Assembly: GCA_029204225.1 (NCBI GenBank)
Contig: CM055111.1
Coordinates: 45,893,255-45,957,254 of the forward strand
DNA from: Diphasiastrum complanatum
Lineage: Eukaryota; Streptophyta; Lycopodiopsida; Lycopodiales; Lycopodiaceae
Reading direction: 5' to 3'
Length of the DNA: 64,000 bases
Part shown: positions 1 to 64,000 of the stretch, in pieces
How the letters are laid out: every line of letters begins with the position of its first letter
Position numbering within the stretch: position 1 is the stretch's first letter
Notes under the pieces: model-generated
What the model saw: only the letters and a program-made list of their open reading frames with translations
What the model was told of the DNA's origin: nothing
Databases searched by the model: none
Program-made: the position numbers and the translations under genes

Positions 1-81
1 ACGGTTGGATGCAGAGAAGGAAACCTCTACTAGGCCAAAATAATCAGCAACTCTGATAGCATATTAAATGCTTCAGAAAAC

Positions 82-2610
82 GAAGATCAGCTCTGGCATA
101 GGAGAATGTATCATTTGAACATGTGGAGCCTGTATGACATGAGCAGAAAGGACATTGTCACAAGTCTCAAGATTTCAAGGCCCGAGGCTGAGTTCTGCGA
201 AGCTTGTCAGAAAGGCAAGCAACATCGAAATCCATTCACACACGAGGGAAGAAGAGCCAAGGAAGTTCTTGAGCTCATCCACTCTGATGTCTGTGGACCG
301 ATGAAAACAGATTCGCTCTCAGGTTTGCTCAAGATTCTGCGAAGAACAGAAAATCGAACACCAGTTCACTCCTACATACACACCAGAATACAACGGTGTG
401 ACAGAAAGAAAAAACAGATCGCTAGTCGAAGGAGCCAGATGCATGATGGCACAGGTTCAATTGCCCGGTCAATTCTGGACCGAGGCAATAGCTGCAGTTG
501 TACACCTACAGAACAGATCTACAATGACAGTGCTGAAAAACAAAATACCATACGAAATGTGGATAGGCAGAAAGCCTGATCTGTTATACGTACGAGTGTT
601 TGGATGTGCAGCATACAAGCACATTTCGAAAGAAAAGAGAAACAAGCTCGACGACAAATTTGAGAAAACAATCATGGTCGGCTACTCGAATGGAACACAT
701 GTGTACAAACTCTACGATGCAACCACAAAGATGGTTTTTTCGATCAGAGATATGAAGTTCAATGAGTCCACATTTCCTGGACTAAAAGACGAAAGAGGCC
801 ATGAGATCTTCACACTGCTGCCTATTCCAGAGGGAGATCGAGGACAGACATCAAATCAGAATGCAAAGCCCCAGACTCCAGAGCAGCAGGAAGCGGAGGA
901 TCGATCCCACTAATAAGAAATGTTCGAGCAGCGAAGAAACGAACCTCGAAGGTCAACAAGACAAACAAGACCTCTAGACCGCTACTCTGACAATCTTCAA
1001 TGGACCAAAGACATGTAATTCGAGTATTGCAGCTTACAGAAGAGCCAGCAACATACCAAGAAGCTATCCAAAGTCCAGAGGGAGAATTCTGGAAGCAAAC
1101 AATGTCAGAGGAGATCAAGTTGATGAGGCGAAACAAGGCATGGACATTAGAGCCACTACCAAAAAATAGAAAAGTAGTCGACTACAAGTGGGTGTACAAG
1201 AAAAAGTTGAAATCAGATGGCACTATTGGCCACTACAAAGCAAGGCTTGTCGTGAAGGGCTACACGTAGAGATATGGTGTTGACTATTTCGACACATGTT
1301 TGCCCATGGTCAAGATGACAAGCATAAGGCTACTCCTTGCATACGCCACACAGTACAATTTTGAAATTCACCATTGACATGAAAACAACTTTTCTCCACG
1401 GAGATCTAGAGGAGGAAATTTTCATGAAGCAACCTGAAGGCTATGAAGACCCTGACAACAGACAATATGTCTGTCGATCGCAGAGATGCATCTACAATCT
1501 AAAACAGGCATCACGAGCCAGGTACAAAAAGCTTGATGGTCTTCTGAGGTCTCTAGACTTCAATCCTACTCAGCTAGACTGCAATGTCTACATCAAAAGA
1601 GTAGGAAAGGATTTTGTGATACTGACCATTTTCGTGGATGATTCGCTGATGATATGAAATTCCTTGATGCTGATCAAAGACACGAAGAGTCAAATTTTTG
1701 AAAGCTATGAAATCACAGATCTTGGAGAAACAACAAAATGCCTAGGGTTGGAGATCAAACAAAGGACAAAATACACTTGAGTCAGTCAGAATATGCTAGA
1801 AAAGTGCTGAAGTAGTACCACATGATGGACTGCAAAGACAAAGCCACACCAATGATAGTTGGAGCCAAGCTCACGAAACAAGATTGCCCAAAAATGAAAG
1901 AAGAAGAAAAACGATGGCAAGTATACCCTACCAGAACTTAATCGGTAGTCTGATGTACTTGAAAATCTGTATCAGACCTGATCTGGCTTTCTTTGTTTAT
2001 GCATTGATCCAATTCTCTTCAAATCCTAGTATGGCACATTGACAAATGGCCAAACTAATTCTACAGTATCTGTATGGTACCCAGAATATTGGATTAATCT
2101 ACAGAGCTGAAAACAAAGAAAAAAGATTCGAGCTGCATCACTATAGTGATGCGAGCTGGGCGAGCTGCAAAGATGACAGCAAGTCCATTACTGGAGGATG
2201 TACAATAGCGTGCGGAACTGCAATCAGCTGGATATGCAAAAAGAAAACCTTGGTAGCTCAATCCTCTTGCGAAGCTGAGTATGTTGCAGCCTCGAAAGTG
2301 GCGAATGAGGTAGTGTGGCTACAAATGATGTTGGAGGCAATCGGGATACCACAAGAAGGGCCAAGCATGATGATGATGGACTTCAGAGTGCCATCTATCT
2401 ATCCCAGGATCTCGTCTTCCATTGCAAGACAAAGCACATACCTCTGAAGTACCATTACATTCGAGATTTGATCTCGAAAGGAGAGCTCGAGGTCCAGTAT
2501 ATTTAAATCATAAAATATGATTGCAGATCTGCTCACAAAACCGCTCGACAAGCCACTCTTTGCCAAGCAAAGAAGGTCAATTGGATTAAACGAACAAAGC
2601 TGCAAGGTTC
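82..2610 (+). pseudogene. Ty1/copia pol relic C1 (GAG-pre-integrase, integrase, RT, RNase H)
   Basis: The 5' part lies outside the window. Domains follow the copia order. A GAG-pre-integrase zinc region reads LWHRRMYHLN and CEACQKGKQ (about 88-240). It is followed by HSDVCGPM, the start of the integrase core, and then a deletion near 325. The integrase C-terminal half (398-780) has FWTEAIAAVVHLQNRS and VRVFGCAAYKH. RT starts at about 1040 (KWVYKKKLKSDG) and continues through GDLEEEIFMKQPEGY to a FVDDS active-site variant near 1640. RNase H (2046-2500) has YSDASWASCKDD and SSCEAEYVAAS, and the tail reads IADLLTKPLDK. Frameshifts fall near 325, 1340, 1670 and 2350. An in-frame TAG at 1267 replaces Gln before RYG. 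It is a dead element, closely related to C8 at 40.5-42 kb. Confidence 0.93.
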
Positions 2611-3300
2611 AAGAGGGAGTATCAGAAATGGTGAACTCCTGCAACTTTGTCGCAACACGAACAAGATACGAAAGTCGAACAAGAACAATTCATGACAGTC
2701 AACGTCCCTGGACTCAAAGCACGAACGTTTCATGAATTATTCGTGGATCGTAAACACACCTCCACGACCGTGAACCGCAAAGGGACGCAAAACAAAAAAC
2801 TACAAAACAAACGAAGAAGAATCTTTCGCGTTGCCAGCTGGCAGCTCAACGGGCTTCATGCCCAGCTGAAATGAATAGCAACGACGGAGACTAACTAACT
2901 AGTTGATTAGCGTTAATTAGTTTTGTGATTCTACGTCTAGCTATCCTGTAAGACTCCACACCGTGGAGGTATAAACGATCCTCTCTGGATTACAAAAACT
3001 ATTTAAATACAGAGATTTGTAAGAGACAGAGAGAGAGAGGTAGCGAGTAGAGCAGAAAAATACTAGAAACTATAGTTGTGCATGAAAATCTGCCAACGAG
3101 CAGAACACAACAAAAGAGTAGAGTGTCATTCTGCCAATGAGCAAGACACTGACGATCTCGCTCTAAAAACTAAGCTGATAATACAGTCGCTCTATTTTCG
3201 TGCATCTCCCTATCTTGTGCTATCATTTGTCTTGATTGCTAGAATAGAATGTGTTATGTGATGTGTAGTTGCGTGTCTGAGATCCTGTAAACCACTTCCG
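2611..3300 (+). repeat. 3' LTR of C1, preceded by a polypurine tract
   Basis: The purine run AAGAGGGAGT (2611-2620) directly follows the end of the RNase H tail and marks the polypurine tract; the LTR would start at about 2620. A TATA-like TATTTAAATA sits at 3000-3009, followed by a purine-rich transcribed part. The right boundary is uncertain because no second copy is in the window; about 3300 is a guess from where copia C2 begins. The same tract (GAGAGGGAGT, 41981-41990) precedes the related LTR start of C8. Confidence 0.6.
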
Positions 3301-3360
3301 CGCAAAGGAAAATTCAAAGACACAAAATGGTTCGCGAATAAGAAGAGAGAGAAGAAGAAA

Positions 3361-4655
3361 ATGAAACACTCTCGCTTATGTGACACATCTTTCACCTCTT
3401 ACACTTTTCTTACTTCAATACTTGATGAACCAACTTGCTATGAATATGCTTGTAAATCAAAGTATTGGATGGATTCTATGCAAGTGAAGTATGATGCTCC
3501 CATGGAAAATCATACTTGGGATCTTGTAAATCTTCTTCAAGGGAAGAAACCACTTGATTGCAAGTGGGTGTATAGATTGACGTATAATCAAGATGGGTCA
3601 ATATGTAAGCATAAAGCTAGGCTTGTAGCAAAAGGTTTTTTGCAAACCAAAGGAATTGATTATGATGAAACTTTTGCTCTTGTGGCTAAGCTCGTCACAA
3701 TTAGATTCATCATTAGTCTTGCTACTACCTTCAATTGGGAGATATATCAACTTGATTTTACCATGCCTTCCTCAATGGCTACTTGGAGGAAGAGATCTAC
3801 ATGAGGCAACCTGAGGGCTTCATCAATGAAAAGCATGAAGGAAAGGTGTGTTTTTTGAAGAAGAGCCTTTATGGACTCAAGCAAGCACCTAGAACATGGT
3901 TCTCTAGGCTAAACTCTTTCCTTATCTCCATCAACTTTGTTTTAAGTGCTTATGATCCATCATTGTACATAAGATTCCATGTTGGGAATATCATTATCCT
4001 TGTATTGTATGTTGATGACATTATTTTAAGTGGAAATGATCTAGATGGAATAAGAGATGTAAAAATTGCATTATCTAAAGAGTTTAAAATGGTACATCTC
4101 GGCCTATTGAGCTTCATTCTAGAAATAGAAGTCATAAGAGGATGTGCTTTTAGTTTCATTTTTCAATCTAAGCATGCTACATCCATCCTAGATAGATTTG
4201 GCATGAAGAATTTTAAAGGCATTGAGACTCCAATAGAGCAACATGTAAAAGCATCTATTGATGGTGATGAAGCATCCTTTGAGGACATCACTTTATTTAG
4301 AAGGCTTATAGGCTCCTTGATATATTTTACTATAACTAGACCTAATCTTAGTTATAATGTTGGAAAATCTAGCCAATTCATGGAAAGTCCTTTGATATCA
4401 CATTGGAAGATGGCCAAAAGAGTTCTTAGATACGTCTCATCAACTAAGAATTTCGGCATATTGTATAGTGGACTAATCTTGCCTTAAGAGCCTATAGTGA
4501 CTCGGATTTTGCAGGTGACAAAATGGATCAAAAGTCAACAAGTGCATTTGCCACCTTCTTATGTGATGGAATAGTATCATGGCTTTCCAAAAAGCAAGAT
4601 ACAATTTTCTTATCTTTTGCAGAATCTGAGTTTAAGGCCTTGATTTCTTCTCTTT
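3361..4655 (+). pseudogene. Ty1/copia RT-RNase H relic C2
   Basis: It starts inside the RT domain: WDLVNLLQGKKPLDCKWVYR (about 3518-3575) and KARLVAKGF (3616). After a one-step frame change near 3775 it continues with EEIYMRQPEGF, SLYGLKQAPRTWF and the intact active site LYVDDIIL near 4005, then GSLIYFTITRPNLSY. RNase H is partial: SWLSKKQDTIFLSFAESEFKAL at about 4580-4640. It is cut at about 4655, where a different copia relic in inverse orientation begins. No LTR can be assigned. It is a different copia subfamily from C1 (the RT sequences are only distantly alike). Confidence 0.9.
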
Positions 4656-5249
4656 GGTATCTCACTGACTGTCTATGTTTGATTCTCTATCAGGGAATCG
4701 AATTCAGTGTCCAGTGCTTCTTTCCATTGATCAACATTAGGTGTAGACATCACCTCCAAAACTGTATTTGGTTCCTACACGAAGTAGTAGGCTGCATCGT
4801 CCATAAATTTGAATGAAGGCTGTCTTGGTCGATTTGATCTTCTTGGCTGAATTTCGACCCCTTGGTGTTCAAGCTCATTTTTTGAGTTTGTATCGATTTT
4901 CATATTTTTGATCCTAGAATTTTTTTTGATACTTGGATCGGAAATTTCTTCGATACATGAATCATAAATTTCTTGAGCTTTCCCTTTGTGGTTGATAAAT
5001 CGATCTTCCACAAAAATGACATCTTTGCTCGTGAATGATTTTTCTGTTTCTATGATATTCTTGAGTGATGGTTTCGATCATGTCCACACTTCATAAGGTG
5101 TCTTGTCATTCAGGGCTTTGGTGATGGATCGATTTTGTAGGTAGGCGGCTATTGAAACAACTTCTGCCCAAAATTTTTTCGAAAGAGAGACATGGGCCAG
5201 CATGCTCTTGGCACTTTTGATGAGTGTCCGATTCTTCCGTTCAACTACA
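4656..5249 (-). pseudogene. Ty1/copia integrase-to-RT relic C3 (minus strand)
   Basis: Read on the minus strand from 5249 it gives VVERKNRTLIKSAKSMLAH, FWAEVVSIAAYLQNRS and TPYEVW (end of the integrase core). Next come the linker with QPRRSNRPRQPSF (about 4835) and the start of RT with STPNVDQWKEALDTEF (about 4710). One TGA interrupts it after TPYEVW, and a TAG follows YYFV. The 5' side is cut exactly where the LTR of gypsy G1 starts, so G1 inserted into this relic or it was truncated at that junction. The matching upstream half of C3 is not found at the far side of G1. Confidence 0.85.
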
Positions 5250-5814
5250 TGTTGGGGGTATTCCCAACATATTGTAAATAAATAATATCAGCTAATAAAA
5301 TATGTTGCAAGGGCATGGCATCCTACGCGTATAAGCCCATGGCCCAATGAGCACGCAAGTTGAGTTGTAAATAGAATAATAGATTTGGGCCATTTTGTAA
5401 TTAAAATAAAACTTGAGGCCCAAAGTCAAGTTAGAAACTTAGTGTTCACTCTTTTAAGTTGGGTCCAAATGGAGACTCACATGAATCATGTGAAATCCAA
5501 TGTACTTTTTTAAGACCTTTGGATCAAGTTGGGTCCAAGATGAATGGATAGGATTAGTGTACATATTAGCCAATACTATTTTGGGACAAGGGCCTTCCCC
5601 ATTTATAAAAAGACACCTCATGTACTCTATTTTCATGCTTAATGAGAAGGAGAAAACTCTACCAGATTTTGGAGAGAAGCATCCTCACTTGCTATTCACT
5701 ACTTGCTAATGTGCTTGATTGTGTTTTCCTTTTGCTCTCAAGTTTGCAAGTTTTTTATTTCCATAGTTAAAGTGTTTGCATTAGCAAGCACAAGGAGCAT
5801 TTGATCTAACCTCC

Positions 5815-5876
<62 letters not shown>

Positions 5877-6115
5877 CCTTCTCTCTATTACTCTCTTCCT
5901 CTCTTCTATTCTATTCTTCTCCTTCACAAAATCATGATGAATGTTAGTTTAGTGGAGTAGAGTTAGGGGTGTGCAGTGTTAGTGGTGATAGAGTTAGAGA
6001 AAAAGTAGAGAACTATCTAAAAGTAGCATCTATTCATAGTTAGGCACCTATCCAGTGTTCTAACCCTTGTTGATAGGCGGGAGGGCTACTACTACACGAG
6101 ATCTTTGACCCTACA
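5250..6115 (+). repeat. 5' LTR of G1
   Basis: It starts TGTTGGGGGTATTCCC and ends CTACA one base before the primer-binding site, giving a canonical TG...CA LTR of 866 bp. It contains a long TC microsatellite (5818-5874) in its 3' part. Blocks such as CAATGAGCACGCAA and CCCAAAGTCAAGTT are shared with the inverted LTR at 26185-26981, which shows the two families are related. Confidence 0.8.
5818..5874. repeat. (TC)n microsatellite inside the G1 LTR
   Basis: About 28 uninterrupted TC units. The corresponding position of the inverted related LTR carries (GA)n on the plus strand at 26379-26511. The repeat is thus a property of the LTR family and not a random expansion. Confidence 0.95.
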
Positions 6116-6116
6116 A

Positions 6117-6134
6117 TGGCGCTGATGCCAGGGA
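6117..6134 (+). promoter_or_regulatory. Primer-binding site of G1
   Basis: TGGCGCTGATGCCAGGGA lies one base after the LTR end. It resembles the TGGCGCCGTTGCCGGGG primer site common in plant gypsy elements. The related inverted element has TGGCACCGTTGCCAGGGA at 26165-26182, which supports the reading. Confidence 0.7.
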
Positions 6135-6275
6135 TAAGTTTTCACTAACTAGTATAGCTGCATTTTAGCTATTTCTTGCTTTTTGGAGTAGTTTTAGGTA
6201 GATTTTTGGGTGTTTAGAGTTAGTTTTCTATATTTTTCTGTGTTTGGACTGTTCACAGCTAGCAAAGGAGGTGTG

Positions 6276-7389
6276 TGTTGGCTGATTCTGACGAATCCCC
6301 AAGATACTTGGACAGAGCAACTCACTAGCACCTCTCACCTTAGACCGAGGAGGTCTCTGAGAAGACGAGACTAATGAAGACTGAGAGCCGAGTATGAGAG
6401 CCGAGAAATACTAGCTAGGAAAGACATGCAAGAACTGTGTAAGCCTCATGGTGAATCCCGGAAGATGGAATGACCATGTAGGAACTAGTATTTCTAGGCA
6501 AATGTAATAAATGCAAGTAGACCCCTCTTAAAGAAAGTAAGGTGAGCCACCTTTTGATGGTGACCTCTAGTGGAGAGCATTATTCCACTTGTAATTTGTG
6601 AAATGTGGAATTCCACTAGGATGCCACCTAAGGAACTCTCTTGCTTATTTAAGAGACTCCCTCTTTGTGAAGAGGAGCTTTTTGTGAATTGTATCAACTC
6701 CATGCTGAAATGAGAGGAGCCTTCACGAGTTTGGTGCAACCCTTGAGCTCCTTGATCATGCTTGTTTATTGAGTGATGCATTTATGATCTTTCCCTTCCC
6801 TCCTTTTGTGTGTGGTTGTGGACTGTAGAGTGGATTAGATTTGCTGCTTTTGTAGAGTGGATTAGCTTTTTTGCTTTCTTGTGGATTAATGTAGGAACCA
6901 GCATTCAGGTAAACTAAATAGGCTAGATCTGTGGTGTGATTCTTGCATACTCTCTGACAGTCCAGTTCTTGATGTTCTTGGCATGTCCAAGAATCAATAG
7001 GCTAGTTGGTTTTTTGACTCTTGGACCTCTAATATGTTGTAGTTTAGTTCTTGTTTCTTGTTTATCAGTTATGCAAATGTAGCTTAGTTCAATGTAGAGT
7101 AAGTAGAAGTAGAATCTATAGAACATTCATTTGGGCTGCACTTTGTTCTGTGAAAGAGTGTTCTAGGTTTGCATCTTTATGTAAAATGTAAGTGCGTTCA
7201 AGAGTGACGACCCTGAGTAGTCCTCTGACAGACAGGACAAAGAAACATACTACAACGACACTCTGTCCCTTCTGCCTGGATTGGCATTGTTAAATCAAGA
7301 AGACATCTAATTAATGCCTTTAAGCCTGGTAACAGGCAGAAATGGTTCTGAAGAAGTGGCAAGAAAGAACCAGAGAAATCGTAGTAACA
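6276..7389 (+). repeat. 5' LTR of element A
   Basis: It begins TGTTGGCTGATTCTG and ends GTAGTAACA, 1114 bp. It aligns with 13432-14484 along its whole length. The copy at the 3' end lacks a short block near 13767 (the segment with CCACTAGGATGCC in this copy) and has scattered substitutions, so the insertion is not very recent. Confidence 0.93.
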
Positions 7390-7390
7390 T

Positions 7391-7407
7391 TTGACATCGT
7401 TGCCCAT
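7391..7407 (+). promoter_or_regulatory. Degenerate primer-binding site of element A
   Basis: TTGACATCGTTGCCCAT follows the LTR end after one base. It keeps the CGTTGCC core of the gypsy-type site (TGGCGCCGTTGCC) with changes in the first half, which must match the tRNA 3' end best. Confidence 0.5.
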
Positions 7408-7650
7408 TGAACTCCAACACCTTCTACATCAGAAACCAGCAACCTTGTCCATGCTTAGATCCCTGCAACAATATTACAATTCTTTAAACATATCTGAGTT
7501 TCTACACACTGACCAGAGCCACATCGTTGGCTACATCATTCCCAAATCCACGAGCTGCTAGCCTCGCCAATCACTTGTCAACAAACACACTCACAGACCT
7601 GGATTCGATTCTATTCAAGCTCACGCTCCACCCATTCCACACGCTGAATT

Positions 7651-8990
7651 CTCAACCAGAGTCCAAGCTTCGAATCTCAACCGGAGCACAACTCCCATCT
7701 CAATCGGTGCACCTCTTGAAACCTCAACCGGAGGGCCTCATCAGATCTCAACCGAAACCCAACGCTAAAATCTCAACCGAAGCCCAACGCTGAAATCTCA
7801 ACCGAAGTCCAACATTGAAATCTCAACCGAACCCAACGCTGAAATCTCAATCGAAGCCCAACGTTGAAATCTCAACCGAAGCCCAACGCTAAAATCTCAA
7901 TCGGAGCTCTCTTCAGATCTCAACCGAAGCACAACTTCGAATCTCAACCGGAGCTTTAGCTCAGATCTCAACCAAAGCACCGCTTCAGATCTCAACCGGA
8001 GCATCCAGCTCAATTCTCAACCGGAGCCCAAGCTCAAATCTCAACCGAAGCTCTCGCTCCCATCTCAACCGGAGCTCCAGCTCAAACCTCAGTCGGAGCT
8101 CACGCTTCAATCTCAGCCGAAGAGATTCTATCTGATCTGAACAGCCACGACCATATCACGTAACCACTATCGCGTTCCATCACAATACTCACTACCATCA
8201 CAAATCGCATTCCACATTATGACATTACACTTCATTCCCATTCCATCACACACTCCACACACCTGCCTTCGCCCATCGCAGCCGCATCAGACCGCAATCA
8301 AACGACCCTACGACTGCCATCGGACACCCTCACCGCAATACCCAAACTCCACCCCCACCCGTTTTCGTCCCACACAACCACCATCGCCCGTCACAACTGT
8401 ATACAGGCCGCCCTCATTCTCCCTATGGCTACCCTAGGCCACCTTCATCGTAACAACCTGCATGCATTCGCATAACACCGCAAGCACTTGCCTCACGAAA
8501 TACCCCATTACACCATTGTGCACACTTCCATCAAAAGTCATAGACCGCAATCCATCGCAATCACACCAAATTGTGCCCGCCTTCCATCATAACAGCACCA
8601 CACCGCATTAGATCGCAATCCACCAACTTTGACCTGCAACGATCACCTCAACATCACCCGCATACACTCGACACTATGCACCCCCACAACATCGCAACCA
8701 CGTACCATCCCATCACAATCATCTACAAACATATCTCTCTTCCTCTCCGCCAGACCTTCACACTCCTTCCATTCTGTCAGATCTCAACCGGAGGCCTTAG
8801 TGCAATCTCAACCAGAGCACCTTGCTCAAATCTCAACCGGAGGCCTCAGTGCAATCTCAACCGGAGCACTCTGCTCAGATCTCAACCGGAGCACTCAGCT
8901 CAAAACTCAACCGGAGTTCAGGCTCACATCTCAACCGGAGTGAGTTATTCGATCTCAACCAAAGGAAGTCGCTCAAATCTCAACCGACGG
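7651..8990 (+). repeat. Minisatellite-like leader repeats (TCTCAACCGGAGC units) of element A
   Basis: About 29 imperfect copies of aTCTCAACCGRAG occur in two clusters, 7651-8124 (about 20 copies) and 8782-8990 (9 copies), spaced roughly 20-30 bp. Between 7745 and 7905 the unit extends to a 25-27-bp tandem form that includes GCCCAACGCTAAAATCTCAACC. The whole leader to 9768 is rich in C and A and poor in G on the sense strand. It contains no convincing ORF, and short ATG-led frames here are not gene-like. The role is unknown: an unstructured leader, a packaging signal, or a protein-binding array. Confidence 0.85.
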
Positions 8991-9632
8991 ACTAGCTCCC
9001 TATCCACCCGCACTCCGTCATTGTAATCGCATGCCACCCATTCATCCACAGACGTAACCAACTGCAATACACAGCAACACCTGCCCTTCCCCATCGAGAC
9101 CACACTCCATCGCATTTCATCGCACCCTTGCACTCACCCTATGCCTACCTTCGTCACCTCCAACCACCAATCAACCATCCTTTACTCACATTCGCACAGC
9201 ACCGTTGACACCGGACCCTGCCATTCATACTGCCACAATCCATTGTAGCCGCAATCACCACAACCACTCCCGTATCCCGTAATCACCAACTCCACCATAA
9301 CCCTTGCACACCACTTCCATACCTGCTTTCGCCAGGCATCGCAATTGACCGCCATCGACCACCACGATCGCAACACACAGACACATCCCGTCACAGCCGC
9401 ATCCAACCGCAATTATACCGCCATAAGGCTACCCTCAGCCACCTTCACAACATTCCACCGCCATCTGCCCAAGAACGATCACACTGCCCTACAAGCGCAC
9501 TACAGTCCAACCATCCCATCCCACTTGTCCATCCTAGCAATCGCAACAGGCCGCATACTACGGCCCTACGACTACACTCGGTTGCCCTTGCTCACAACAG
9601 ACCGCCACAACCGCAATCACCCGCACCCCTGT

Positions 9633-9661
9633 AACCGTAAACCGTAAACCGTAAACCGTAG
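9633..9661 (+). repeat. Short CCGTAAA tandem repeat
   Basis: About four 7-bp units of the CCGTAAA type occur just before an A-rich stretch (9665-9760) that leads into gag. The unit differs from the plant telomere complement CCCTAAA by one base; it may be coincidental. Confidence 0.8.
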
Positions 9662-9768
9662 GGACCGCAAAAACCCTCAAAAAAACCAAAAAAAAAAAAA
9701 CAAAAACTTACAAAAACACAAAAAACTCAGAAAATCCAAACAACAATAAAAAAACTCACCAGTACCCA

Positions 9769-11115
9769 ATGGACCAACAAAACAATCCTGAAGTCCCAGA
9801 CAATTATCCATACGAGATCAGGTCTTTTGAAGCTGAACAAATCAGACGTCATAGGTTCTACCGAATGAGAGCCGAACTCCAAGAGCCATCCACAAACCCG
9901 TTCGATGGACAAGAACCTGATAGAGCCGAGTCTTCATGCGCACGACCTCGTTTTTATGGTGCTGACCCCTCACAGGCCAGAACCAACCTTAATGGAGTCC
10001 CTGCTACCCACGGAGCTCCTCTTGAGAGACGTACACCAAAACTAGACCTACCAAAGTTTGACGGTAGTTTGGACCCTCAAAGATTTTTGCAAATCTTTGA
10101 GAATGCATGTGATGTATATGGCGAAATATCCCCCGACGCTATGGTCCAACTATTTTTGATGACCATGATCGCTAAAGCACAAGATTGGTTTTTCAACCTT
10201 GATCGTGACAAAAAGACAGACTGGTCAATTTTGAAAGAGTCCTTTATCAAGTATTTTAGGCCCTTTCGCTCGGTAGACAGCCCTTTTGTCAAATTGAGTA
10301 ACATCAAGATGACAAAAGACGAACACGTACGAGACTATATTGAGCGTTTCAAAAGTTTCAAAAGTCAAGTACAAGAACAGCCCTCCGAACACATGCTCAT
10401 CATCTGGTTCTTAGTCGGCCTTCCAAGATGGATTAGATGTGAGCTTAAATCCAATGACGAATATACGAGTCTAAAGTTAGCTATGTCTGATGCCATCAAG
10501 GAAGAAGACGAAGGATTAGATGTTGACAAATCCAGGGAAAGACGAGCACCATGTGCTCCTGTCCGTGAGTCAACATCGATTGAGGACACGGGAGATTAGC
10601 TTTGGAAATCATAGTTGGAGTTGCTTAATAAGCAACATCAACTACAAATGGAGAAACTCACCAATGAGTTTCAAACTACCTTGAAGTCTATCCAAAGTAG
10701 TATGTCTGATCAGTCAAACCCTGCACAGGTACCTTATAGACGAAAAACAATATGGTGCCCACACTGTCGGGCTACGCATCCTGTTGATGCTTGTCCTTCA
10801 TATCGACCTATTCAAGCACATACAGCTCAACAATATGAAGAACACCCAGCACAATCTGGAAATGCCTTGCCTTATCATGAATATCCACCAACAAGTCCAA
10901 AACCACTAGCCATACAAGATGGCTACGCCGTTATACAAGGGCCACTGCACACCAGATGTTTCATCTGTGGTGAAACCGGCCACTTCATGGTTGATTGTCC
11001 AGTTAAGACCTAGTACCATGCTGAGTGTCCCGACTGTATCCGAAAACACAGTTTCAAAGAATGTCCAAAACAACTAACTAAGATCCTATTTGCCCGTCAC
11101 ATCAGTTATGAATCA
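9769..11115 (+). CDS. gag: Gag of element A (capsid plus three zinc knuckles)
   Basis: It reads from ATG at 9769 (MDQQNNPEVPDNYPYEIRSF) for 276 codons to a TAG at 10597. The same frame resumes after a few codons (10615) and runs to a TAG at 11011; a third knuckle follows in that frame. The capsid core (residues about 85-220) has LDLPKFDGSLDPQRFLQIFE, a W in AKAQDWFF, and VRDYIERFKSF, typical of plant gypsy gag. Knuckles: CPHCRATHPVDAC, CFICGETGHFMVDC and CPDCIRKHSFKEC. A coiled-coil-like QLQMEKLTNEFQ segment joins the two parts. Only two stops interrupt it, so it is the best-preserved gag in the window. Function: particle formation and RNA packaging. Confidence 0.9.
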
Positions 11116-11991
11116 CAATAGGATCCTCACGACAACAACACGGGCACCATAGCAACCAATAGTTAAACCTGCTGCTCAATCGAGAAGTTTTTTATAGACT
11201 TCTACATCACCATCCAATACACCAGCTCCATAATGCAAAAAGACACTAATATGAAATGAGTCCTTGTCGAAAGAAAAACGAAACCGATATTCCGTCATCT
11301 GCTACAATGTCCAACCAAGAGCAACCTCCACAGGGAATTGATAGTTTTTCTCCCCTTTTACAAACTCAAATCTTATGCAGATAAGATTTCCAATGTGCCA
11401 ATACACAACAAATCTAGGATTCGGAAATCCACTTAGAGATTCGGTTTTGAATCTCTTGTTTGACGAGATCCTCAGGACATAGTACCTCAACCATACCTGC
11501 ATCTCACGTTATATCTTACAACATCTGTTATCCATGATGATAGATGTTAGTGTCCCCGACCCTGTCTTGTTTTGACAAGGGCATATCAGAGTACGTCTCA
11601 TTACTCTACAACCAATGCAAACTTGCACGTGTCAAGGTGAATTATCAATGTCGATGAATGCAAGTTTTATTCGACAAGTGCTATACAGTTCTCACTCTCT
11701 GTAATGTTTGTTTATTTCTTTGTTTCTCTTCACCTATTTTATGTAATTGTTTTTTTGCATGAGGAATAGCTACTACAAGAGAGTCTTCTGTAGAGCATCT
11801 CCAGAACACATTTTCAATTCATCTATCCATCTTCAAATTACCTTGTACAATAGCTTAGAACTTTTGAGAAATATCAGAAATCCATGTATAGTCAGAGTTC
11901 ATTCTTGCATCTCATTGCCATATTAATCTTCAAGTCAACTACAGCAAGATCGAAACAAATTTAGTTAAAATTTGTTCAATCTTTAGTCCAG

Positions 11992-12802
11992 TTGCATGTT
12001 CAACGTGTTTCAACTACGACTTCCACACACCGATCCAATCTTGACCATGAACAGTTACCCGCAACAACATCCCCACCAACAAATTTTTTTTTGGGGGGGA
12101 GAGAGTGGATCTGCCTGGATCCACTGGAGCAGTTACGTTGCCTACAACAACGTCAACAAGATCGACAACCAAGGTCACAAGTCAAATATGAAAATGAAAA
12201 GGCTAAGAAGACAGATGGGTAATCCAAGGAGACTCAATCAGAAGAAGTACCTCAGTCACGATGAAGATCTTCAGAAAGGGAAAAACAAACATTGGAAAAT
12301 CAGTCTCTTTTGTCAACTGGCCTCTTGCCATACTCATGCGCCCATTCTCATGCCTATCGCCCACACCATCTACCATTGTTACCACCATCCTTCCTTCCAT
12401 CTGTTTGTTTATCATCAGTTTACTATTTTTCTGAGAAATCCCCAGTTTTGATAGTCTTACCGAAGCAACTGATAGATCATTGAAAATGTCTTGCGGAGAC
12501 TAACTGCCACCTACAATGGTTGATCAGCCAAACGAAGATCTAAGAAGCAGGCAAAACAGCCAGAACAAATAAAGAGAAAGATCTAAGAAGCTGAGGAGGA
12601 AAGGACAAAACTTAAGCAACAGATGAGCCAGATCAATCTTGATCAAAAGAAACTCTCCGGAGCAATGATAGTTGAATCCCCTCCTACGAAGTCAAAGAGA
12701 TCCAAAAGTAATGGATCAAAAGAAAGAGCTGTAGAAAAGAAAAAGAAAGATGAAGACAACTATGAACCTGCAAATAAAGTGAGCTCTTCACCCAGCAAGT
12801 AG
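11992..12802 (+). pseudogene. 3' ORF remnant of element A (charged, coiled-coil-like)
   Basis: Downstream of gag there is no pol. A Gln/His-rich stretch (11992-12250) is followed by a Lys/Glu-rich frame, 12539-12802. The latter reads SKKQAKQPEQIKRKI, then one stop, then EAEEERTKLKQQMSQINLDQ and a basic tail KSKRSKSNGSKERA, ending in TAG. The composition resembles the coiled-coil middle of the 3' ORFs in G1 and G2, but I cannot show homology by eye. It is interrupted by at least one stop and one frame change. A further unassigned open frame occurs at 12813-13181. Nothing else can be said of 11116-11990. Confidence 0.45.
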
Positions 12803-13418
12803 TGGTCAAAGCTTGACATTGCAAGGGTTCAAGGCTGTAACTGTAGAACTATCAGTTCCTTCATCCTTTCACCAAGCCTTCATCATGTTTTCTTACTGTT
12901 ATCAAACCGTCCATCTAAATCTATTCCTACCACCAGCTTTTGATGAATCTATCCCCTTGAGACTGATATTCAAAGTTTGTGCAACCTGTAGATCAAAGGT
13001 TTTCCTTGAGACTGGAACTTCAATTGAGAGAACCACCATGGAAATACCCAGAAGAAAATGGAGGATACAGACCTCCCAGAAGTTAGAATCTGCCAAGAAA
13101 CCAAAGATGAAACTGTCAATGGCATATACAAGTGACAAAACAAGGAGACACATAGAAAGCACTCGAGCATGCAAGTTGTGAAGTTGTTGAGAGCTCTCCA
13201 ATTTTGAGAATGTCAACCACCTATAGCAATAAGAAATTCTAATCCAATCGTGACAATTTGTGAAAGACAATTTTTGTGATAAAGACTGGCGACAATAAGC
13301 ACTTGGTTTTATGTAAGCACACGAGGATCTACGCTTTTTCAAGTGACAACCGAAGACGCCAATGCGAAAGTGGCGCGACATCATCCAATATGAGTTGCAG
13401 TGGATCTTGCAACACATT

Positions 13419-14484
13419 AGGAGTGGAATGATATTTGCTGATTTTGACGAATCCCCAAGGTACTCGAATAGAGCAACTCAAGAGCACCTCTCACCTTAGA
13501 TCGAGGAGGTCTCTGAGAAGACGAGACTAATGAAGACTGAGAGCCGAGTATGAGAGCCGAGAAATACTAGCTAGGAAAGATATGCAAGAACTGTGTAAGC
13601 CTCATGGTGAATCTCGGAAGATGGAATGACCATGTAGGAACTAGTATTTCTAGGCAAATGTAATAAATGCAAGTAGACCCCTCTTAAAGAAAGTAAGGTG
13701 AGCCACCTTTTGATGGTGACCTTTAGTGGAGAGCATTATTCCACTTGTAATTTGTGAAATGTGGAAATTTGAGCTTTTTGTGAATTGTATCAACTCCATG
13801 CTGAAATGAAAAGAGCCTTCATGAGTTTGGTGCAACCCTTGAGCTCCTTGATCATGCTTGTTTCTTGAGTGATGCATTTATGATCTTGTCATTCCCTCCT
13901 TTAGTGTGTGGTTGTGGACTGTAGAGTGGATTAGATTTGCTGCTTTTGTAGAGTGGATTAGCTTTCTTGCTTTCTTGTGGATTAATGTAGGAACCATCAT
14001 TCAGGTAAACTAAATAGGTTGGATCTGTGGTGTGATTCTTGCATATTCTTTGACAGTCCAGTTCTTGATGTTCTTGGGATGTCCAAGAATCAATAGACTG
14101 GTTGGTCTCTTGATTCTTGGACCTCTAATATGCTGTAGTTTAGTTCTTGTTTCTTGTTTATCAGTTATGCAAATGTAGCTCAGTTCAGTGTAGTGTAGAA
14201 TCTGATTTCAATCCGTTTTTAAAGTAGAAGTAGAACCTATAGAACGTTCATTTGGGCTGTACTCTGTTCTGTGAAAGAGTGTTCTAGGCTTGTATCTTTA
14301 TGTAGAATGTAAGTGCGTTCAAGAGTGATGACCTTGAGTAGTCCTCTGACAGGCAAGACAAAGAAACATACTACAACGACACTTTGTCCCTTCTGCCTGG
14401 GTTGGCATTGTTAAATCAAAAAGACAACAAGCATAAACGGTTCTTAAGAAGTGGCAAGAAAGAACCAGAGGAATTGTAGTAACA
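13419..14484 (+). repeat. Polypurine tract (13419-13431) and 3' LTR of element A
   Basis: AGGAGTGGAATGA precedes the LTR start (TATTTGCTGATTTTG; TG has mutated to TA). The LTR ends at 14484 with GTAGTAACA and is followed directly by the second GTGTG target duplication. Confidence 0.9.
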
Positions 14485-14489
14485 GTGTG

Positions 14490-15150
14490 AGAGGGTAGAG
14501 GAGGCCTTGAACAGCCTCTAAGGGCTTGAAATCCAAACCAACCAGTAAAAAAACAAAAAAAAACACACCAATCTGTATTTTGGAGGGAAAAAGAGCCAAA
14601 TTTTCATCAGATTTTGTTTTCTCCAAAACCAGTGAGAGTTAACCCTCGCACGACTAGCAGCAGTTCCAGGGTTCTGTCCTAGACTTGCATAGAAGCCTGC
14701 AAGAGTTAGTTCCAAGCAGCTTGCAAAAAAACAGAGAAAAACCTTAAAAAATTAAAAAAACCCTTGTAAAAATCCAAAAAAAATGCAAATCTTCACCAAA
14801 CTCTCGCAGAGCCCCATGAAGTTCCATCTCAGTGAGACCAGGACACAAAGAAGCTTGCGAGAGTTAGTTCACTGTCTAAGTGCCTGTGCGAGAGTTTCCA
14901 GTGGAAAAAAGATGGGAAAATACCAAAGAACTCTCGTAGACACTAAAATTTTCAGTTCTAGTGGGCAAGAACTCTCGTAAAGAATTCTAAAGTTCCATCT
15001 TAGTGAGACCAAGACACAGAAGAGTCTACGAGAGTTAATTTGATTCCAATGAGCAGAAAATTGGGTTTTAAGTGCTAAAGATTCACTAAATAGTGAAGAT
15101 CCAGCAAATCCATTCAGAGAGAACTCTCGCATACCACTCCAATCGATTCA
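14490..15150 (+). repeat. G1 leader with dispersed direct and inverted CTCTCGC motifs
   Basis: The motif AACTCTCGCA or its complement TGCGAGAGTT occurs about nine times (for example near 14637, 14801, 14848, 14888, 14930, 14970, 15027 and 15121) in both orientations, so the RNA could form several alternative hairpins. A GAAGTTCCATCTYAGTGAGACC block is also duplicated (14818 and 14990). The same motif family returns between integrase and the 3' ORF at 23290-23600. There is no coding potential before about 15090. Confidence 0.75.
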
Positions 15151-15429
15151 GTCTTGATAGCATCGTCATCATTAAATGCTTCCACTCTATCCATAGAACT
15201 GGTGCTGGAATAGATGACAAAATTACACAATCAGTAGATGGAACAGCTTACGGCGTAGTTTGGTCAAAAACGGAAAGCCTTACAAGGAGCTGTAACAGCA
15301 ACGCCAAATCTACCAGAATGAAACCAACTACAGTATCCCCGACGCAAAAATGTATGGTGTTCAGTATGCACACAAAACTATACAGCGAACGAGTGCCCGG
15401 TCCTAAAGCAAAATCTGAGACTGACCCAT

Positions 15430-15957
15430 AGATTTTGCCATTTGTGCAACACAACCTCGCAAGATACGACATTTTGCCCATTTAAACCCTGGATTGTCCA
15501 ACAGAAAAGGAGTCCTTATCAGACTTCTTATCCATATCATCAAGGGGCACCAAATGTGGCACCGAGGTACAACGCACCAAATAATCAACAGCGTATGGCC
15601 TTACCTGCACCACCGGGACCAGCCAATCAACAAGTGGCCCACGTAAACTTGACAGCAACAGAACCAGAGATGCCAGTACCACCTCAACCTAAGCAACAAC
15701 AATGGTATGGGTCGGATGAGCCATATATGGATCCTGCCATAAATGAATATATTGCAGCCTATGCAGCTTAAACTCAGCATCAAGGTGGAAGAAATTAGGA
15801 CTGCTACGGATGTGGCGAAGGACACAGAATTGTTGAATGTCCTTACAAGGGACAATATACAACTTTTTGCCGAGAATGCGGTTATGGACACTACTTCAAG
15901 AATTGTCCATTGAGACCTGGGACTAGTGCACCACTCAACTTCATTGCAATACAATGA
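15430..15957 (+). pseudogene. gag: Gag C-terminus of G1 (three zinc knuckles)
   Basis: Three knuckle-like motifs occur in one frame with two stops: CHLCNTTSQDTTFC (about 15443), CYGCGEGHRIVEC (about 15800) and CRECGYGHYFKNC (about 15870). A Pro/Gln-rich spacer lies between the first and second. The arrangement matches element A and G2. The capsid domain that should precede it is not recognisable in 15093-15430, so it is deleted or too decayed. An open frame at 15093-15431 has no gag signature. Confidence 0.8.
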
Positions 15958-16412
15958 GCAACAGTTCCATCAGGGATGCCATCGGAAAGGCAACATTTTC
16001 ATGCCCCTGTGTTAGCCGTTACGCGAACACATAAGAGAAAGGAAGTGGATCCCTCACCACCACCATCGGTCACTGATGACCAACCCTCAACTTCAGCGCC
16101 ATATCCGAATGTGAGGGAAGAAAGGAGACAGTACCAGAAGATATGACACTAGGTACAAAGAGCACAAGTGGAGGAAAAAGAGCAAGAAAAGGACAACCCT
16201 ATGGAACCTCCTGCTGATGACGAACGGGAACCACAAACGGGCTCACCATTGTGAACTGATCAGAATGATCTATAGCATCATCATGAACCACCTTTCCACG
16301 TGGTGGAGCCCGAGGAACCGCGCACTAAAAGGCTCACAAGCCTATTGGCGAGCCGTGTTAGTTTTTACCCCTCGAGGAATTACTACGGATTGCACCACAA
16401 GCTAAAAGCCTT

Positions 16413-17960
16413 TTGGCTGAATGGGCCAAAGCGGACGCAGAGCCAGTAGCGCCAGAGCCCATATACTATACAAGCTACGAAGAGACTAGTAACGTCCTTC
16501 ACATTGGAGCAGCATGGGAGAGTGAAGAACACAACATCACTCTGCCAATCAAACACAAGATATTTGAGGATGAGGCACCAGTAGTAGATGGAGGATCAGG
16601 TGTTAATTTGATATCCACTACTTTGTACCAAAAGTGGGGGATTGAAGCCAACAAGATTCGCCATCAAACTAGCATATCAATCCTGTGTAAAACCGAAGGG
16701 TGTGGTTGCCGATATCCTTGTAGAAATAGTAGGCATGCAGTTTGTGATCACCTTTGTAGTAATGGATATACCTGAATCTCCATCTGCATAAAGTGTTTTA
16801 CTAGGAAGACCATGGTTGAGGACTGCGCAAGTAGTACATAACTAGGGTATGGGGAAACTCACCTTTGAGAACAGAGAGCAGGTTGTAAAGGTTGATCCAA
16901 CCACATGGGCAGTGAAGCCACTTGCACCCAAGGCTGATGACGGATCATCCACGACAAATCACACGATAGATTTCCCAAGGCAAGCCAAGGGTGGTCACTA
17001 CGATTTAGAGATGGATGTCATGAGATGTACAGATGCATTAGCAACGATTGACTACCAAGCATGTCAATATGAATCAGATCCTGAATCCAGAACGTCTTCA
17101 CCCAAGTGTTACACCATGGACAAACCAATAACATTTGGAGTGAACATGATAAACATGGCATGGCTGTCAAGCAGAATTTATTGAAAACTCAGTGGACGAT
17201 AATTTAGTCCCTTGGAAACATGCTCTAACTTACAACAAGGAGACTGAGCTGACTGATGAGCAGGTCCTACAACACATGGACCCAGATCGTTATGGAATTA
17301 AGAAAGTACTAGCTCAACTACCGCAAAGATCTGCTAGTTTCAAGGATAGATCCACCAAGGGCACCTGCGAACAAGAAGAACCAGTTGAAGCAACGCTACA
17401 AGCAGGTGATTTGATGGAGTGATCTACCCGAAGAAGCTATAGCTACAATGGATATTGATATTTGCAACCATGAGGTGAATGTCACACCAGTTTCGAAGAA
17501 AGACAACAAGGATGAATCCACCGATATGACAAAAAGAGACAAAAAGAAGGTGTTGGATTTCTTGAAGTCAATCAGGATGGACTTTGATACAGCGTCATCC
17601 TCTTTTCAAATGACGAAAAATCAAAAGATGACCAGTCGAGCTAAGATCAATATGCTGAAGGAGGAATCTCAATGAGCACTAGTTCACGAGATGCCTAAGA
17701 CCTTCAAGAATTATACCTTGGATGACGTGGTAATTATGATGCCGCAAGCCCAGTGAGAATCTGATCAAAGTCAGGCACCAACGGAACAAGTCTTCGAAGG
17801 ACCTGCGCGAACGCAACCCATGAACCTTGTCGAGCCAAGTGAAGAAGAAAAGATCATATCGTGGGAGAGCAGTTAATGCCCACACAATTCAAAAGATTAT
17901 GATCATTGTTGGTGGAGTACAAAGATTTTTTTGCTTGGAATTACAGTGATCTGTAGGGCA
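16413..17960 (+). pseudogene. Aspartic protease and protease-RT spacer of G1
   Basis: The frame starting at 16413 has VVDGGSGVNLIS (about 16590), the active-site region of plant gypsy proteases with Asp-Gly-Gly in place of Asp-Ser/Thr-Gly. It leads after frame changes into open stretches at 16849-17184, 17192-17422 and 17448-17675. These are the usual poorly conserved spacer between protease and RT; one contains KVLAQLPQRSASF. The presence of Pro upstream and RT downstream fixes the element as a canonical gypsy. Confidence 0.75.
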
Positions 17961-19182
17961 TTCCACCAACAGTAGTCCAACACACCATATCCTTGGTGGA
18001 TGGAGCAGTTCCCAAGGTGAGTCATTACTACCGCTGCAACTCGAACTACACGAAGCTGATCAAGCACACTGAATGGGTATCGTCAATAGTTATAGTACCC
18101 AAGAAGAATGGCAAAATGCGGATCTGTGTGAATTTGAAGGCATGGAAAGCAGTCACCAAAAAAGATCATTTTTTTTGCCCTTTATGGAAAGTGTCCTTGA
18201 CAGAGTAGTTGGAGCCGAAGCCTATAGTTTTTTGGACGGCTTTAGCGGTTACAACCAAGTGAAGATAGCACGCCAAGACCAGCATAAGAAAACATTTGCC
18301 ATGAAATGGGGAACCTATGCCTATAAGGTGATGCCATTCGGACTACGCAATGCCCCAAGCACTTTCTAGCGAGTCATGCAGACGGCATTCAAAGAGTATT
18401 TGCATAAATTTGGACGATCTATGTGTGCATGGACCAAACTATGAACACTTATCCAATCTGGAGAAGGTGCTACAAAAATGCCTCGAATTCCAGATCTTCT
18501 TGAATCCAGAAAAATGCCAATTTTGGGTTACACATGGCTGATTCTCGGCCATATAGTATCTAGACAAGGGATCGCCACAGACTTATCGAAAATCAAGATC
18601 ATTGTTGATCTACCACCACCAGGAACAATCCGTTAGGTCTACATCTTTACCGGTCATGCTAACTATTACAGGATCTTTATTCTAGATTTTGCGAAGTTAG
18701 CACGGCCAATTTACAAGCTCACAATGGATCCACACTAGAATGAGGAAGCCCTAAAGGCTTTCCAAAAACTTAAAGATGCATTGGTTTCAGAACCAATCCT
18801 ACGTCCGTCCAATTTTGCAAGCCGACAGCTCAGTGATACAGAAATGAATTATTCAACCACAGAGAGAGAAGCACTGGCAATGATATATGCGGTTAAGAAG
18901 TTTCGGCACTACTTGATGGCCACACACTTTGTTTTTTATACAGACCATCAACCCTTGCTCTATCTCGTTAACAAAACCTGCAACATAGGGAGAATCACTC
19001 GATGGCTACTTCTGTTGTTAGAGTTTGATTTTTGGATAGTAGTTCGCAAGGAAAAACAACACTACATGGTAGATCATGTGTCGCGTATCAAAGGGAAGGA
19101 GGTTGCACTCCAACCCGACGATGAGCTGCCCGATGCTGCCTTATTTTACGTAGACACAGTTCGGAGTGGGCTGCCGACATAG
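17961..19182 (+). pseudogene. RT and RNase H of G1
   Basis: RT finger: WVSSIVIVPKKNGKMRICVN (about 18077). Palm: YSFLDGFSGYNQVKIA (about 18223) and KVMPFGLRNAPSTF, followed by a TAG at 18367 where Gln is expected. The catalytic triplet is INLDDLCVHG near 18410. RNase H: LSDTEMNYSTTEREALAMIY (18826-18885) and FYTDHQPLLYLVN. Frame changes lie near 18150, 18370 and 18560. The catalytic LDD and the RNase H acidic residues are still visible, but the reading frame is broken. Confidence 0.9.
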
Positions 19183-19352
19183 TTGAATATCTAATGAGGG
19201 ACCAACCAGATAAATCACTACCAAAGGCGGATTAGTGAAAATTGATCTTGAAAGGTAGACCTTATCAGCTGATTGCCAGCCAATTGTACTGAAGATGACC
19301 ATATGGGATTCTTCGGCGGTGTATTCTTCCTCATGAGGCCACCCAGATCATT

Positions 19353-20144
19353 TTGCTTTCACATGAAGGCATGGGTGGAGGCCATTTTGCATCGAACATT
19401 ACAGTTTGCAAGATACTGCAATCAGGATGCTGGTGGCCAACGATTCATAAGGATACGAAGGAATACCTGAGGAAGTGCGATGTGTGCCAAAGGGCAAGGA
19501 GACCAACGAGATTGAATTATGACCTTCTGCACCCGGTCTTAGCCCAAGCACCATTTGAAAAGTGGAGATATGATTACATTGGCCGAATTCACCCTGCAAC
19601 AAGAAGTACCCAAGCTCAATACATAATTGTGACCACCAACTACCTCACCAAGTGGATTGAAGCCAAGCCAGTAAGAGTAGCTGATGCTAGGACCATTGCC
19701 AAATTTCTCTATAAAAATATCATTGTGCGCTTTGGGTGCCCGGTGGAGATAGTCAATGATCGCGAGAGTCATTTCATCAATGAGACCATCAAGGTCCTGT
19801 TGGAGGAATTCTTCATGATCTATAGAACCAATACGCCTTATTATCCTCGCGGTAATGGGCAAGCAGAATCATCCAATAAGATCCTGTGTAGCATACTCAC
19901 GAAAATAGTTGAAGCTAGCAGATCGGATTGGGAACACAAGTTGCATGCTACTCTGTGGAAATTCAGGACAATATATGAGGGAAGCATTGATTAAACACCA
20001 TTCCAATTGGTATATGGTCAGGATGTTGTAATGCCAGTAGAGTTTTTAGTCCCTTCATTAAGGATTGCCACAACGCAACGCCTTGATGAATTCAGATCTC
20101 TACAATTACGCCACGAAGCTTTTTGAATGCTTACTAGTTGTACA
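19353..20144 (+). pseudogene. Integrase of G1, N-terminal and core part
   Basis: The HHCC zinc domain reads HEGMGGGHFASNITV...WWPTIHKDTKEYLRKCDVCQ (19358-19490). The core keeps all three acidic residues: KWRYDYIG (about 19570), VNDRESHF (about 19755) and GNGQAESSNK (about 19855). A TAA follows at 19992 and the frame then continues TPFQLVYGQDVVMPVEF to about 20130. It is split at 20144/22527 by copia C4. Confidence 0.9.
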
Positions 20145-22526
20145 TGAAAAATTTTCCAGAATTCACATGTGTGGGGAATGTCCACAAGAGTGACTGATCT
20201 TAATTAAGCTTTGTGATTGGCACTATAACCTGATTCTAGATTGATCGACAAAATCTAGTTCAGAAGAAATGGCTAATCCACAATCTAGCATGCTAATCAA
20301 CAGAATATAATAGCAATGAATCAAAGAATGAATAAAAATACAAGATTTCAATGTATGAGCATTAGCCTCAACACGAGTTAGAGAGAGAGAGCTAGAGAGA
20401 TAACAAGCAATATTTGTTTAGATCCAAAATGACATGAGATAGCTACAAAACTTTGGTTCTTCATCATTGATTGTGTGGAGAGCTACACATATTTATGGAG
20501 ATTGAGGTAGCTCGAGGTAGAATCATATCTATCCATTCCAAAATGACATCTATCTTGACATCTAGAGTCTATGTGACATTTGTCACTTGTCATGCATGAA
20601 ATTCTATCAACTTTTTACAAGTGTACTAGTTCTAACTAGAAATGTCCAAATCATCATGTATGTGTCCATTAAACTTTGTGCATGCCTTGTATGTCACTAT
20701 GGATCACTTACAATTAATGCATGTGACTTGCCACGAGTTTCTACAAGCATAATCATGCTAATTCTATGTCTACAAACTATATGCAAGTTGCATTTATCAA
20801 ACTAGATAATACATAACCATGTAGCTCAAGTTCTATGTAGGCCAAACTTGGCATTTTTCATTAGTGAGCTACATACTTGCATGGTACAACATTTGTAACA
20901 AGCCAAGAAATCAATATGGATTGTTTTTCAATTTTAACACTCCTCCTAAAAATGATCTATATTGATTTGAACATGGACCTTGGTATAACTCCAAGGTTGG
21001 CTCTATGCTTGTTGAAGGAACTTTTGCTCAAAGGTTTGGTGAGCATATCTGCAATGCAAGATGATGTGTCGATGTGCTCCAAATTGATTTCACCTCCAAT
21101 GAGCTTCTCTCTCACGAAGTGATGTGCAACTTCGATATGCTTGCTCCTTGCATGGAATATTGGGTTGTTGGCAAGGGCTTGAGCTAAAATGTTGTCACAC
21201 ATGATCATAGGTATATTTTCTTCCATGATTATCTTTAGCTCCACTAGTAACCTCTTGATCCAAAGCACTTCCTTTGTTGTTGTAGTGAGCGCCTTGTACT
21301 TAGCTTCACATGATGAGAGTGATACATTATCTTGCTTTTTGGAAAGCCAAGATATCAAGTTTCCTCCAAGATATATGACATAAGCACTGAGCTTATAACT
21401 CTTGCTAGACACATCAGATTGATTTGATTTCAATTTTTATGGAGAGTACAGATCAAATGCTTTCCATCAAGCTATAAGACTGCTATCTTTGGATCTATAA
21501 GTAAGGAGAACAAAGGGACTGAAAAACTCTGATTTTCACACGTGCGGAATTCCAGAATTCCGTACTTCCTCAATTCAGGTCTAAAAATTTAGTTCAAGTC
21601 TAATTTGATCCAAATACACTTCAGAGAAAGGTTAGAAAAAGTGCAAAACTACTTTTTTGTTCGATTTAGCTCTCAGTTTCTTGTATAATTAGAGTTGTTA
21701 GCATGCCAAGCTTAATGTGTCTCTGATACCATGACATAATCTCCAGAATTCACACATGTGAGGAATGTCCACAAGAGTGACTGACCTTAATTAAGCTTTG
21801 TGATTGGCACTATAACCTGATTCTAGATTGATCAACAAAATCTAGTTTAGAAGAAATGGCTAATCCACAATCTAGCATGCTAATCAACAGAATATAATAG
21901 CAATGAATCAAAGAATGAATAAAAATACAAGATTTCAATGTATGAGCATTAGTCTCAACACGAGTTAGAGAGAGAGAGCTAGAGAGATAACAAGCAATAT
22001 TTGTTTAGATCCAAAATGGCATGAGATAGTTACAAAACTTTGGTTCTTCATCATTGATTGTGTGGAGAGCTACACATATTTATGGAGATTGAGGTAGCTC
22101 GAGGTAGAACCATATCTATCCATTCCAAAATGACATCTAAAGTGACATCTAGAGTCTATGTGACATTTGTCACTTGTCATGCATGAAATTCTACCAACTT
22201 TTTACAAGTGTACTAGTTCTAACTAGAAATGTCCAAATCATCATGTATGTGTAAATTAAACTTTGTGCATGCCTTGCATGTCACTATGGATCACTTACAA
22301 TTAATGCATGTGAGTTGCCACGAGTTTCTACAAGCATAATCATGCTAATTCTATGTCTACAAACTATATGAAAGTTGCATTTATCAAACTAGATAATACA
22401 TAACCATGTAGCTCGAGTTCTATGTAGGCCAAACTTGGCATTTTGCATTAATGAGCTACATACTTGCATGGTACAACATTTGTAGCAAGCCAAAATATCA
22501 ATATGGATTGTTTTTCAATTTTAATA
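20145..22526 (-). mobile_element. Internally deleted copia C4 with near-identical LTRs
   Basis: Two direct repeats of exactly 795 bp (20145-20939 and 21732-22526) flank 792 bp. The inner side of the right LTR has TGGTATCAGAGACAC on the minus strand (21717-21731), the initiator-Met primer site. The inner side of the left LTR has the polypurine tract AGGAGGAG (minus, 20940-20950). Flanks are GTACA (20140-20144) and GGACA (22527-22531), a 5-bp target duplication with one change. Only an RNase H end remains inside. Few LTR differences mean a young insertion in G1 integrase. Confidence 0.93.
20957..21433 (-). pseudogene. Copia RNase H fragment in C4
   Basis: On the minus strand it reads GGNLISWLSKKQDNVSLSSCEAKYKAL, ARSKHIEVAHHFVREKL and ADMLTKPLSKSSFNKH, the RNase H core and the classical C-terminal tail of copia pol. 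It is open for 158 codons up to the polypurine tract. RT, integrase, protease and gag are absent; the 5' side abuts the leader (about 21434-21716), so one large internal deletion removed them. Confidence 0.92.
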
Positions 22527-22790
22527 GGACATGCATTGACACCTAAAAAGGAAAGACGCAAAGCATGGCATGATCGCAAGTTAAAAAAGAAAGATCTTTG
22601 ATCTGGAGATCTAGTCGTGATGTATAAAATCAAGGCGATAAGGGAAAATTAAAATTCATAGACAAAGGTCCTTATCAGATCAAAAAAATTCTTAATTATA
22701 GAGCCGTGAATCTGGAGAAGCTAGATGGGATACCTTTCGACACACCCATCAACGGTAGCTGGTTGCACAAATATTGGCCACCCTAGTGAG
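22527..22790 (+). pseudogene. Integrase C-terminus of G1
   Basis: In mixed frames it reads KAWHDRKLKKKDL, SGDLVVMYKIK, KGPYQIKKILNYRAVNLEKL and INGSWLHKYW. This is the C-terminal integrase region of plant gypsy elements, ending in the usual GSWLKKYF-like motif. A TGA replaces an expected CGA (Arg) before SGDL. It resumes the coding sequence cut at 20144. Confidence 0.85.
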
Positions 22791-23943
22791 ACAGATCTAG
22801 GTTGGTGGTGGCAGTTTACGAAAAGCTCATCTGCAAGGCCATCACCACTAGATCTAGGAATATTAAGATAGTCAAGATAAATTCAGCCAGATCTAGCGAG
22901 ATCAGAGAAGATCCAACAAGATCCAAGAGAGATCCAGATCCAGATAGGACCAAGAGAAAAGTAGATCATCAGATTACACCAATAAGGCCCCAAATTTGCA
23001 GATTAGAGACCTCGATCTCAGTAACCATGGCAAAATAAGGGCAAAATTCACCAAAACTAATGGATCTGCTACCAAATATCTATCAAAACTTTTTAAGAGT
23101 TACTAACAATCGAATCTAACATGGATGTAATAGATTACCAGTTTGCAAAAGTTAAAAATTAGAGAATCTCAAGATCTCATCAAAAAACATTCTAAAAGAT
23201 TTCTTTTTTCATGGTTTTTGGAGATCCCCTGGGAAATAGCTCTTGAAACTTGGATAGTCACTAGATCTGACCCAGATGCATCTATGAAAATCTCTGCGAG
23301 AGTTACTGATGAAAAAAACATCATTGTTTAATGTATGCGAGGGTTCCAAGAAGCAGAATATTCAGAAGCTTCGTAGAGCATCAAGATCATCAAACCAACC
23401 TTTGCAAAGGGCATAAATGGAATCAGAGCATTGAGATTAGCTTGTCTATATGGTTTGATCTTGAAGATCCTACCACAAGGGCAAGTTGTACAAGCATTCA
23501 CTTCCTACAAGGATTGAACCCTCGCAGACCGTCTGAACCCTCGTAGAACCTTCGCAGGGTAGTCAAATCACCTTTTGAACTCTCGCAGACTTCTCTAAGG
23601 TCTTAGAATTTTGTGAAGAAGGTCTTTGCCAAAATTTGGGTGGAATTGAGCAAGGAAAAGTGGATTTTAACTAATATGCACTCTAAATTCCGATATATAA
23701 GGGCTGAATTCGAGTCATTTGTCACCTTTCCTAGCGGAGCTCTGCTCAAATTTCGACCAAATTTTCCAAGTTCTCCAAATGTGACCAAACTTTATACAAG
23801 CCATCATTTGCACACTCTAAACCCAGATCCGCACTCTGAACTGCTGTTACTACCATCCAACTCTTGTTATCCACTATTTTCATCACTTTTTATCTTTTTC
23901 ACTGTTTTTCCTACTTTTTTGTACTTTAACTATCACTGCTAAC
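22791..23943 (+). other. Spacer between pol and 3' ORF of G1
   Basis: About 1.15 kb without a convincing gene. It contains many GATC/AGATC-rich words (22840-22960). Between 23290 and 23600 there is a second cluster of the leader motif (CTGCGAGAGTTAC, GAACCCTCGCAGACC, GAACTCTCGCAGAC). It may hold a promoter or splice acceptor for the downstream ORF; I see no proof. Confidence 0.5.
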
Positions 23944-25912
23944 ATGGCCTCCTCACCTTCTGACGATTCTGGCACCAAGCAGGTGATCCAGCAAGAAATA
24001 CCATCAGCCACCTAGATTTGGCCCTTGCCTTCTAATGCTTTGATTATATCATGGCTTCAGATTGCTGGCTCACTTCTTGAAGCAATGGATTTTTACCCGG
24101 CACTTTTCAACTCTGACATTAACATGGGCCTCGCCCTTCACGCTTACGTCACCTGGGATACGCCAAAGTCGCATTTCCACTTCCTATACCACGTACAAGG
24201 TACAGATTAATATGGACTCGATGGTCACTTTCAACATTATGTTCGATGATTGCCAGCCCATCTCTCATCGTCAGAAAAAAGTCCTGATAAAACCTTTCGT
24301 CACCCAGCCTGCACCAGAAAAATTTTGATCCAAACTAACAACGGGTACCTGATAGAGACTATCATGGAACCAGTCATTCAGGCGGCTGCGCATCTGTTAA
24401 AAAACTTTCTGTTTGTTTCAAAATTTCCCAAGGACAGAATCCAATCCACACTGCTGAGTCAGATTGTGGAGTCTTTCCTGGGATTCCCTGGTCCCACGGT
24501 TGTGCCATATGATTGGCATACCTTCAATCTCAATAAAACCAAACTTCCGAGAACATATCGCAGTAGGCCCCCTACTGTGTAACTTTGCATGTGCACTTCT
24601 CGAGGTGAAAGTGTGCGGGTTTTGCCGTTCCAGCATCTTATCATCCATTGTGCCACACACTAACCTTTATCCTCCATCAACTGCATCCACATCTACCCAA
24701 CCTACAATCATTGACATGATGGCCAATAAAAGAATGTGTGGCGCTACCCCCACTTTCTCAACCCCACCTGCTACTAGATGTTGCACCACCACCACATTAG
24801 TAACAGCTTTGGCTTCTACCACTGGCACTTCCTCTTCTGTACAGCCCCCTACCACTGTTTTTGTTGCCGCTCCTCTTCCTTTTGTTCCACCCACAACTGT
24901 TGCTTCTATTTTCATTTCCATCTCCTCTGTTGATACTACTTCTACCTCTGTTCCATTTTCTACCACCTCTTCCATTACTATCGCATCCTCCATTACTCAT
25001 GTTCCCACCGTTGTCCCTCTCCAGTTCAATCCTGCTGATTTTCAATTGTCTCCGAACACTCTGGCGTGGATGCAGGTCATCAACTTTTCACCACCACGCT
25101 AGACCACTTTCACCCCATCTTTTTTGTCCGTCCTCCACACCACCCTACAATTTTCCTCTGTTCCATCCATTCTCTCTTTTGGACAAACTGTCCCCATTCC
25201 TATTTCCACTTATGTTCCTACCACACCACCCACTTCTCCATCGAAGGTTGCCAAGGGCAACCAACCATTGCCTAATGATGCATTTGTACAAACAATTTTT
25301 ATTCTATCACCAGATTGGGCAGATCCCACCACCCCAGATGACAAGAGATCACCAGAGAACCTCATTGAAGACAATGATGACGACACTGTATAGGTCGTCG
25401 GGGCCACTACCACACGAATCCCTACAAGCGTCAATGTATCAGCTGCTCCAAAAGACTTAACAACGACCTACCAAGCATTGGGAGTATACATCCAAGATGC
25501 GGTAACAGCCAGGGCCTCATTGGACAGCCGGGACTCCAATTGGCAACCAACAACACCCAGCTGTGAGTAGAAATCACAAAGCTATATCAAGAGCTGATGA
25601 TCGCTCAACAACATGAATAAGACAGGCACCGGGAGCTCACAAAGCTGTAGCAAAAGGAGGACAACCTCAACCAGTATATCTAGAGCCTCTCCAGAGCACT
25701 GACAGATGCCTCCACCAAGGTGCGGGAGCTTCAGTCTGAAGCGTCCCAATGGCTTGCCCCCCTCCAGGCGCAACTCTAGATATATGAAACAGAAAATACG
25801 CACCTGGGGACAGAGGTGCAAGCCCTGCAAAGCGAAAAACTCGTCTGGTTAGCTCAACCCGCACCTGACTCAAGGCCACTCTCTCAAGCATAGATGAATC
25901 TTAAGACTTTTT
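23944..25912 (+). pseudogene. Extra 3' ORF of G1 (unknown, Ser/Thr-rich then coiled coil)
   Basis: It starts at an ATG in 23944 (MASSPSDDSGTKQVIQQEIP) and is broken by several stops and frame changes. The first part has WLQIAGSLLEAMDFYPALF and SQIVESFLGFPGPTVVPYDW. A middle part (24667-25060) is very rich in Thr, Ser and Pro. The last part (25480-25890) has heptad-like text such as STKVRELQSEASQWLAPLQA and TEVQALQSEKL. The layout (globular start, low-complexity middle, coiled coil) resembles the 3' ORF of G2. I do not recognise the domain. No envelope-like membrane segment or signal peptide is evident. Confidence 0.55.
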
Positions 25913-26184
25913 AAACAAGCGAAGTTTTTTTCAGAAAAACGTGAACTAAAGTTGTAACAATGGGGAATTTGAAAATCCCTCAAAAATTAACTACACAATA
26001 TATAGCTTACGAAATTAAAAACAAAAACTAATTCTTTGATAGCTTGGTTTTTTTCATGGAAATGGAAGATTCCAGAGAATGGGAAGACGAGGAGGTGAGG
26101 GGGAGGAAGTAGAAAAGAGTGGAGAGAATTTGAAAGGCAGCTATGTGGTGAGCAACGTTGGTGCTCCCTGGCAACGGTGCCAAT

Positions 26185-26981
<797 letters not shown>

Positions 26982-27252
26982 CCCCTTTCCTAGGGTGATG
27001 TCTTTTTGCTTTGGTTCTTGTGGCTCTAGGCGATAGCCAAGTATTGGCGATTTCCTTTCCCAAGCAAATCCTAGGAGGTCGTTTCCCAATCATTTTTTCC
27101 CAGATATTTTTGTTAGCAGATTCATGATCAATGGTGTTTCTGGGTTGCACAAGTGGAGTTATCTTGGGTAGAGCCCTCAAGACAGTTTTTTCTAAAGGTG
27201 TTGTAACTAATGGTTGTCCCTGGGGAATAACTTTCTTCTTGGTTTTGTTCAT
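26982..27252 (-). other. Unassigned open frame next to the inverted LTR
   Basis: An open minus frame of about 90 codons reads NKTKKKVIPQGQPLVTTPLE, then KRPPRICLGKEIANTW and TKAKRHHPRKG, a basic protein piece that stops at the LTR boundary. I do not recognise it. It could be part of a host gene or of another element interrupted by the LTR insertion, or chance. Confidence 0.25.
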
Positions 27253-27259
27253 CCCTTCC

Positions 27260-27667
27260 TCTGATGCTAATTTACATACACTCTCATCTGCTCATCTTTA
27301 GTCAAGACTCAAATCATCCAATACTCGACCTCTTGTTGAACACTCTCTGATCTTTGCTATTGCGAAATGGTATTCAGTATCTATATATATACATCATATT
27401 ACATGTGTGCAGATGAAGAAAGTATAGGGCTGCATGTGCTGTCTATAAGAGATCGAGGGTGGCTGCAATCGTTGTCCAGTCTGTTAGTGCAGCTGCGTGG
27501 GGTGAGCGTAAAAAGGGTGTGACGTCAGCTTTGCTTTTCATCCTTTTATCGCCTGTGAGAATTTGCATGTTAATATGCAGACTGCGCGACAACGCGAGTA
27601 AATATGCAGCATGAATGGAGGCAAATTAAAGATGAGATTTGGTAGAGTAGAGAAAACAAATCCAACA
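27260..27667 (-). repeat. 3' LTR of copia C5
   Basis: On the minus strand the polypurine tract AAGGGGGGG (27668-27676) is followed by TGTTGGATTTG at 27667, the LTR start. A TATA run (27381-27390) lies inside. The far end is not fixed because no second LTR is present; about 27260 is an estimate. Confidence 0.65.
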
Positions 27668-27674
27668 CCCCCCC

Positions 27675-28976
27675 TTAATCTGGATCCGTGAATGCCTTGA
27701 TCTTCAGACTAAGCAATGCACAAAATTTGTTGTGTGCATTAACATTGAGTGCTTTCGTGAATATGTTTGCAACCATGTCCTGCGTTCTGCAGTACGTTAA
27801 GCTTACTTCCTTGTCGAGAACCTTGCCTCTGATGTAGTGATATCTGATTTCAATGTGCTTACTCCTAGAGTGAAATCTAGGGTTGGCCAATAAGGCAATA
27901 GCACTTTGATTATCACAAAATAAAATTGTAAGGCTGTACTGATTCAGATTAAGATCTGATAGCAAATTTCTCAACCAAAATGCCTCCTTGATAGATTGAG
28001 AAGCAGCAATGTATTCTGCTTCTGAAGAAAAAAGTGCGACAGAAGTTTGCTTACGACTGTTCCATGAGATAGGACTGTCGTTGAAGAGAAATGTAAATCT
28101 AGATGTGGATTTACAATTTTCTACATCTCCTCCCCAACTTGCATCAGAATAACCACTGAGCTGATGGAGATTGTTGTTGCTGACATCTCCATAGCAGATG
28201 CACTGGTCCATGGTAGCTCGAATATATCTCATGACTCGTATGAGAGCCTTCCAATGGGTAATGCCAAGATTAGCCATGTATTGGCTGAGTGAGCTTATAG
28301 CAAAAGAGATATCTGGTCTTGTACAGACCATTGCGTACATGAGAGATCCTAGTATCGATCGATAAAGGTATTCTCTCATTTGCTCCACTTCTTGCTTGGT
28401 CTGGGGACATTGGTCCTTTGATAGATGCAAGCCTGGATCCATTGGTGAGTGAGCTAATCTACAATTCATTAAATTGTATCTGCTAAAAACATTGTGAAGA
28501 TACCTTTGTTGAGTGATATAAATCAGTCGATTTGCTCTGTCTCTGTGGATTTGAATTCCCAGACAGAAGTTAACTTCGTCCAGATCAGTCATATTGAACT
28601 CTGAAAATAGCACCTGTTTCGAATCCTTGACCATATTGGTATTGTTGCTGAAGAGCAATGTATCATCCACGTATAAGGTGATGATAATGAAGGACTGCTG
28701 CACTGACTTGGAATAGACGTTGCAATCAGCAGTGCTTGGTTTGAATCCTTGTTCAATGAGTAATGTGTTGATCCTCTGGAACCAAGCTCTGGAAGACTGT
28801 TTCAAGCCGTACAGTGCTTTGTGGAGTTTACAGACATGATTCTTCGTCCCTTCTAGAACATATCCTTCGGGTTGAATCATGTAGATATCTTCTTGTATCA
28901 CTCCATTCAGATAGGCTGTTTGTACATCGAGTTGATGCACTTTGAGGTCAGTAGCTGCAGCATAAGACAAGAGCAT
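27675..28976 (-). CDS. pol: RT-RNase H of copia C5, uninterrupted 433 codons
   Basis: Copia RT: HQLDVQTAYLNGVIQEDIYM, LYGLKQSSRAWFQRIN and the active site LYVDDTLLFSNN. RNase H: YSDASWGGDVENCKSTS, LFSSEAEYIAASQSIKEAFW, DNQSAIALLANPRFHSRSKH and MVANIFTKALN. All catalytic residues appear present and there is no stop over 1.3 kb, unlike every other pol in this window. It is preceded without a clean start by a truncated integrase, so it is the 3' part of a polyprotein, not a separate gene. It stops just before the polypurine tract. Confidence 0.93.
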   Translation of the reverse strand: MLLSYAAATDLKVHQLDVQTAYLNGVIQEDIYMIQPEGYVLEGTKNHVCKLHKALYGLKQSSRAWFQRINTLLIEQGFKPSTADCNVYSKSVQQSFIIITLYVDDTLLFSNNTNMVKDSKQVLFSEFNMTDLDEVNFCLGIQIHRDRANRLIYITQQRYLHNVFSRYNLMNCRLAHSPMDPGLHLSKDQCPQTKQEVEQMREYLYRSILGSLMYAMVCTRPDISFAISSLSQYMANLGITHWKALIRVMRYIRATMDQCICYGDVSNNNLHQLSGYSDASWGGDVENCKSTSRFTFLFNDSPISWNSRKQTSVALFSSEAEYIAASQSIKEAFWLRNLLSDLNLNQYSLTILFCDNQSAIALLANPRFHSRSKHIEIRYHYIRGKVLDKEVSLTYCRTQDMVANIFTKALNVNAHNKFCALLSLKIKAFTDPD

Positions 28977-30850
28977 TCAGATCAACGAATGTTTGACGAC
29001 TGGACTGAAAGTCTCACTGTAGTCGACATTTGAGATCTGCGTGAATCCTCGTGTTACTAGTCTTGACTTTCTTTGATCAATTGCTCCGTTGCATTGACTG
29101 AGGACTATAAGGAGTGATGAATTGTTGCTCAATGCCTTGGCTTTGGCAGTACTCCTTGAACTCGATAGAGATATATTCTCCACCGTTGTCTAACCTGAGG
29201 GCCTTGATCGTCCTTCCAGTCTCCTTCTCTGCTCCTTGAAGATTCTAAAGCAGTTGAAGCTTTGGATTTCTTCTTTATGAAATACACCATAGTTCTTCTA
29301 GAAAATTCATCAATAAAGGTTATAAAATACTTGGCATCCTTCAGCGAAGGATTTTTCATCGGGCCACAAATATCTGAATGTACAACATCTAGCAATCCTC
29401 TAGCAACATGTTGATGGCTTGATTTGAATGGTTTCCTAGTCTGTTTACCAACTAGACAGTCTTGACAGACATGTAACTCGACTTTTTCACAAGGATAGTC
29501 GAGATCAAGAACAATAGATTGTCTAGACATTTGTTGTACAAGAGCATGATTTAAATGACCAAGTCTATAATGCCAAAGTAAACCTTTATTTAAATGAACT
29601 AAAGTACTGAGAGCCTGACTAGCGGCAGAAAAGCAATGACTCAATTTGTACAAGTATCCATGCCTCTTTCCGAGTCATATCAACTACTTTACATTGATCA
29701 CATTCGAATTCTACTCTGTGTCCTAGATCTTTGATTCTGCTTACAAAGAACAGATTTGTAGATAAATTTGGTACATAAAGGACTTTTGAGAGTAGCTTAG
29801 ACTGATAATTAGCAAAGCTTAATCTTACAGTGCCTTTACCTTTAATAGGTTGTGTGCTATTGTCACCAAGGTGGACATATTTTTGGGTATTGTAAGGTGT
29901 ATAGGACTCGAAACAGCCAATGAGGCTAGTCATATGCTGAGTGGCTCCGGAATCCAGGAACTAAGAACTGTCGTCAGATGCTCCTTGATGGCTAGTCATG
30001 AAGGCATCATGATCCATTTCTTGAATAGGCTGTGGAACTTCTGCAGCTGTATTTTCCACTTGATTCGACTGCCCCTTGATGTTGTTCTTTGCTTGAAGTA
30101 TTCGACAGTCTTGTATTTCGTGATTGTTTTGTTTGCAATATCTGCAAAATAGCTTCTTCTTTGTCTGCGGATTCGACTGTTCCTTGTGTTGAGCTGGTTT
30201 CTAGTCTGGATTTGATTGTTTTGGGCCTCTCTTCTTCTAACGATTTGTCGAGCTCTTGTTGGTGTACAAGGAGTGAGAATCAGCTGAGGAACTTGAGGCT
30301 TCATTTCTTCGCGTGTCTTCCTGCAACAACATAGTAATCACTCTCGAAAGAGTCAATTCTAGATGAGTCGTGATGATCATCACCCAGCTGTCATAAGAGC
30401 TTGGCAAACTTGTAAGCAGTTGCATCACTATGTCTTGATCGTCAATGACAGATCCGACAATGACCATTTGTCTTAGCAGGCTCTTGAATTGATAAATGTG
30501 ATTCTGCAGAGAATCACCATTCGTCATCTTGAGGGAGTAAATTTTTTTCCTAAGATGTAGCTTGGAAGCTATATCTCGCACTTCGTATAGTGTGCTCAAG
30601 ATGTCCCAGACTTCTTTCGATGTCTAAGCCTTGGATACATGGCCGATCTGGGTATCCGTGATGTTGAGGATGATCAGCACGAAAGCCTTTCCATCCTTTA
30701 GCTTCCATCTGGCGATTGTTGCATTGTCCACTTTGGAATTCCCTTCTACACCTGTAACAACATCATACAATTCTTTTGCCATTAGTTGCCGTTTCCGGGG
30801 AGCTACGCCAATTTTTGAGTATGCAGCATGTTTGTTGGATGGTTAGCTTG
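28977..30850 (-). pseudogene. Gag, protease and partial integrase of copia C5
   Basis: Reading from 30850 down: gag (UBN2 type) with NGKAF-like start lost, then DNATIARWKLKDGKAFVLIIL, IYQFKSLLRQMVIVGSVIDD and LLTSLPSSYDSWV. A zinc knuckle reads CRYCKQNNHEIQDC (about 30125). The protease has FLDSGATQHMTS (about 29950). GAG-pre-integrase has LLWHYRLGHLNHALV and CLVGKQTRKPF, and the integrase begins HSDICGPMKNPSLKD. The second half of the integrase core and the RT start are deleted or frameshifted (29000-29260). The 5' LTR and primer site are missing at about 30850, where the G2 leader begins. Confidence 0.88.
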
Positions 30851-30869
30851 CATTAGGCATATTGTTGTT

Positions 30870-31956
30870 GTATGAATAGTGTTAGATCTGCATTTAGGAT
30901 TAGTTTGGGAGTGATTTTGCTTGACTTGAGTGGATTTGCTTGTTTGAAATCTAATCTAATTGTAGAACAAAAAAATCTATTCAGATCACCAATCTTAAGA
31001 TCCATTTGGGTCTGATATATCAGAAAAAACAACAAAAATTGGTCAAATCTGCCAGATTTTGGTCAAAAGGAGGCAAAAATCGTCATCAGAGCTGATAACT
31101 TTTTGCCCTCTTTCAGGAAACCTTTGCCAAGTTGCAGACACCTTTGGTTTTGATCACAAAACCTTCAGTTTGAAGGGCAAACAATCCTTCCCAGCAGATT
31201 TCCAGAAACATCAGAAAAACCATCAAAAAACACCAAAAAATCAGCAAAACTCTAAAAATACAGAAAAAGAACCTTCACCCCATTCATTGTGCATAGGTGT
31301 GATTCAGATCTATCTACTGCCAGGTCGACAAAGAATAAGGTTTTTCAGAAGATCAGTTGTCATATTGCCATATTTTTGCCAATAAAAGTCACTTTTTTGC
31401 AAAAATACCAGTATTACTCTAGATTCTTTACCAAAACCTTCGCTGAGTTACCAAAACATTCTATCTATAGTAAAATACTATTTTTGAGTTCGGCAAAGAT
31501 TCTTCTTGTCTAGATCATAGAAAATCTTGATTTTTACCCTCGCTAAACTACAAAAACCATGTTTTTTTGTGTCAAAAACCTTCGCCGGGTTTACCATAGC
31601 TTTATTTGTGTCAAATCTTGAATCTGAGAGGTCAACAAAGGTTATTTTCCTAGAAATTATCAGAAGAGTTGATCAGAGAGTTTTTTTTTCCAAAATAGCA
31701 CTGTTGAACCTTCGTCGAGCCAATCTTCGCCTAGGAAACCTTCGCCAGTTCTATTTGGGTCAAATATGATACAATCTGATTTGGATTCTGAGAAATTTTT
31801 CATTTTTCAGAAGTATCGATTGATTGAATTTCGAAATCTTTTTCACAATATAGAAATCAGATTCTTGAAAAGTGGAATAGATCTAGCAGATATGATCTAA
31901 GATAGTTTTGATTGAAAAATCTAGATCCAATCTCATTGTCTACTTGATTTTAATTT
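30870..31956 (+). repeat. G2 leader with repeated CCTTCGCC motifs
   Basis: There is no gene in 1.1 kb. The motif AACCTTCGCC and variants recur near 31436, 31577, 31706, 31723 and 31737, with looser forms at 31117 and 31536. This parallels the CTCTCGC leader of G1 and the TCTCAACCGG leader of element A. The 5' LTR of G2 is not present. Confidence 0.6.
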
Positions 31957-32800
31957 TTGAAGATGGTTGCCCCTAGAGGTGCTCCTCAGGAAGTCAATTC
32001 AATCATTGTTAGAAGAGCACCCCATTTGGATCTACCCAAATACAATGAGGTAACAGATCTAGTTAGATTTCTTTGGATCTATGCTGAATCCTATGAAGTC
32101 TATGGCAAAATTTTTCCCCAAGATAAACTTAAGCTTTTTCCTATGGCCTTAACAAGCGCAGCACAAGATTGGTACTATAATCAAGACGAAACTGGGCGTA
32201 CAGAATGGGAGGTTGTTAAACAAGCCCTTATCACACGATTCAAACCTCGGAAGTTTATGGAAGACCCTTTTCTACTTTTAAGTAAAATTAAAATGGGAAA
32301 GCGGGAAATGGTTCGAGATTATATTGAACAGGTGAAACGCCTCAGATCTGAGTGCGAACTTGAGCTGATTACTCGAAAATGTCATAATTATGTGGTTTTT
32401 GTCAGGTCTACCTAAACAAATCAGACGTGAGCTGAAACGCCATAATGAGTATGCACTCTTGCAAAATGCTATAGATGATGCAATTCGGGAGGAGGACGAA
32501 GATTCAGATGATGAGCCGAATATCAGTATGTTGTCTTATACAGCAGGGTAGACTACTACGACATCCACAACTATTGCATCAACAAATGTCAATGCTACTG
32601 CAGAAATAATGCTCAATGAGTTCGAGAAACTCGGAAAGAACCAGCAGAAACAGATGGAAAAGTGGACCAGAGCACCGCTTGGATGCTTTGCATGTGGAGA
32701 AAATCACAGAGTTGCAGAATGTCCAAATAAAGAAAAATTTGTACCATTCTGTCGTGACTGTGGTTATGGGCATTGCTATAAAGAATGTCCAGCATGACCG
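31957..32800 (+). pseudogene. gag: Gag of gypsy G2 (capsid and two zinc knuckles)
   Basis: It starts at ATG 31957 or at the next Met (MVAPRGAPQEVN). The capsid has PHLDLPKYNEVTDLVRFLWI, TSAAQDWYYNQD, KMGKREMVRDYIEQVKRL and, after a frame change near 32395, LPKQIRRELKRHNEY. A TAG at 32549 and another frame step lead to the knuckles CFACGENHRVAEC (about 32687) and CRDCGYGHCYKEC (about 32747). The capsid is clearly homologous to the gag of element A (shared AQDW and VRDYIE motifs). The knuckles match G1 (CRECGYGHYFKNC). Confidence 0.9.
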
Positions 32801-32985
32801 AAGCCGCCACCATCTACAGCTCTTGTAAATTTAATAACAATCAAGCGCACTCTTGATGGTGGTCACTAGAGCATAGAAGCAAAAAGAACCAGTAGCGGAT
32901 CCAGTACCTGCCTATACTATTAAGAGTAATACCAAGCAACAATTCATTGTTGGCTCCTTGTTATCTCTTCTAGCGGCCTCCCACC

Positions 32986-35242
32986 TTGAAACCAAAATCC
33001 ATGGCTTCCACCTGGATTCTGTATTTTCGGTTTATGAAGAAGCATCGGTTGAGTCATCCCACCAGGCCTCCAGTTCACATAGTCAACGTTGTCCATGCAG
33101 CGAGATCATCATTCATGACTCGCCTTCCATGTCATGATGTCGTACTAGGCATACGTCGTCAGTTGCGCTTCCACCCCCTGCTGCTACTCGCACTGAACTT
33201 CCTATTCCCCTCACCTCTGATGCTTCCCTCGCCTCTGCTTCCAATCAAGGATAGTCTGTGACCATTGGGGCTACCATTCCCATCACAGCTGCTCAGGCTG
33301 CCTCACCCCCGCACACCGAAGTTATTTCATCGAACACACAGTACTTCATGGATATGTTCGATGATTTTGACCCCCTTGGGGCCTCCGAAGTTTTTGAAAT
33401 GCCCCAGAGCCCTGCGCCCTTTGAACTCCAATTTCCTGGAAGAGGATTCAAACAAATCCATGATACTACTGTCAGTGTTGAAGATTCATGTCAGCCACTT
33501 TAAGTTGAAGACAGCCCAACCACACTTCAGGTCGACCAAGATGTGAAATCATTGAAGCAGTTCAATGCCACCGTGATGGAGGGCTTTGAAGAAGATGATG
33601 TTTTTGAAGAAGAAGAATTACCGGCACCTATTTCACGCCAACCAAGGACAATACCATCAGGTCCTCCTGCTGCTGCCTCCTCCACGACAGTAGATTCTGG
33701 TAATGCTCTTGGTTTGGTCTCAAGCCTTGCGCAAGTGATCCAGTCTATGCTGGATAAGAAAAAAGAAATGGAACAGAGAATTTTAGACATGGGGTCCGAA
33801 AACACTCTCATCAGCTAGAAGATTGTCCAATTGGATTGAGAATTGAAGATCGCCAAGTAGCACGAAAAAAAATTTGAAGATGAAAAGAAGACGACACAAC
33901 AACAGGCTGAACGTTTCGAAGGATACGTCAACTCCCTACAGAATGCCATGACAACCGCGCAAGATCAGGTGGACAAGGTGGTGCAGGATGCAAAGCAACA
34001 AGTGCAACTGCTACAAGGTCAACTGCAAATGGCGGAGCAGGATCGCACACGTCTCCAAGGTGAATTGGATGCGACCACCCTTGATGCATATCTTCAGACG
34101 CAAATACCAGATCATCTGATAACTCCGACGGAGATCACGTATTTGTTCAAGAAAGTGAAAAATTACAAAGTGACCCTTCAGGGATTCCAAGGCCGCTTTG
34201 ACAGGTTCAAAGGAGCAGCTCCAACTGAGTTGAAAAGGCTAAAGAAACCATTAGCGCCTATGAAAAAATAGCCACTCAAGTGTTGGAAGCCGGACCACAA
34301 ATCCCAGTTTTGGTCATACCGCAATTCTCTCCTCCGCACCAAACTGCAGTACCAATGGATACAGGGCTGGATTAGGGCATGGACCAAGGGGGAGCTCTAG
34401 AAATAGAAGAACAACCGCCAGTTGTACAGGCAGTGCCAGCGGGTCCATCCTCATCAAGGATGACATTGTTATTCAGAAGGCCCATCAGCGTCGAGGACTA
34501 GATCCAAAGTTTTTTATTGCAACATCTTCATGAGTCCTCGCGTGGTGGATGGGTCTTTAAGTTCAAGACCTCGGAAGTAGAGGCCGGCAAAGCAGTGGAC
34601 AAAATACCTGCATTGGGAGAGCAGCTGGCATGGAGAGTTACCATTTTTGAGAAAACTCTGGAATCAATCAGGAGTTATGTGGCCAGCCCTCACCAATTGC
34701 AGGTAGATCCCTATTATGTGCCAATGCCAAGAAGGAATAAATGGAAGGATTTGGGATTGGCTATGGACAAAATCACAATCCATATGCCCAATTGGACAAT
34801 CATCCATCAGCCATATTAGTGGACGATATCAGTGGATTTTCATTGGGACTTACAAGCATATCAGTGGGAGTATATCCACTCTCCCGATCCGACAGTGCGA
34901 CAATTGGCAATGTTTGCAAAAGATTTAACTTTGTTGGCATCAGTGGCAACTAGATGGGATGATTGTCTTCCTCCTCCGGCATTTGATCCAAATAAGCTAA
35001 TGGCCTCAGAGAATATCAAAGATCAGTTGTCGGTTGCTCGTTTATATTTTTGTGCAGCAATGATGGGAGGCTCCTGGAAATCTCGCTTCACCTCTTGGAC
35101 GACCTCAAAGTGGATTGCAGAAACCCATTGTTGTTTTTTGCCACATAATTTGGATTTTAATATTGCCCGACTCGACTTTATTGAGAAGGTGCAGTACCAT
35201 TTAATAAAGATTCATCGCGAAGCCAATAGAAGTCCCCAATAA
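32986..35242 (+). pseudogene. Extra 3' ORF of G2 (acidic, coiled coil, conserved C-terminal part)
   Basis: It follows gag directly; protease, RT and integrase are missing. Segments: Pro/Ser/Ala-rich start (33000-33480), acidic part VMEGFEEDDVFEEEELPAPI (33575-33640), coiled coil (33700-34270, e.g. QQVQLLQGQLQMAEQDRTRL), and a more globular end, 34517-35242, with AWRVTIFEKTLESIRSYVAS, YQWEYIHSPDPTVRQLAMFA and ARLYFCAAMMGGSWKSRF. A few stops interrupt it (33502, 33819, 34269 and 34817). It ends 40 bases before the polypurine tract. I do not recognise the protein; it is not a known env or RNase H. Confidence 0.6.
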
Positions 35243-35280
35243 TTGCACCTCACAGGTGTCGTGGGATCGCCACCAGTTTT

Positions 35281-35603
35281 GGTGGGGGATAATGTTGGAG
35301 GGTTTGCGGATCCCAAGGCAACCCTATACCTAGTTAATAAGTGAGAGGGATTTGGCACCCTGCGTGTGTAAGTCCAACCCGATAATCATATAGTTATTTG
35401 ATTAGTTACAAGTCAATAAAAGGACTTTAGGTCTTTTTTGCGGGACTTTTAATGTCGCAAGGCCTAAATGTCAAGTTAGTGATAAAGTTGGGTTTCCATC
35501 CAATTTGGATGGTTCCCACTCTTTTTTAAAATTGAATAATTAAGGAGGCAGAAATGGACCAATAGGATTCAGAGGCCAAAGTCCTCCTCTCTACTATAAA
35601 AAG
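35281..35603 (+). repeat. Polypurine tract and truncated 3' LTR of G2
   Basis: GGTGGGGGATAA (35281-35292) is followed by TGTTGGAGGGTTTGCGG, the LTR start at 35293. A block CCTGCGTGTGTAAGTCC.ACCCGAT resembles the inverted LTR at 26 kb. The LTR is cut at 35603 by the insertion of copia C6. A TATA-like CTATAAAAAG lies right at the cut. Confidence 0.8.
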
Positions 35604-36435
35604 TGCGAAAAATGCAAAAATAAGCTTGGTAGAGGCCAAAAATCTTGTATATAGATGATTACACATGTGTGGAGCCTGTTCCCACGTGTGAAAATAATGT
35701 ACTTGTCATGTACCATAATCATATAGGTTGTACATATGATTTAACTCAAGTTCTAGTGGCTAAAAAGGCCAAAAACTAGTTTTCTAGACATATGACACAT
35801 GGCATCAATCTATTGATTGCATGAGACAACTATTTTGGTTAGGTGTCACATCCCATGTGTAGAGGACAGATCACACGTGTGGAATAAGCTGAAGTAGGCA
35901 AATTTGGACTTCTAGAATATTTCCAAGTAGATCTCCATATAGAAGGAAAATGGACCAAAAGTGCTCAAAATAGAAGGTTTTGTCCAAGTGTCAGTTTTGC
36001 ATGATGAATCATCATATGACAAAGCACCTTCACACATGTGGGATTAGAGGGATGATCAGTACCACGAGCTCCCACTTATTGTATATATAGAGCCACATTT
36101 GGCCATAATCAATGTGAGACACCAGTCTTGGTTTTGGAAGCAATTTTGAGTGATTCTCTCCATTTGTCTACATTTGTTTTGATTATTTTGAGGTTCTATC
36201 AATGTGTACTTGATTTTCAGGTTGGAGTCTGTACTCAGACAGTGTTTCACACGTGTGAAACCATAAAGTACACTTACCTTCAATTAATGATTGTTCTTGT
36301 TAGGATTTTGTGTCTAGAATTGATCTAGATTGATCTTAATCTGAAGTAGATTAATAGATCAAGTAATCTGACAACCAATCCCTCTTGAGGATCAGATTAG
36401 GATCCACTCTTGGTCCTTTTTGTACTTTTTGCACA
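35604..36435 (+). repeat. 5' LTR of copia C6, with primer site 36436-36450
   Basis: It starts TGCGAAAAATGCAAAAATAAGC and ends GCACA, 832 bp, followed at once by TGGTATCAAAGCCAAG (initiator-Met primer site). An inverted homologue lies at 49803-50639 (837 bp). It is unusually rich in CACACGTGTG-type palindromes, including a perfect 16-mer TTTCACACGTGTGAAA at 36247-36262. A TATATATAG box lies at 36081. Confidence 0.9.
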
Positions 36436-36450
36436 TGGTATCAAAGCCAA

Positions 36451-38035
36451 GTACAAGAGGTTTTATTGAAAATGATAGGGTTGATCCAAATCAAAGCCAA
36501 AATTAGCAGTTTTTTGGAAACTAGTCAAATTTTGTGTAGCGAGTTGGATTTGATAGCTATCCTCAAAAATTTTGGTCCAGATCTTGTTGTGGGCTGTAGG
36601 AATTCTTTTCACACGTGTGAGGCCGTACAACTCCGGTTTTGACTGAGAAATTTCAAAAATTGGTAGAATTTGACTCACATACCCAATTTGAGTGATTTTT
36701 GGTGCAAAATCAAGCATTTTCTATAGTGAATCTAATCCTTTGATTAGTTCTTGGATTAGATCAGCCAAAAAATTAAAATTGAAGCTTGAAATAGGTGCAT
36801 TAATTGTCTTCTCTGATTTTTTGAGTGTACGTTGAAGTTAAGAGAGATTTTGCTAAAAATCATAGATTAAGGAGTGATATGCAAGGTGAGAGGTTGAAAT
36901 CCATTGTACCATCACTCTAGATTTGTTCAAGAGTGATAGGGTCAAGTTTAGAAGCATCAATTTGCTAGAAAACATCTTTGGATTTGTCCTCCAAGTGAAA
37001 CCTTTGAGAGTTTCTAGTGCATATAGAGCATCTATGCAAAAAAATCTTTTGTAGAATTTGACATAGATTGGCTTCAATTGAGAGTTCTAGAAAAGAGGTT
37101 GAGATCCAAGTCACATTGTTCAACCCTACTCAATTTGTTTGAGTGATTGTAAGGTCTGAAAAGAGTCATTAAGGTGTCTATGGCAAATGTGTAGAGAGAG
37201 ATCCAATTTTCTAAGAGTTCCTTCCTTTGTAGAGGCCAAGATCTAGAAGCTCATTATGTGTTGTTATTGGTGGAGAGTTTGTCTCTTCCCAGGTGATCAA
37301 ATCTTTCTAAGTGGCATTAGCTCTTTGAAGCACAATATCTTATTGAGAAAAATCACCACTTTTGATTTTGAATTTCATTCCAAGTCTTAAGAGGTAGAGT
37401 AATTGTGGAATCCAATAGGGGTGATTGAATCAATTTATTGAGCAAAAATTGACATACTATGTATGAAACTCAAATTAGTTCAATTCAACTTTCTTTGTGA
37501 GAGTGTGAGGGTCAATTTGAGATCCCATTGGATGTCTAGAATGAGGAGGAGTCCATATTTGAGTATTCATGCATGGTTGAGATCTTTGTGAATCTCTAGT
37601 TGTCTAATTTTTTAAGCTTTGTGAAAAATTGGTGGTATAGTTTGTTGTCAAATCAAATCAAATTCATTCTAAATCTCAAGTGTGAGATTATTTGGGTCAA
37701 GAGTGAGTCCAAAAGAAGTGATTAAGTTTGATTTTCATGTATTTGAAACAAAACCCATCTTTTGTTCAAGAATCTCAAGTGTTGAGAGAACTAGTCAAGT
37801 GAAAAGGAAAATCTAGGTGTCAAATCTTTTTCATATCCATTTCAACTTTCAAAAGAAAGAGTCATTGGTATTTGATGAGTCCAATAGGAGATTGGATCTG
37901 ATTTCTTTAGTGATTTGATTTAAAGATTGTGTGCTTTTGTCTTAGTGATCACAACAAAGTTTCCAAGTGACTAGTCATTACTGTGAAGATTGATTCTTAG
38001 GTTTGTGAGCTAGATCTTTTGTAGATCCTTCTAGA
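36451..38035 (+). other. Long leader of copia C6
   Basis: About 1.6 kb, AT-rich, without a credible ORF. It holds one further TTCACACGTGTGAGG (36607-36621). Words such as GAGTGATT and TTGAGTGA recur. I see nothing else in it. Confidence 0.5.
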
Positions 38036-38728
38036 TTGTTGAAGATGTTCAAATCTAGTCTCTTGAAAGTCTCAAATTACATTTGTAGAATCATATCACA
38101 GGTTTTTATTCACATGGCATCAATAGGTGGCATCCTATTGAAGGAAAGAAAGGATCCTAAGTGCAACCTTTGTGACAAGGGAGGATATATTTTCTCAAGA
38201 TGCTACAAAAAGAAGACCAATCCATTCAAGGAGAACCAAAGCAAGGGGGCCGAGGTGAAGGATGGAGCTTCAAGTTCGAAATGCAAATACAAGAAGGACA
38301 AGTCCAAGAAAAGGTGTTTCCTTTGTGGAAAGGTGAATGAGGCTTGGAGTCTCACAAGGACTTGCAAGATTTGTCTTCAAGAGTCCATCACAACACATGT
38401 CAAATCTTTTGAAATTTTTTATTTGGAAGTGCATTGTTTGGTTCAAGATGCAAAGATAGATGTCACTTTCATGAAAGTAGCTTGGATTTATTTTATGTCC
38501 TTGGAAAGTATTTTGCTTGGAACTTTAGATAAGTTCAAACTTATTGTTATGATCCAAGAGAAATCAATCAAGAATAAGGAGCATCAATCACAAAATGAAA
38601 ATAGTTTCATTTATGCTCTCATGTCAACTTATGAGGATCTATTTTGCTTTGAAGGTATCAGAGCCTACCTAAGGTTACCATGCATTTTGATCCATCTAAC
38701 TGAAAAATTTTCATCAATCTTGAGCTAG
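38036..38728 (+). pseudogene. Gag-like zinc-knuckle ORF of copia C6
   Basis: An open frame of 230 codons. It has one degenerate CCHC knuckle, CNLCDKGGYIFSRC with Tyr in place of His (about 38160), a Lys-rich linker with SSSKCKYKKDKSKKR, and a second half-knuckle CFLCGKVNEAW. The rest is not recognisable. By position (first ORF after LTR and leader) it is the gag remnant of C6; the usual UBN2 capsid region is not visible. Region 38729-39408 contains no gene I can support. Confidence 0.45.
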
Positions 38729-39408
38729 AAGTTGTCAAGGCCCATTTTCCTAGCTATCTTGTTCAATCTTGGATCAAAAGTGATCAAAAGGACACTGATT
38801 GGGTCTGACCTGGTACTGTACGAAATCAGGTGCTCAGACACGTGTGAGGAACATCCAATTTCAGTTTGGAAGTTCTCTCTCATGTTTGATCCATTTATCT
38901 TGCTTGATAGCTTGTTTTGAAGCTATTTTTGTCTGGTTTCTGTTGCAATCAGTTTCATTCCATTTGGTTGAGCCAATCAAAAGTTATAAGATTTCGAAGA
39001 GGGTTAGGAAGGGCACCTAGACCTGGGTGGACACATTTGGTTTGGTCAAGAGATTGCTTGGTTGATCCAAAATCACAGTTGTATGCTTGCCAATCTCATC
39101 TATATGTGATCTAGGCACTGTTTTGAGATCTTAGCCATTTTGTTTCATGCAATATCATTGTATTTGAGTCAAATTTGGTTTCTTAGTGTATTTCACACGT
39201 GCTAAGAGTGTTAGATCCTAACTTTGCCTATACTCCATCATTTGATGTGAAATAGATCTTGTTTTAGAGAGATTTGAGTAGCTAGGGAGAATCAATTCAC
39301 AAATTGTTGTAAGATCTTTCATAGAAGGAGATAGTACTCAATTATTGGATCCTATTGAAAGTGTGTAACAACATTTATTGTTCATCATTTGAGTTTTCTT
39401 CACCTCAA

Positions 39409-40467
39409 ATGTCTTCAATGGGTTCATCCTTGTTGGAACCAAGTGAAAGATTGACCACTTCAAATTATTCAATTTGAAAAATGAGGATGGAGTCCATCTT
39501 GATCCTTCAAGACGTGATGGACATAGTTCTTGGCCTTGAAGAAGAACCACAAGTTCTTCAAGAGGTTCAAAAATACAAAAAGAGAGCTAGGATGGCTCTC
39601 CACTACATTAAGATGAATGTCTCTAATGAGATATTGAGGGAGATAGGTACTTGTACAACAGCCAAAGAAGCTTAGGATTGTCTCAAGACTATCTATGAGG
39701 CTAAGAATACCTCTAGGCTTCTCACTCTTAGGAATCAAATCTTTCAAAGTAGCCAAAAGAGTGATGAGAGTGCATCTAGTTATGTTTTGAGAGTAAAAGA
39801 TATTCATAGAGAGCTTGCTTGCATTGGTGATTCCATCAATCAAAATGAGCTAGCTCAAGTCATTCTCAATGGCTTGAGAAGTGAATTTGATAATCTTGTC
39901 CAATCCTATGCCATTAAGGAGGAGCTACCAAGTTTGGAGGCTCTCCAAAGTGTGCTAATTTCAAAAGAATCAAGGCAAGAGTACAAGCTCTTGAGGATGG
40001 ACAAGCTTTCTCTCACTCATAATGATGACAAAGCTCTCTTTGCCAAGGATAAGCACAAAGAGAGGAGCAAGAACCAACATCAACAATCCTCAAGCAAGGA
40101 CAAAGTCAAATCCAAAGACAAAGATGAGGAGGAAGATGATTCCTCTAATTCCTCATCATCCAAGCTCAAGAAGAAGAAGAAGATCAAGTGCTTTTATTGT
40201 GGCAAGAAAGGTCATTATGCCACCAATTGCTTCAAAAAGAAGAATCAACTCAAGCAAGCCAATATTACCAATGAGAAGGAAGACAGTATTGCAAGTGATG
40301 GAGAGGGATCTCTTATGGTCTCTAGTTTCTCATCTACTCCTTTCAAGAAGGACGGCCTATGGTATATTGATAGTGGAGCCTCTTCACATATGTGTAGCTC
40401 CAAGGACTCTTTCTCTTCTATTGCACCTTATGATGGAGTCAAGAAATCAATATACACTGCAAATGAT
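39409..40467 (+). pseudogene. gag: Gag and protease start of copia C7 (5' half)
   Basis: The start is MSSMGSSLLEPSERLTTSNY at 39409, then stops at 39475 and 39673, both where copia gag has Trp. Gag: MESILILQDVMDIVLGLEEE, KRARMALHYIKMNVSNEIL, RNQIFQSSQKSDESASSYV and QVILNGLRSEFDNLVQSYAI. A Lys/Asp/Ser-rich linker and the knuckle CFYCGKKGHYATNC (40189-40230) follow, then the protease WYIDSGASSHMCSSKDSF (about 40360-40415). It breaks off at 40467 and is continued, after a 104-bp exact repeat, at 52710. It belongs to the same family as C9 (similar gag and protease). Confidence 0.9.
40364..40467 (+). repeat. 104-bp exact direct repeat, copy 1
   Basis: Identical base for base to 52710-52813, covering the protease active-site region of copia C7. 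Copies are separated by 12.2 kb of other elements. Confidence 0.97.
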
Positions 40468-41990
40468 CCAAGCCATGAACAAAGAGATGGAATCCATGAG
40501 GAAGAACCAGGTATGGATGTTGCATCCATTACCACATAAGCGCAAGACTGTCAAATGCAAATGGGTTTTCAAGCTCAAGTATGGACCAGATGGGAATGTC
40601 TCAAAATACAAGACAAGACTGGTAGCGAAGGGATTTTCTCAGAGATATGGTATTGACTACTCTGAAATCTTCTCTCCTGTCGTCAAACATTTGTCCCTAC
40701 ATTTGTTATTTGCATATGCAGCTGCTTATGATATCAGGATCCACATTGTGAACGAGAAGACAGTCTTCTTGCATGGTGAGTTAGACGAGCAGGTCTACAT
40801 GGATCAACCCCCAGGATACGTCTCGAATTCACTTCCTAATTATGCATGTAGAATGCATAGGAGTATCTATGGTCTAAAATAGTCAGCTCGACAATGGTAC
40901 AAAAAGAAGGATCAAGCCTTGAAATCATTGAAATTCAAGTCACTGATGGCTGATTCCAATGTGTATGTGAAAATTACAGATGGGCAGATCATTATTGTGA
41001 CTATATATGTTGACTACACTCTGATACTCTGCAAGAGTGAGTAGCTGATTGCTGAAGTGAAGGAAGACTCGAAACATTTCGAGATTGTGGATCTGGGAGA
41101 AGCCAGGTGTTACCTTGGCTTGCAAATTGACAGGGACTATGAGGGAGGTAAGTTGTACCTTCATCAGTTCATATACACCCAAAAAATCCTAGAGGATTAT
41201 GGGATGCTAAATTGCAAAGGAGCGAATACTCCAATGCTCGCAGAAATGGTGCTGACGAATGACGATTGTCCGAGGACTGAAGAAGAGAGAGAACAAATGC
41301 AGCTCACACCTTACAAGAAGCTGATAGGTTCGCTAATGTACCTTGAAGACAACAAATGCCTTGACATTGCTTATGCAGTGTTCAGGATGAGCCAATTCTG
41401 CACGAATCCAGGCTCAACACATTGGAAGATTGTAAAACAAATTTTACAATATCTTCAATTAACGAGAAATTATGGCTTGTGTTATTGTCATGATGTAGGG
41501 TTCAAGATGCTTTCCTACAGTGATGCTAGTTGGGCATCCCTCAAGGACGATTGTAAAAGTGTCTCAGGAGGATACACCATCGCGTCAGAAGTGGCAATTC
41601 TCTGGGTCATCAAGAAGCAGACCATTGTGGCTCAGTCATCCTACAAAGCAGAGTACGTTGCATCAGCAAAGATGGCCAATGAAATAATTTGGCTCAAATA
41701 GTTCCTGGACGAATTGGGTGAAACAAGGAATGAGCCTCTGGTTTTGCAGATGGATAACACATCTGCAATACATCTAACAAAAGATCCTGTGTTCCACTCA
41801 AGGACGAAACACATAGTGATCAAATACCACTTGATCAGGGATCTGATTGAGAAGAAGATTATGTAGACCACCTTCATTGGAACGAAAGACATGGTTGCTG
41901 ACATTTTCACAAAAGCCCTAGACAAAGGTCTTTTTTAGAGACAGAGGAGCAGTCTTGGAGTCGTCAAGCAATCATGCTTTGAGAGGGAGT
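40468..41990 (+). pseudogene. RT and RNase H of copia C8
   Basis: It begins inside RT: AMNKEMESMRKNQVWMLHPL (40476), KCKWVFKLKYGPDG, RLVAKGFSQRYGIDYSEIF and ELDEQVYMDQPPGY. A TAG at 40880 stands in YGLK-Q-SARQWY. The active site reads IYVDYTLIL, so the second Asp of YVDD is changed to Tyr (about 41010). RNase H: YSDASWASLKDDCKSVSGGY, QSSYKAEYVASAKMANEIIW and DNTSAIHLTKDPVFHSRTKH. Further TAG codons lie at 41041, 41699, 41863 and 41936. It ends at the polypurine tract GAGAGGGAGT (41981-41990). It is related to C1. Confidence 0.92.
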
Positions 41991-42224
41991 TGAAGAAACA
42001 AAATGTTTCTATTACCAGACCTTTGCTAGTTTTCAGCCCTCACTTTGACAAAAATGTTCGCGAACGAGAAAGTCAAAAGACACGAAGCGAACGTGCTGTG
42101 TGGGTATGTCATACAACACACAAAAAATGAGAAGAACAATAGATGATGTTGTAGCCATTACGCACATATCACTCTTATCTTGTCTGATCTTGAATGAATT
42201 GTTGTCCGCCATCGCTTGTGTATC
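41991..42224 (+). repeat. Truncated 3' LTR of copia C8
   Basis: Sequence after the polypurine tract starts TGAAGAAACAAAATG and shares word content (CGCGAACGAG, CGAAGCGAACG) with the C1 LTR. It is truncated within about 250 bp, where minus-strand sequence of C9 begins; the exact junction is not visible. Confidence 0.5.
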
Positions 42225-42686
42225 TCATTCATTCATTTTATCAATTCCACACACTGGTTGAATTTTGTTGAATGCTATGTTAATCAAAACGTAGATCAGC
42301 AGTGTCTGTCTACATTCTGGAGGACTGCAGGAATGATACAGCTGGCTGTGACCATCAATCATATCTGAAATCCATCTAGATTGTTTTGCATTCGCAAGTG
42401 CTTGCACACATTTCGCATCATGAAGGTCTTTATTCCTTGGAAATTCAAGAGTGAATGGATCACAGGCTGAGGGCTTTGAATACATCTTTGAAAGTCCAAT
42501 CAAAGTAGTAATGATCACTATTTCATCATCATAAGATATAGGATTGAAAACAATGTTCATACTAGCATCATCAAAGAACATTGTCAAATACATGACATGT
42601 TTTTCTATCAAACACAAAGTAAGATGAGTAAAGGGAGATATGGATAAACTTCCTTGCTGCTCCTTTCTCTTTACCCAAACCTTCAT
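42225..42686 (-). other. Unassigned 153-codon open frame
   Basis: Minus-strand frame with FFDDASMNIVFNPISYDDEI, IGLSKMYSKPSACDPFTLEF and DAKCVQALANAKQSRWISDM. It overlaps the end of the C9 3' region in another frame. I do not recognise it. Absence of stops over 460 bp in this decayed setting makes it worth a search; it could equally be chance. Confidence 0.3.
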
Positions 42687-42689
42687 ATT

Positions 42690-43164
42690 GATGTAGGTTC
42701 AAGTCTCTTTTGCCTTGAGACAAGTGCTCCTTCTCGGGTTCCTCCTTGATGTCTTTTTTCTTCATCATGCTCACTCTCTCTTGGCGTTGATGATGAAAAC
42801 GTGGATCCAAACCATGATCTTCTTCAAGACTCTCAAGGTTTTCAAGTCTCCAAACCTAAATGTTCTCCTTCTCAATATGATCTTTCAGGTCAACAAAAAA
42901 ATAACCAAGATTGTTTATACCAAATATACTAGTCCACAATTGCTTACCACTAGCAATTTGCATTACATACTTGTTGAACTTACAACTAATGAGGCCAAAT
43001 ACTCTTGTATGGATGTAAGTGTCCATCAAGTATGATTCACTTACTCTCATACAAGGATCACAATATGCCTCTTTGAAAATGAAGTCAAAATCTTTCAACT
43101 TATGAATGAAAATGTCATGCTTACTTCTAGAATAGAGTAAGTAGATATGAAAACCACCTTTCAT
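42690..43164 (-). CDS. Unknown domain (DTYIH domain), copy in C9
   Basis: Minus-strand frame starting near MKGGFHIYLLYSRSKHDIFI. Recognisable pattern: F-I-H-K, about 20 residues, MRVSESYLMDTYIHTRVFGL, then WTSIFGINNLG and DHIEKE. After a stop it continues with DPRFHHQRQERVSMMKKKDI, a charged tail. Two further copies of the MR[VI]SE....DTY[IL]H..V.SLI pattern occur in C11 (51666-51950 and about 51080-51245). I know of no family with this signature. It sits just upstream of where the 3' LTR is expected. Confidence 0.5.
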
Positions 43165-43179
43165 TCCATACTTTAGAAT

Positions 43180-44064
43180 TCAAAGGGACTTCATCACAAA
43201 ACTTAGAAAATGAAGTACAAAATGTACCCCCTTTCCAACTTGCCTTTCCTTGTCCACAAAAATGAGCATTGATAGCTCCATCTTTGCTCTTGTGGCTCTC
43301 CTTGGAAGAGTTGAAGCTCTCGAATTTTGCTCCTCCTCTTGATCAAGATCCTTCTTGATCTCAACCATATCTTTGCCAATATTATTCTTAGAGGATTCAT
43401 CATTCAAGATTACAAACATTGTGGCTCTACCATTGTCCTTTGTGCTAGCAAAATGTACATCCAAATGAATCAACTTAAGAGGGTGAGTAGTCTTAGTGAT
43501 AGTGTTAGAAAAAGGCAACCTATGTGCTTTAGCCAAAGCACATGCTTCACAAACCTTTTCCTCCTTTTCCATGGATATTGGAAGGCCTAGAGCAAGCTCC
43601 TGCTTGCACATGACTTCCATAGACTTGGTGTTGATGTGACCAAGCCTCTTGTGCCACAAATCATTTGTGGTCATCTTGTCCTCCTTGGCTACTATCACAA
43701 ATTGGTTAGGATCAATAAAAGCATCAAGCTTAAATAACCTCCCAAACCTTCTTCCTCTTTCTATGACCTTTCCATTCTTCTTGATGTTGCATACATTAGT
43801 AGAGAACTCCACAATGAATCCACGATTTAAAAGTTGACCAACACTAAGCAAATTCTTAGTGATGCTAGGAATGAAGAGAACACCATCTATCTTAGTCTTC
43901 TCGAAAGATCCTAAGCATAAGGGAATGGATCCCACACCTTCAACTTTACATTCACAATCATTTACTGTAAAAATGGACTTTATAGGTCCTACATAAGGTG
44001 TGAGTTGAGAAAAGTACTCCCTTCTACCCGACATGTGGGAGCTAGACCCACTATTATCCACCAA
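43180..44064 (-). pseudogene. Protease, GAG-pre-integrase and integrase start of C9
   Basis: The protease motif is VDNSGSSSHMSG: relative to DSGASSHM an Asn is inserted between Asp and Ser, so activity is doubtful. GAG-pre-integrase: LWHKRLGHINTKSMEV (about 43650) and CEACALAKAHRLPF. The integrase begins HPLKLIHLDVHFASTKDNGR (Asp in LDVH) and then jumps to an acidic linker EIKKDLDQEEEQNS and TLPRRATRAKMELS, which in normal copia elements lies between integrase and RT. The frame is open for 294 codons. The join is therefore a clean internal deletion that kept the frame. Confidence 0.88.
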
Positions 44065-45001
44065 GGATCTTCACCTTTGACATTTGATGATGAAAAAGTT
44101 GACAACATGAGTGAGTCCTCATGATAACTCTCTTCCTCCTCTTGTCCAATGTTGGCTTGACTTTGATCTTGCTTCCTCTTGAAGCATTCCGAGGCACAGT
44201 GCCCCATCTTGCTACAATAGTAGCACTTGACCTTTGATCTGTACATCTTGGGCTTGACTTGTGATGATGATGGTGTAGATCCTCCTTGATCTCCATCCTT
44301 TGCTTGATCCTTTTTGAATGCTCCTACCTGGCTCTTTGCTTTGTCTTTTCTTTTGAAAAATAAGACTTTGTCATCATCATCATTGATTTGATATGAGCCT
44401 TCCTACTCTCCTCGGCCAGCAACACACTTTGAAGGTCTTCAAGTGTAGGCAATTTTCCCATGATAGCATAGCTTTGGACAAGGTTAGTAAAGTCACTACA
44501 TAAGCCATTCAAAACAGTTTGCACAAGCTCACTCTCTTTGATAGGTTCTCCAACATAAGTAAGCTCTTTGTTCAAATTTTTCACCTCAAAACAAATTGAT
44601 GTCCACTCTCACTCTTCCCTTGGAAGCATTGAAGAACTTGGTAACCTTGAGGTATTCTTGGACTCATAGATCTTTTGAAGAGTCTCCCAAGCCTCTTGGG
44701 CTGAGGTACATGCTCCTACTTATTTGAGAAAATCATTTTCAGCATTCATTTTAATACAACTAAGTGCAATCTTGCACCTTCTCTTGTATTTAGTTGCTTC
44801 TTGTGGATGGATTGGCTCATCTTCCTCTCTATTTACGATATCCATCAAGTCTTGCATGAAAAGGATGGACTTCATTCTTAACCTCCAAATTGAATAATTT
44901 GAAGAGTTCAAATTATCATTAGAATCCAAAAGATAGGCACTTATGGATGCCATGTTCAATGATAGGGAGATAGATTCAATGAAACAAGATAGATTGTACA
45001 A
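44054..45001 (-). pseudogene. gag: Gag of copia C9
   Basis: It starts at MASISAYLLDSNDNLNSSNY (within 44720-44960), followed by SIWRLRMKSILFMQDLMDIV and KRRCKIALSCIKMNAENDFL. After a frame change: NLNKELTYVGEPIKESELVQ, NGLCSDFTNLVQSYAIMGKL. Zinc knuckle CYYCSKMGHCASEC at about 44185-44235. It is close to the gag of C7 (e.g. NLVQSYAI shared). Frame breaks occur near 44590-44720 and 44320. Confidence 0.88.
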
Positions 45002-45747
45002 GATATGATCACTAATAGCTATCCCACTCTCTTTGGGACTTGAGATGAATCACTCTCTGATTTCTCAACAAGATCTAAGGTGATCTTGAGCTTGATCTAT
45101 CAAGATCCAAACCTAGCTCAATTTACTATAGATTTGATCAAAACTAGTCTCCTCCTTGATCTCAACTTCACAAGAAGGGTGAATCCACCTATACTGATCC
45201 AAAAGCACTTTATAACACACAAATGTCTTACAAATAAAGCCTTTTAAATTCAGGTTGAGTCACATTGACATATCCAATCACAAACCTATCTAAAACCAAG
45301 TAGAATGGAAACACAATTTTCACTAGTTTTGCATTTCTAGATGAAGAAAACATCAAAACACTTAATCTGAACCTAAAAGGTGTATTTTATGATGCCTAAA
45401 AACGACCTAATTAAGCTCTCAAATGGATGATCCAAAATACTAAAGAGTGGTGGCATTCAAATTCTTATTAAAATCTCTACTAGGAGACATGTACTCCAAG
45501 ATTCGACTCATAAGAACTTTCTAATTTGGTTTGGTTGAATGGAAATGGGTCAATATCGGTTCCTGCAGCTATAACTCAGCAAAAAAAGTTTCCTTTGATC
45601 TATTTTCACTCAAATGAAACCAAATTTGGAGGTACAATCACTAGATTAGCAACTAGTAGCAAGCACAAAGCCAATACTACTCAAATCTAGGATCTAAGTT
45701 TGAGAAAATCAAATCTAAAGCTCACTTTTGATTAGGCTCTGATACCA

Positions 45748-46480
45748 TGACAAAATTTTACAGCAAAATGAATTCCAATCAAGCCTAAAAGTGATGGAGG
45801 ATGCACAAATCAAAGATCTAGATCCAAATTATGAGCTAGAATCAAGACTAGTTACCAAAACTAGCAAATTTGGCATTTAACTCCACATTAGGCATATAGA
45901 TTTGATCAAATGAGCCTAAGTAAAGTAAAAAAAGCTTCTTAGACCTATAAATAGATTCAGTACCTTCCAAACCAAGCAATTAATGCATAAGAACACTCAC
46001 ATCCAATATCTAGAACTTGCCACCAAAAGACAATGTTGATAGAAGTGAAAAAACTCAATTTTTTTTCATATTTGGATGGAAATCCCATCATACATTTATA
46101 TTTTTCAAGTTCGGATCTGAGCATATTAGGGCACCTTTGAACTAATCATACCCTAACCCTAACATCTAACCTAATAGGTCATTGGATCCGCCCTAATATG
46201 GGGTCAAGATCTCAAGATCCAAAAAGAATGTAAAACCTGTTGATAGGTTTCAAATCATTTTCATCCAAAATGCCCACATGACTCATTAAGGGTGTATAGA
46301 AACAAGCTAGTTTCCCAGTATACTTCTAGTAGACCAAACATGATTTTGGTACTTATATTTTAGAGTCGTAAATTGCATGAGGTAGAACATCATGAACTAA
46401 TTGCTATGGCACAATCACTAAAACCTCATCACGTACACATCAGAGACGTTAGTACACAAGTACTTCATGACATTCTTTCA
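45748..46480 (-). repeat. 5' LTR region of C9
   Basis: It ends (minus strand) TTTTGTCA directly before the primer site at 45747, as in C4. A TATAAATAG box (minus-strand equivalent of CTATTTATAG) lies near 45945. The outer boundary is not determined; possible terminal dinucleotides occur several times before 46480. Confidence 0.5.
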
Positions 46481-48120
46481 CATTAGTCCATACACTACTA
46501 CCAGGAACAGACGGCCCTAAAAATTGAGACACGGAAGTATGTTTGGACTGGACCATACTAATGTTGCAAAAATGGTCCATTCTGTGTGCTTCCAATATTG
46601 CCAATGGGGTGATTTTGAAGGCTGGACCAAAAATGTCGTGCTAGCCGGTTCTACTGGTTTGTAACGGGCCAATGTCCTTTGGCCGGGCTACAGTACAAGG
46701 TCATGGCCCATTGAAGTCAAAACCCTAGTAATGATACGCGTTCGGGGCATGTTTCCCTGTGGCAGTTTTTTGGGTTGACTTTGGGCGATGTGTGTCATGC
46801 CCACAATTGGTCTTAGGTAGCGTGTCCACGCTAGAGATCAGTAGACCAACAACCCGTAAGTTAATTGTGAGTATAAGGAATTGGGGCCCTTATGTATATA
46901 AGGTCAAAATTAATGGTTGTAGGCCTAAACTCATGATGGTGAATTTGTATGGGTCAGTGAGTCATGAGAAACTGGATGACGTGGCCCAGATAGGATGGTT
47001 TCCAGTGAGGTGTCACAGTGCACTACTAGTGGCGCATGGGCCTTGGAGGATATAAGTATACCTATTGGGCTACATGATTGCATGATTGTTGGTAGCTACA
47101 TGCTGCTTGAGTGATTCCTCATTCCTCATTGAGATTGATCCATAGCTTGGGGGCTAGATCCATTCGATCTAGGATTGGTTGGGTTGGTTTGTCCACCAAT
47201 CGTACCCTTTGTGTTGCTTGTTTTGGCATGCTTAGTATAGGATCCTTGGTTTAGGACCTTATATCGGTTCAATTTTTAAGCACTTCAAATTGGTTTTTGG
47301 AAGCAATTCCGGTTTTCAATTCCCTTATGATGCCGATTACTTTGCTATGAGCACTTTTGTGAAAGCAACAGTTTCAATTAAAGGTAATGTTGGTTTTTGT
47401 TATGGTTTCTTGTTCTTCACATAATCGTGGATTACGTGTTTAGTATTGACTATCTTTTGCCTTTGTGATGAAGCGGATTTGGCTTAAATCCAAGAAAAGT
47501 AGAAAAAGAGGCTCAATAAGACCAATGTTTTGCTGTAAGTGTTGGTGATTTCTTACAAGGTTTGTAGGGGGTGGATTTTTGGTGATTTATAGAACTCTGC
47601 TATATTTTTGGCAAACTAACAAGTTTTGCAGGCTTGTGTGAGTCAGTAAAGCCATCATTTTGATGGTATGGGTTACAGGAAAGCCTATCGCGAGTTATAG
47701 AATGAGGCAACCTACAAATCAGGGTTTTTGCAAAAAAATGGACAGCATGTACCCTTTTTTTCAGCCTTTGAGAAACCTACTTGATGTAAATCTGTAACAA
47801 TAGTTTGCTTATGCATGTAAGGATGAAAGCAACTTTAAAAATGCCTCAATAGCATCTGTAATCTGCAAAAACAGTAGAGGTTCTATTCTAAAGCTTCTTT
47901 CATAAAGAAAAAACTAGTTAAGCTTTGGTTTCTGCAAAATAGAAGCAGAAAGAAGCCTTCCAAATTGTGTCTGCTAGCGCCCTCCAGTGCGCCCTGCATC
48001 CTAAACGCTACCTGTGCATTAACAAAGAGAGGGGAGCAAAAGATTGCGCCTGCAGCAGGTCGTGATCCTGCTACTTGGGCCCCAAGGGTTGTGGAGAGAA
48101 GGGAATGGGGGGGGATAGGT
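46481..48120. other. Unassigned 1.6 kb, G/T-rich
   Basis: There is no convincing gene. A 98-codon open frame (46759-47055) has no family signature. TGTCATGCCCACAATTGG at about 46794 with a TATATAAGG at 46893 looks like the start of a chromovirus-type LTR. CACTACTACCAGGAAC at 46493 looks like a CACTA transposon end. Neither has a partner in the window. The rest holds nothing I can name. Confidence 0.3.
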
Positions 48121-48129
48121 TAAACTATT

Positions 48130-48550
48130 AGTTAACATTAGTTTTTGGTCAATCTAATAAGTTGGATGGCCATTTTTAGGTAAGAGGGAGAGCGAGGAAC
48201 TCAAGGTTTTTTTGGCAATGAGTTGATGGTGATGGGAGTCATTGGAACGAACTCTTGCATTGGTTGCTTATGCTTGAAGTCAAGGAATTTGTCTTCGAGA
48301 AAGACGACATCTCGACTAACTGACATACAGCTCGACTCGACATAAGAGATTTGATAGGCTTTTGTGATGTTGAGTATCCAATGAAGATACTCCTGTAGCT
48401 AACAAGGTCAAGTTTTTCTCTCAGATCAAAGAGAATTTGTACATAACAAAAACAACCAAATACTCGAAGATGTCTTAGACTCGGTTTGTATCCATAGAAA
48501 TCTTTGAAGAGAGTCTTTGAGTCGACTGCTTTGGTACAATTTGGAACGAT
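48130..48550 (-). pseudogene. Integrase end of copia C10
   Basis: Minus strand: TLFKDFYGYKPSLRHLRVFG, CFCYVQILFDLREKLD, RSIFIGYSTSQKAYQI and RDVVFLEDKFLDF, the C-terminal part of copia integrase and the following linker. It starts immediately after the primer site of the same element, so gag, protease and most of integrase are deleted. It ends at a run of G (about 48105). Confidence 0.8.
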
Positions 48551-49492
48551 GCTCTGATACCACTCTGTTGTATTCTCTTGTGATTAAGTGTAGAATAAGA
48601 AAGAGAACTCAACATGGAAATTTTAATAGGAGCTTTACCAAACTATAGTTTCAGACCTTAACTTAGATCAACAAGAAGAATGTCTTATAGGTGTCAAAGA
48701 CAACCATGAAGGGAGCGAAACAGTTAGGTGTCAGAGACAACCATGCTTCCTTCGAGATTAGACATTCCGAATGGAGCAAGTATCAATGAGAGAGAAAATA
48801 TCAGAAAGCATTCACAGTGGAACATACATAAGAAAATAGAGAATCTGAATTAAGCTATTGTGAATACAACGATCAGATCATGATCCCGTGCCCTAGAATG
48901 GTTCACAATAATAATGCACTATGTGCTCTGATCTTACTTAGCTAGCTATAGATTGAATAACTATCTCTACTTCTTGAATAACTTTCACTCTCTTGGATAT
49001 CTCTAATTCTAAGGATTAAAATAATTAAGATACAATGGAGTTCACGGAGGAACTCTGAATCACGCTAAATTATTCATGTTCTTGTCACTCAGCCATGCAT
49101 TCATCACTCTTCTCACTTATGTAGCTCTTACTTATATTTTGTGAGTTGCCGATATGTATATATACATGGAATAGTTACAATGACTGTGTGGGCAACGAGC
49201 GTGAAACAATGCAGTTACTAAAAGGTACTGAAGTGAACTGTTAACGTAGTCTGCGTCAGACAGGACAAAGCAACTTGACAGGATAGTGATGACGTGGACC
49301 TCAAATTCGAAGACTTCAAAGTTGGAGGAGTTGATGTAGTGGGTTTCTTTCCTTGTCTAACATCAATCCAAGATCTAATCAATCTAGCATCAAAGAGACG
49401 AAGTTAGTTGTCACGCATAGATTCGTTCCCATGAGAGCAATTGTATAGTTCAGATTTCAGCATGAATGGAAGATCCAAATCTAACTCTAACA
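48551..49492 (-). repeat. 5' LTR of copia C10 (48566-49492) and primer site (48551-48562)
   Basis: On the minus strand the LTR starts TGTTAGAGTTAGATTTGG at 49492 and ends CAACA at 48566; three bases later comes TGGTATCAGAGC, the initiator-Met primer site. The LTR is about 927 bp. It contains ATATATACATATCGG with a TATA core near 49155. No second copy is in the window. Confidence 0.8.
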
Positions 49493-49802
49493 TCCATTAA
49501 CCCTAAGCATTAACACTACATCCACTAACACTACGATCCATTAACACTACGATCCACAACACTACGATCCACAACAAGATAGCTTACTTCTCTCTCTCCC
49601 TTTCTCTCTCATAAAAAGTATAACAACATGCAATCCCAATAACAATCAGATCCAACAATTAGCAAAATCCAAAGAAAGCATGAGAGATGGAGGAAAAGTG
49701 ATAGAGATCAAGGACATTCATCAATCCATTTCAGAAGAGAACCAATCTGCTTTATTGAAATGAGAAAATGAACATGTGTAGGAACTCGAGTTGGTCCCTT
49801 TT

Positions 49803-50639
49803 TGTGAAAAAAGCTCAAAAAAGACCAAGAGTGGATCCTAATCTGATCCTCAAGAGGGATTGGTTGTCAGATTACTTGATCTATCAATCTACTTCAGATT
49901 AAGATCAATCTAGATCAATTCTAGACACAAAATCCTAACAAGAACAATCATTAATTGAAGGTAAGTGTACTTTATGGTTTCACACGTGTGAAACACTGTC
50001 TGAGTACGAAATCAAACCTGAAAATCAAGTACACATTGATAGAACCTCAAAACAATCAAAACAAATGTAGACAAATGGAGAGAATCACTCAAAATTGCTT
50101 CCAAAACCAAGATTGGTGTCTCACATTGATTATGGCCAAATGTGGCTCTATATATACAATAAGTGGGATCTCGTGGTACTGATCATCCCTCTGATCCCAC
50201 ATGTGTGAAGGTGCTTTGTCATATGATGATTCATCATGCAAAACTGACACTTGGACAAAACCTTCTATTTTGAGCACTTTTGGTCCATTTTCCTTCTATA
50301 TGGAGATCTACTTGGAAATCTTCTAGAAGTCCAAATTCGCCTACTTCAGCTTATTCCACACGTGTGAGTTGTCCTCTACACATGGGATGTGACACCTAAC
50401 CAAAATATTTGGCTCATGCAATCAATAGATTGATGCCATGCGTCATATATCTAGAAAACTAGTTTTTGGCCTTTTTAGCCACTAGAACATGAATTAAATC
50501 ATATGTACAACCTATATGATTATGGTACATCAAAAGTACACTATTTTCACACGTGGGAACAGGCTCCACACATGTGTAATCATCCTATATACATGATTTT
50601 TGGCCTCTACCAAGCTTATTTTTGCATTTTTCACACTCC
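49803..50639 (-). repeat. 3' LTR of copia C11, inverted homologue of the C6 LTR
   Basis: Minus strand: polypurine-like TTTTTGAGGAG (50640-50650), then TGTGAAAAATGCAAAAATAAGC, ending TTTTTTCACA at 49803. It aligns with 35604-36435 throughout, including the TTTCACACGTGTGAAA palindrome (about 49978-49993). Confidence 0.9.
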
Positions 50640-51950
50640 TCAAAAATCTAGCTTGGTAAATCTAGCTTGATGGAAAACATGATGATCTTGAACTTGACTC
50701 CATGGGCTGAATTGGTCTTTGTTGGTTCAAAAGATGTTAAGATCAACCAATGAGCTTGATGTTGATCTGAAATCACCATATCCATGATAGTGCTTCTTTG
50801 ATGTTGACATCTTTGATGAGCTTGAGAGCTTTGCACCATCCTAGCACCTCCAAAATTGATTCCTTCCAATTTTCATGGAGATGATTGACCTTGAGGCTTG
50901 CTCCTTCTTCATGTGCATGCTCCTTCATGAGAAAATAAAGATTTCTTCTTGATTTATTAGGATCACAAAGATCTAACATCATGTTACCACGATCTAGAGA
51001 ATTAGACTCATCCAAATTGGCAAGACTATGCATGCTATAATAACAAAGTGTTTGCACCATATCTTCATGCTTGTTTACCATGCTAATCTCAGATCCTATG
51101 AGGCTAAATACTTTATTATGGAGATAAGTGTCTTTATAAGATGATTCACTTACTCTCATAAAGAGTTTACAATTGCCTCAATACAAATTTTCAAACTATG
51201 AGTGAACAAATCACTTTTGCTCTTGCATGACTCAAGAGCATACATTTGATGAAATAACCATTTACTTTCTAATTGATTTAAAATCAATTTCAATCTTTTA
51301 AGAACATCATCTATGTTCTCAAGAGAGACTTCATACTCAACTAGTATGGCTTTACTCCAATTTTGAGATGCAATGATCTCACTAAAGCAAATTGATTTAT
51401 CAAATGACATAAGAGAAGTAAGTATGAGATGTATACCACATGAGATATGCTCCTCTTTTCCTTGAAATGTGAGCCACATGGATTCAACCATATTTCTTGA
51501 GTTTATTTTTGGAATCACAATTTGAGAAGGTCTCTCCTCCTCAATCCTTGGCACACTTGAACCTTGAGAAGGATTCTCCTCCTCAATCCTAAGCACATTT
51601 GAACCTTGAGATGACTCCTTAAGATCCTCTTCATGGTGCTCCTTTTTGATGGAAATCTAAGACCTTCATGTCTCATAATGATCACAACAAGTATGACCAT
51701 TCAATATGCACTTCCTATGATTATCAAGATTACTTATGCTAGAAACATAAGTCCAAAAATCACCACAACTTGGCATGATTTTTCCAATATTGAAATCAAA
51801 AGGTATTTCCATCTCAATAAGGCTAACTACTTGCTTATGGATATAAGTGTCCACTTTGGATGCTTCACTTATTCTCATAAGAAGTTTATAACTTGCCTTT
51901 AGGATTGAAAACATACAATTTTCATCTTTATGAATGAACACATCATTCAT
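50640..51950 (-). mobile_element. 3' part of non-autonomous copia C11 with two DTYIH domain copies
   Basis: Minus-strand open stretches: 51950-51666 (domain copy: NDVFIHKDENCMFSILKASY, LMRISEASKVDTYIHKQVVS), then a 14-residue tandem repeat (SQGSNVLRIEEENP / SQGSSVPRIEEERP), then GIHLILTSLMSF and WLFHQMYALESCKSKSDLF. After a frame change at 51156 comes a second copy (MRVSESSYKDTYLHNKVFSL), followed by HSLANLDESNSLDRGNMMLD and ENWKESILEVLGWCKALKLI. The frame reaches to 180 bp from the polypurine tract. No RT, RNase H or integrase is present. The function is unknown. Confidence 0.55.
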
Positions 51951-52709
51951 GATCTTATTGAAACCAAAAGATCGTACATTATGAAGATATTTCCATTTCC
52001 TTGTCTTCTAACTAATGTAAGCTTACAAGGAAAACATGCTTTGCTATACTTTAAGGCATCACACTCAACTAGTATTGCCTTAAGCCACCTTTGAGATACA
52101 AAAACATGCATTCAATCACTTCCAACTCTCACTCACACGTGTGGGAAGTATTCAAAAAATAATCTAAGTAAAAACAAGCTGCTCTCCTTGGGTAGAGAGA
52201 GAAAATGCATCAAGAGCTCTCGGGTAGAGAGAGAAAGCTAGATATCCAATAACTCACAAAATCCATGAAATCACCAAATCAATTAACTTCAAAATGAGGT
52301 GTACAATGATACTAGTAGGTCCACGAGCTACCACTATGCTTAACTATGATTGGACCACATTTTGTCACCTCTTGATCCTATTGGATCATTGATCTATGCA
52401 CCTCTTAATTCTATTGGACTATATTCAAGCACACCTCAATTTCCTATTGGACCTCACAAGGTTCCATCTCTATATCCTATTGGACCTCTTGGAATTCATC
52501 AAAAAAAAACTTTACACTTGTCTACACTCTAATTAGCAAGTGTTTAGCCTCTTACTCTATTTTGGCTCAATAGTGGCATTACAAGTGGAAATGCATAATT
52601 TGCCATCTATGCCAAATTTATTCCTATCAACATCCTACACCTAGATGCTTGATGTAAAAAACATAAGACCCCTATATCTAACATAGATAATCTTTTTCAA
52701 TTCTTCACA
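51951..52709. other. Unassigned region with CCTATTGGACC repeats
   Basis: There is no gene. One TCACACGTGTGGGAAG lies at about 52130. The phrase CCTATTGGA(C/T)C recurs five times between 52375 and 52495. The minus-strand text from 52632 (TGTTGATAGGAATAAATTTGG) could start an LTR, but no partner is seen. Confidence 0.4.
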
Positions 52710-52813
52710 ATATTGATAGTGGAGCCTCTTCACATATGTGTAGCTCCAAGGACTCTTTCTCTTCTATTGCACCTTATGATGGAGTCAAGAAATCAATATA
52801 CACTGCAAATGAT
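52710..52813 (+). repeat. 104-bp exact direct repeat, copy 2
   Basis: Identical to 40364-40467. Confidence 0.97.
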
Positions 52814-54142
52814 TTTGAATGTCCTATTGAAGGCATAGGGAACATTCCCTTGATGCTTGCATCCTCTAAAGTTCTTTCTCTCTCTAAAGTTCTTTATGTA
52901 CCTAAGCTTACCAAGAATCTTATTAGTGTTGGCCAATTGCTTGATAATGGCCTTGATGTAAAATTCAATGTTGATACTTGCACTATCAAGAAGAATGATG
53001 AGATACTTGCATTAGGATCTAGATTTGCTGGCATCAATAAACTAGATCCAAATGAGTATGTGAATGCTTGTAATATTGCTCTTGTGAACAAGCTCTCTAT
53101 GGAGGAATTATGGCATAGGAGGTTGGGACATCCCAACTACAAATCCATGCTCTCTATGATCAAAGAAGCCAAAGCTATTGGCTTGCCAAAGTCACTCTCC
53201 AAGAAGATCAAGCCTTGTGAGGCTTGTGCTATTGCTAAATCTCACAAAAAGCCATTTACAAGATCTTCTATCAAAAGCAAACATCCTTTGGAGTTAATCC
53301 ACTCGGATGTGCATTTCTCATCAACTACAAGCAAGGGAGGAGCCACTTGTTTTGTTACTTTCATTGATGATTACACAAGATTCACTTGGATATATCTTCT
53401 TGCTTCTAAATCTATGGTGTTTGATCATTTCCTTATTTTCAAAGCTTATGTAGAGAAGCAATTCTCATTCAAGATTAAAGCTCTTAGAAGTGATGGAGGT
53501 GGTGAAAATATCTCCAATAAATTTCAAGATTTTTGTGAGCTTGAAGGCATTAAAAGAGAGTTTTCTTGTGCCTACTCTCCATCTCAAAATGGAGTGGCCA
53601 AGAGAAAGAATATATCTCTATGTAAATGTGCAAAATCTATGAGAATTGAGACATCTTTGCCCAAAGTTTTTTGGGGAGAAGCCATTAATTGTGCAAATTA
53701 TCTTTGCAATAGGCTCCCACATATAGCTCTAGGAGGAAAGTAACCATATGGAATCTTATTTTTGAAGAAGCCTAAGGTTGATCACCTTAGAGTTTTTGGA
53801 TGCTTATGCTTTGTCCATATTTTCTTGGAAACAAGGAAGAAGGAAGATCCTAGTGCATGCAAAGGGATCATGGTTGGATACTCATCCACCAAGAAGGCCT
53901 ATAGAGTCTTTATACTCTCTACTTCTCAAGTTATTGAAAGTAGAGATGTTGTCTTTCATGAAGATCAACACTCATCTTTTGAAGAGGCCGAGATCAAGAA
54001 ATCTATGGATGCATCATCAATTATTGATTTTGAAGACAATTATGATGTGATGGAGTCGAGATTTGAAGAAGACTCTCGTCGGATTTTCTCACCAAGAAGA
54101 TCCATGAGACTAAATAGTGTTTGTACTATTTTTGGCAATTAG
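52710..54142 (+). pseudogene. Protease to integrase of copia C7 (3' half)
   Basis: Continues C7 from the 104-bp repeat. Protease IDSGASSHMCSS; GAG-pre-integrase ELWHRRLGHPNYKSM (about 53110) and CEACAIAKSHKKPF. Integrase core: HSDVHFSST, FVTFIDDYTRFTW, LRSDGGGENIS and SPSQNGVAKRKNIS. The last should be NGVAERKN, so the catalytic Glu has become Lys (codon AAG at 53600-53602). It is open for 335 codons, then a TAA at 53741 and a frame step, then VFGCLCFVHIFLE, GIMVGYSSTKKAYRV and PRRSMRLNS. It ends at 54142 without RT. Confidence 0.92.
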
Positions 54143-54654
54143 ATAAGTTGATGATGTCGGATTTGGACCCATTCTAATTGGCTAAACTTGATACATTGCA
54201 TGAAGTATCTAGAAGTTTCCAATTTAGGTCAAGTTCAGGACAAGTGGCCAAATGACACCTTGGAAGCTATAAATAGTTGTAGTTGTGTAGAGAAATAATC
54301 ATCAAAGTTTTTTTTTTTGGTGGAGAATTCAACTCTTGTGTTTCTATGTCCATCTCATGTGTATTTCTCTTGATATCTTGGTTTTCTGTGTAGACAGTTG
54401 ATTTTATCATAGATCTAGCTTCCACACGTGTGAAGTAGGCTGCTACTATTGTACAAATATGGACAATAACTTACTGTATTTTCATTCTTATGATTAGATC
54501 TTAGTGATTTATGCAATTCTAGCATGCTAAAATTGATTATTTCTATCTTGTAGATAAAACTAGATGTGGATCCAAATTCGGTTGATCTTTAGGTGCTTGA
54601 GGCCTCTCCTCCACACCTACAACAATATCCATCACATTAGAGGAGTTCTCAATA
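54143..54654. other. LTR-like tail after C7
   Basis: No gene. TGTCGGATTTGG (about 54154) to CACCTACAACA (about 54629), with a TATAAATAG box at 54270 and a CACACGTGTG at 54423, looks like a short LTR of about 475 bp. No second copy or target duplication supports it. Confidence 0.35.
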
Positions 54655-54669
54655 TCAAAAAGACCCTTT
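54655..54669 (+). repeat. Left terminal inverted repeat
   Basis: TCAAAAAGACCCTTT; matches the right end over 15 of 15 bases. The bases further inward diverge. Confidence 0.6.
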
Positions 54670-55100
54670 GTAAAGATAATTTTATTTTTTTTCTTTAGTT
54701 TCGACCGTCACCAGGCCCAATCAAAATGCACAGATTTGAAATCTACGTAACGTAGTTCATATTAACTAAAAAATAAAAATGCAACATAGAAAACTTTGAA
54801 ATTTGTGTCCAGACAGCATGGACGTATCCCATTGGTTTCTTTTTCCTGCCCGACACGTGCTAATCTGCCCGACGTCAATATCTCAAGTTAAATTTACTTT
54901 ACTATGCTGGTTAGTATAATGAAAATTTCTAACTATACTAGTTACATTTATAGAAATATAGTATGTACAGTTACATAAAATATGGTATATGCAGTAACTG
55001 TGACTATGTTGGCATTCACATTAGATTAAATGTGATACGAAAAATTAAAATCAAGTAACATATCAGAGAGATTTTTGGCGCCCAAGCTTTGAAAATAGCA

Positions 55101-56472
55101 ATGGCGAGGAGACCTAGATCTACAATCGATTTTGTGATTCTTTACAATGAGAAAGATGAAGCTGATAACTGGAAGCCAACAAAATATACGAAGAAATCAT
55201 GGGTATTGTTGCATCCATCATCAAAGGGCAATTTTCGACAAAAGAAAAAGCAAAAATGACTTACAAATCTTATTGGAAAGCAAAAATTTTAGAGTTTAAG
55301 ACTACCCCGGGAGGTCAATCGATATCAGAAGTCTTAGTGCAACATGTATATATGCATTCAGAAATCAAAGTACATGATATCAATTCTCATGATCATCAAA
55401 AATGTAATTGTAAGTATATCAAAACATATGCACTCTACAACAATCATAGGTGATTTTCTTTATTGATACTCTTCAGATTATGATTTAAATGCTTCAACAT
55501 TGTTTTTTTCTTTCAGATTTATATCCATCATGCATAAGTGAATGGGAGCCCACACAATCACTTGCAGGAATATTAGACGTGATTCACTCTGATGTTGAAA
55601 AGCTACAATACAGAGGAAGAAGTCCAAAGGGACTTGCAGATTGTGGTATCTATTTTTATGAATCTTTATATATGCCACAAACAGATGGAGGTTTTGGCAA
55701 GCTCGAAGCAATTCCATTGCCTAGTTTTCAAAGTGATGAGTGGCCTACTCCTGACAACATTGTTTCTGAATCCTTGAGATGCAAGCTACTCATTGATAAT
55801 AAAAATGCTATGAAGATAAGCACAGCCTCGAAAATTGTTCACCTAAGTTGGTTTATCTCATTGCATACATTTGTTGATTTCTTCTCGAGTGCTAGTGTTC
55901 GTAGGACACCAACTTTATTTGTTTGCAAGGATTTACCAGATGAGACTTTGTCAGATCTCATGGATCAAGGCTGAGATAGTAAAACAAATAATGACATAGA
56001 ATGCAGGATTAAAAAGTCCTCAATGATCTTTCGTTATCATATCGAAAAGCAAATGGTCAGTCTCCCATTTAGCTACCAGAGATACAAGAAAATTGAAGGC
56101 ACATGGCTACCACTGGATCAAGACTTTGAACTAAATGGTCACACAAACCGAATGGAGATAAGCATTATCTACAATGAGAAATATTTGACTATGGTTAAGG
56201 TGGAAGAGCACTGGAAGCTTGATTTTATCATAACAGAGCTCATGCTATTACAAACCAATCTACCAACATATTTCAGATTTATCATCAACGGAAGACTCGT
56301 AAGTACTTTATGTTTATTGCCATTTCAAAATAGAACAAAATAATAGAAAATGTCATCATTTACAATTGCATATTCACTAATATTTGCCGTGTCACAGATG
56401 CGAAAAAGACAGGAGCTGATAACGTGCTGCAAAGATCTACCTACAACAATCACCATTGTGGGAGAACAATAG
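55101..56472 (+). pseudogene. Transposon gene 1 (orphan protein, three exons)
   Basis: Exon 1 begins at ATG 55101 (MARRPRSTIDFVILYNEKDE). A one-base loss near 55163 moves it to the frame LEANKIYEEIMGIVASIIKG, which runs to the donor GTAAGT at 55410. Exon 2 (55517-56298) follows the acceptor TTTCAG and reads YLYPSCISEWEPTQSLAGIL, ADCGIYFYESLYMPQTDGGF, one TGA (55972-55974) and, in the same frame, MIFRYHIEKQMVSLPFSYQR and INGRL. Exon 3 (56398-56472) ends EQ-stop. The splice phases fit. AATAAA follows at 56519. A cluster HDHQKC...C hints at metal binding. I do not recognise the family. It is convergent with gene 2, 195 bp away. Confidence 0.6.
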
Positions 56473-56667
56473 TTTCAAATAAACTTTAGTAAAAATCTGT
56501 GTATACACCCTTTCATTCAATAAATGAAAGCCTAAGTTGGGCATCTATACATGTATTTTGTGTTCCCAAATTTATAAACTGGAGCAGCATTTGATATATC
56601 AATGTATATTTTTCTATGAAGTCTATACATGTATTTTTGTTCTATGTTATCTATATTTTTTCTGATC

Positions 56668-58397
56668 TTAATTTAGTAGTACTACGTCATCCTTTGCACC
56701 ATCATCAATAATGGGAGGCTGAAGCCTTGCCCGAGCCAGTATACTCAGGATAATTTCTTGTCTAAATCTATACACCTGGCTTGATGTGTACTCAGGAAGT
56801 GTAAACTGCAAAATAGAACATTCATGTATTAGTAATGGCCAATAACATCACCAGAATAGAAAACTAATCATGATTCCAAAATAAGAATAAACATAATTTA
56901 TTACCTTAGAAATATTGACATCTTGTTGAAGGATGAACCACTCAAAAAACAGCTTGACATTGTACAATGTGTACCACCCACAGCTGAATGAATCATTTTG
57001 CTGGGGTGACTGCAATTAATTCAGCACACAAGAAATCAATTATCAAACATAATGAATTAGATTGAAAATATTTCGTTAGAATACTGATTTCAAAATGCTA
57101 TTAAGAAAGACAGAGTTTACCTCCAAGTTGACGATCTGCCAGTCCACGGAATGGGGAACGTCTGTAGGAATATATTTACTTAGATATGGAATGAATATAT
57201 CTACATCCTTATGCGTATTTCTCGCCGAATTCATCTTGACACAAGAACATTTAATAATATTATTTATAGGTCTCTTAATAGAGATCAGGTTTAAACTCCA
57301 GTGGTCACTGCAAAATAAGATTGAAAGTAGTTTAGCGACAATTTTGAGAACTATTTAAATTGAAAATGTCAATGTTAATGCATAAAACAGGAAGAAGCAC
57401 TTAATATATCTTACTTGGTATGATAAGGAATGACCAAATACTTTGTTGCTGGTGTGAATCCACTTGTCAGACACTGTGACAATGTGTCATTATTCTCCTT
57501 GAAGGCCTGGAGCAGAAAGTTACTCAGCACCAGCAACTCGTTTGATGAATCTCTTGCAATGTCAAATTGCAAGAGTGTTAGCCCGGACTCTATCACAGGA
57601 TCACTGATAGAAGCCCCTCTGTCTTTGAGATCGAGACAATCTTGAACTCCAAAATTAATACTAAAATCAAGTTCTTCTAGTCTAAAACAAAAAGGAGTAT
57701 CAATTGTATCTATAGCATCCGATATGTCTTTCTCAAATTTAAGATAATCATCCAAATCTATATATGTATAGAAATTAGGAGGAGGAGGAGGAGGTGGAAG
57801 TGTAGTATCTACAACAATTATAGGAGTATCCAAAATAGAGGTAGCTATATTTACAGCATTATCAACAGCAGCATTATCTACAATGGATTCTGGGATAGGC
57901 TTCACTTTCTTAGGAGCACGCTTGGGGGCTGTCTGCTTCCTAGGACGTTTCGTAGGAAGATGAGTCCTATCTACAGGAGTTGGTCTAGGAGCAGCAGGCT
58001 GAGACACGTGTAACCTACAGTACCTATCCCTCATTCTCATCAGAAGCTGAAAATCCTTGGGCATTATGGTAACCCTCTTGGTATGGATGGCAAGCAAAAA
58101 AGAATCCTAAAAAAAAAGAATAATATAATCTTCAGCAGCCTCCTGAATGCACTGAAGAGCACTCGGTGTGAATATAACATGCTGTTTGAGATCATTTCTT
58201 GTTATGTTCCGGACAGCACGGTAGAATGGAGCTCTTGGGATCAACAGAGCTATTTACCTCTGATACTTGCGTATCTCAGAGAGCCACCTACTACGGTTGC
58301 GCATTCTAGGTCTAGCAGGGGGTGTGATGGCAACCGTAGGATATGAGGATGAGCCAGGAGAGAAGAAGTCTCTCCTTGTCTGCTTTCTCCTATCCAT
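56668..58397 (-). pseudogene. Transposon gene 2: histone H3-like fold joined to Ulp1-type cysteine protease
   Basis: Four exons on the minus strand: 58397-57415, 57307-57121, 57009-56905 and 56805-56668, all with GT-AG borders and matching phases (about 470 codons). N-terminus: MDRRKQT (compare ARTKQT), then WLSEIRKYQR, IALLIPRAPFYRAV, SALQCIQEAAEDY and AIHTKRVTIMPKDFQL, the H3 alpha-N to alpha-3 order with loop 1 one residue longer, as in CenH3. Then a basic stretch KRPRKQTAPKRAPKKVK, a seven-Pro run and a linker. Exons 2-3 have HWSLNLISIKRP and QQNDSFSCGWYTLYNVKLFF: His, Gln and Cys of Ulp1/SENP, with Asn (VKMNS) where Asp is expected. Stops at 58254-58256 and 58107-58109 break the histone part. 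Confidence 0.78.
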
Positions 58398-59228
58398 GGG
58401 CATGAACTATGTGATAGTGGACTTGTGCATGAAGGTTAGGATGAGAAGGAAGGGATGATAAAGAACTCGCAGAGGACTGCTATGTACGGACAGAATGTAC
58501 AGTATATTGGACCTATGCGAGCCGAATATCAGAGAGAACGATTAGATTTGAGGAAAGACACACAAGTGCAATATGGGGTGACACGTAGGAAGACGTATCG
58601 GACCTGTGCACATGGAAGGTAGTAGGAGAAATTTTGATTGTGAAGGGCGCGCACAAATGCGATATGCGGAGCGAAAAAAAAAGTGAAAAAAATTCATCGA
58701 AATTTGTGATTTTATATCGGGGTTCGCACGTCGAAAGAACGTCTTGTCACACGTGTGAGAGTTGTACGGACAAATGCGAGAGCGACATGTGTCACCCTGT
58801 CACACTACACATGTGGGATTTGTACGATCGAATGCGAGAGTGACACGTGTTTATGAGCAATTGAATGAACACGCAACATGTGTCTAAGTGTCATTTCACA
58901 CGTGTGCAGGTGTCATCTCACACGTGCCTGCACCTGTTGTCGAATTGAAAGTAGACATGTGTCATAAGTCCATTGACCACATGTGCAAAAATTTAGTATA
59001 AATGACACGAAAATCGAATAATTTTTTACCTTTTGCGTTCTCAAAATTTGTGACATATCGCTTTTGTGCGCGCTCATTGCTGTCCGTTTGCTTGCAAATA
59101 TACCTACTCGCGCACAAGTGCGATATTCTGTATCTGTCTGCCGTACATATCCATCTTCTACGCCATTTTGATAGTTAGTTTTGGTTCAGTTCTCCCGCAA
59201 GCACAAGTGCGATATTCACGCTACTGCC
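58398..59228. promoter_or_regulatory. Shared upstream region of genes 2 and 3 with repeated motifs
   Basis: 831 bp between divergent starts. The motif CACAARTGCGATAT recurs at 58561 (degenerate), 58651, 59111 and 59201, and in inverse orientation at 59052-59073. Shorter AATGCGAGAGYGACAYGTG units lie at 58772 and 58831. CACGTGTG-type palindromes are frequent (58748, 58781, 58843, 58897, 58919). It is probably a bidirectional promoter or binding array for the transposase. Confidence 0.6.
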
Positions 59229-60741
59229 ATGGCCTCTTCCTCATCATCCTCACGAGAATCATGCTTGAGTTCATTTTTGAGTGAATTTGGGATTACTGAA
59301 AATCTGGACTACTTCCACAGCCTATTCAGGCCATATCTACATGTTTTCAGGACTGCACAACCAAATTCTGACGTATTTTATGAACATTATGTCAGATTCA
59401 GAGATATACTTAGCAAGCCTGTTTTCTCCATAGGTCAGCTCCAGTACATGCATTATACTAATCTTGTTCATTTCTTCCCAGCTTTTAGACATAGACTGGA
59501 TAGAATGTTCACCAAATTGTTTGATCTTTTCAAAAGTAGTTCTATGTGTTCGTATTGCAACAATAAATGTCGATTGGTTGAATATCAGAGTGGTTTCGTA
59601 CTTTTTCTTTTAGTTCAGATCCCAGATGATGATGAGTTTTCTATTGTTGACCCTACTTTTGCACCCTCCTCTGTTCAGTCAGCCATTAAGGATATCAGTC
59701 ACTTTCTTATCGACACTCCTGATAAAGAAAGTGACTTCATTGATTTAAATATGATGTTCTTTGGGATTCTTTCATTGGCCAAAATACATCTGATGATGAA
59801 TCCAAATCTATGGAGGATTCGAAATGTCTTTTCAATTTGCATGTATATTATATTAATGACGATGTACATTTTACTACTGCTGATTTATGTAAATTTTTTG
59901 ACTATCGTGAGGACGAGGTTCTATGTTTATTATCCGGCACAATTTCCGAATTCTCCGACTTTGTAGATTTTGAGACAGATGAGCTTGTTGCTGGTATTGA
60001 TTTTGATGATGAGAAGGGTCTTATGACCGGTGAAGAATGCCTGAATAAGACTTTATCAAATATGGCTGAGGATGGACGAGGCAGACCATCCGATGAAGAA
60101 TTCATGGCATTTCAGTCCCAGATGGGCTTCCCTCGTCCATCATTAATGCATTTCACTGATGATTCCACTTCAGTACGTGATCATTATATTGATCATCCTG
60201 ATCTGGTTGTTGTTGATGATGAAGAATGTGTAAGTGTTTAATATTCCTTGCATTTGAATGTTTTCAATCGCTGAATGTGTTTTTGCTAGCATATTTCCTA
60301 TTGCATGATGCTCTCATAATAGATGATTTTGCTGCGAGACGAGGTGGTTTCAAACAACACGCATACTCGTTCCAGAGGGACAATGGATTGGGCCACTATC
60401 TTCAGCATTTCTTGAAGAGTGAGATCTGTACTGCTCACTCCAAGCTGAGCCCAGTCGGGGAGAGTCTTATAATGGCAGTTAAAGCTTTATCATTTCATTT
60501 AGGACATAAATTTGTTAAGACAAATAAGATCATTTTTGTCAAAAGATCTTATGTTTTGAACATTTTAGGCTTTACTGATGGGAATGTTCCTTTAAGGAGC
60601 TCCCATTATTCATTGTATTCCACTTATATTGAGCTTAGTGGAAATAAAAATAATGCACATCTATTAGATGCATACGCTAGCAGAGAATTTCTTCATGACA
60701 ATACTACTATAGAATCTGATACAAGATCTGATGACGAATAG
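59229..60741 (+). pseudogene. Transposon gene 3 (orphan protein, two exons)
   Basis: The start is ATG 59229 in a good context (GCCATGGCC): MASSSSSSRESCLSSFLSEF. An in-frame ATG at 59181 lies inside the repeated motif and is less likely. The first part has QLQYMHYTNLVHFFPAFRHR and SSMCSYCNNKC (Cys cluster). A one-base loss in the A-run at about 59781 shifts the frame to SMEDSKCLFNLHVYYINDDV and then acidic text. Donor GTAAGT at 60230, acceptor TAATAG before 60323; the phase is off by one. Exon 2: DFAARRGGFKQHAYSFQRDN, ILGFTDGNVPLRSSHYSLY, ending TRSDDE. I do not recognise the family. It is convergent with gene 4, 201 bp away. Confidence 0.6.
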
Positions 60742-60942
60742 TTGACACTTTGTATAATACAATCAATACATTTACATTGGGTATTGCTCATCTCTTGTTC
60801 AATGAATTTGCAAAGCAATTTTGAACATGTCATGATGATCTTCTACTCAGCAATGATGATCTTCTACTCAACAATCATCTAATTTTCTCTTCCTGTATGA
60901 ACTTGCATGCTTTTCTAAACTTGTTGTATTGTGTGGACTTTG

Positions 60943-63535
60943 TTATATGTCGAATCTGAACTCTGCGGTAGAATCATCAAAACAATTGACAAATGTAGTT
61001 TCGTTTTTCATTGGTTCCTCCATGTTGTGTATTTCGATGAAATGCTGCTCATGCTTGCCAGTGTGACTTCTCCATCCTTGTGAAGACCATACACTCAAGC
61101 TTCCATATGTATTTGCAAAAAATGCTGTATGATCTCTTAGTATGTGCTGCATATGTCAAAATCATAATGTTAGTCTTATGTTTAGATCTAAATATATATG
61201 AAAATTTGAAAGCATTTTGAAAATTTTATTCTAACCATGTAATGAGTGATGTGATCTTCTCCCCATGCTTTTGATATTGCATTAACAAACTCAACACAAG
61301 TCCTTTGGACAGCTTTCTTATCAATATCAGAGTATTTTTCTTTTCTTAAAATAGCAATCATACTATCAAGCTTTTTCCATACATGAACTTTTAGTACTCT
61401 GGTTTTGCCGTCTTTCTCGAAGTCCTGAGTGGCAGCAATAATATCTGTCCAGACTGAGTGTTGAATATTAGAAGCCTTACCAGTATGATTTGATAGAAAA
61501 CGACGTGCTTTTGCTCCTCCTATGCTTGGCTTAGTTGGCATGTTCCCATTCTTTCCTGAAAGCTTTTCATCTTTTTGAATTTTGACATGTCCTTTATGGA
61601 GTCCTGCTTTTGATAAAACATCTTCTAATTGAGAGATAGCTTCCTTTGCTAATGATGCTGGCTTTATGAAGATAAATGATCTTTTCTATTCATCTAACTT
61701 CTGCATGAAGAGTGCAAACATGCACATTTTTTAAGGGGATAGGCAGCACAGGCTTCCAATTTGAATCTGCATATTCTCTAGTAATTCCTGTACTCCTAGT
61801 TACATCTTTTTCCATTTTCATGCAGTACAAACAAGGGTGTTTTGATGTAGCACCGTGAGAGACATTATACATACATTTCAATGTTTTCAAATCACCTGCT
61901 AAGTGCCATTCAACATTGAAGTCTCCAACTCCTGGAACATTGAGAAATCCTCCATCCATATGGTCCTTGATGATCCTAGGATAAGATGTCCTCGAGAATA
62001 TCCATGATAATATATCATGATCCTCTTTCAGCGCCTGTCCAAAGAATTAATCATACTTAGTTTACAATGTATTAATACTATTCAATGAATGTAATGTAAT
62101 AATAAGGCTAGTTACCTGAAACGCTGCCAACCACCATATATCATTTTCTGACTGGACACTGAATTTGAAATCTTCTTGGTTCTTTGTTTGGGATAGAGCA
62201 CCATTCATGAGAGTTATACTAACCCTTTCCATCTTCTGCCCTTTCACAATTTTTGACTCATCTAACTTAAGTACTATGATTATTTTGCCATTCACCTATT
62301 CATAGGTTATATCATAGAATGTGACGATGTATCTTAGCAAGTAATTTAGATCAACAAATAAATTGTTTGATGAATTATAGAATATCGATCTTCTATCAGT
62401 TTCATACACCTCCTCAATATGAAATGGAGTTCCAGTGATCTTATGCATACCTATGTTTAATGTATCCCTCTCTTTTTTCAAGTGGTATGTCCTAGGGATT
62501 GAGACTTTTCTAATTTGAACTTGCTTAAAAGCTTCTCTAATTAGTTTAAATATTGTTGCAAATGCTTCCCTACTAATACCTGCAAAATCACAAGCACCCT
62601 GAACTATAGTCTTATCTAAAATATTTTGAATGTCCAACATTAAAGACTCTGCTATTTTACACTTTACATTTGAAATCCTATTGTTCATCATGATACGCTC
62701 AGTGGATTTGCAAGTCAATATTGTGCCCAATGACATTCCTAGTGAAGCATTGTCTTTAATATTCCGAGGAGCTACTAATGCAGATCTGCAAAAAAAATAG
62801 ATAGTTAATAGAATATCACCATAGCTGAAATTAAATCCAAATGTCATTGAAAAACTTACAAAATTTAGAATATGCTTACTTGAATGCACGGATTCTTCTA
62901 ACCTCCTTTTGAAAGCGTTTGAATATCCTTGCAACTTTGTCACTTTCACTTCTTACTTTCAGCCTTCTTCTTTACCAAATCCACATCCTTCAGTAATTGT
63001 AAGTTTTCAATACGAATAGACTGTAAGATTGATTGCATTTGCTCTAGTTCAGATTTGATATTGATTGCTATCTTCTGTAATGATTCATTATTTTTTTTAA
63101 GTTGTTCATTTTCTTCTAACGTCTTTTGGAGATGATAATCTCTATTTTGACAATAAGAGGATATCAGAATTAACTCACCTTCTAAAAAGTGAACTTTATT
63201 CATATAAAGTTGTTTTTCATGGTTTTGCAATCTTTCACAATATCCTAGTAATCCACTATGCCCATTGCATATCCATGTAACTAAATGAGTTATTAAAGAG
63301 AATGTGGGATGTGTCAAAGTGCTTGGATCTTGTGGATATAATGTTCCATCTGTCCACAAATCCACGTTTTTCTTTCCTTCTGCCCTATAACGAGAATGAT
63401 CTTCAGCAGATATTTGAACTCCTTTGCCTCCTCTTCTCTCCAAAGGTGCCAAATCAACAGGGATATCCACATGTAGATGATATAATGTCATCATCAAAAA
63501 AATAATAGAGTAATCAGTTGCATCAAAGTACTATG
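60943..63535 (-). pseudogene. Transposon gene 4: transposase-like protein
   Basis: Minus-strand exons: about 63535-62903, 62785-62116, 62034-61237 and 61146-60943; two donors are GTTAGA. The N-terminal part has a long coiled coil (LEENEQLKKNNESLQKIAIN). The core has VLKLDESKIVKGQKMERVSI, GGFLNVPGVGDFNVEWHLAG then DLKTLKCMYNVSHGATSKHP, the zinc-like CLYCMK, and CTLHAEVR. The end has YMHILRDHTAFFANTYGSLS and VWSSQGW. The D...GDLK...CxxC...LH order resembles RNase H-fold transposases with a zinc insertion; this is inference. Breaks: frameshift at 62946-62949, TAG at 62296-62298, and a TGA plus frameshift near 61690. The 5' exon may reach further towards 63735. Confidence 0.6.
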
Positions 63536-63985
63536 ACCAGATTCTATGAAGCAAAATAAAATACTCATCTTTGATTATATTATATACTATGTATGATCAA
63601 TCCAATCTCCATGCTTGTATGCTTGATTCAAATTTGGAAATGCCACTCATTTTTTCATTCCAATAGGTAGTTGGCACTCATATTTCCATTCTCGTGGAAG
63701 GAATGCATATGTAAACATTTTGCAATTTTTCCTGATTCGAATTTGGGGATGGTGGTCATATTCTAGATCCAGTGAAAATATTGTCCTTTTCGTAACCAAT
63801 GGAGGGAATATTTTTGAGTTTAGTCAAGTTATACTGCGAACTGTTAACAGTTCTTAACTGTGACTATAGACACTGTGGTTAGATCATTGGGAGTTGGGGA
63901 GGCCTTGGGAGTGGTGTGGGCAAGCAAATAAACAATATTGTTTTATTTATTTTGATATTTTTGTATATCCTACATGGCATTCCTT

Positions 63986-64000
63986 AAAGGGTCTTTTTGA
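63986..64000 (-). repeat. Right terminal inverted repeat (window edge)
   Basis: AAAGGGTCTTTTTGA, inverse complement of 54655-54669. It may extend beyond the window. Between gene 4 and this end (63540-63985) I see no gene apart from a possible short 5' exon (63670-63735); AACTGTTAACAGTT at 63839 is a palindrome. Confidence 0.6.

Follow-up and report, generated by a model that had tools for sequence, protein, structure and literature searches.

Among plant mobile elements, MULEs carry Ulp1-like genes, while the anti-silencing genes of VANDAL elements go with short motifs that recur in the non-coding parts of the element itself; we know of no H3 part in either the plant MULE Ulp1-like genes or the VANDAL genes. 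In the stretch of Diphasiastrum complanatum DNA analysed here (64,000 nucleotides, hereafter the window), a single gene model codes for both a histone H3-type domain and a Ulp1-type domain, bearing out the claim of an earlier note that the two parts belong to one protein. The explanation that we hold with somewhat more belief than doubt is that this is a decayed gene that once encoded an H3-type histone with a shortened tail, connected by a basic linker rich in proline to a Ulp1/C48 domain at the C-terminus. The model runs on the minus strand from 58397 to 56668 and comprises four exons, 470 codons and three in-phase GT-AG introns (99-111 nt), with the following features:

57415..58397, minus strand: exon 1, from the ATG at 58397, with the H3-like domain, the basic/Pro-rich linker and the edge of the Ulp1 domain
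58371..58397, minus strand: start MDRRKQTRR, like the H3 tail start MARTKQTAR (6/9 identical; by eye against P0001)
58029..58316, minus strand: histone H3-like domain, model residues 28-123 (PF00125; AlphaFold2 helices; Foldseek)
58254..58256, minus strand: first in-frame stop, TAA, in the histone part
58107..58109, minus strand: second in-frame stop, TAG, in the histone part
57753..58007, minus strand: linker at about model residues 131-215, Lys/Arg/Pro-rich before a Pro run (by eye)
57308..57414, minus strand: intron 1, 107 nt, GTAAGA...TTTGCAG
57121..57307, minus strand: exon 2, with the catalytic-His motif DHWSLNL (His codon 57303-57301)
57010..57120, minus strand: intron 2, 111 nt, GTAAAC...ATTGCAG
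56905..57009, minus strand: exon 3, with PQQNDSFSCGW (oxyanion Gln 57000-56998, catalytic Cys 56982-56980)
56806..56904, minus strand: intron 3, 99 nt, GTAATA...TTTGCAG
56668..56805, minus strand: exon 4 with the stop codon (56668-56670)

Present in the sequence as the earlier note had read them are the coordinates and strand, the order of the H3 motifs, the in-phase introns, both protease motifs (HWSLNL and QQNDSFSCGW) and the pair of in-frame stops. In its present form the copy is dead: the reading frame of the histone part is broken by two stops, both of them lying in model residues 1-124 and none in the other 346. The introns have a G+C content of 26-27%, as against 36-42% in the exons, and the codon periodicity of 57415-58007 is matched by none of 1000 mononucleotide shuffles; by the same kind of shuffling, periodicity is weaker in the H3 part and in exons 2-4 (p 0.024 in each case) and absent from the introns (p 0.57). 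The gene would presumably have been transcribed and spliced as modelled. We also considered by hand whether the stops could belong to an intron and rejected this, as the 151-nt intron so defined is out of frame and its removal would excise H3-matching helices; the context of the first stop is donor-like, AGGTAAAT, and that of the second acceptor-like, with a T-run followed by AG. A tblastn search recovered no second copy of the gene in the window (remaining rows E >= 0.42).

In the profile check that had been proposed for PF00125 and PF02902, the spliced model lies above both Pfam cut-offs: it matches PF00125 over residues 28-123 with 92.4 bits (E 3.3e-26; Pfam cut-off 26.4) and PF02902 over residues 316-441 with 41.8 bits (E 1.5e-10; gathering cut-off 20.7). 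When the unjoined pieces were scanned separately, three of the six matched either family: the H3 piece between the stops, which is above the Pfam cut-off alone (E 6e-9), the H3 end piece (E 9.8e-5, 23 bits, below the 26.4 cut-off) and Ulp1 exon 3 (PF02902, E 8e-4, 19.7 bits, below the 20.7 cut-off). The 47-residue piece preceding the first stop, the exon 2 piece and the exon 4 piece matched neither family alone. Downstream of the second stop, an open frame of 231 codons (57411-58106 with its stop codon) begins within the last helix of the H3 domain and runs stop-free and codon-biased to the first splice donor. Because this frame, when left unspliced, matches only histones (in Pfam and among the best 60 of 178 PDB rows), the case for a fusion depends on the gene model with its in-phase introns, together with a gain in the PF02902 score. 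Exons 2-4 alone score 34.2 bits against this profile and reach 43.3 bits (+9.1) once the real end of exon 1 is prepended, as opposed to 34.2 bits with a shuffled end, a thin control consisting of one shuffle; the end of exon 1 alone (the last 120 residues of the 231-codon frame) matched no Ulp1 family.

In the histone part, AlphaFold2 places helices at residues 37-44, 55-69, 78-105 and 113-131, in a model that was built with nine aligned sequences and has a pLDDT of 70 overall (pTM 0.49), rising to 82-88 in blocks from residue 51 to 120. The best 50 of the 420 Foldseek rows at E <= 0.001 are all nucleosome or histone entries, and the best 60 of the 191 PDB rows retrieved with the H3 part are all H3 types. 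At the sequence level it is identical to ordinary plant H3 at 47 of 93 aligned positions (about 50%), to Arabidopsis and maize CENH3 at 42 of 85 and 47 of 98, to CENP-A at 39 of 88 and to Cse4 at 38 of 90, a comparison that spans four CenH3 sequences. By alignment score, ordinary H3 (205) comes before the two plant CENH3s (186 and 176), Cse4 (168) and CENP-A (165). The aromatic residue of loop 1 is a Phe, as in H3, whereas three of the four compared CenH3s have a Trp there, and the loop has one residue more than that of H3. Of the H3/CenH3-like fold that had been claimed, the H3 fold stands, on the evidence of PF00125 and the predicted fold, whereas a likeness to CenH3 in particular is not shown, with the best score for ordinary H3, the loop-1 Phe and about equal identity to H3 and Arabidopsis CENH3; by these comparisons the histone part is no more clearly a CenH3 than it is an H3. 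When columns were ranked by falling conservation across 11 other H3-type proteins (P0005 being left out), the H3 residue was found to be kept in 11 of the 12 nearly invariant columns and then in 24 of 37, 9 of 29 and 3 of 17, that is, in 35 of the 49 more conserved as against 12 of the 46 less conserved columns (Fisher p 1.3e-5). This looks like the pattern that a histone under constraint to keep its fold would show.

The Ulp1 part was aligned to solved Ulp1/SENP chains, namely yeast Ulp1 (1euv, E 0.0016), 6dg4 (E 0.002) and SENP2 (1tgz, E 0.077), and retains the active-site His330, Gln394 and Cys400. The triad of the Ulp1/C48 proteases, His-Asp-Cys with an oxyanion Gln, is nonetheless incomplete, as the Asp is absent. 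The earlier note had an Asn replacing it: the loss of the Asp is borne out by all three alignments (Asp in 0/3) and the Asn is a fair reading, yet what they place opposite the Asp is Lys347 (yeast Ulp1), Val351 (6dg4) or Met353 (SENP2), with Asn354-Ser355 lying one residue past Met353, the SENP2-aligned triad position. An active protease is unlikely to be made from this copy because of the two stops and the missing triad Asp.

A protein search, in which 2917 candidates out of 5.77 billion were scored and a length rule kept out H3 proteins of ordinary length, returned nine matches with E <= 10. All nine carry H3, and none of them matches PF02902 at E <= 1. The statement that no described protein has both parts is in keeping with this, there being no other H3-Ulp1 protein among the nine matches of the 2917 candidates; so far as this limited search and IMG/VR go, the architecture was not found elsewhere. 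P0001, the top homologue (147 bits), was rejected as a relative of the fusion, being two H3 copies in tandem. The best row with a single H3 is P0002 (63/177 identical), with P0003 and P0004 scoring slightly above it across the fold alone. P0002 is a 391-aa H3-type protein whose loop 1 is long and whose tail begins with MARTKQTMR, and about its last third resembles, by eye, membrane or intron sequence. A virus origin was also considered and rejected: at the tool's sensitivity, neither the H3-Ulp1 model nor one piece of the partner gene described below has a relative in IMG/VR, and the one match of the right neighbour there (14 residues, E 2e-4) was taken as chance.

The H3-Ulp1 gene starts head-to-head with a divergent partner gene, which is also broken. 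The intervening stretch and the partner have the following features:

58398..58720, minus strand: TATA-to-ATG leader of the H3-Ulp1 gene, with a TATA-like site at 58716-58710
58401..59200, no strand: CpG-rich stretch, with a CpG observed/expected of 1.22, the top value among 317 800-bp windows, whose median is 0.43
58559..59215, no strand: six sites like CGCACAARTGCGATAT with <=3 mismatches, in both orientations (motif scan)
58987..59228, plus strand: TATA-to-ATG leader of the divergent gene, with a TATA-like site at 58997
59229..60741, plus strand: divergent partner gene, from the exon 1 ATG to the last-exon stop at 60739-60741 (reading frames)

The partner loses its frame near 59760 and has, by eye, an intron that ends at 60322 and measures about 93-95 nt; this lost frame and the two stops in the histone part leave the pair unable to function in its present form. 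It has no Pfam match at E < 0.1, its first part has no PDB match, PHROGs gave one weak row (E 0.028), and a single-sequence structure model was too poor for searching (pLDDT 52). The motif is secure in both leaders: all six CGCACAARTGCGATAT-like sites of the window lie within 58559..59215, where 0.6 are expected and none of 100 shuffles reaches six, a figure flattered by the pattern having been drawn from the same stretch. Furthermore, a 20-mer recurs with one mismatch 50-57 nt after each of the two TATA-like sites. As a motif common to the leader of the divergent gene sits before it, the ATG at 58397 fits as the start of the H3-Ulp1 gene.

Aligned in inverted orientation, the two leaders have a score of 347, where shuffles average 234; none of 1000 and none of 500 shuffles gets that far, and the best of 140 other local comparisons scores 273. 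Once the six motif sites are taken out, the remaining score is reached by 10 of 1000 shuffles under soft scoring and by 13 of 1000 under hard scoring. The likeness is largely the motif and is modest without it; the view that the leaders are plainly homologous is weakened, as about 1% of shuffles then reach the score. In the wrong sense, the leaders with their motifs also beat the shuffles under hard scoring (0/500), because the motif is nearly palindromic, and minus the motif sites they show no likeness in that sense. No likeness is seen upstream of the TATA sites (inverted sense) or in the coding starts; blastn between the leaders detects only the 20-mer and the motif copies, and their mafft alignment disagrees with the pairwise one. 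On balance, common descent of the two leaders is likely, and the gene pair may have been under common control. The CpG value of 58401-59200 is itself partly raised by the CpG-bearing motif, and other windows are not far below it, such as 7601-8400 (1.18) and 9001-9800 (1.12).

Several other segments of the window deserve mention. Just left of the H3-Ulp1 gene, on the plus strand at 55102-56480, are pieces of another unmatched gene, upstream of whose ATG is TTTTTGGCGCC, which we take to be E2F-like. On the minus strand, 61188-63530 holds the pieces of a broken gene with the segments GDLKTL, HPCLYC and CTLHAEVR, which are reminiscent of a DDE-type transposase carrying a C2/H2 zinc insert; these pieces have no support from Pfam, PDB or PHROGs. 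A retrotransposon of the Copia type, whose reverse transcriptase frame is long and open, lies on the minus strand at 27678-30623 (partly by eye), with 27678-28976 matching PF07727 at E 1e-47, and a second CpG-rich stretch, at 7601-10400, has repetitive reading frames beside a gag-like frame (by eye). Scans for other domains in 54301-64000 gave nothing notable besides the histone, and neither RNA families in 54000-64000 nor tRNAs in the window were found.

Three other explanations bear on how the gene came about. It is quite possible, if rather less so than not, that it was the cargo of a MULE-like element (of the KI-MULE/Kaonashi type) or of another DNA element carrying a Ulp1-type gene that picked up the H3, a scenario compatible with a decayed fusion gene. 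The window is dense in retrotransposon-looking frames by eye, with RVT_2 in the one frame scanned, and their look, like that of the introns, suggests a plant host; the Ulp1-like genes of plant MULEs and the right-hand gene, with what we assume to be its transposase-like segments, also speak for such a cargo. Against it, six frames of 54301-64000 contain no transposase family, in a scan that also missed the intron-split Ulp1 domain, and 53500-64000 has no convincing or long terminal inverted repeats and no transposase by the criteria for MULEs and KI-MULEs, where the element may extend beyond the window. The H3-Ulp1 gene may belong to a mobile element.

We consider a chance fusion unlikely, in which an H3 copy landed in front of a Ulp1-type gene already in decay and happened to read on into it, with no working protein ever having resulted. 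The restriction of both stops to the H3 part, the gene being the only copy known, the ordinary H3s that make up the best 60 of 191 PDB rows and the absence of a Ulp1 family match for the exon 1 end by itself speak for such an accident; however, the changes that have brought the H3 part to about 50% identity fall mainly in variable columns, suggesting time under selection, the motif of the divergent gene's leader also precedes the H3-Ulp1 ATG, and the frame past the second stop is open and codon-biased right up to the donor. A centromere factor, in which a CenH3-derived histone part would direct the Ulp1 domain to centromeres, strikes us as improbable. It is favoured by LLIPRAPF, EAAEDY, DS..L and KDF, which resemble Arabidopsis CENH3 or P0002, by the extra residue in loop 1, and by Foldseek row 45, a chain of the fission yeast centromeric nucleosome, along with rows 38 and 48, which are H3.1 with a CENP-A segment; but ordinary H3 outscores all four CenH3s, the loop-1 aromatic is the Phe of H3, and the remaining rows among the best 50 are ordinary nucleosome or histone entries. 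A centromere link is unproven.

Returning to a decayed gene that once made a histone joined to a Ulp1 domain, we propose that its H3 part would pair with H4, or be otherwise held in chromatin, and carry the Ulp1 domain there, so that SUMO would be removed from chromatin proteins; alternatively, if the loss of the Asp is ancestral, the Ulp1 domain might bind SUMO without cutting. Such a chromatin-held SUMO protease or SUMO-binding domain could alter the SUMO marks on chromatin proteins. Were the unit mobile, its gain would be an escape from silencing, which the CpG-rich, motif-bearing intergenic stretch would fit, CpG content alone being insufficient to show escape. At its most far-reaching, a long shot in our estimation, the proposal would have mobile two-gene units encoding a nucleosome-built "histone-tethered SUMO protease" that keeps their own CpG-rich, motif-studded divergent promoter unsilenced; that such units are an anti-silencing device posing as a histone is part of the same reading and as speculative. 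The join of a histone fold and a SUMO isopeptidase would put deSUMOylation physically inside the nucleosome, and intact relatives, if they exist, would offer a natural tool for studying how chromatin SUMO controls the silencing of mobile DNA.

Set beside known systems, the locus shares with canonical histone H3 (PF00125) the histone fold, the C-terminal AIH.KRVTIMPKD and the tail start M.R.KQT.R, and departs from it in its roughly 50% identity, short tail, longer loop 1 and long C-terminal fusion part. With the Ulp1/SENP SUMO proteases (C48, PF02902) it has in common a domain match of 41.8 bits and the active-site His, Gln and Cys; unlike them, it lacks the triad Asp and has an N-terminal H3 domain. 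As in the plant MULE Ulp1-like genes, a Ulp1-type domain would lie in mobile DNA, but no MULE transposase or termini were found here; as in VANDAL elements, repeated motifs occur in non-coding stretches. The likeness to an anti-silencing unit of the VANDAL/VANC type, in which a protein strips DNA methylation from its own motif, is judged here from CpG content and motif count. A parallel in domain composition among the nine matches is P0008 (394 aa, source tag lgn), which likewise has an isopeptidase domain and an H3 domain within one protein: a UCH domain (E 1.2e-37) is followed by an H3 domain (E 3e-33). It differs in that the enzyme is a ubiquitin hydrolase rather than Ulp1 and the H3 is at the C-terminus, and its UCH match begins at profile position 62, so that the protein may be partial. 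This UCH-H3 join hints that joins between isopeptidases and H3 may have arisen more than once.
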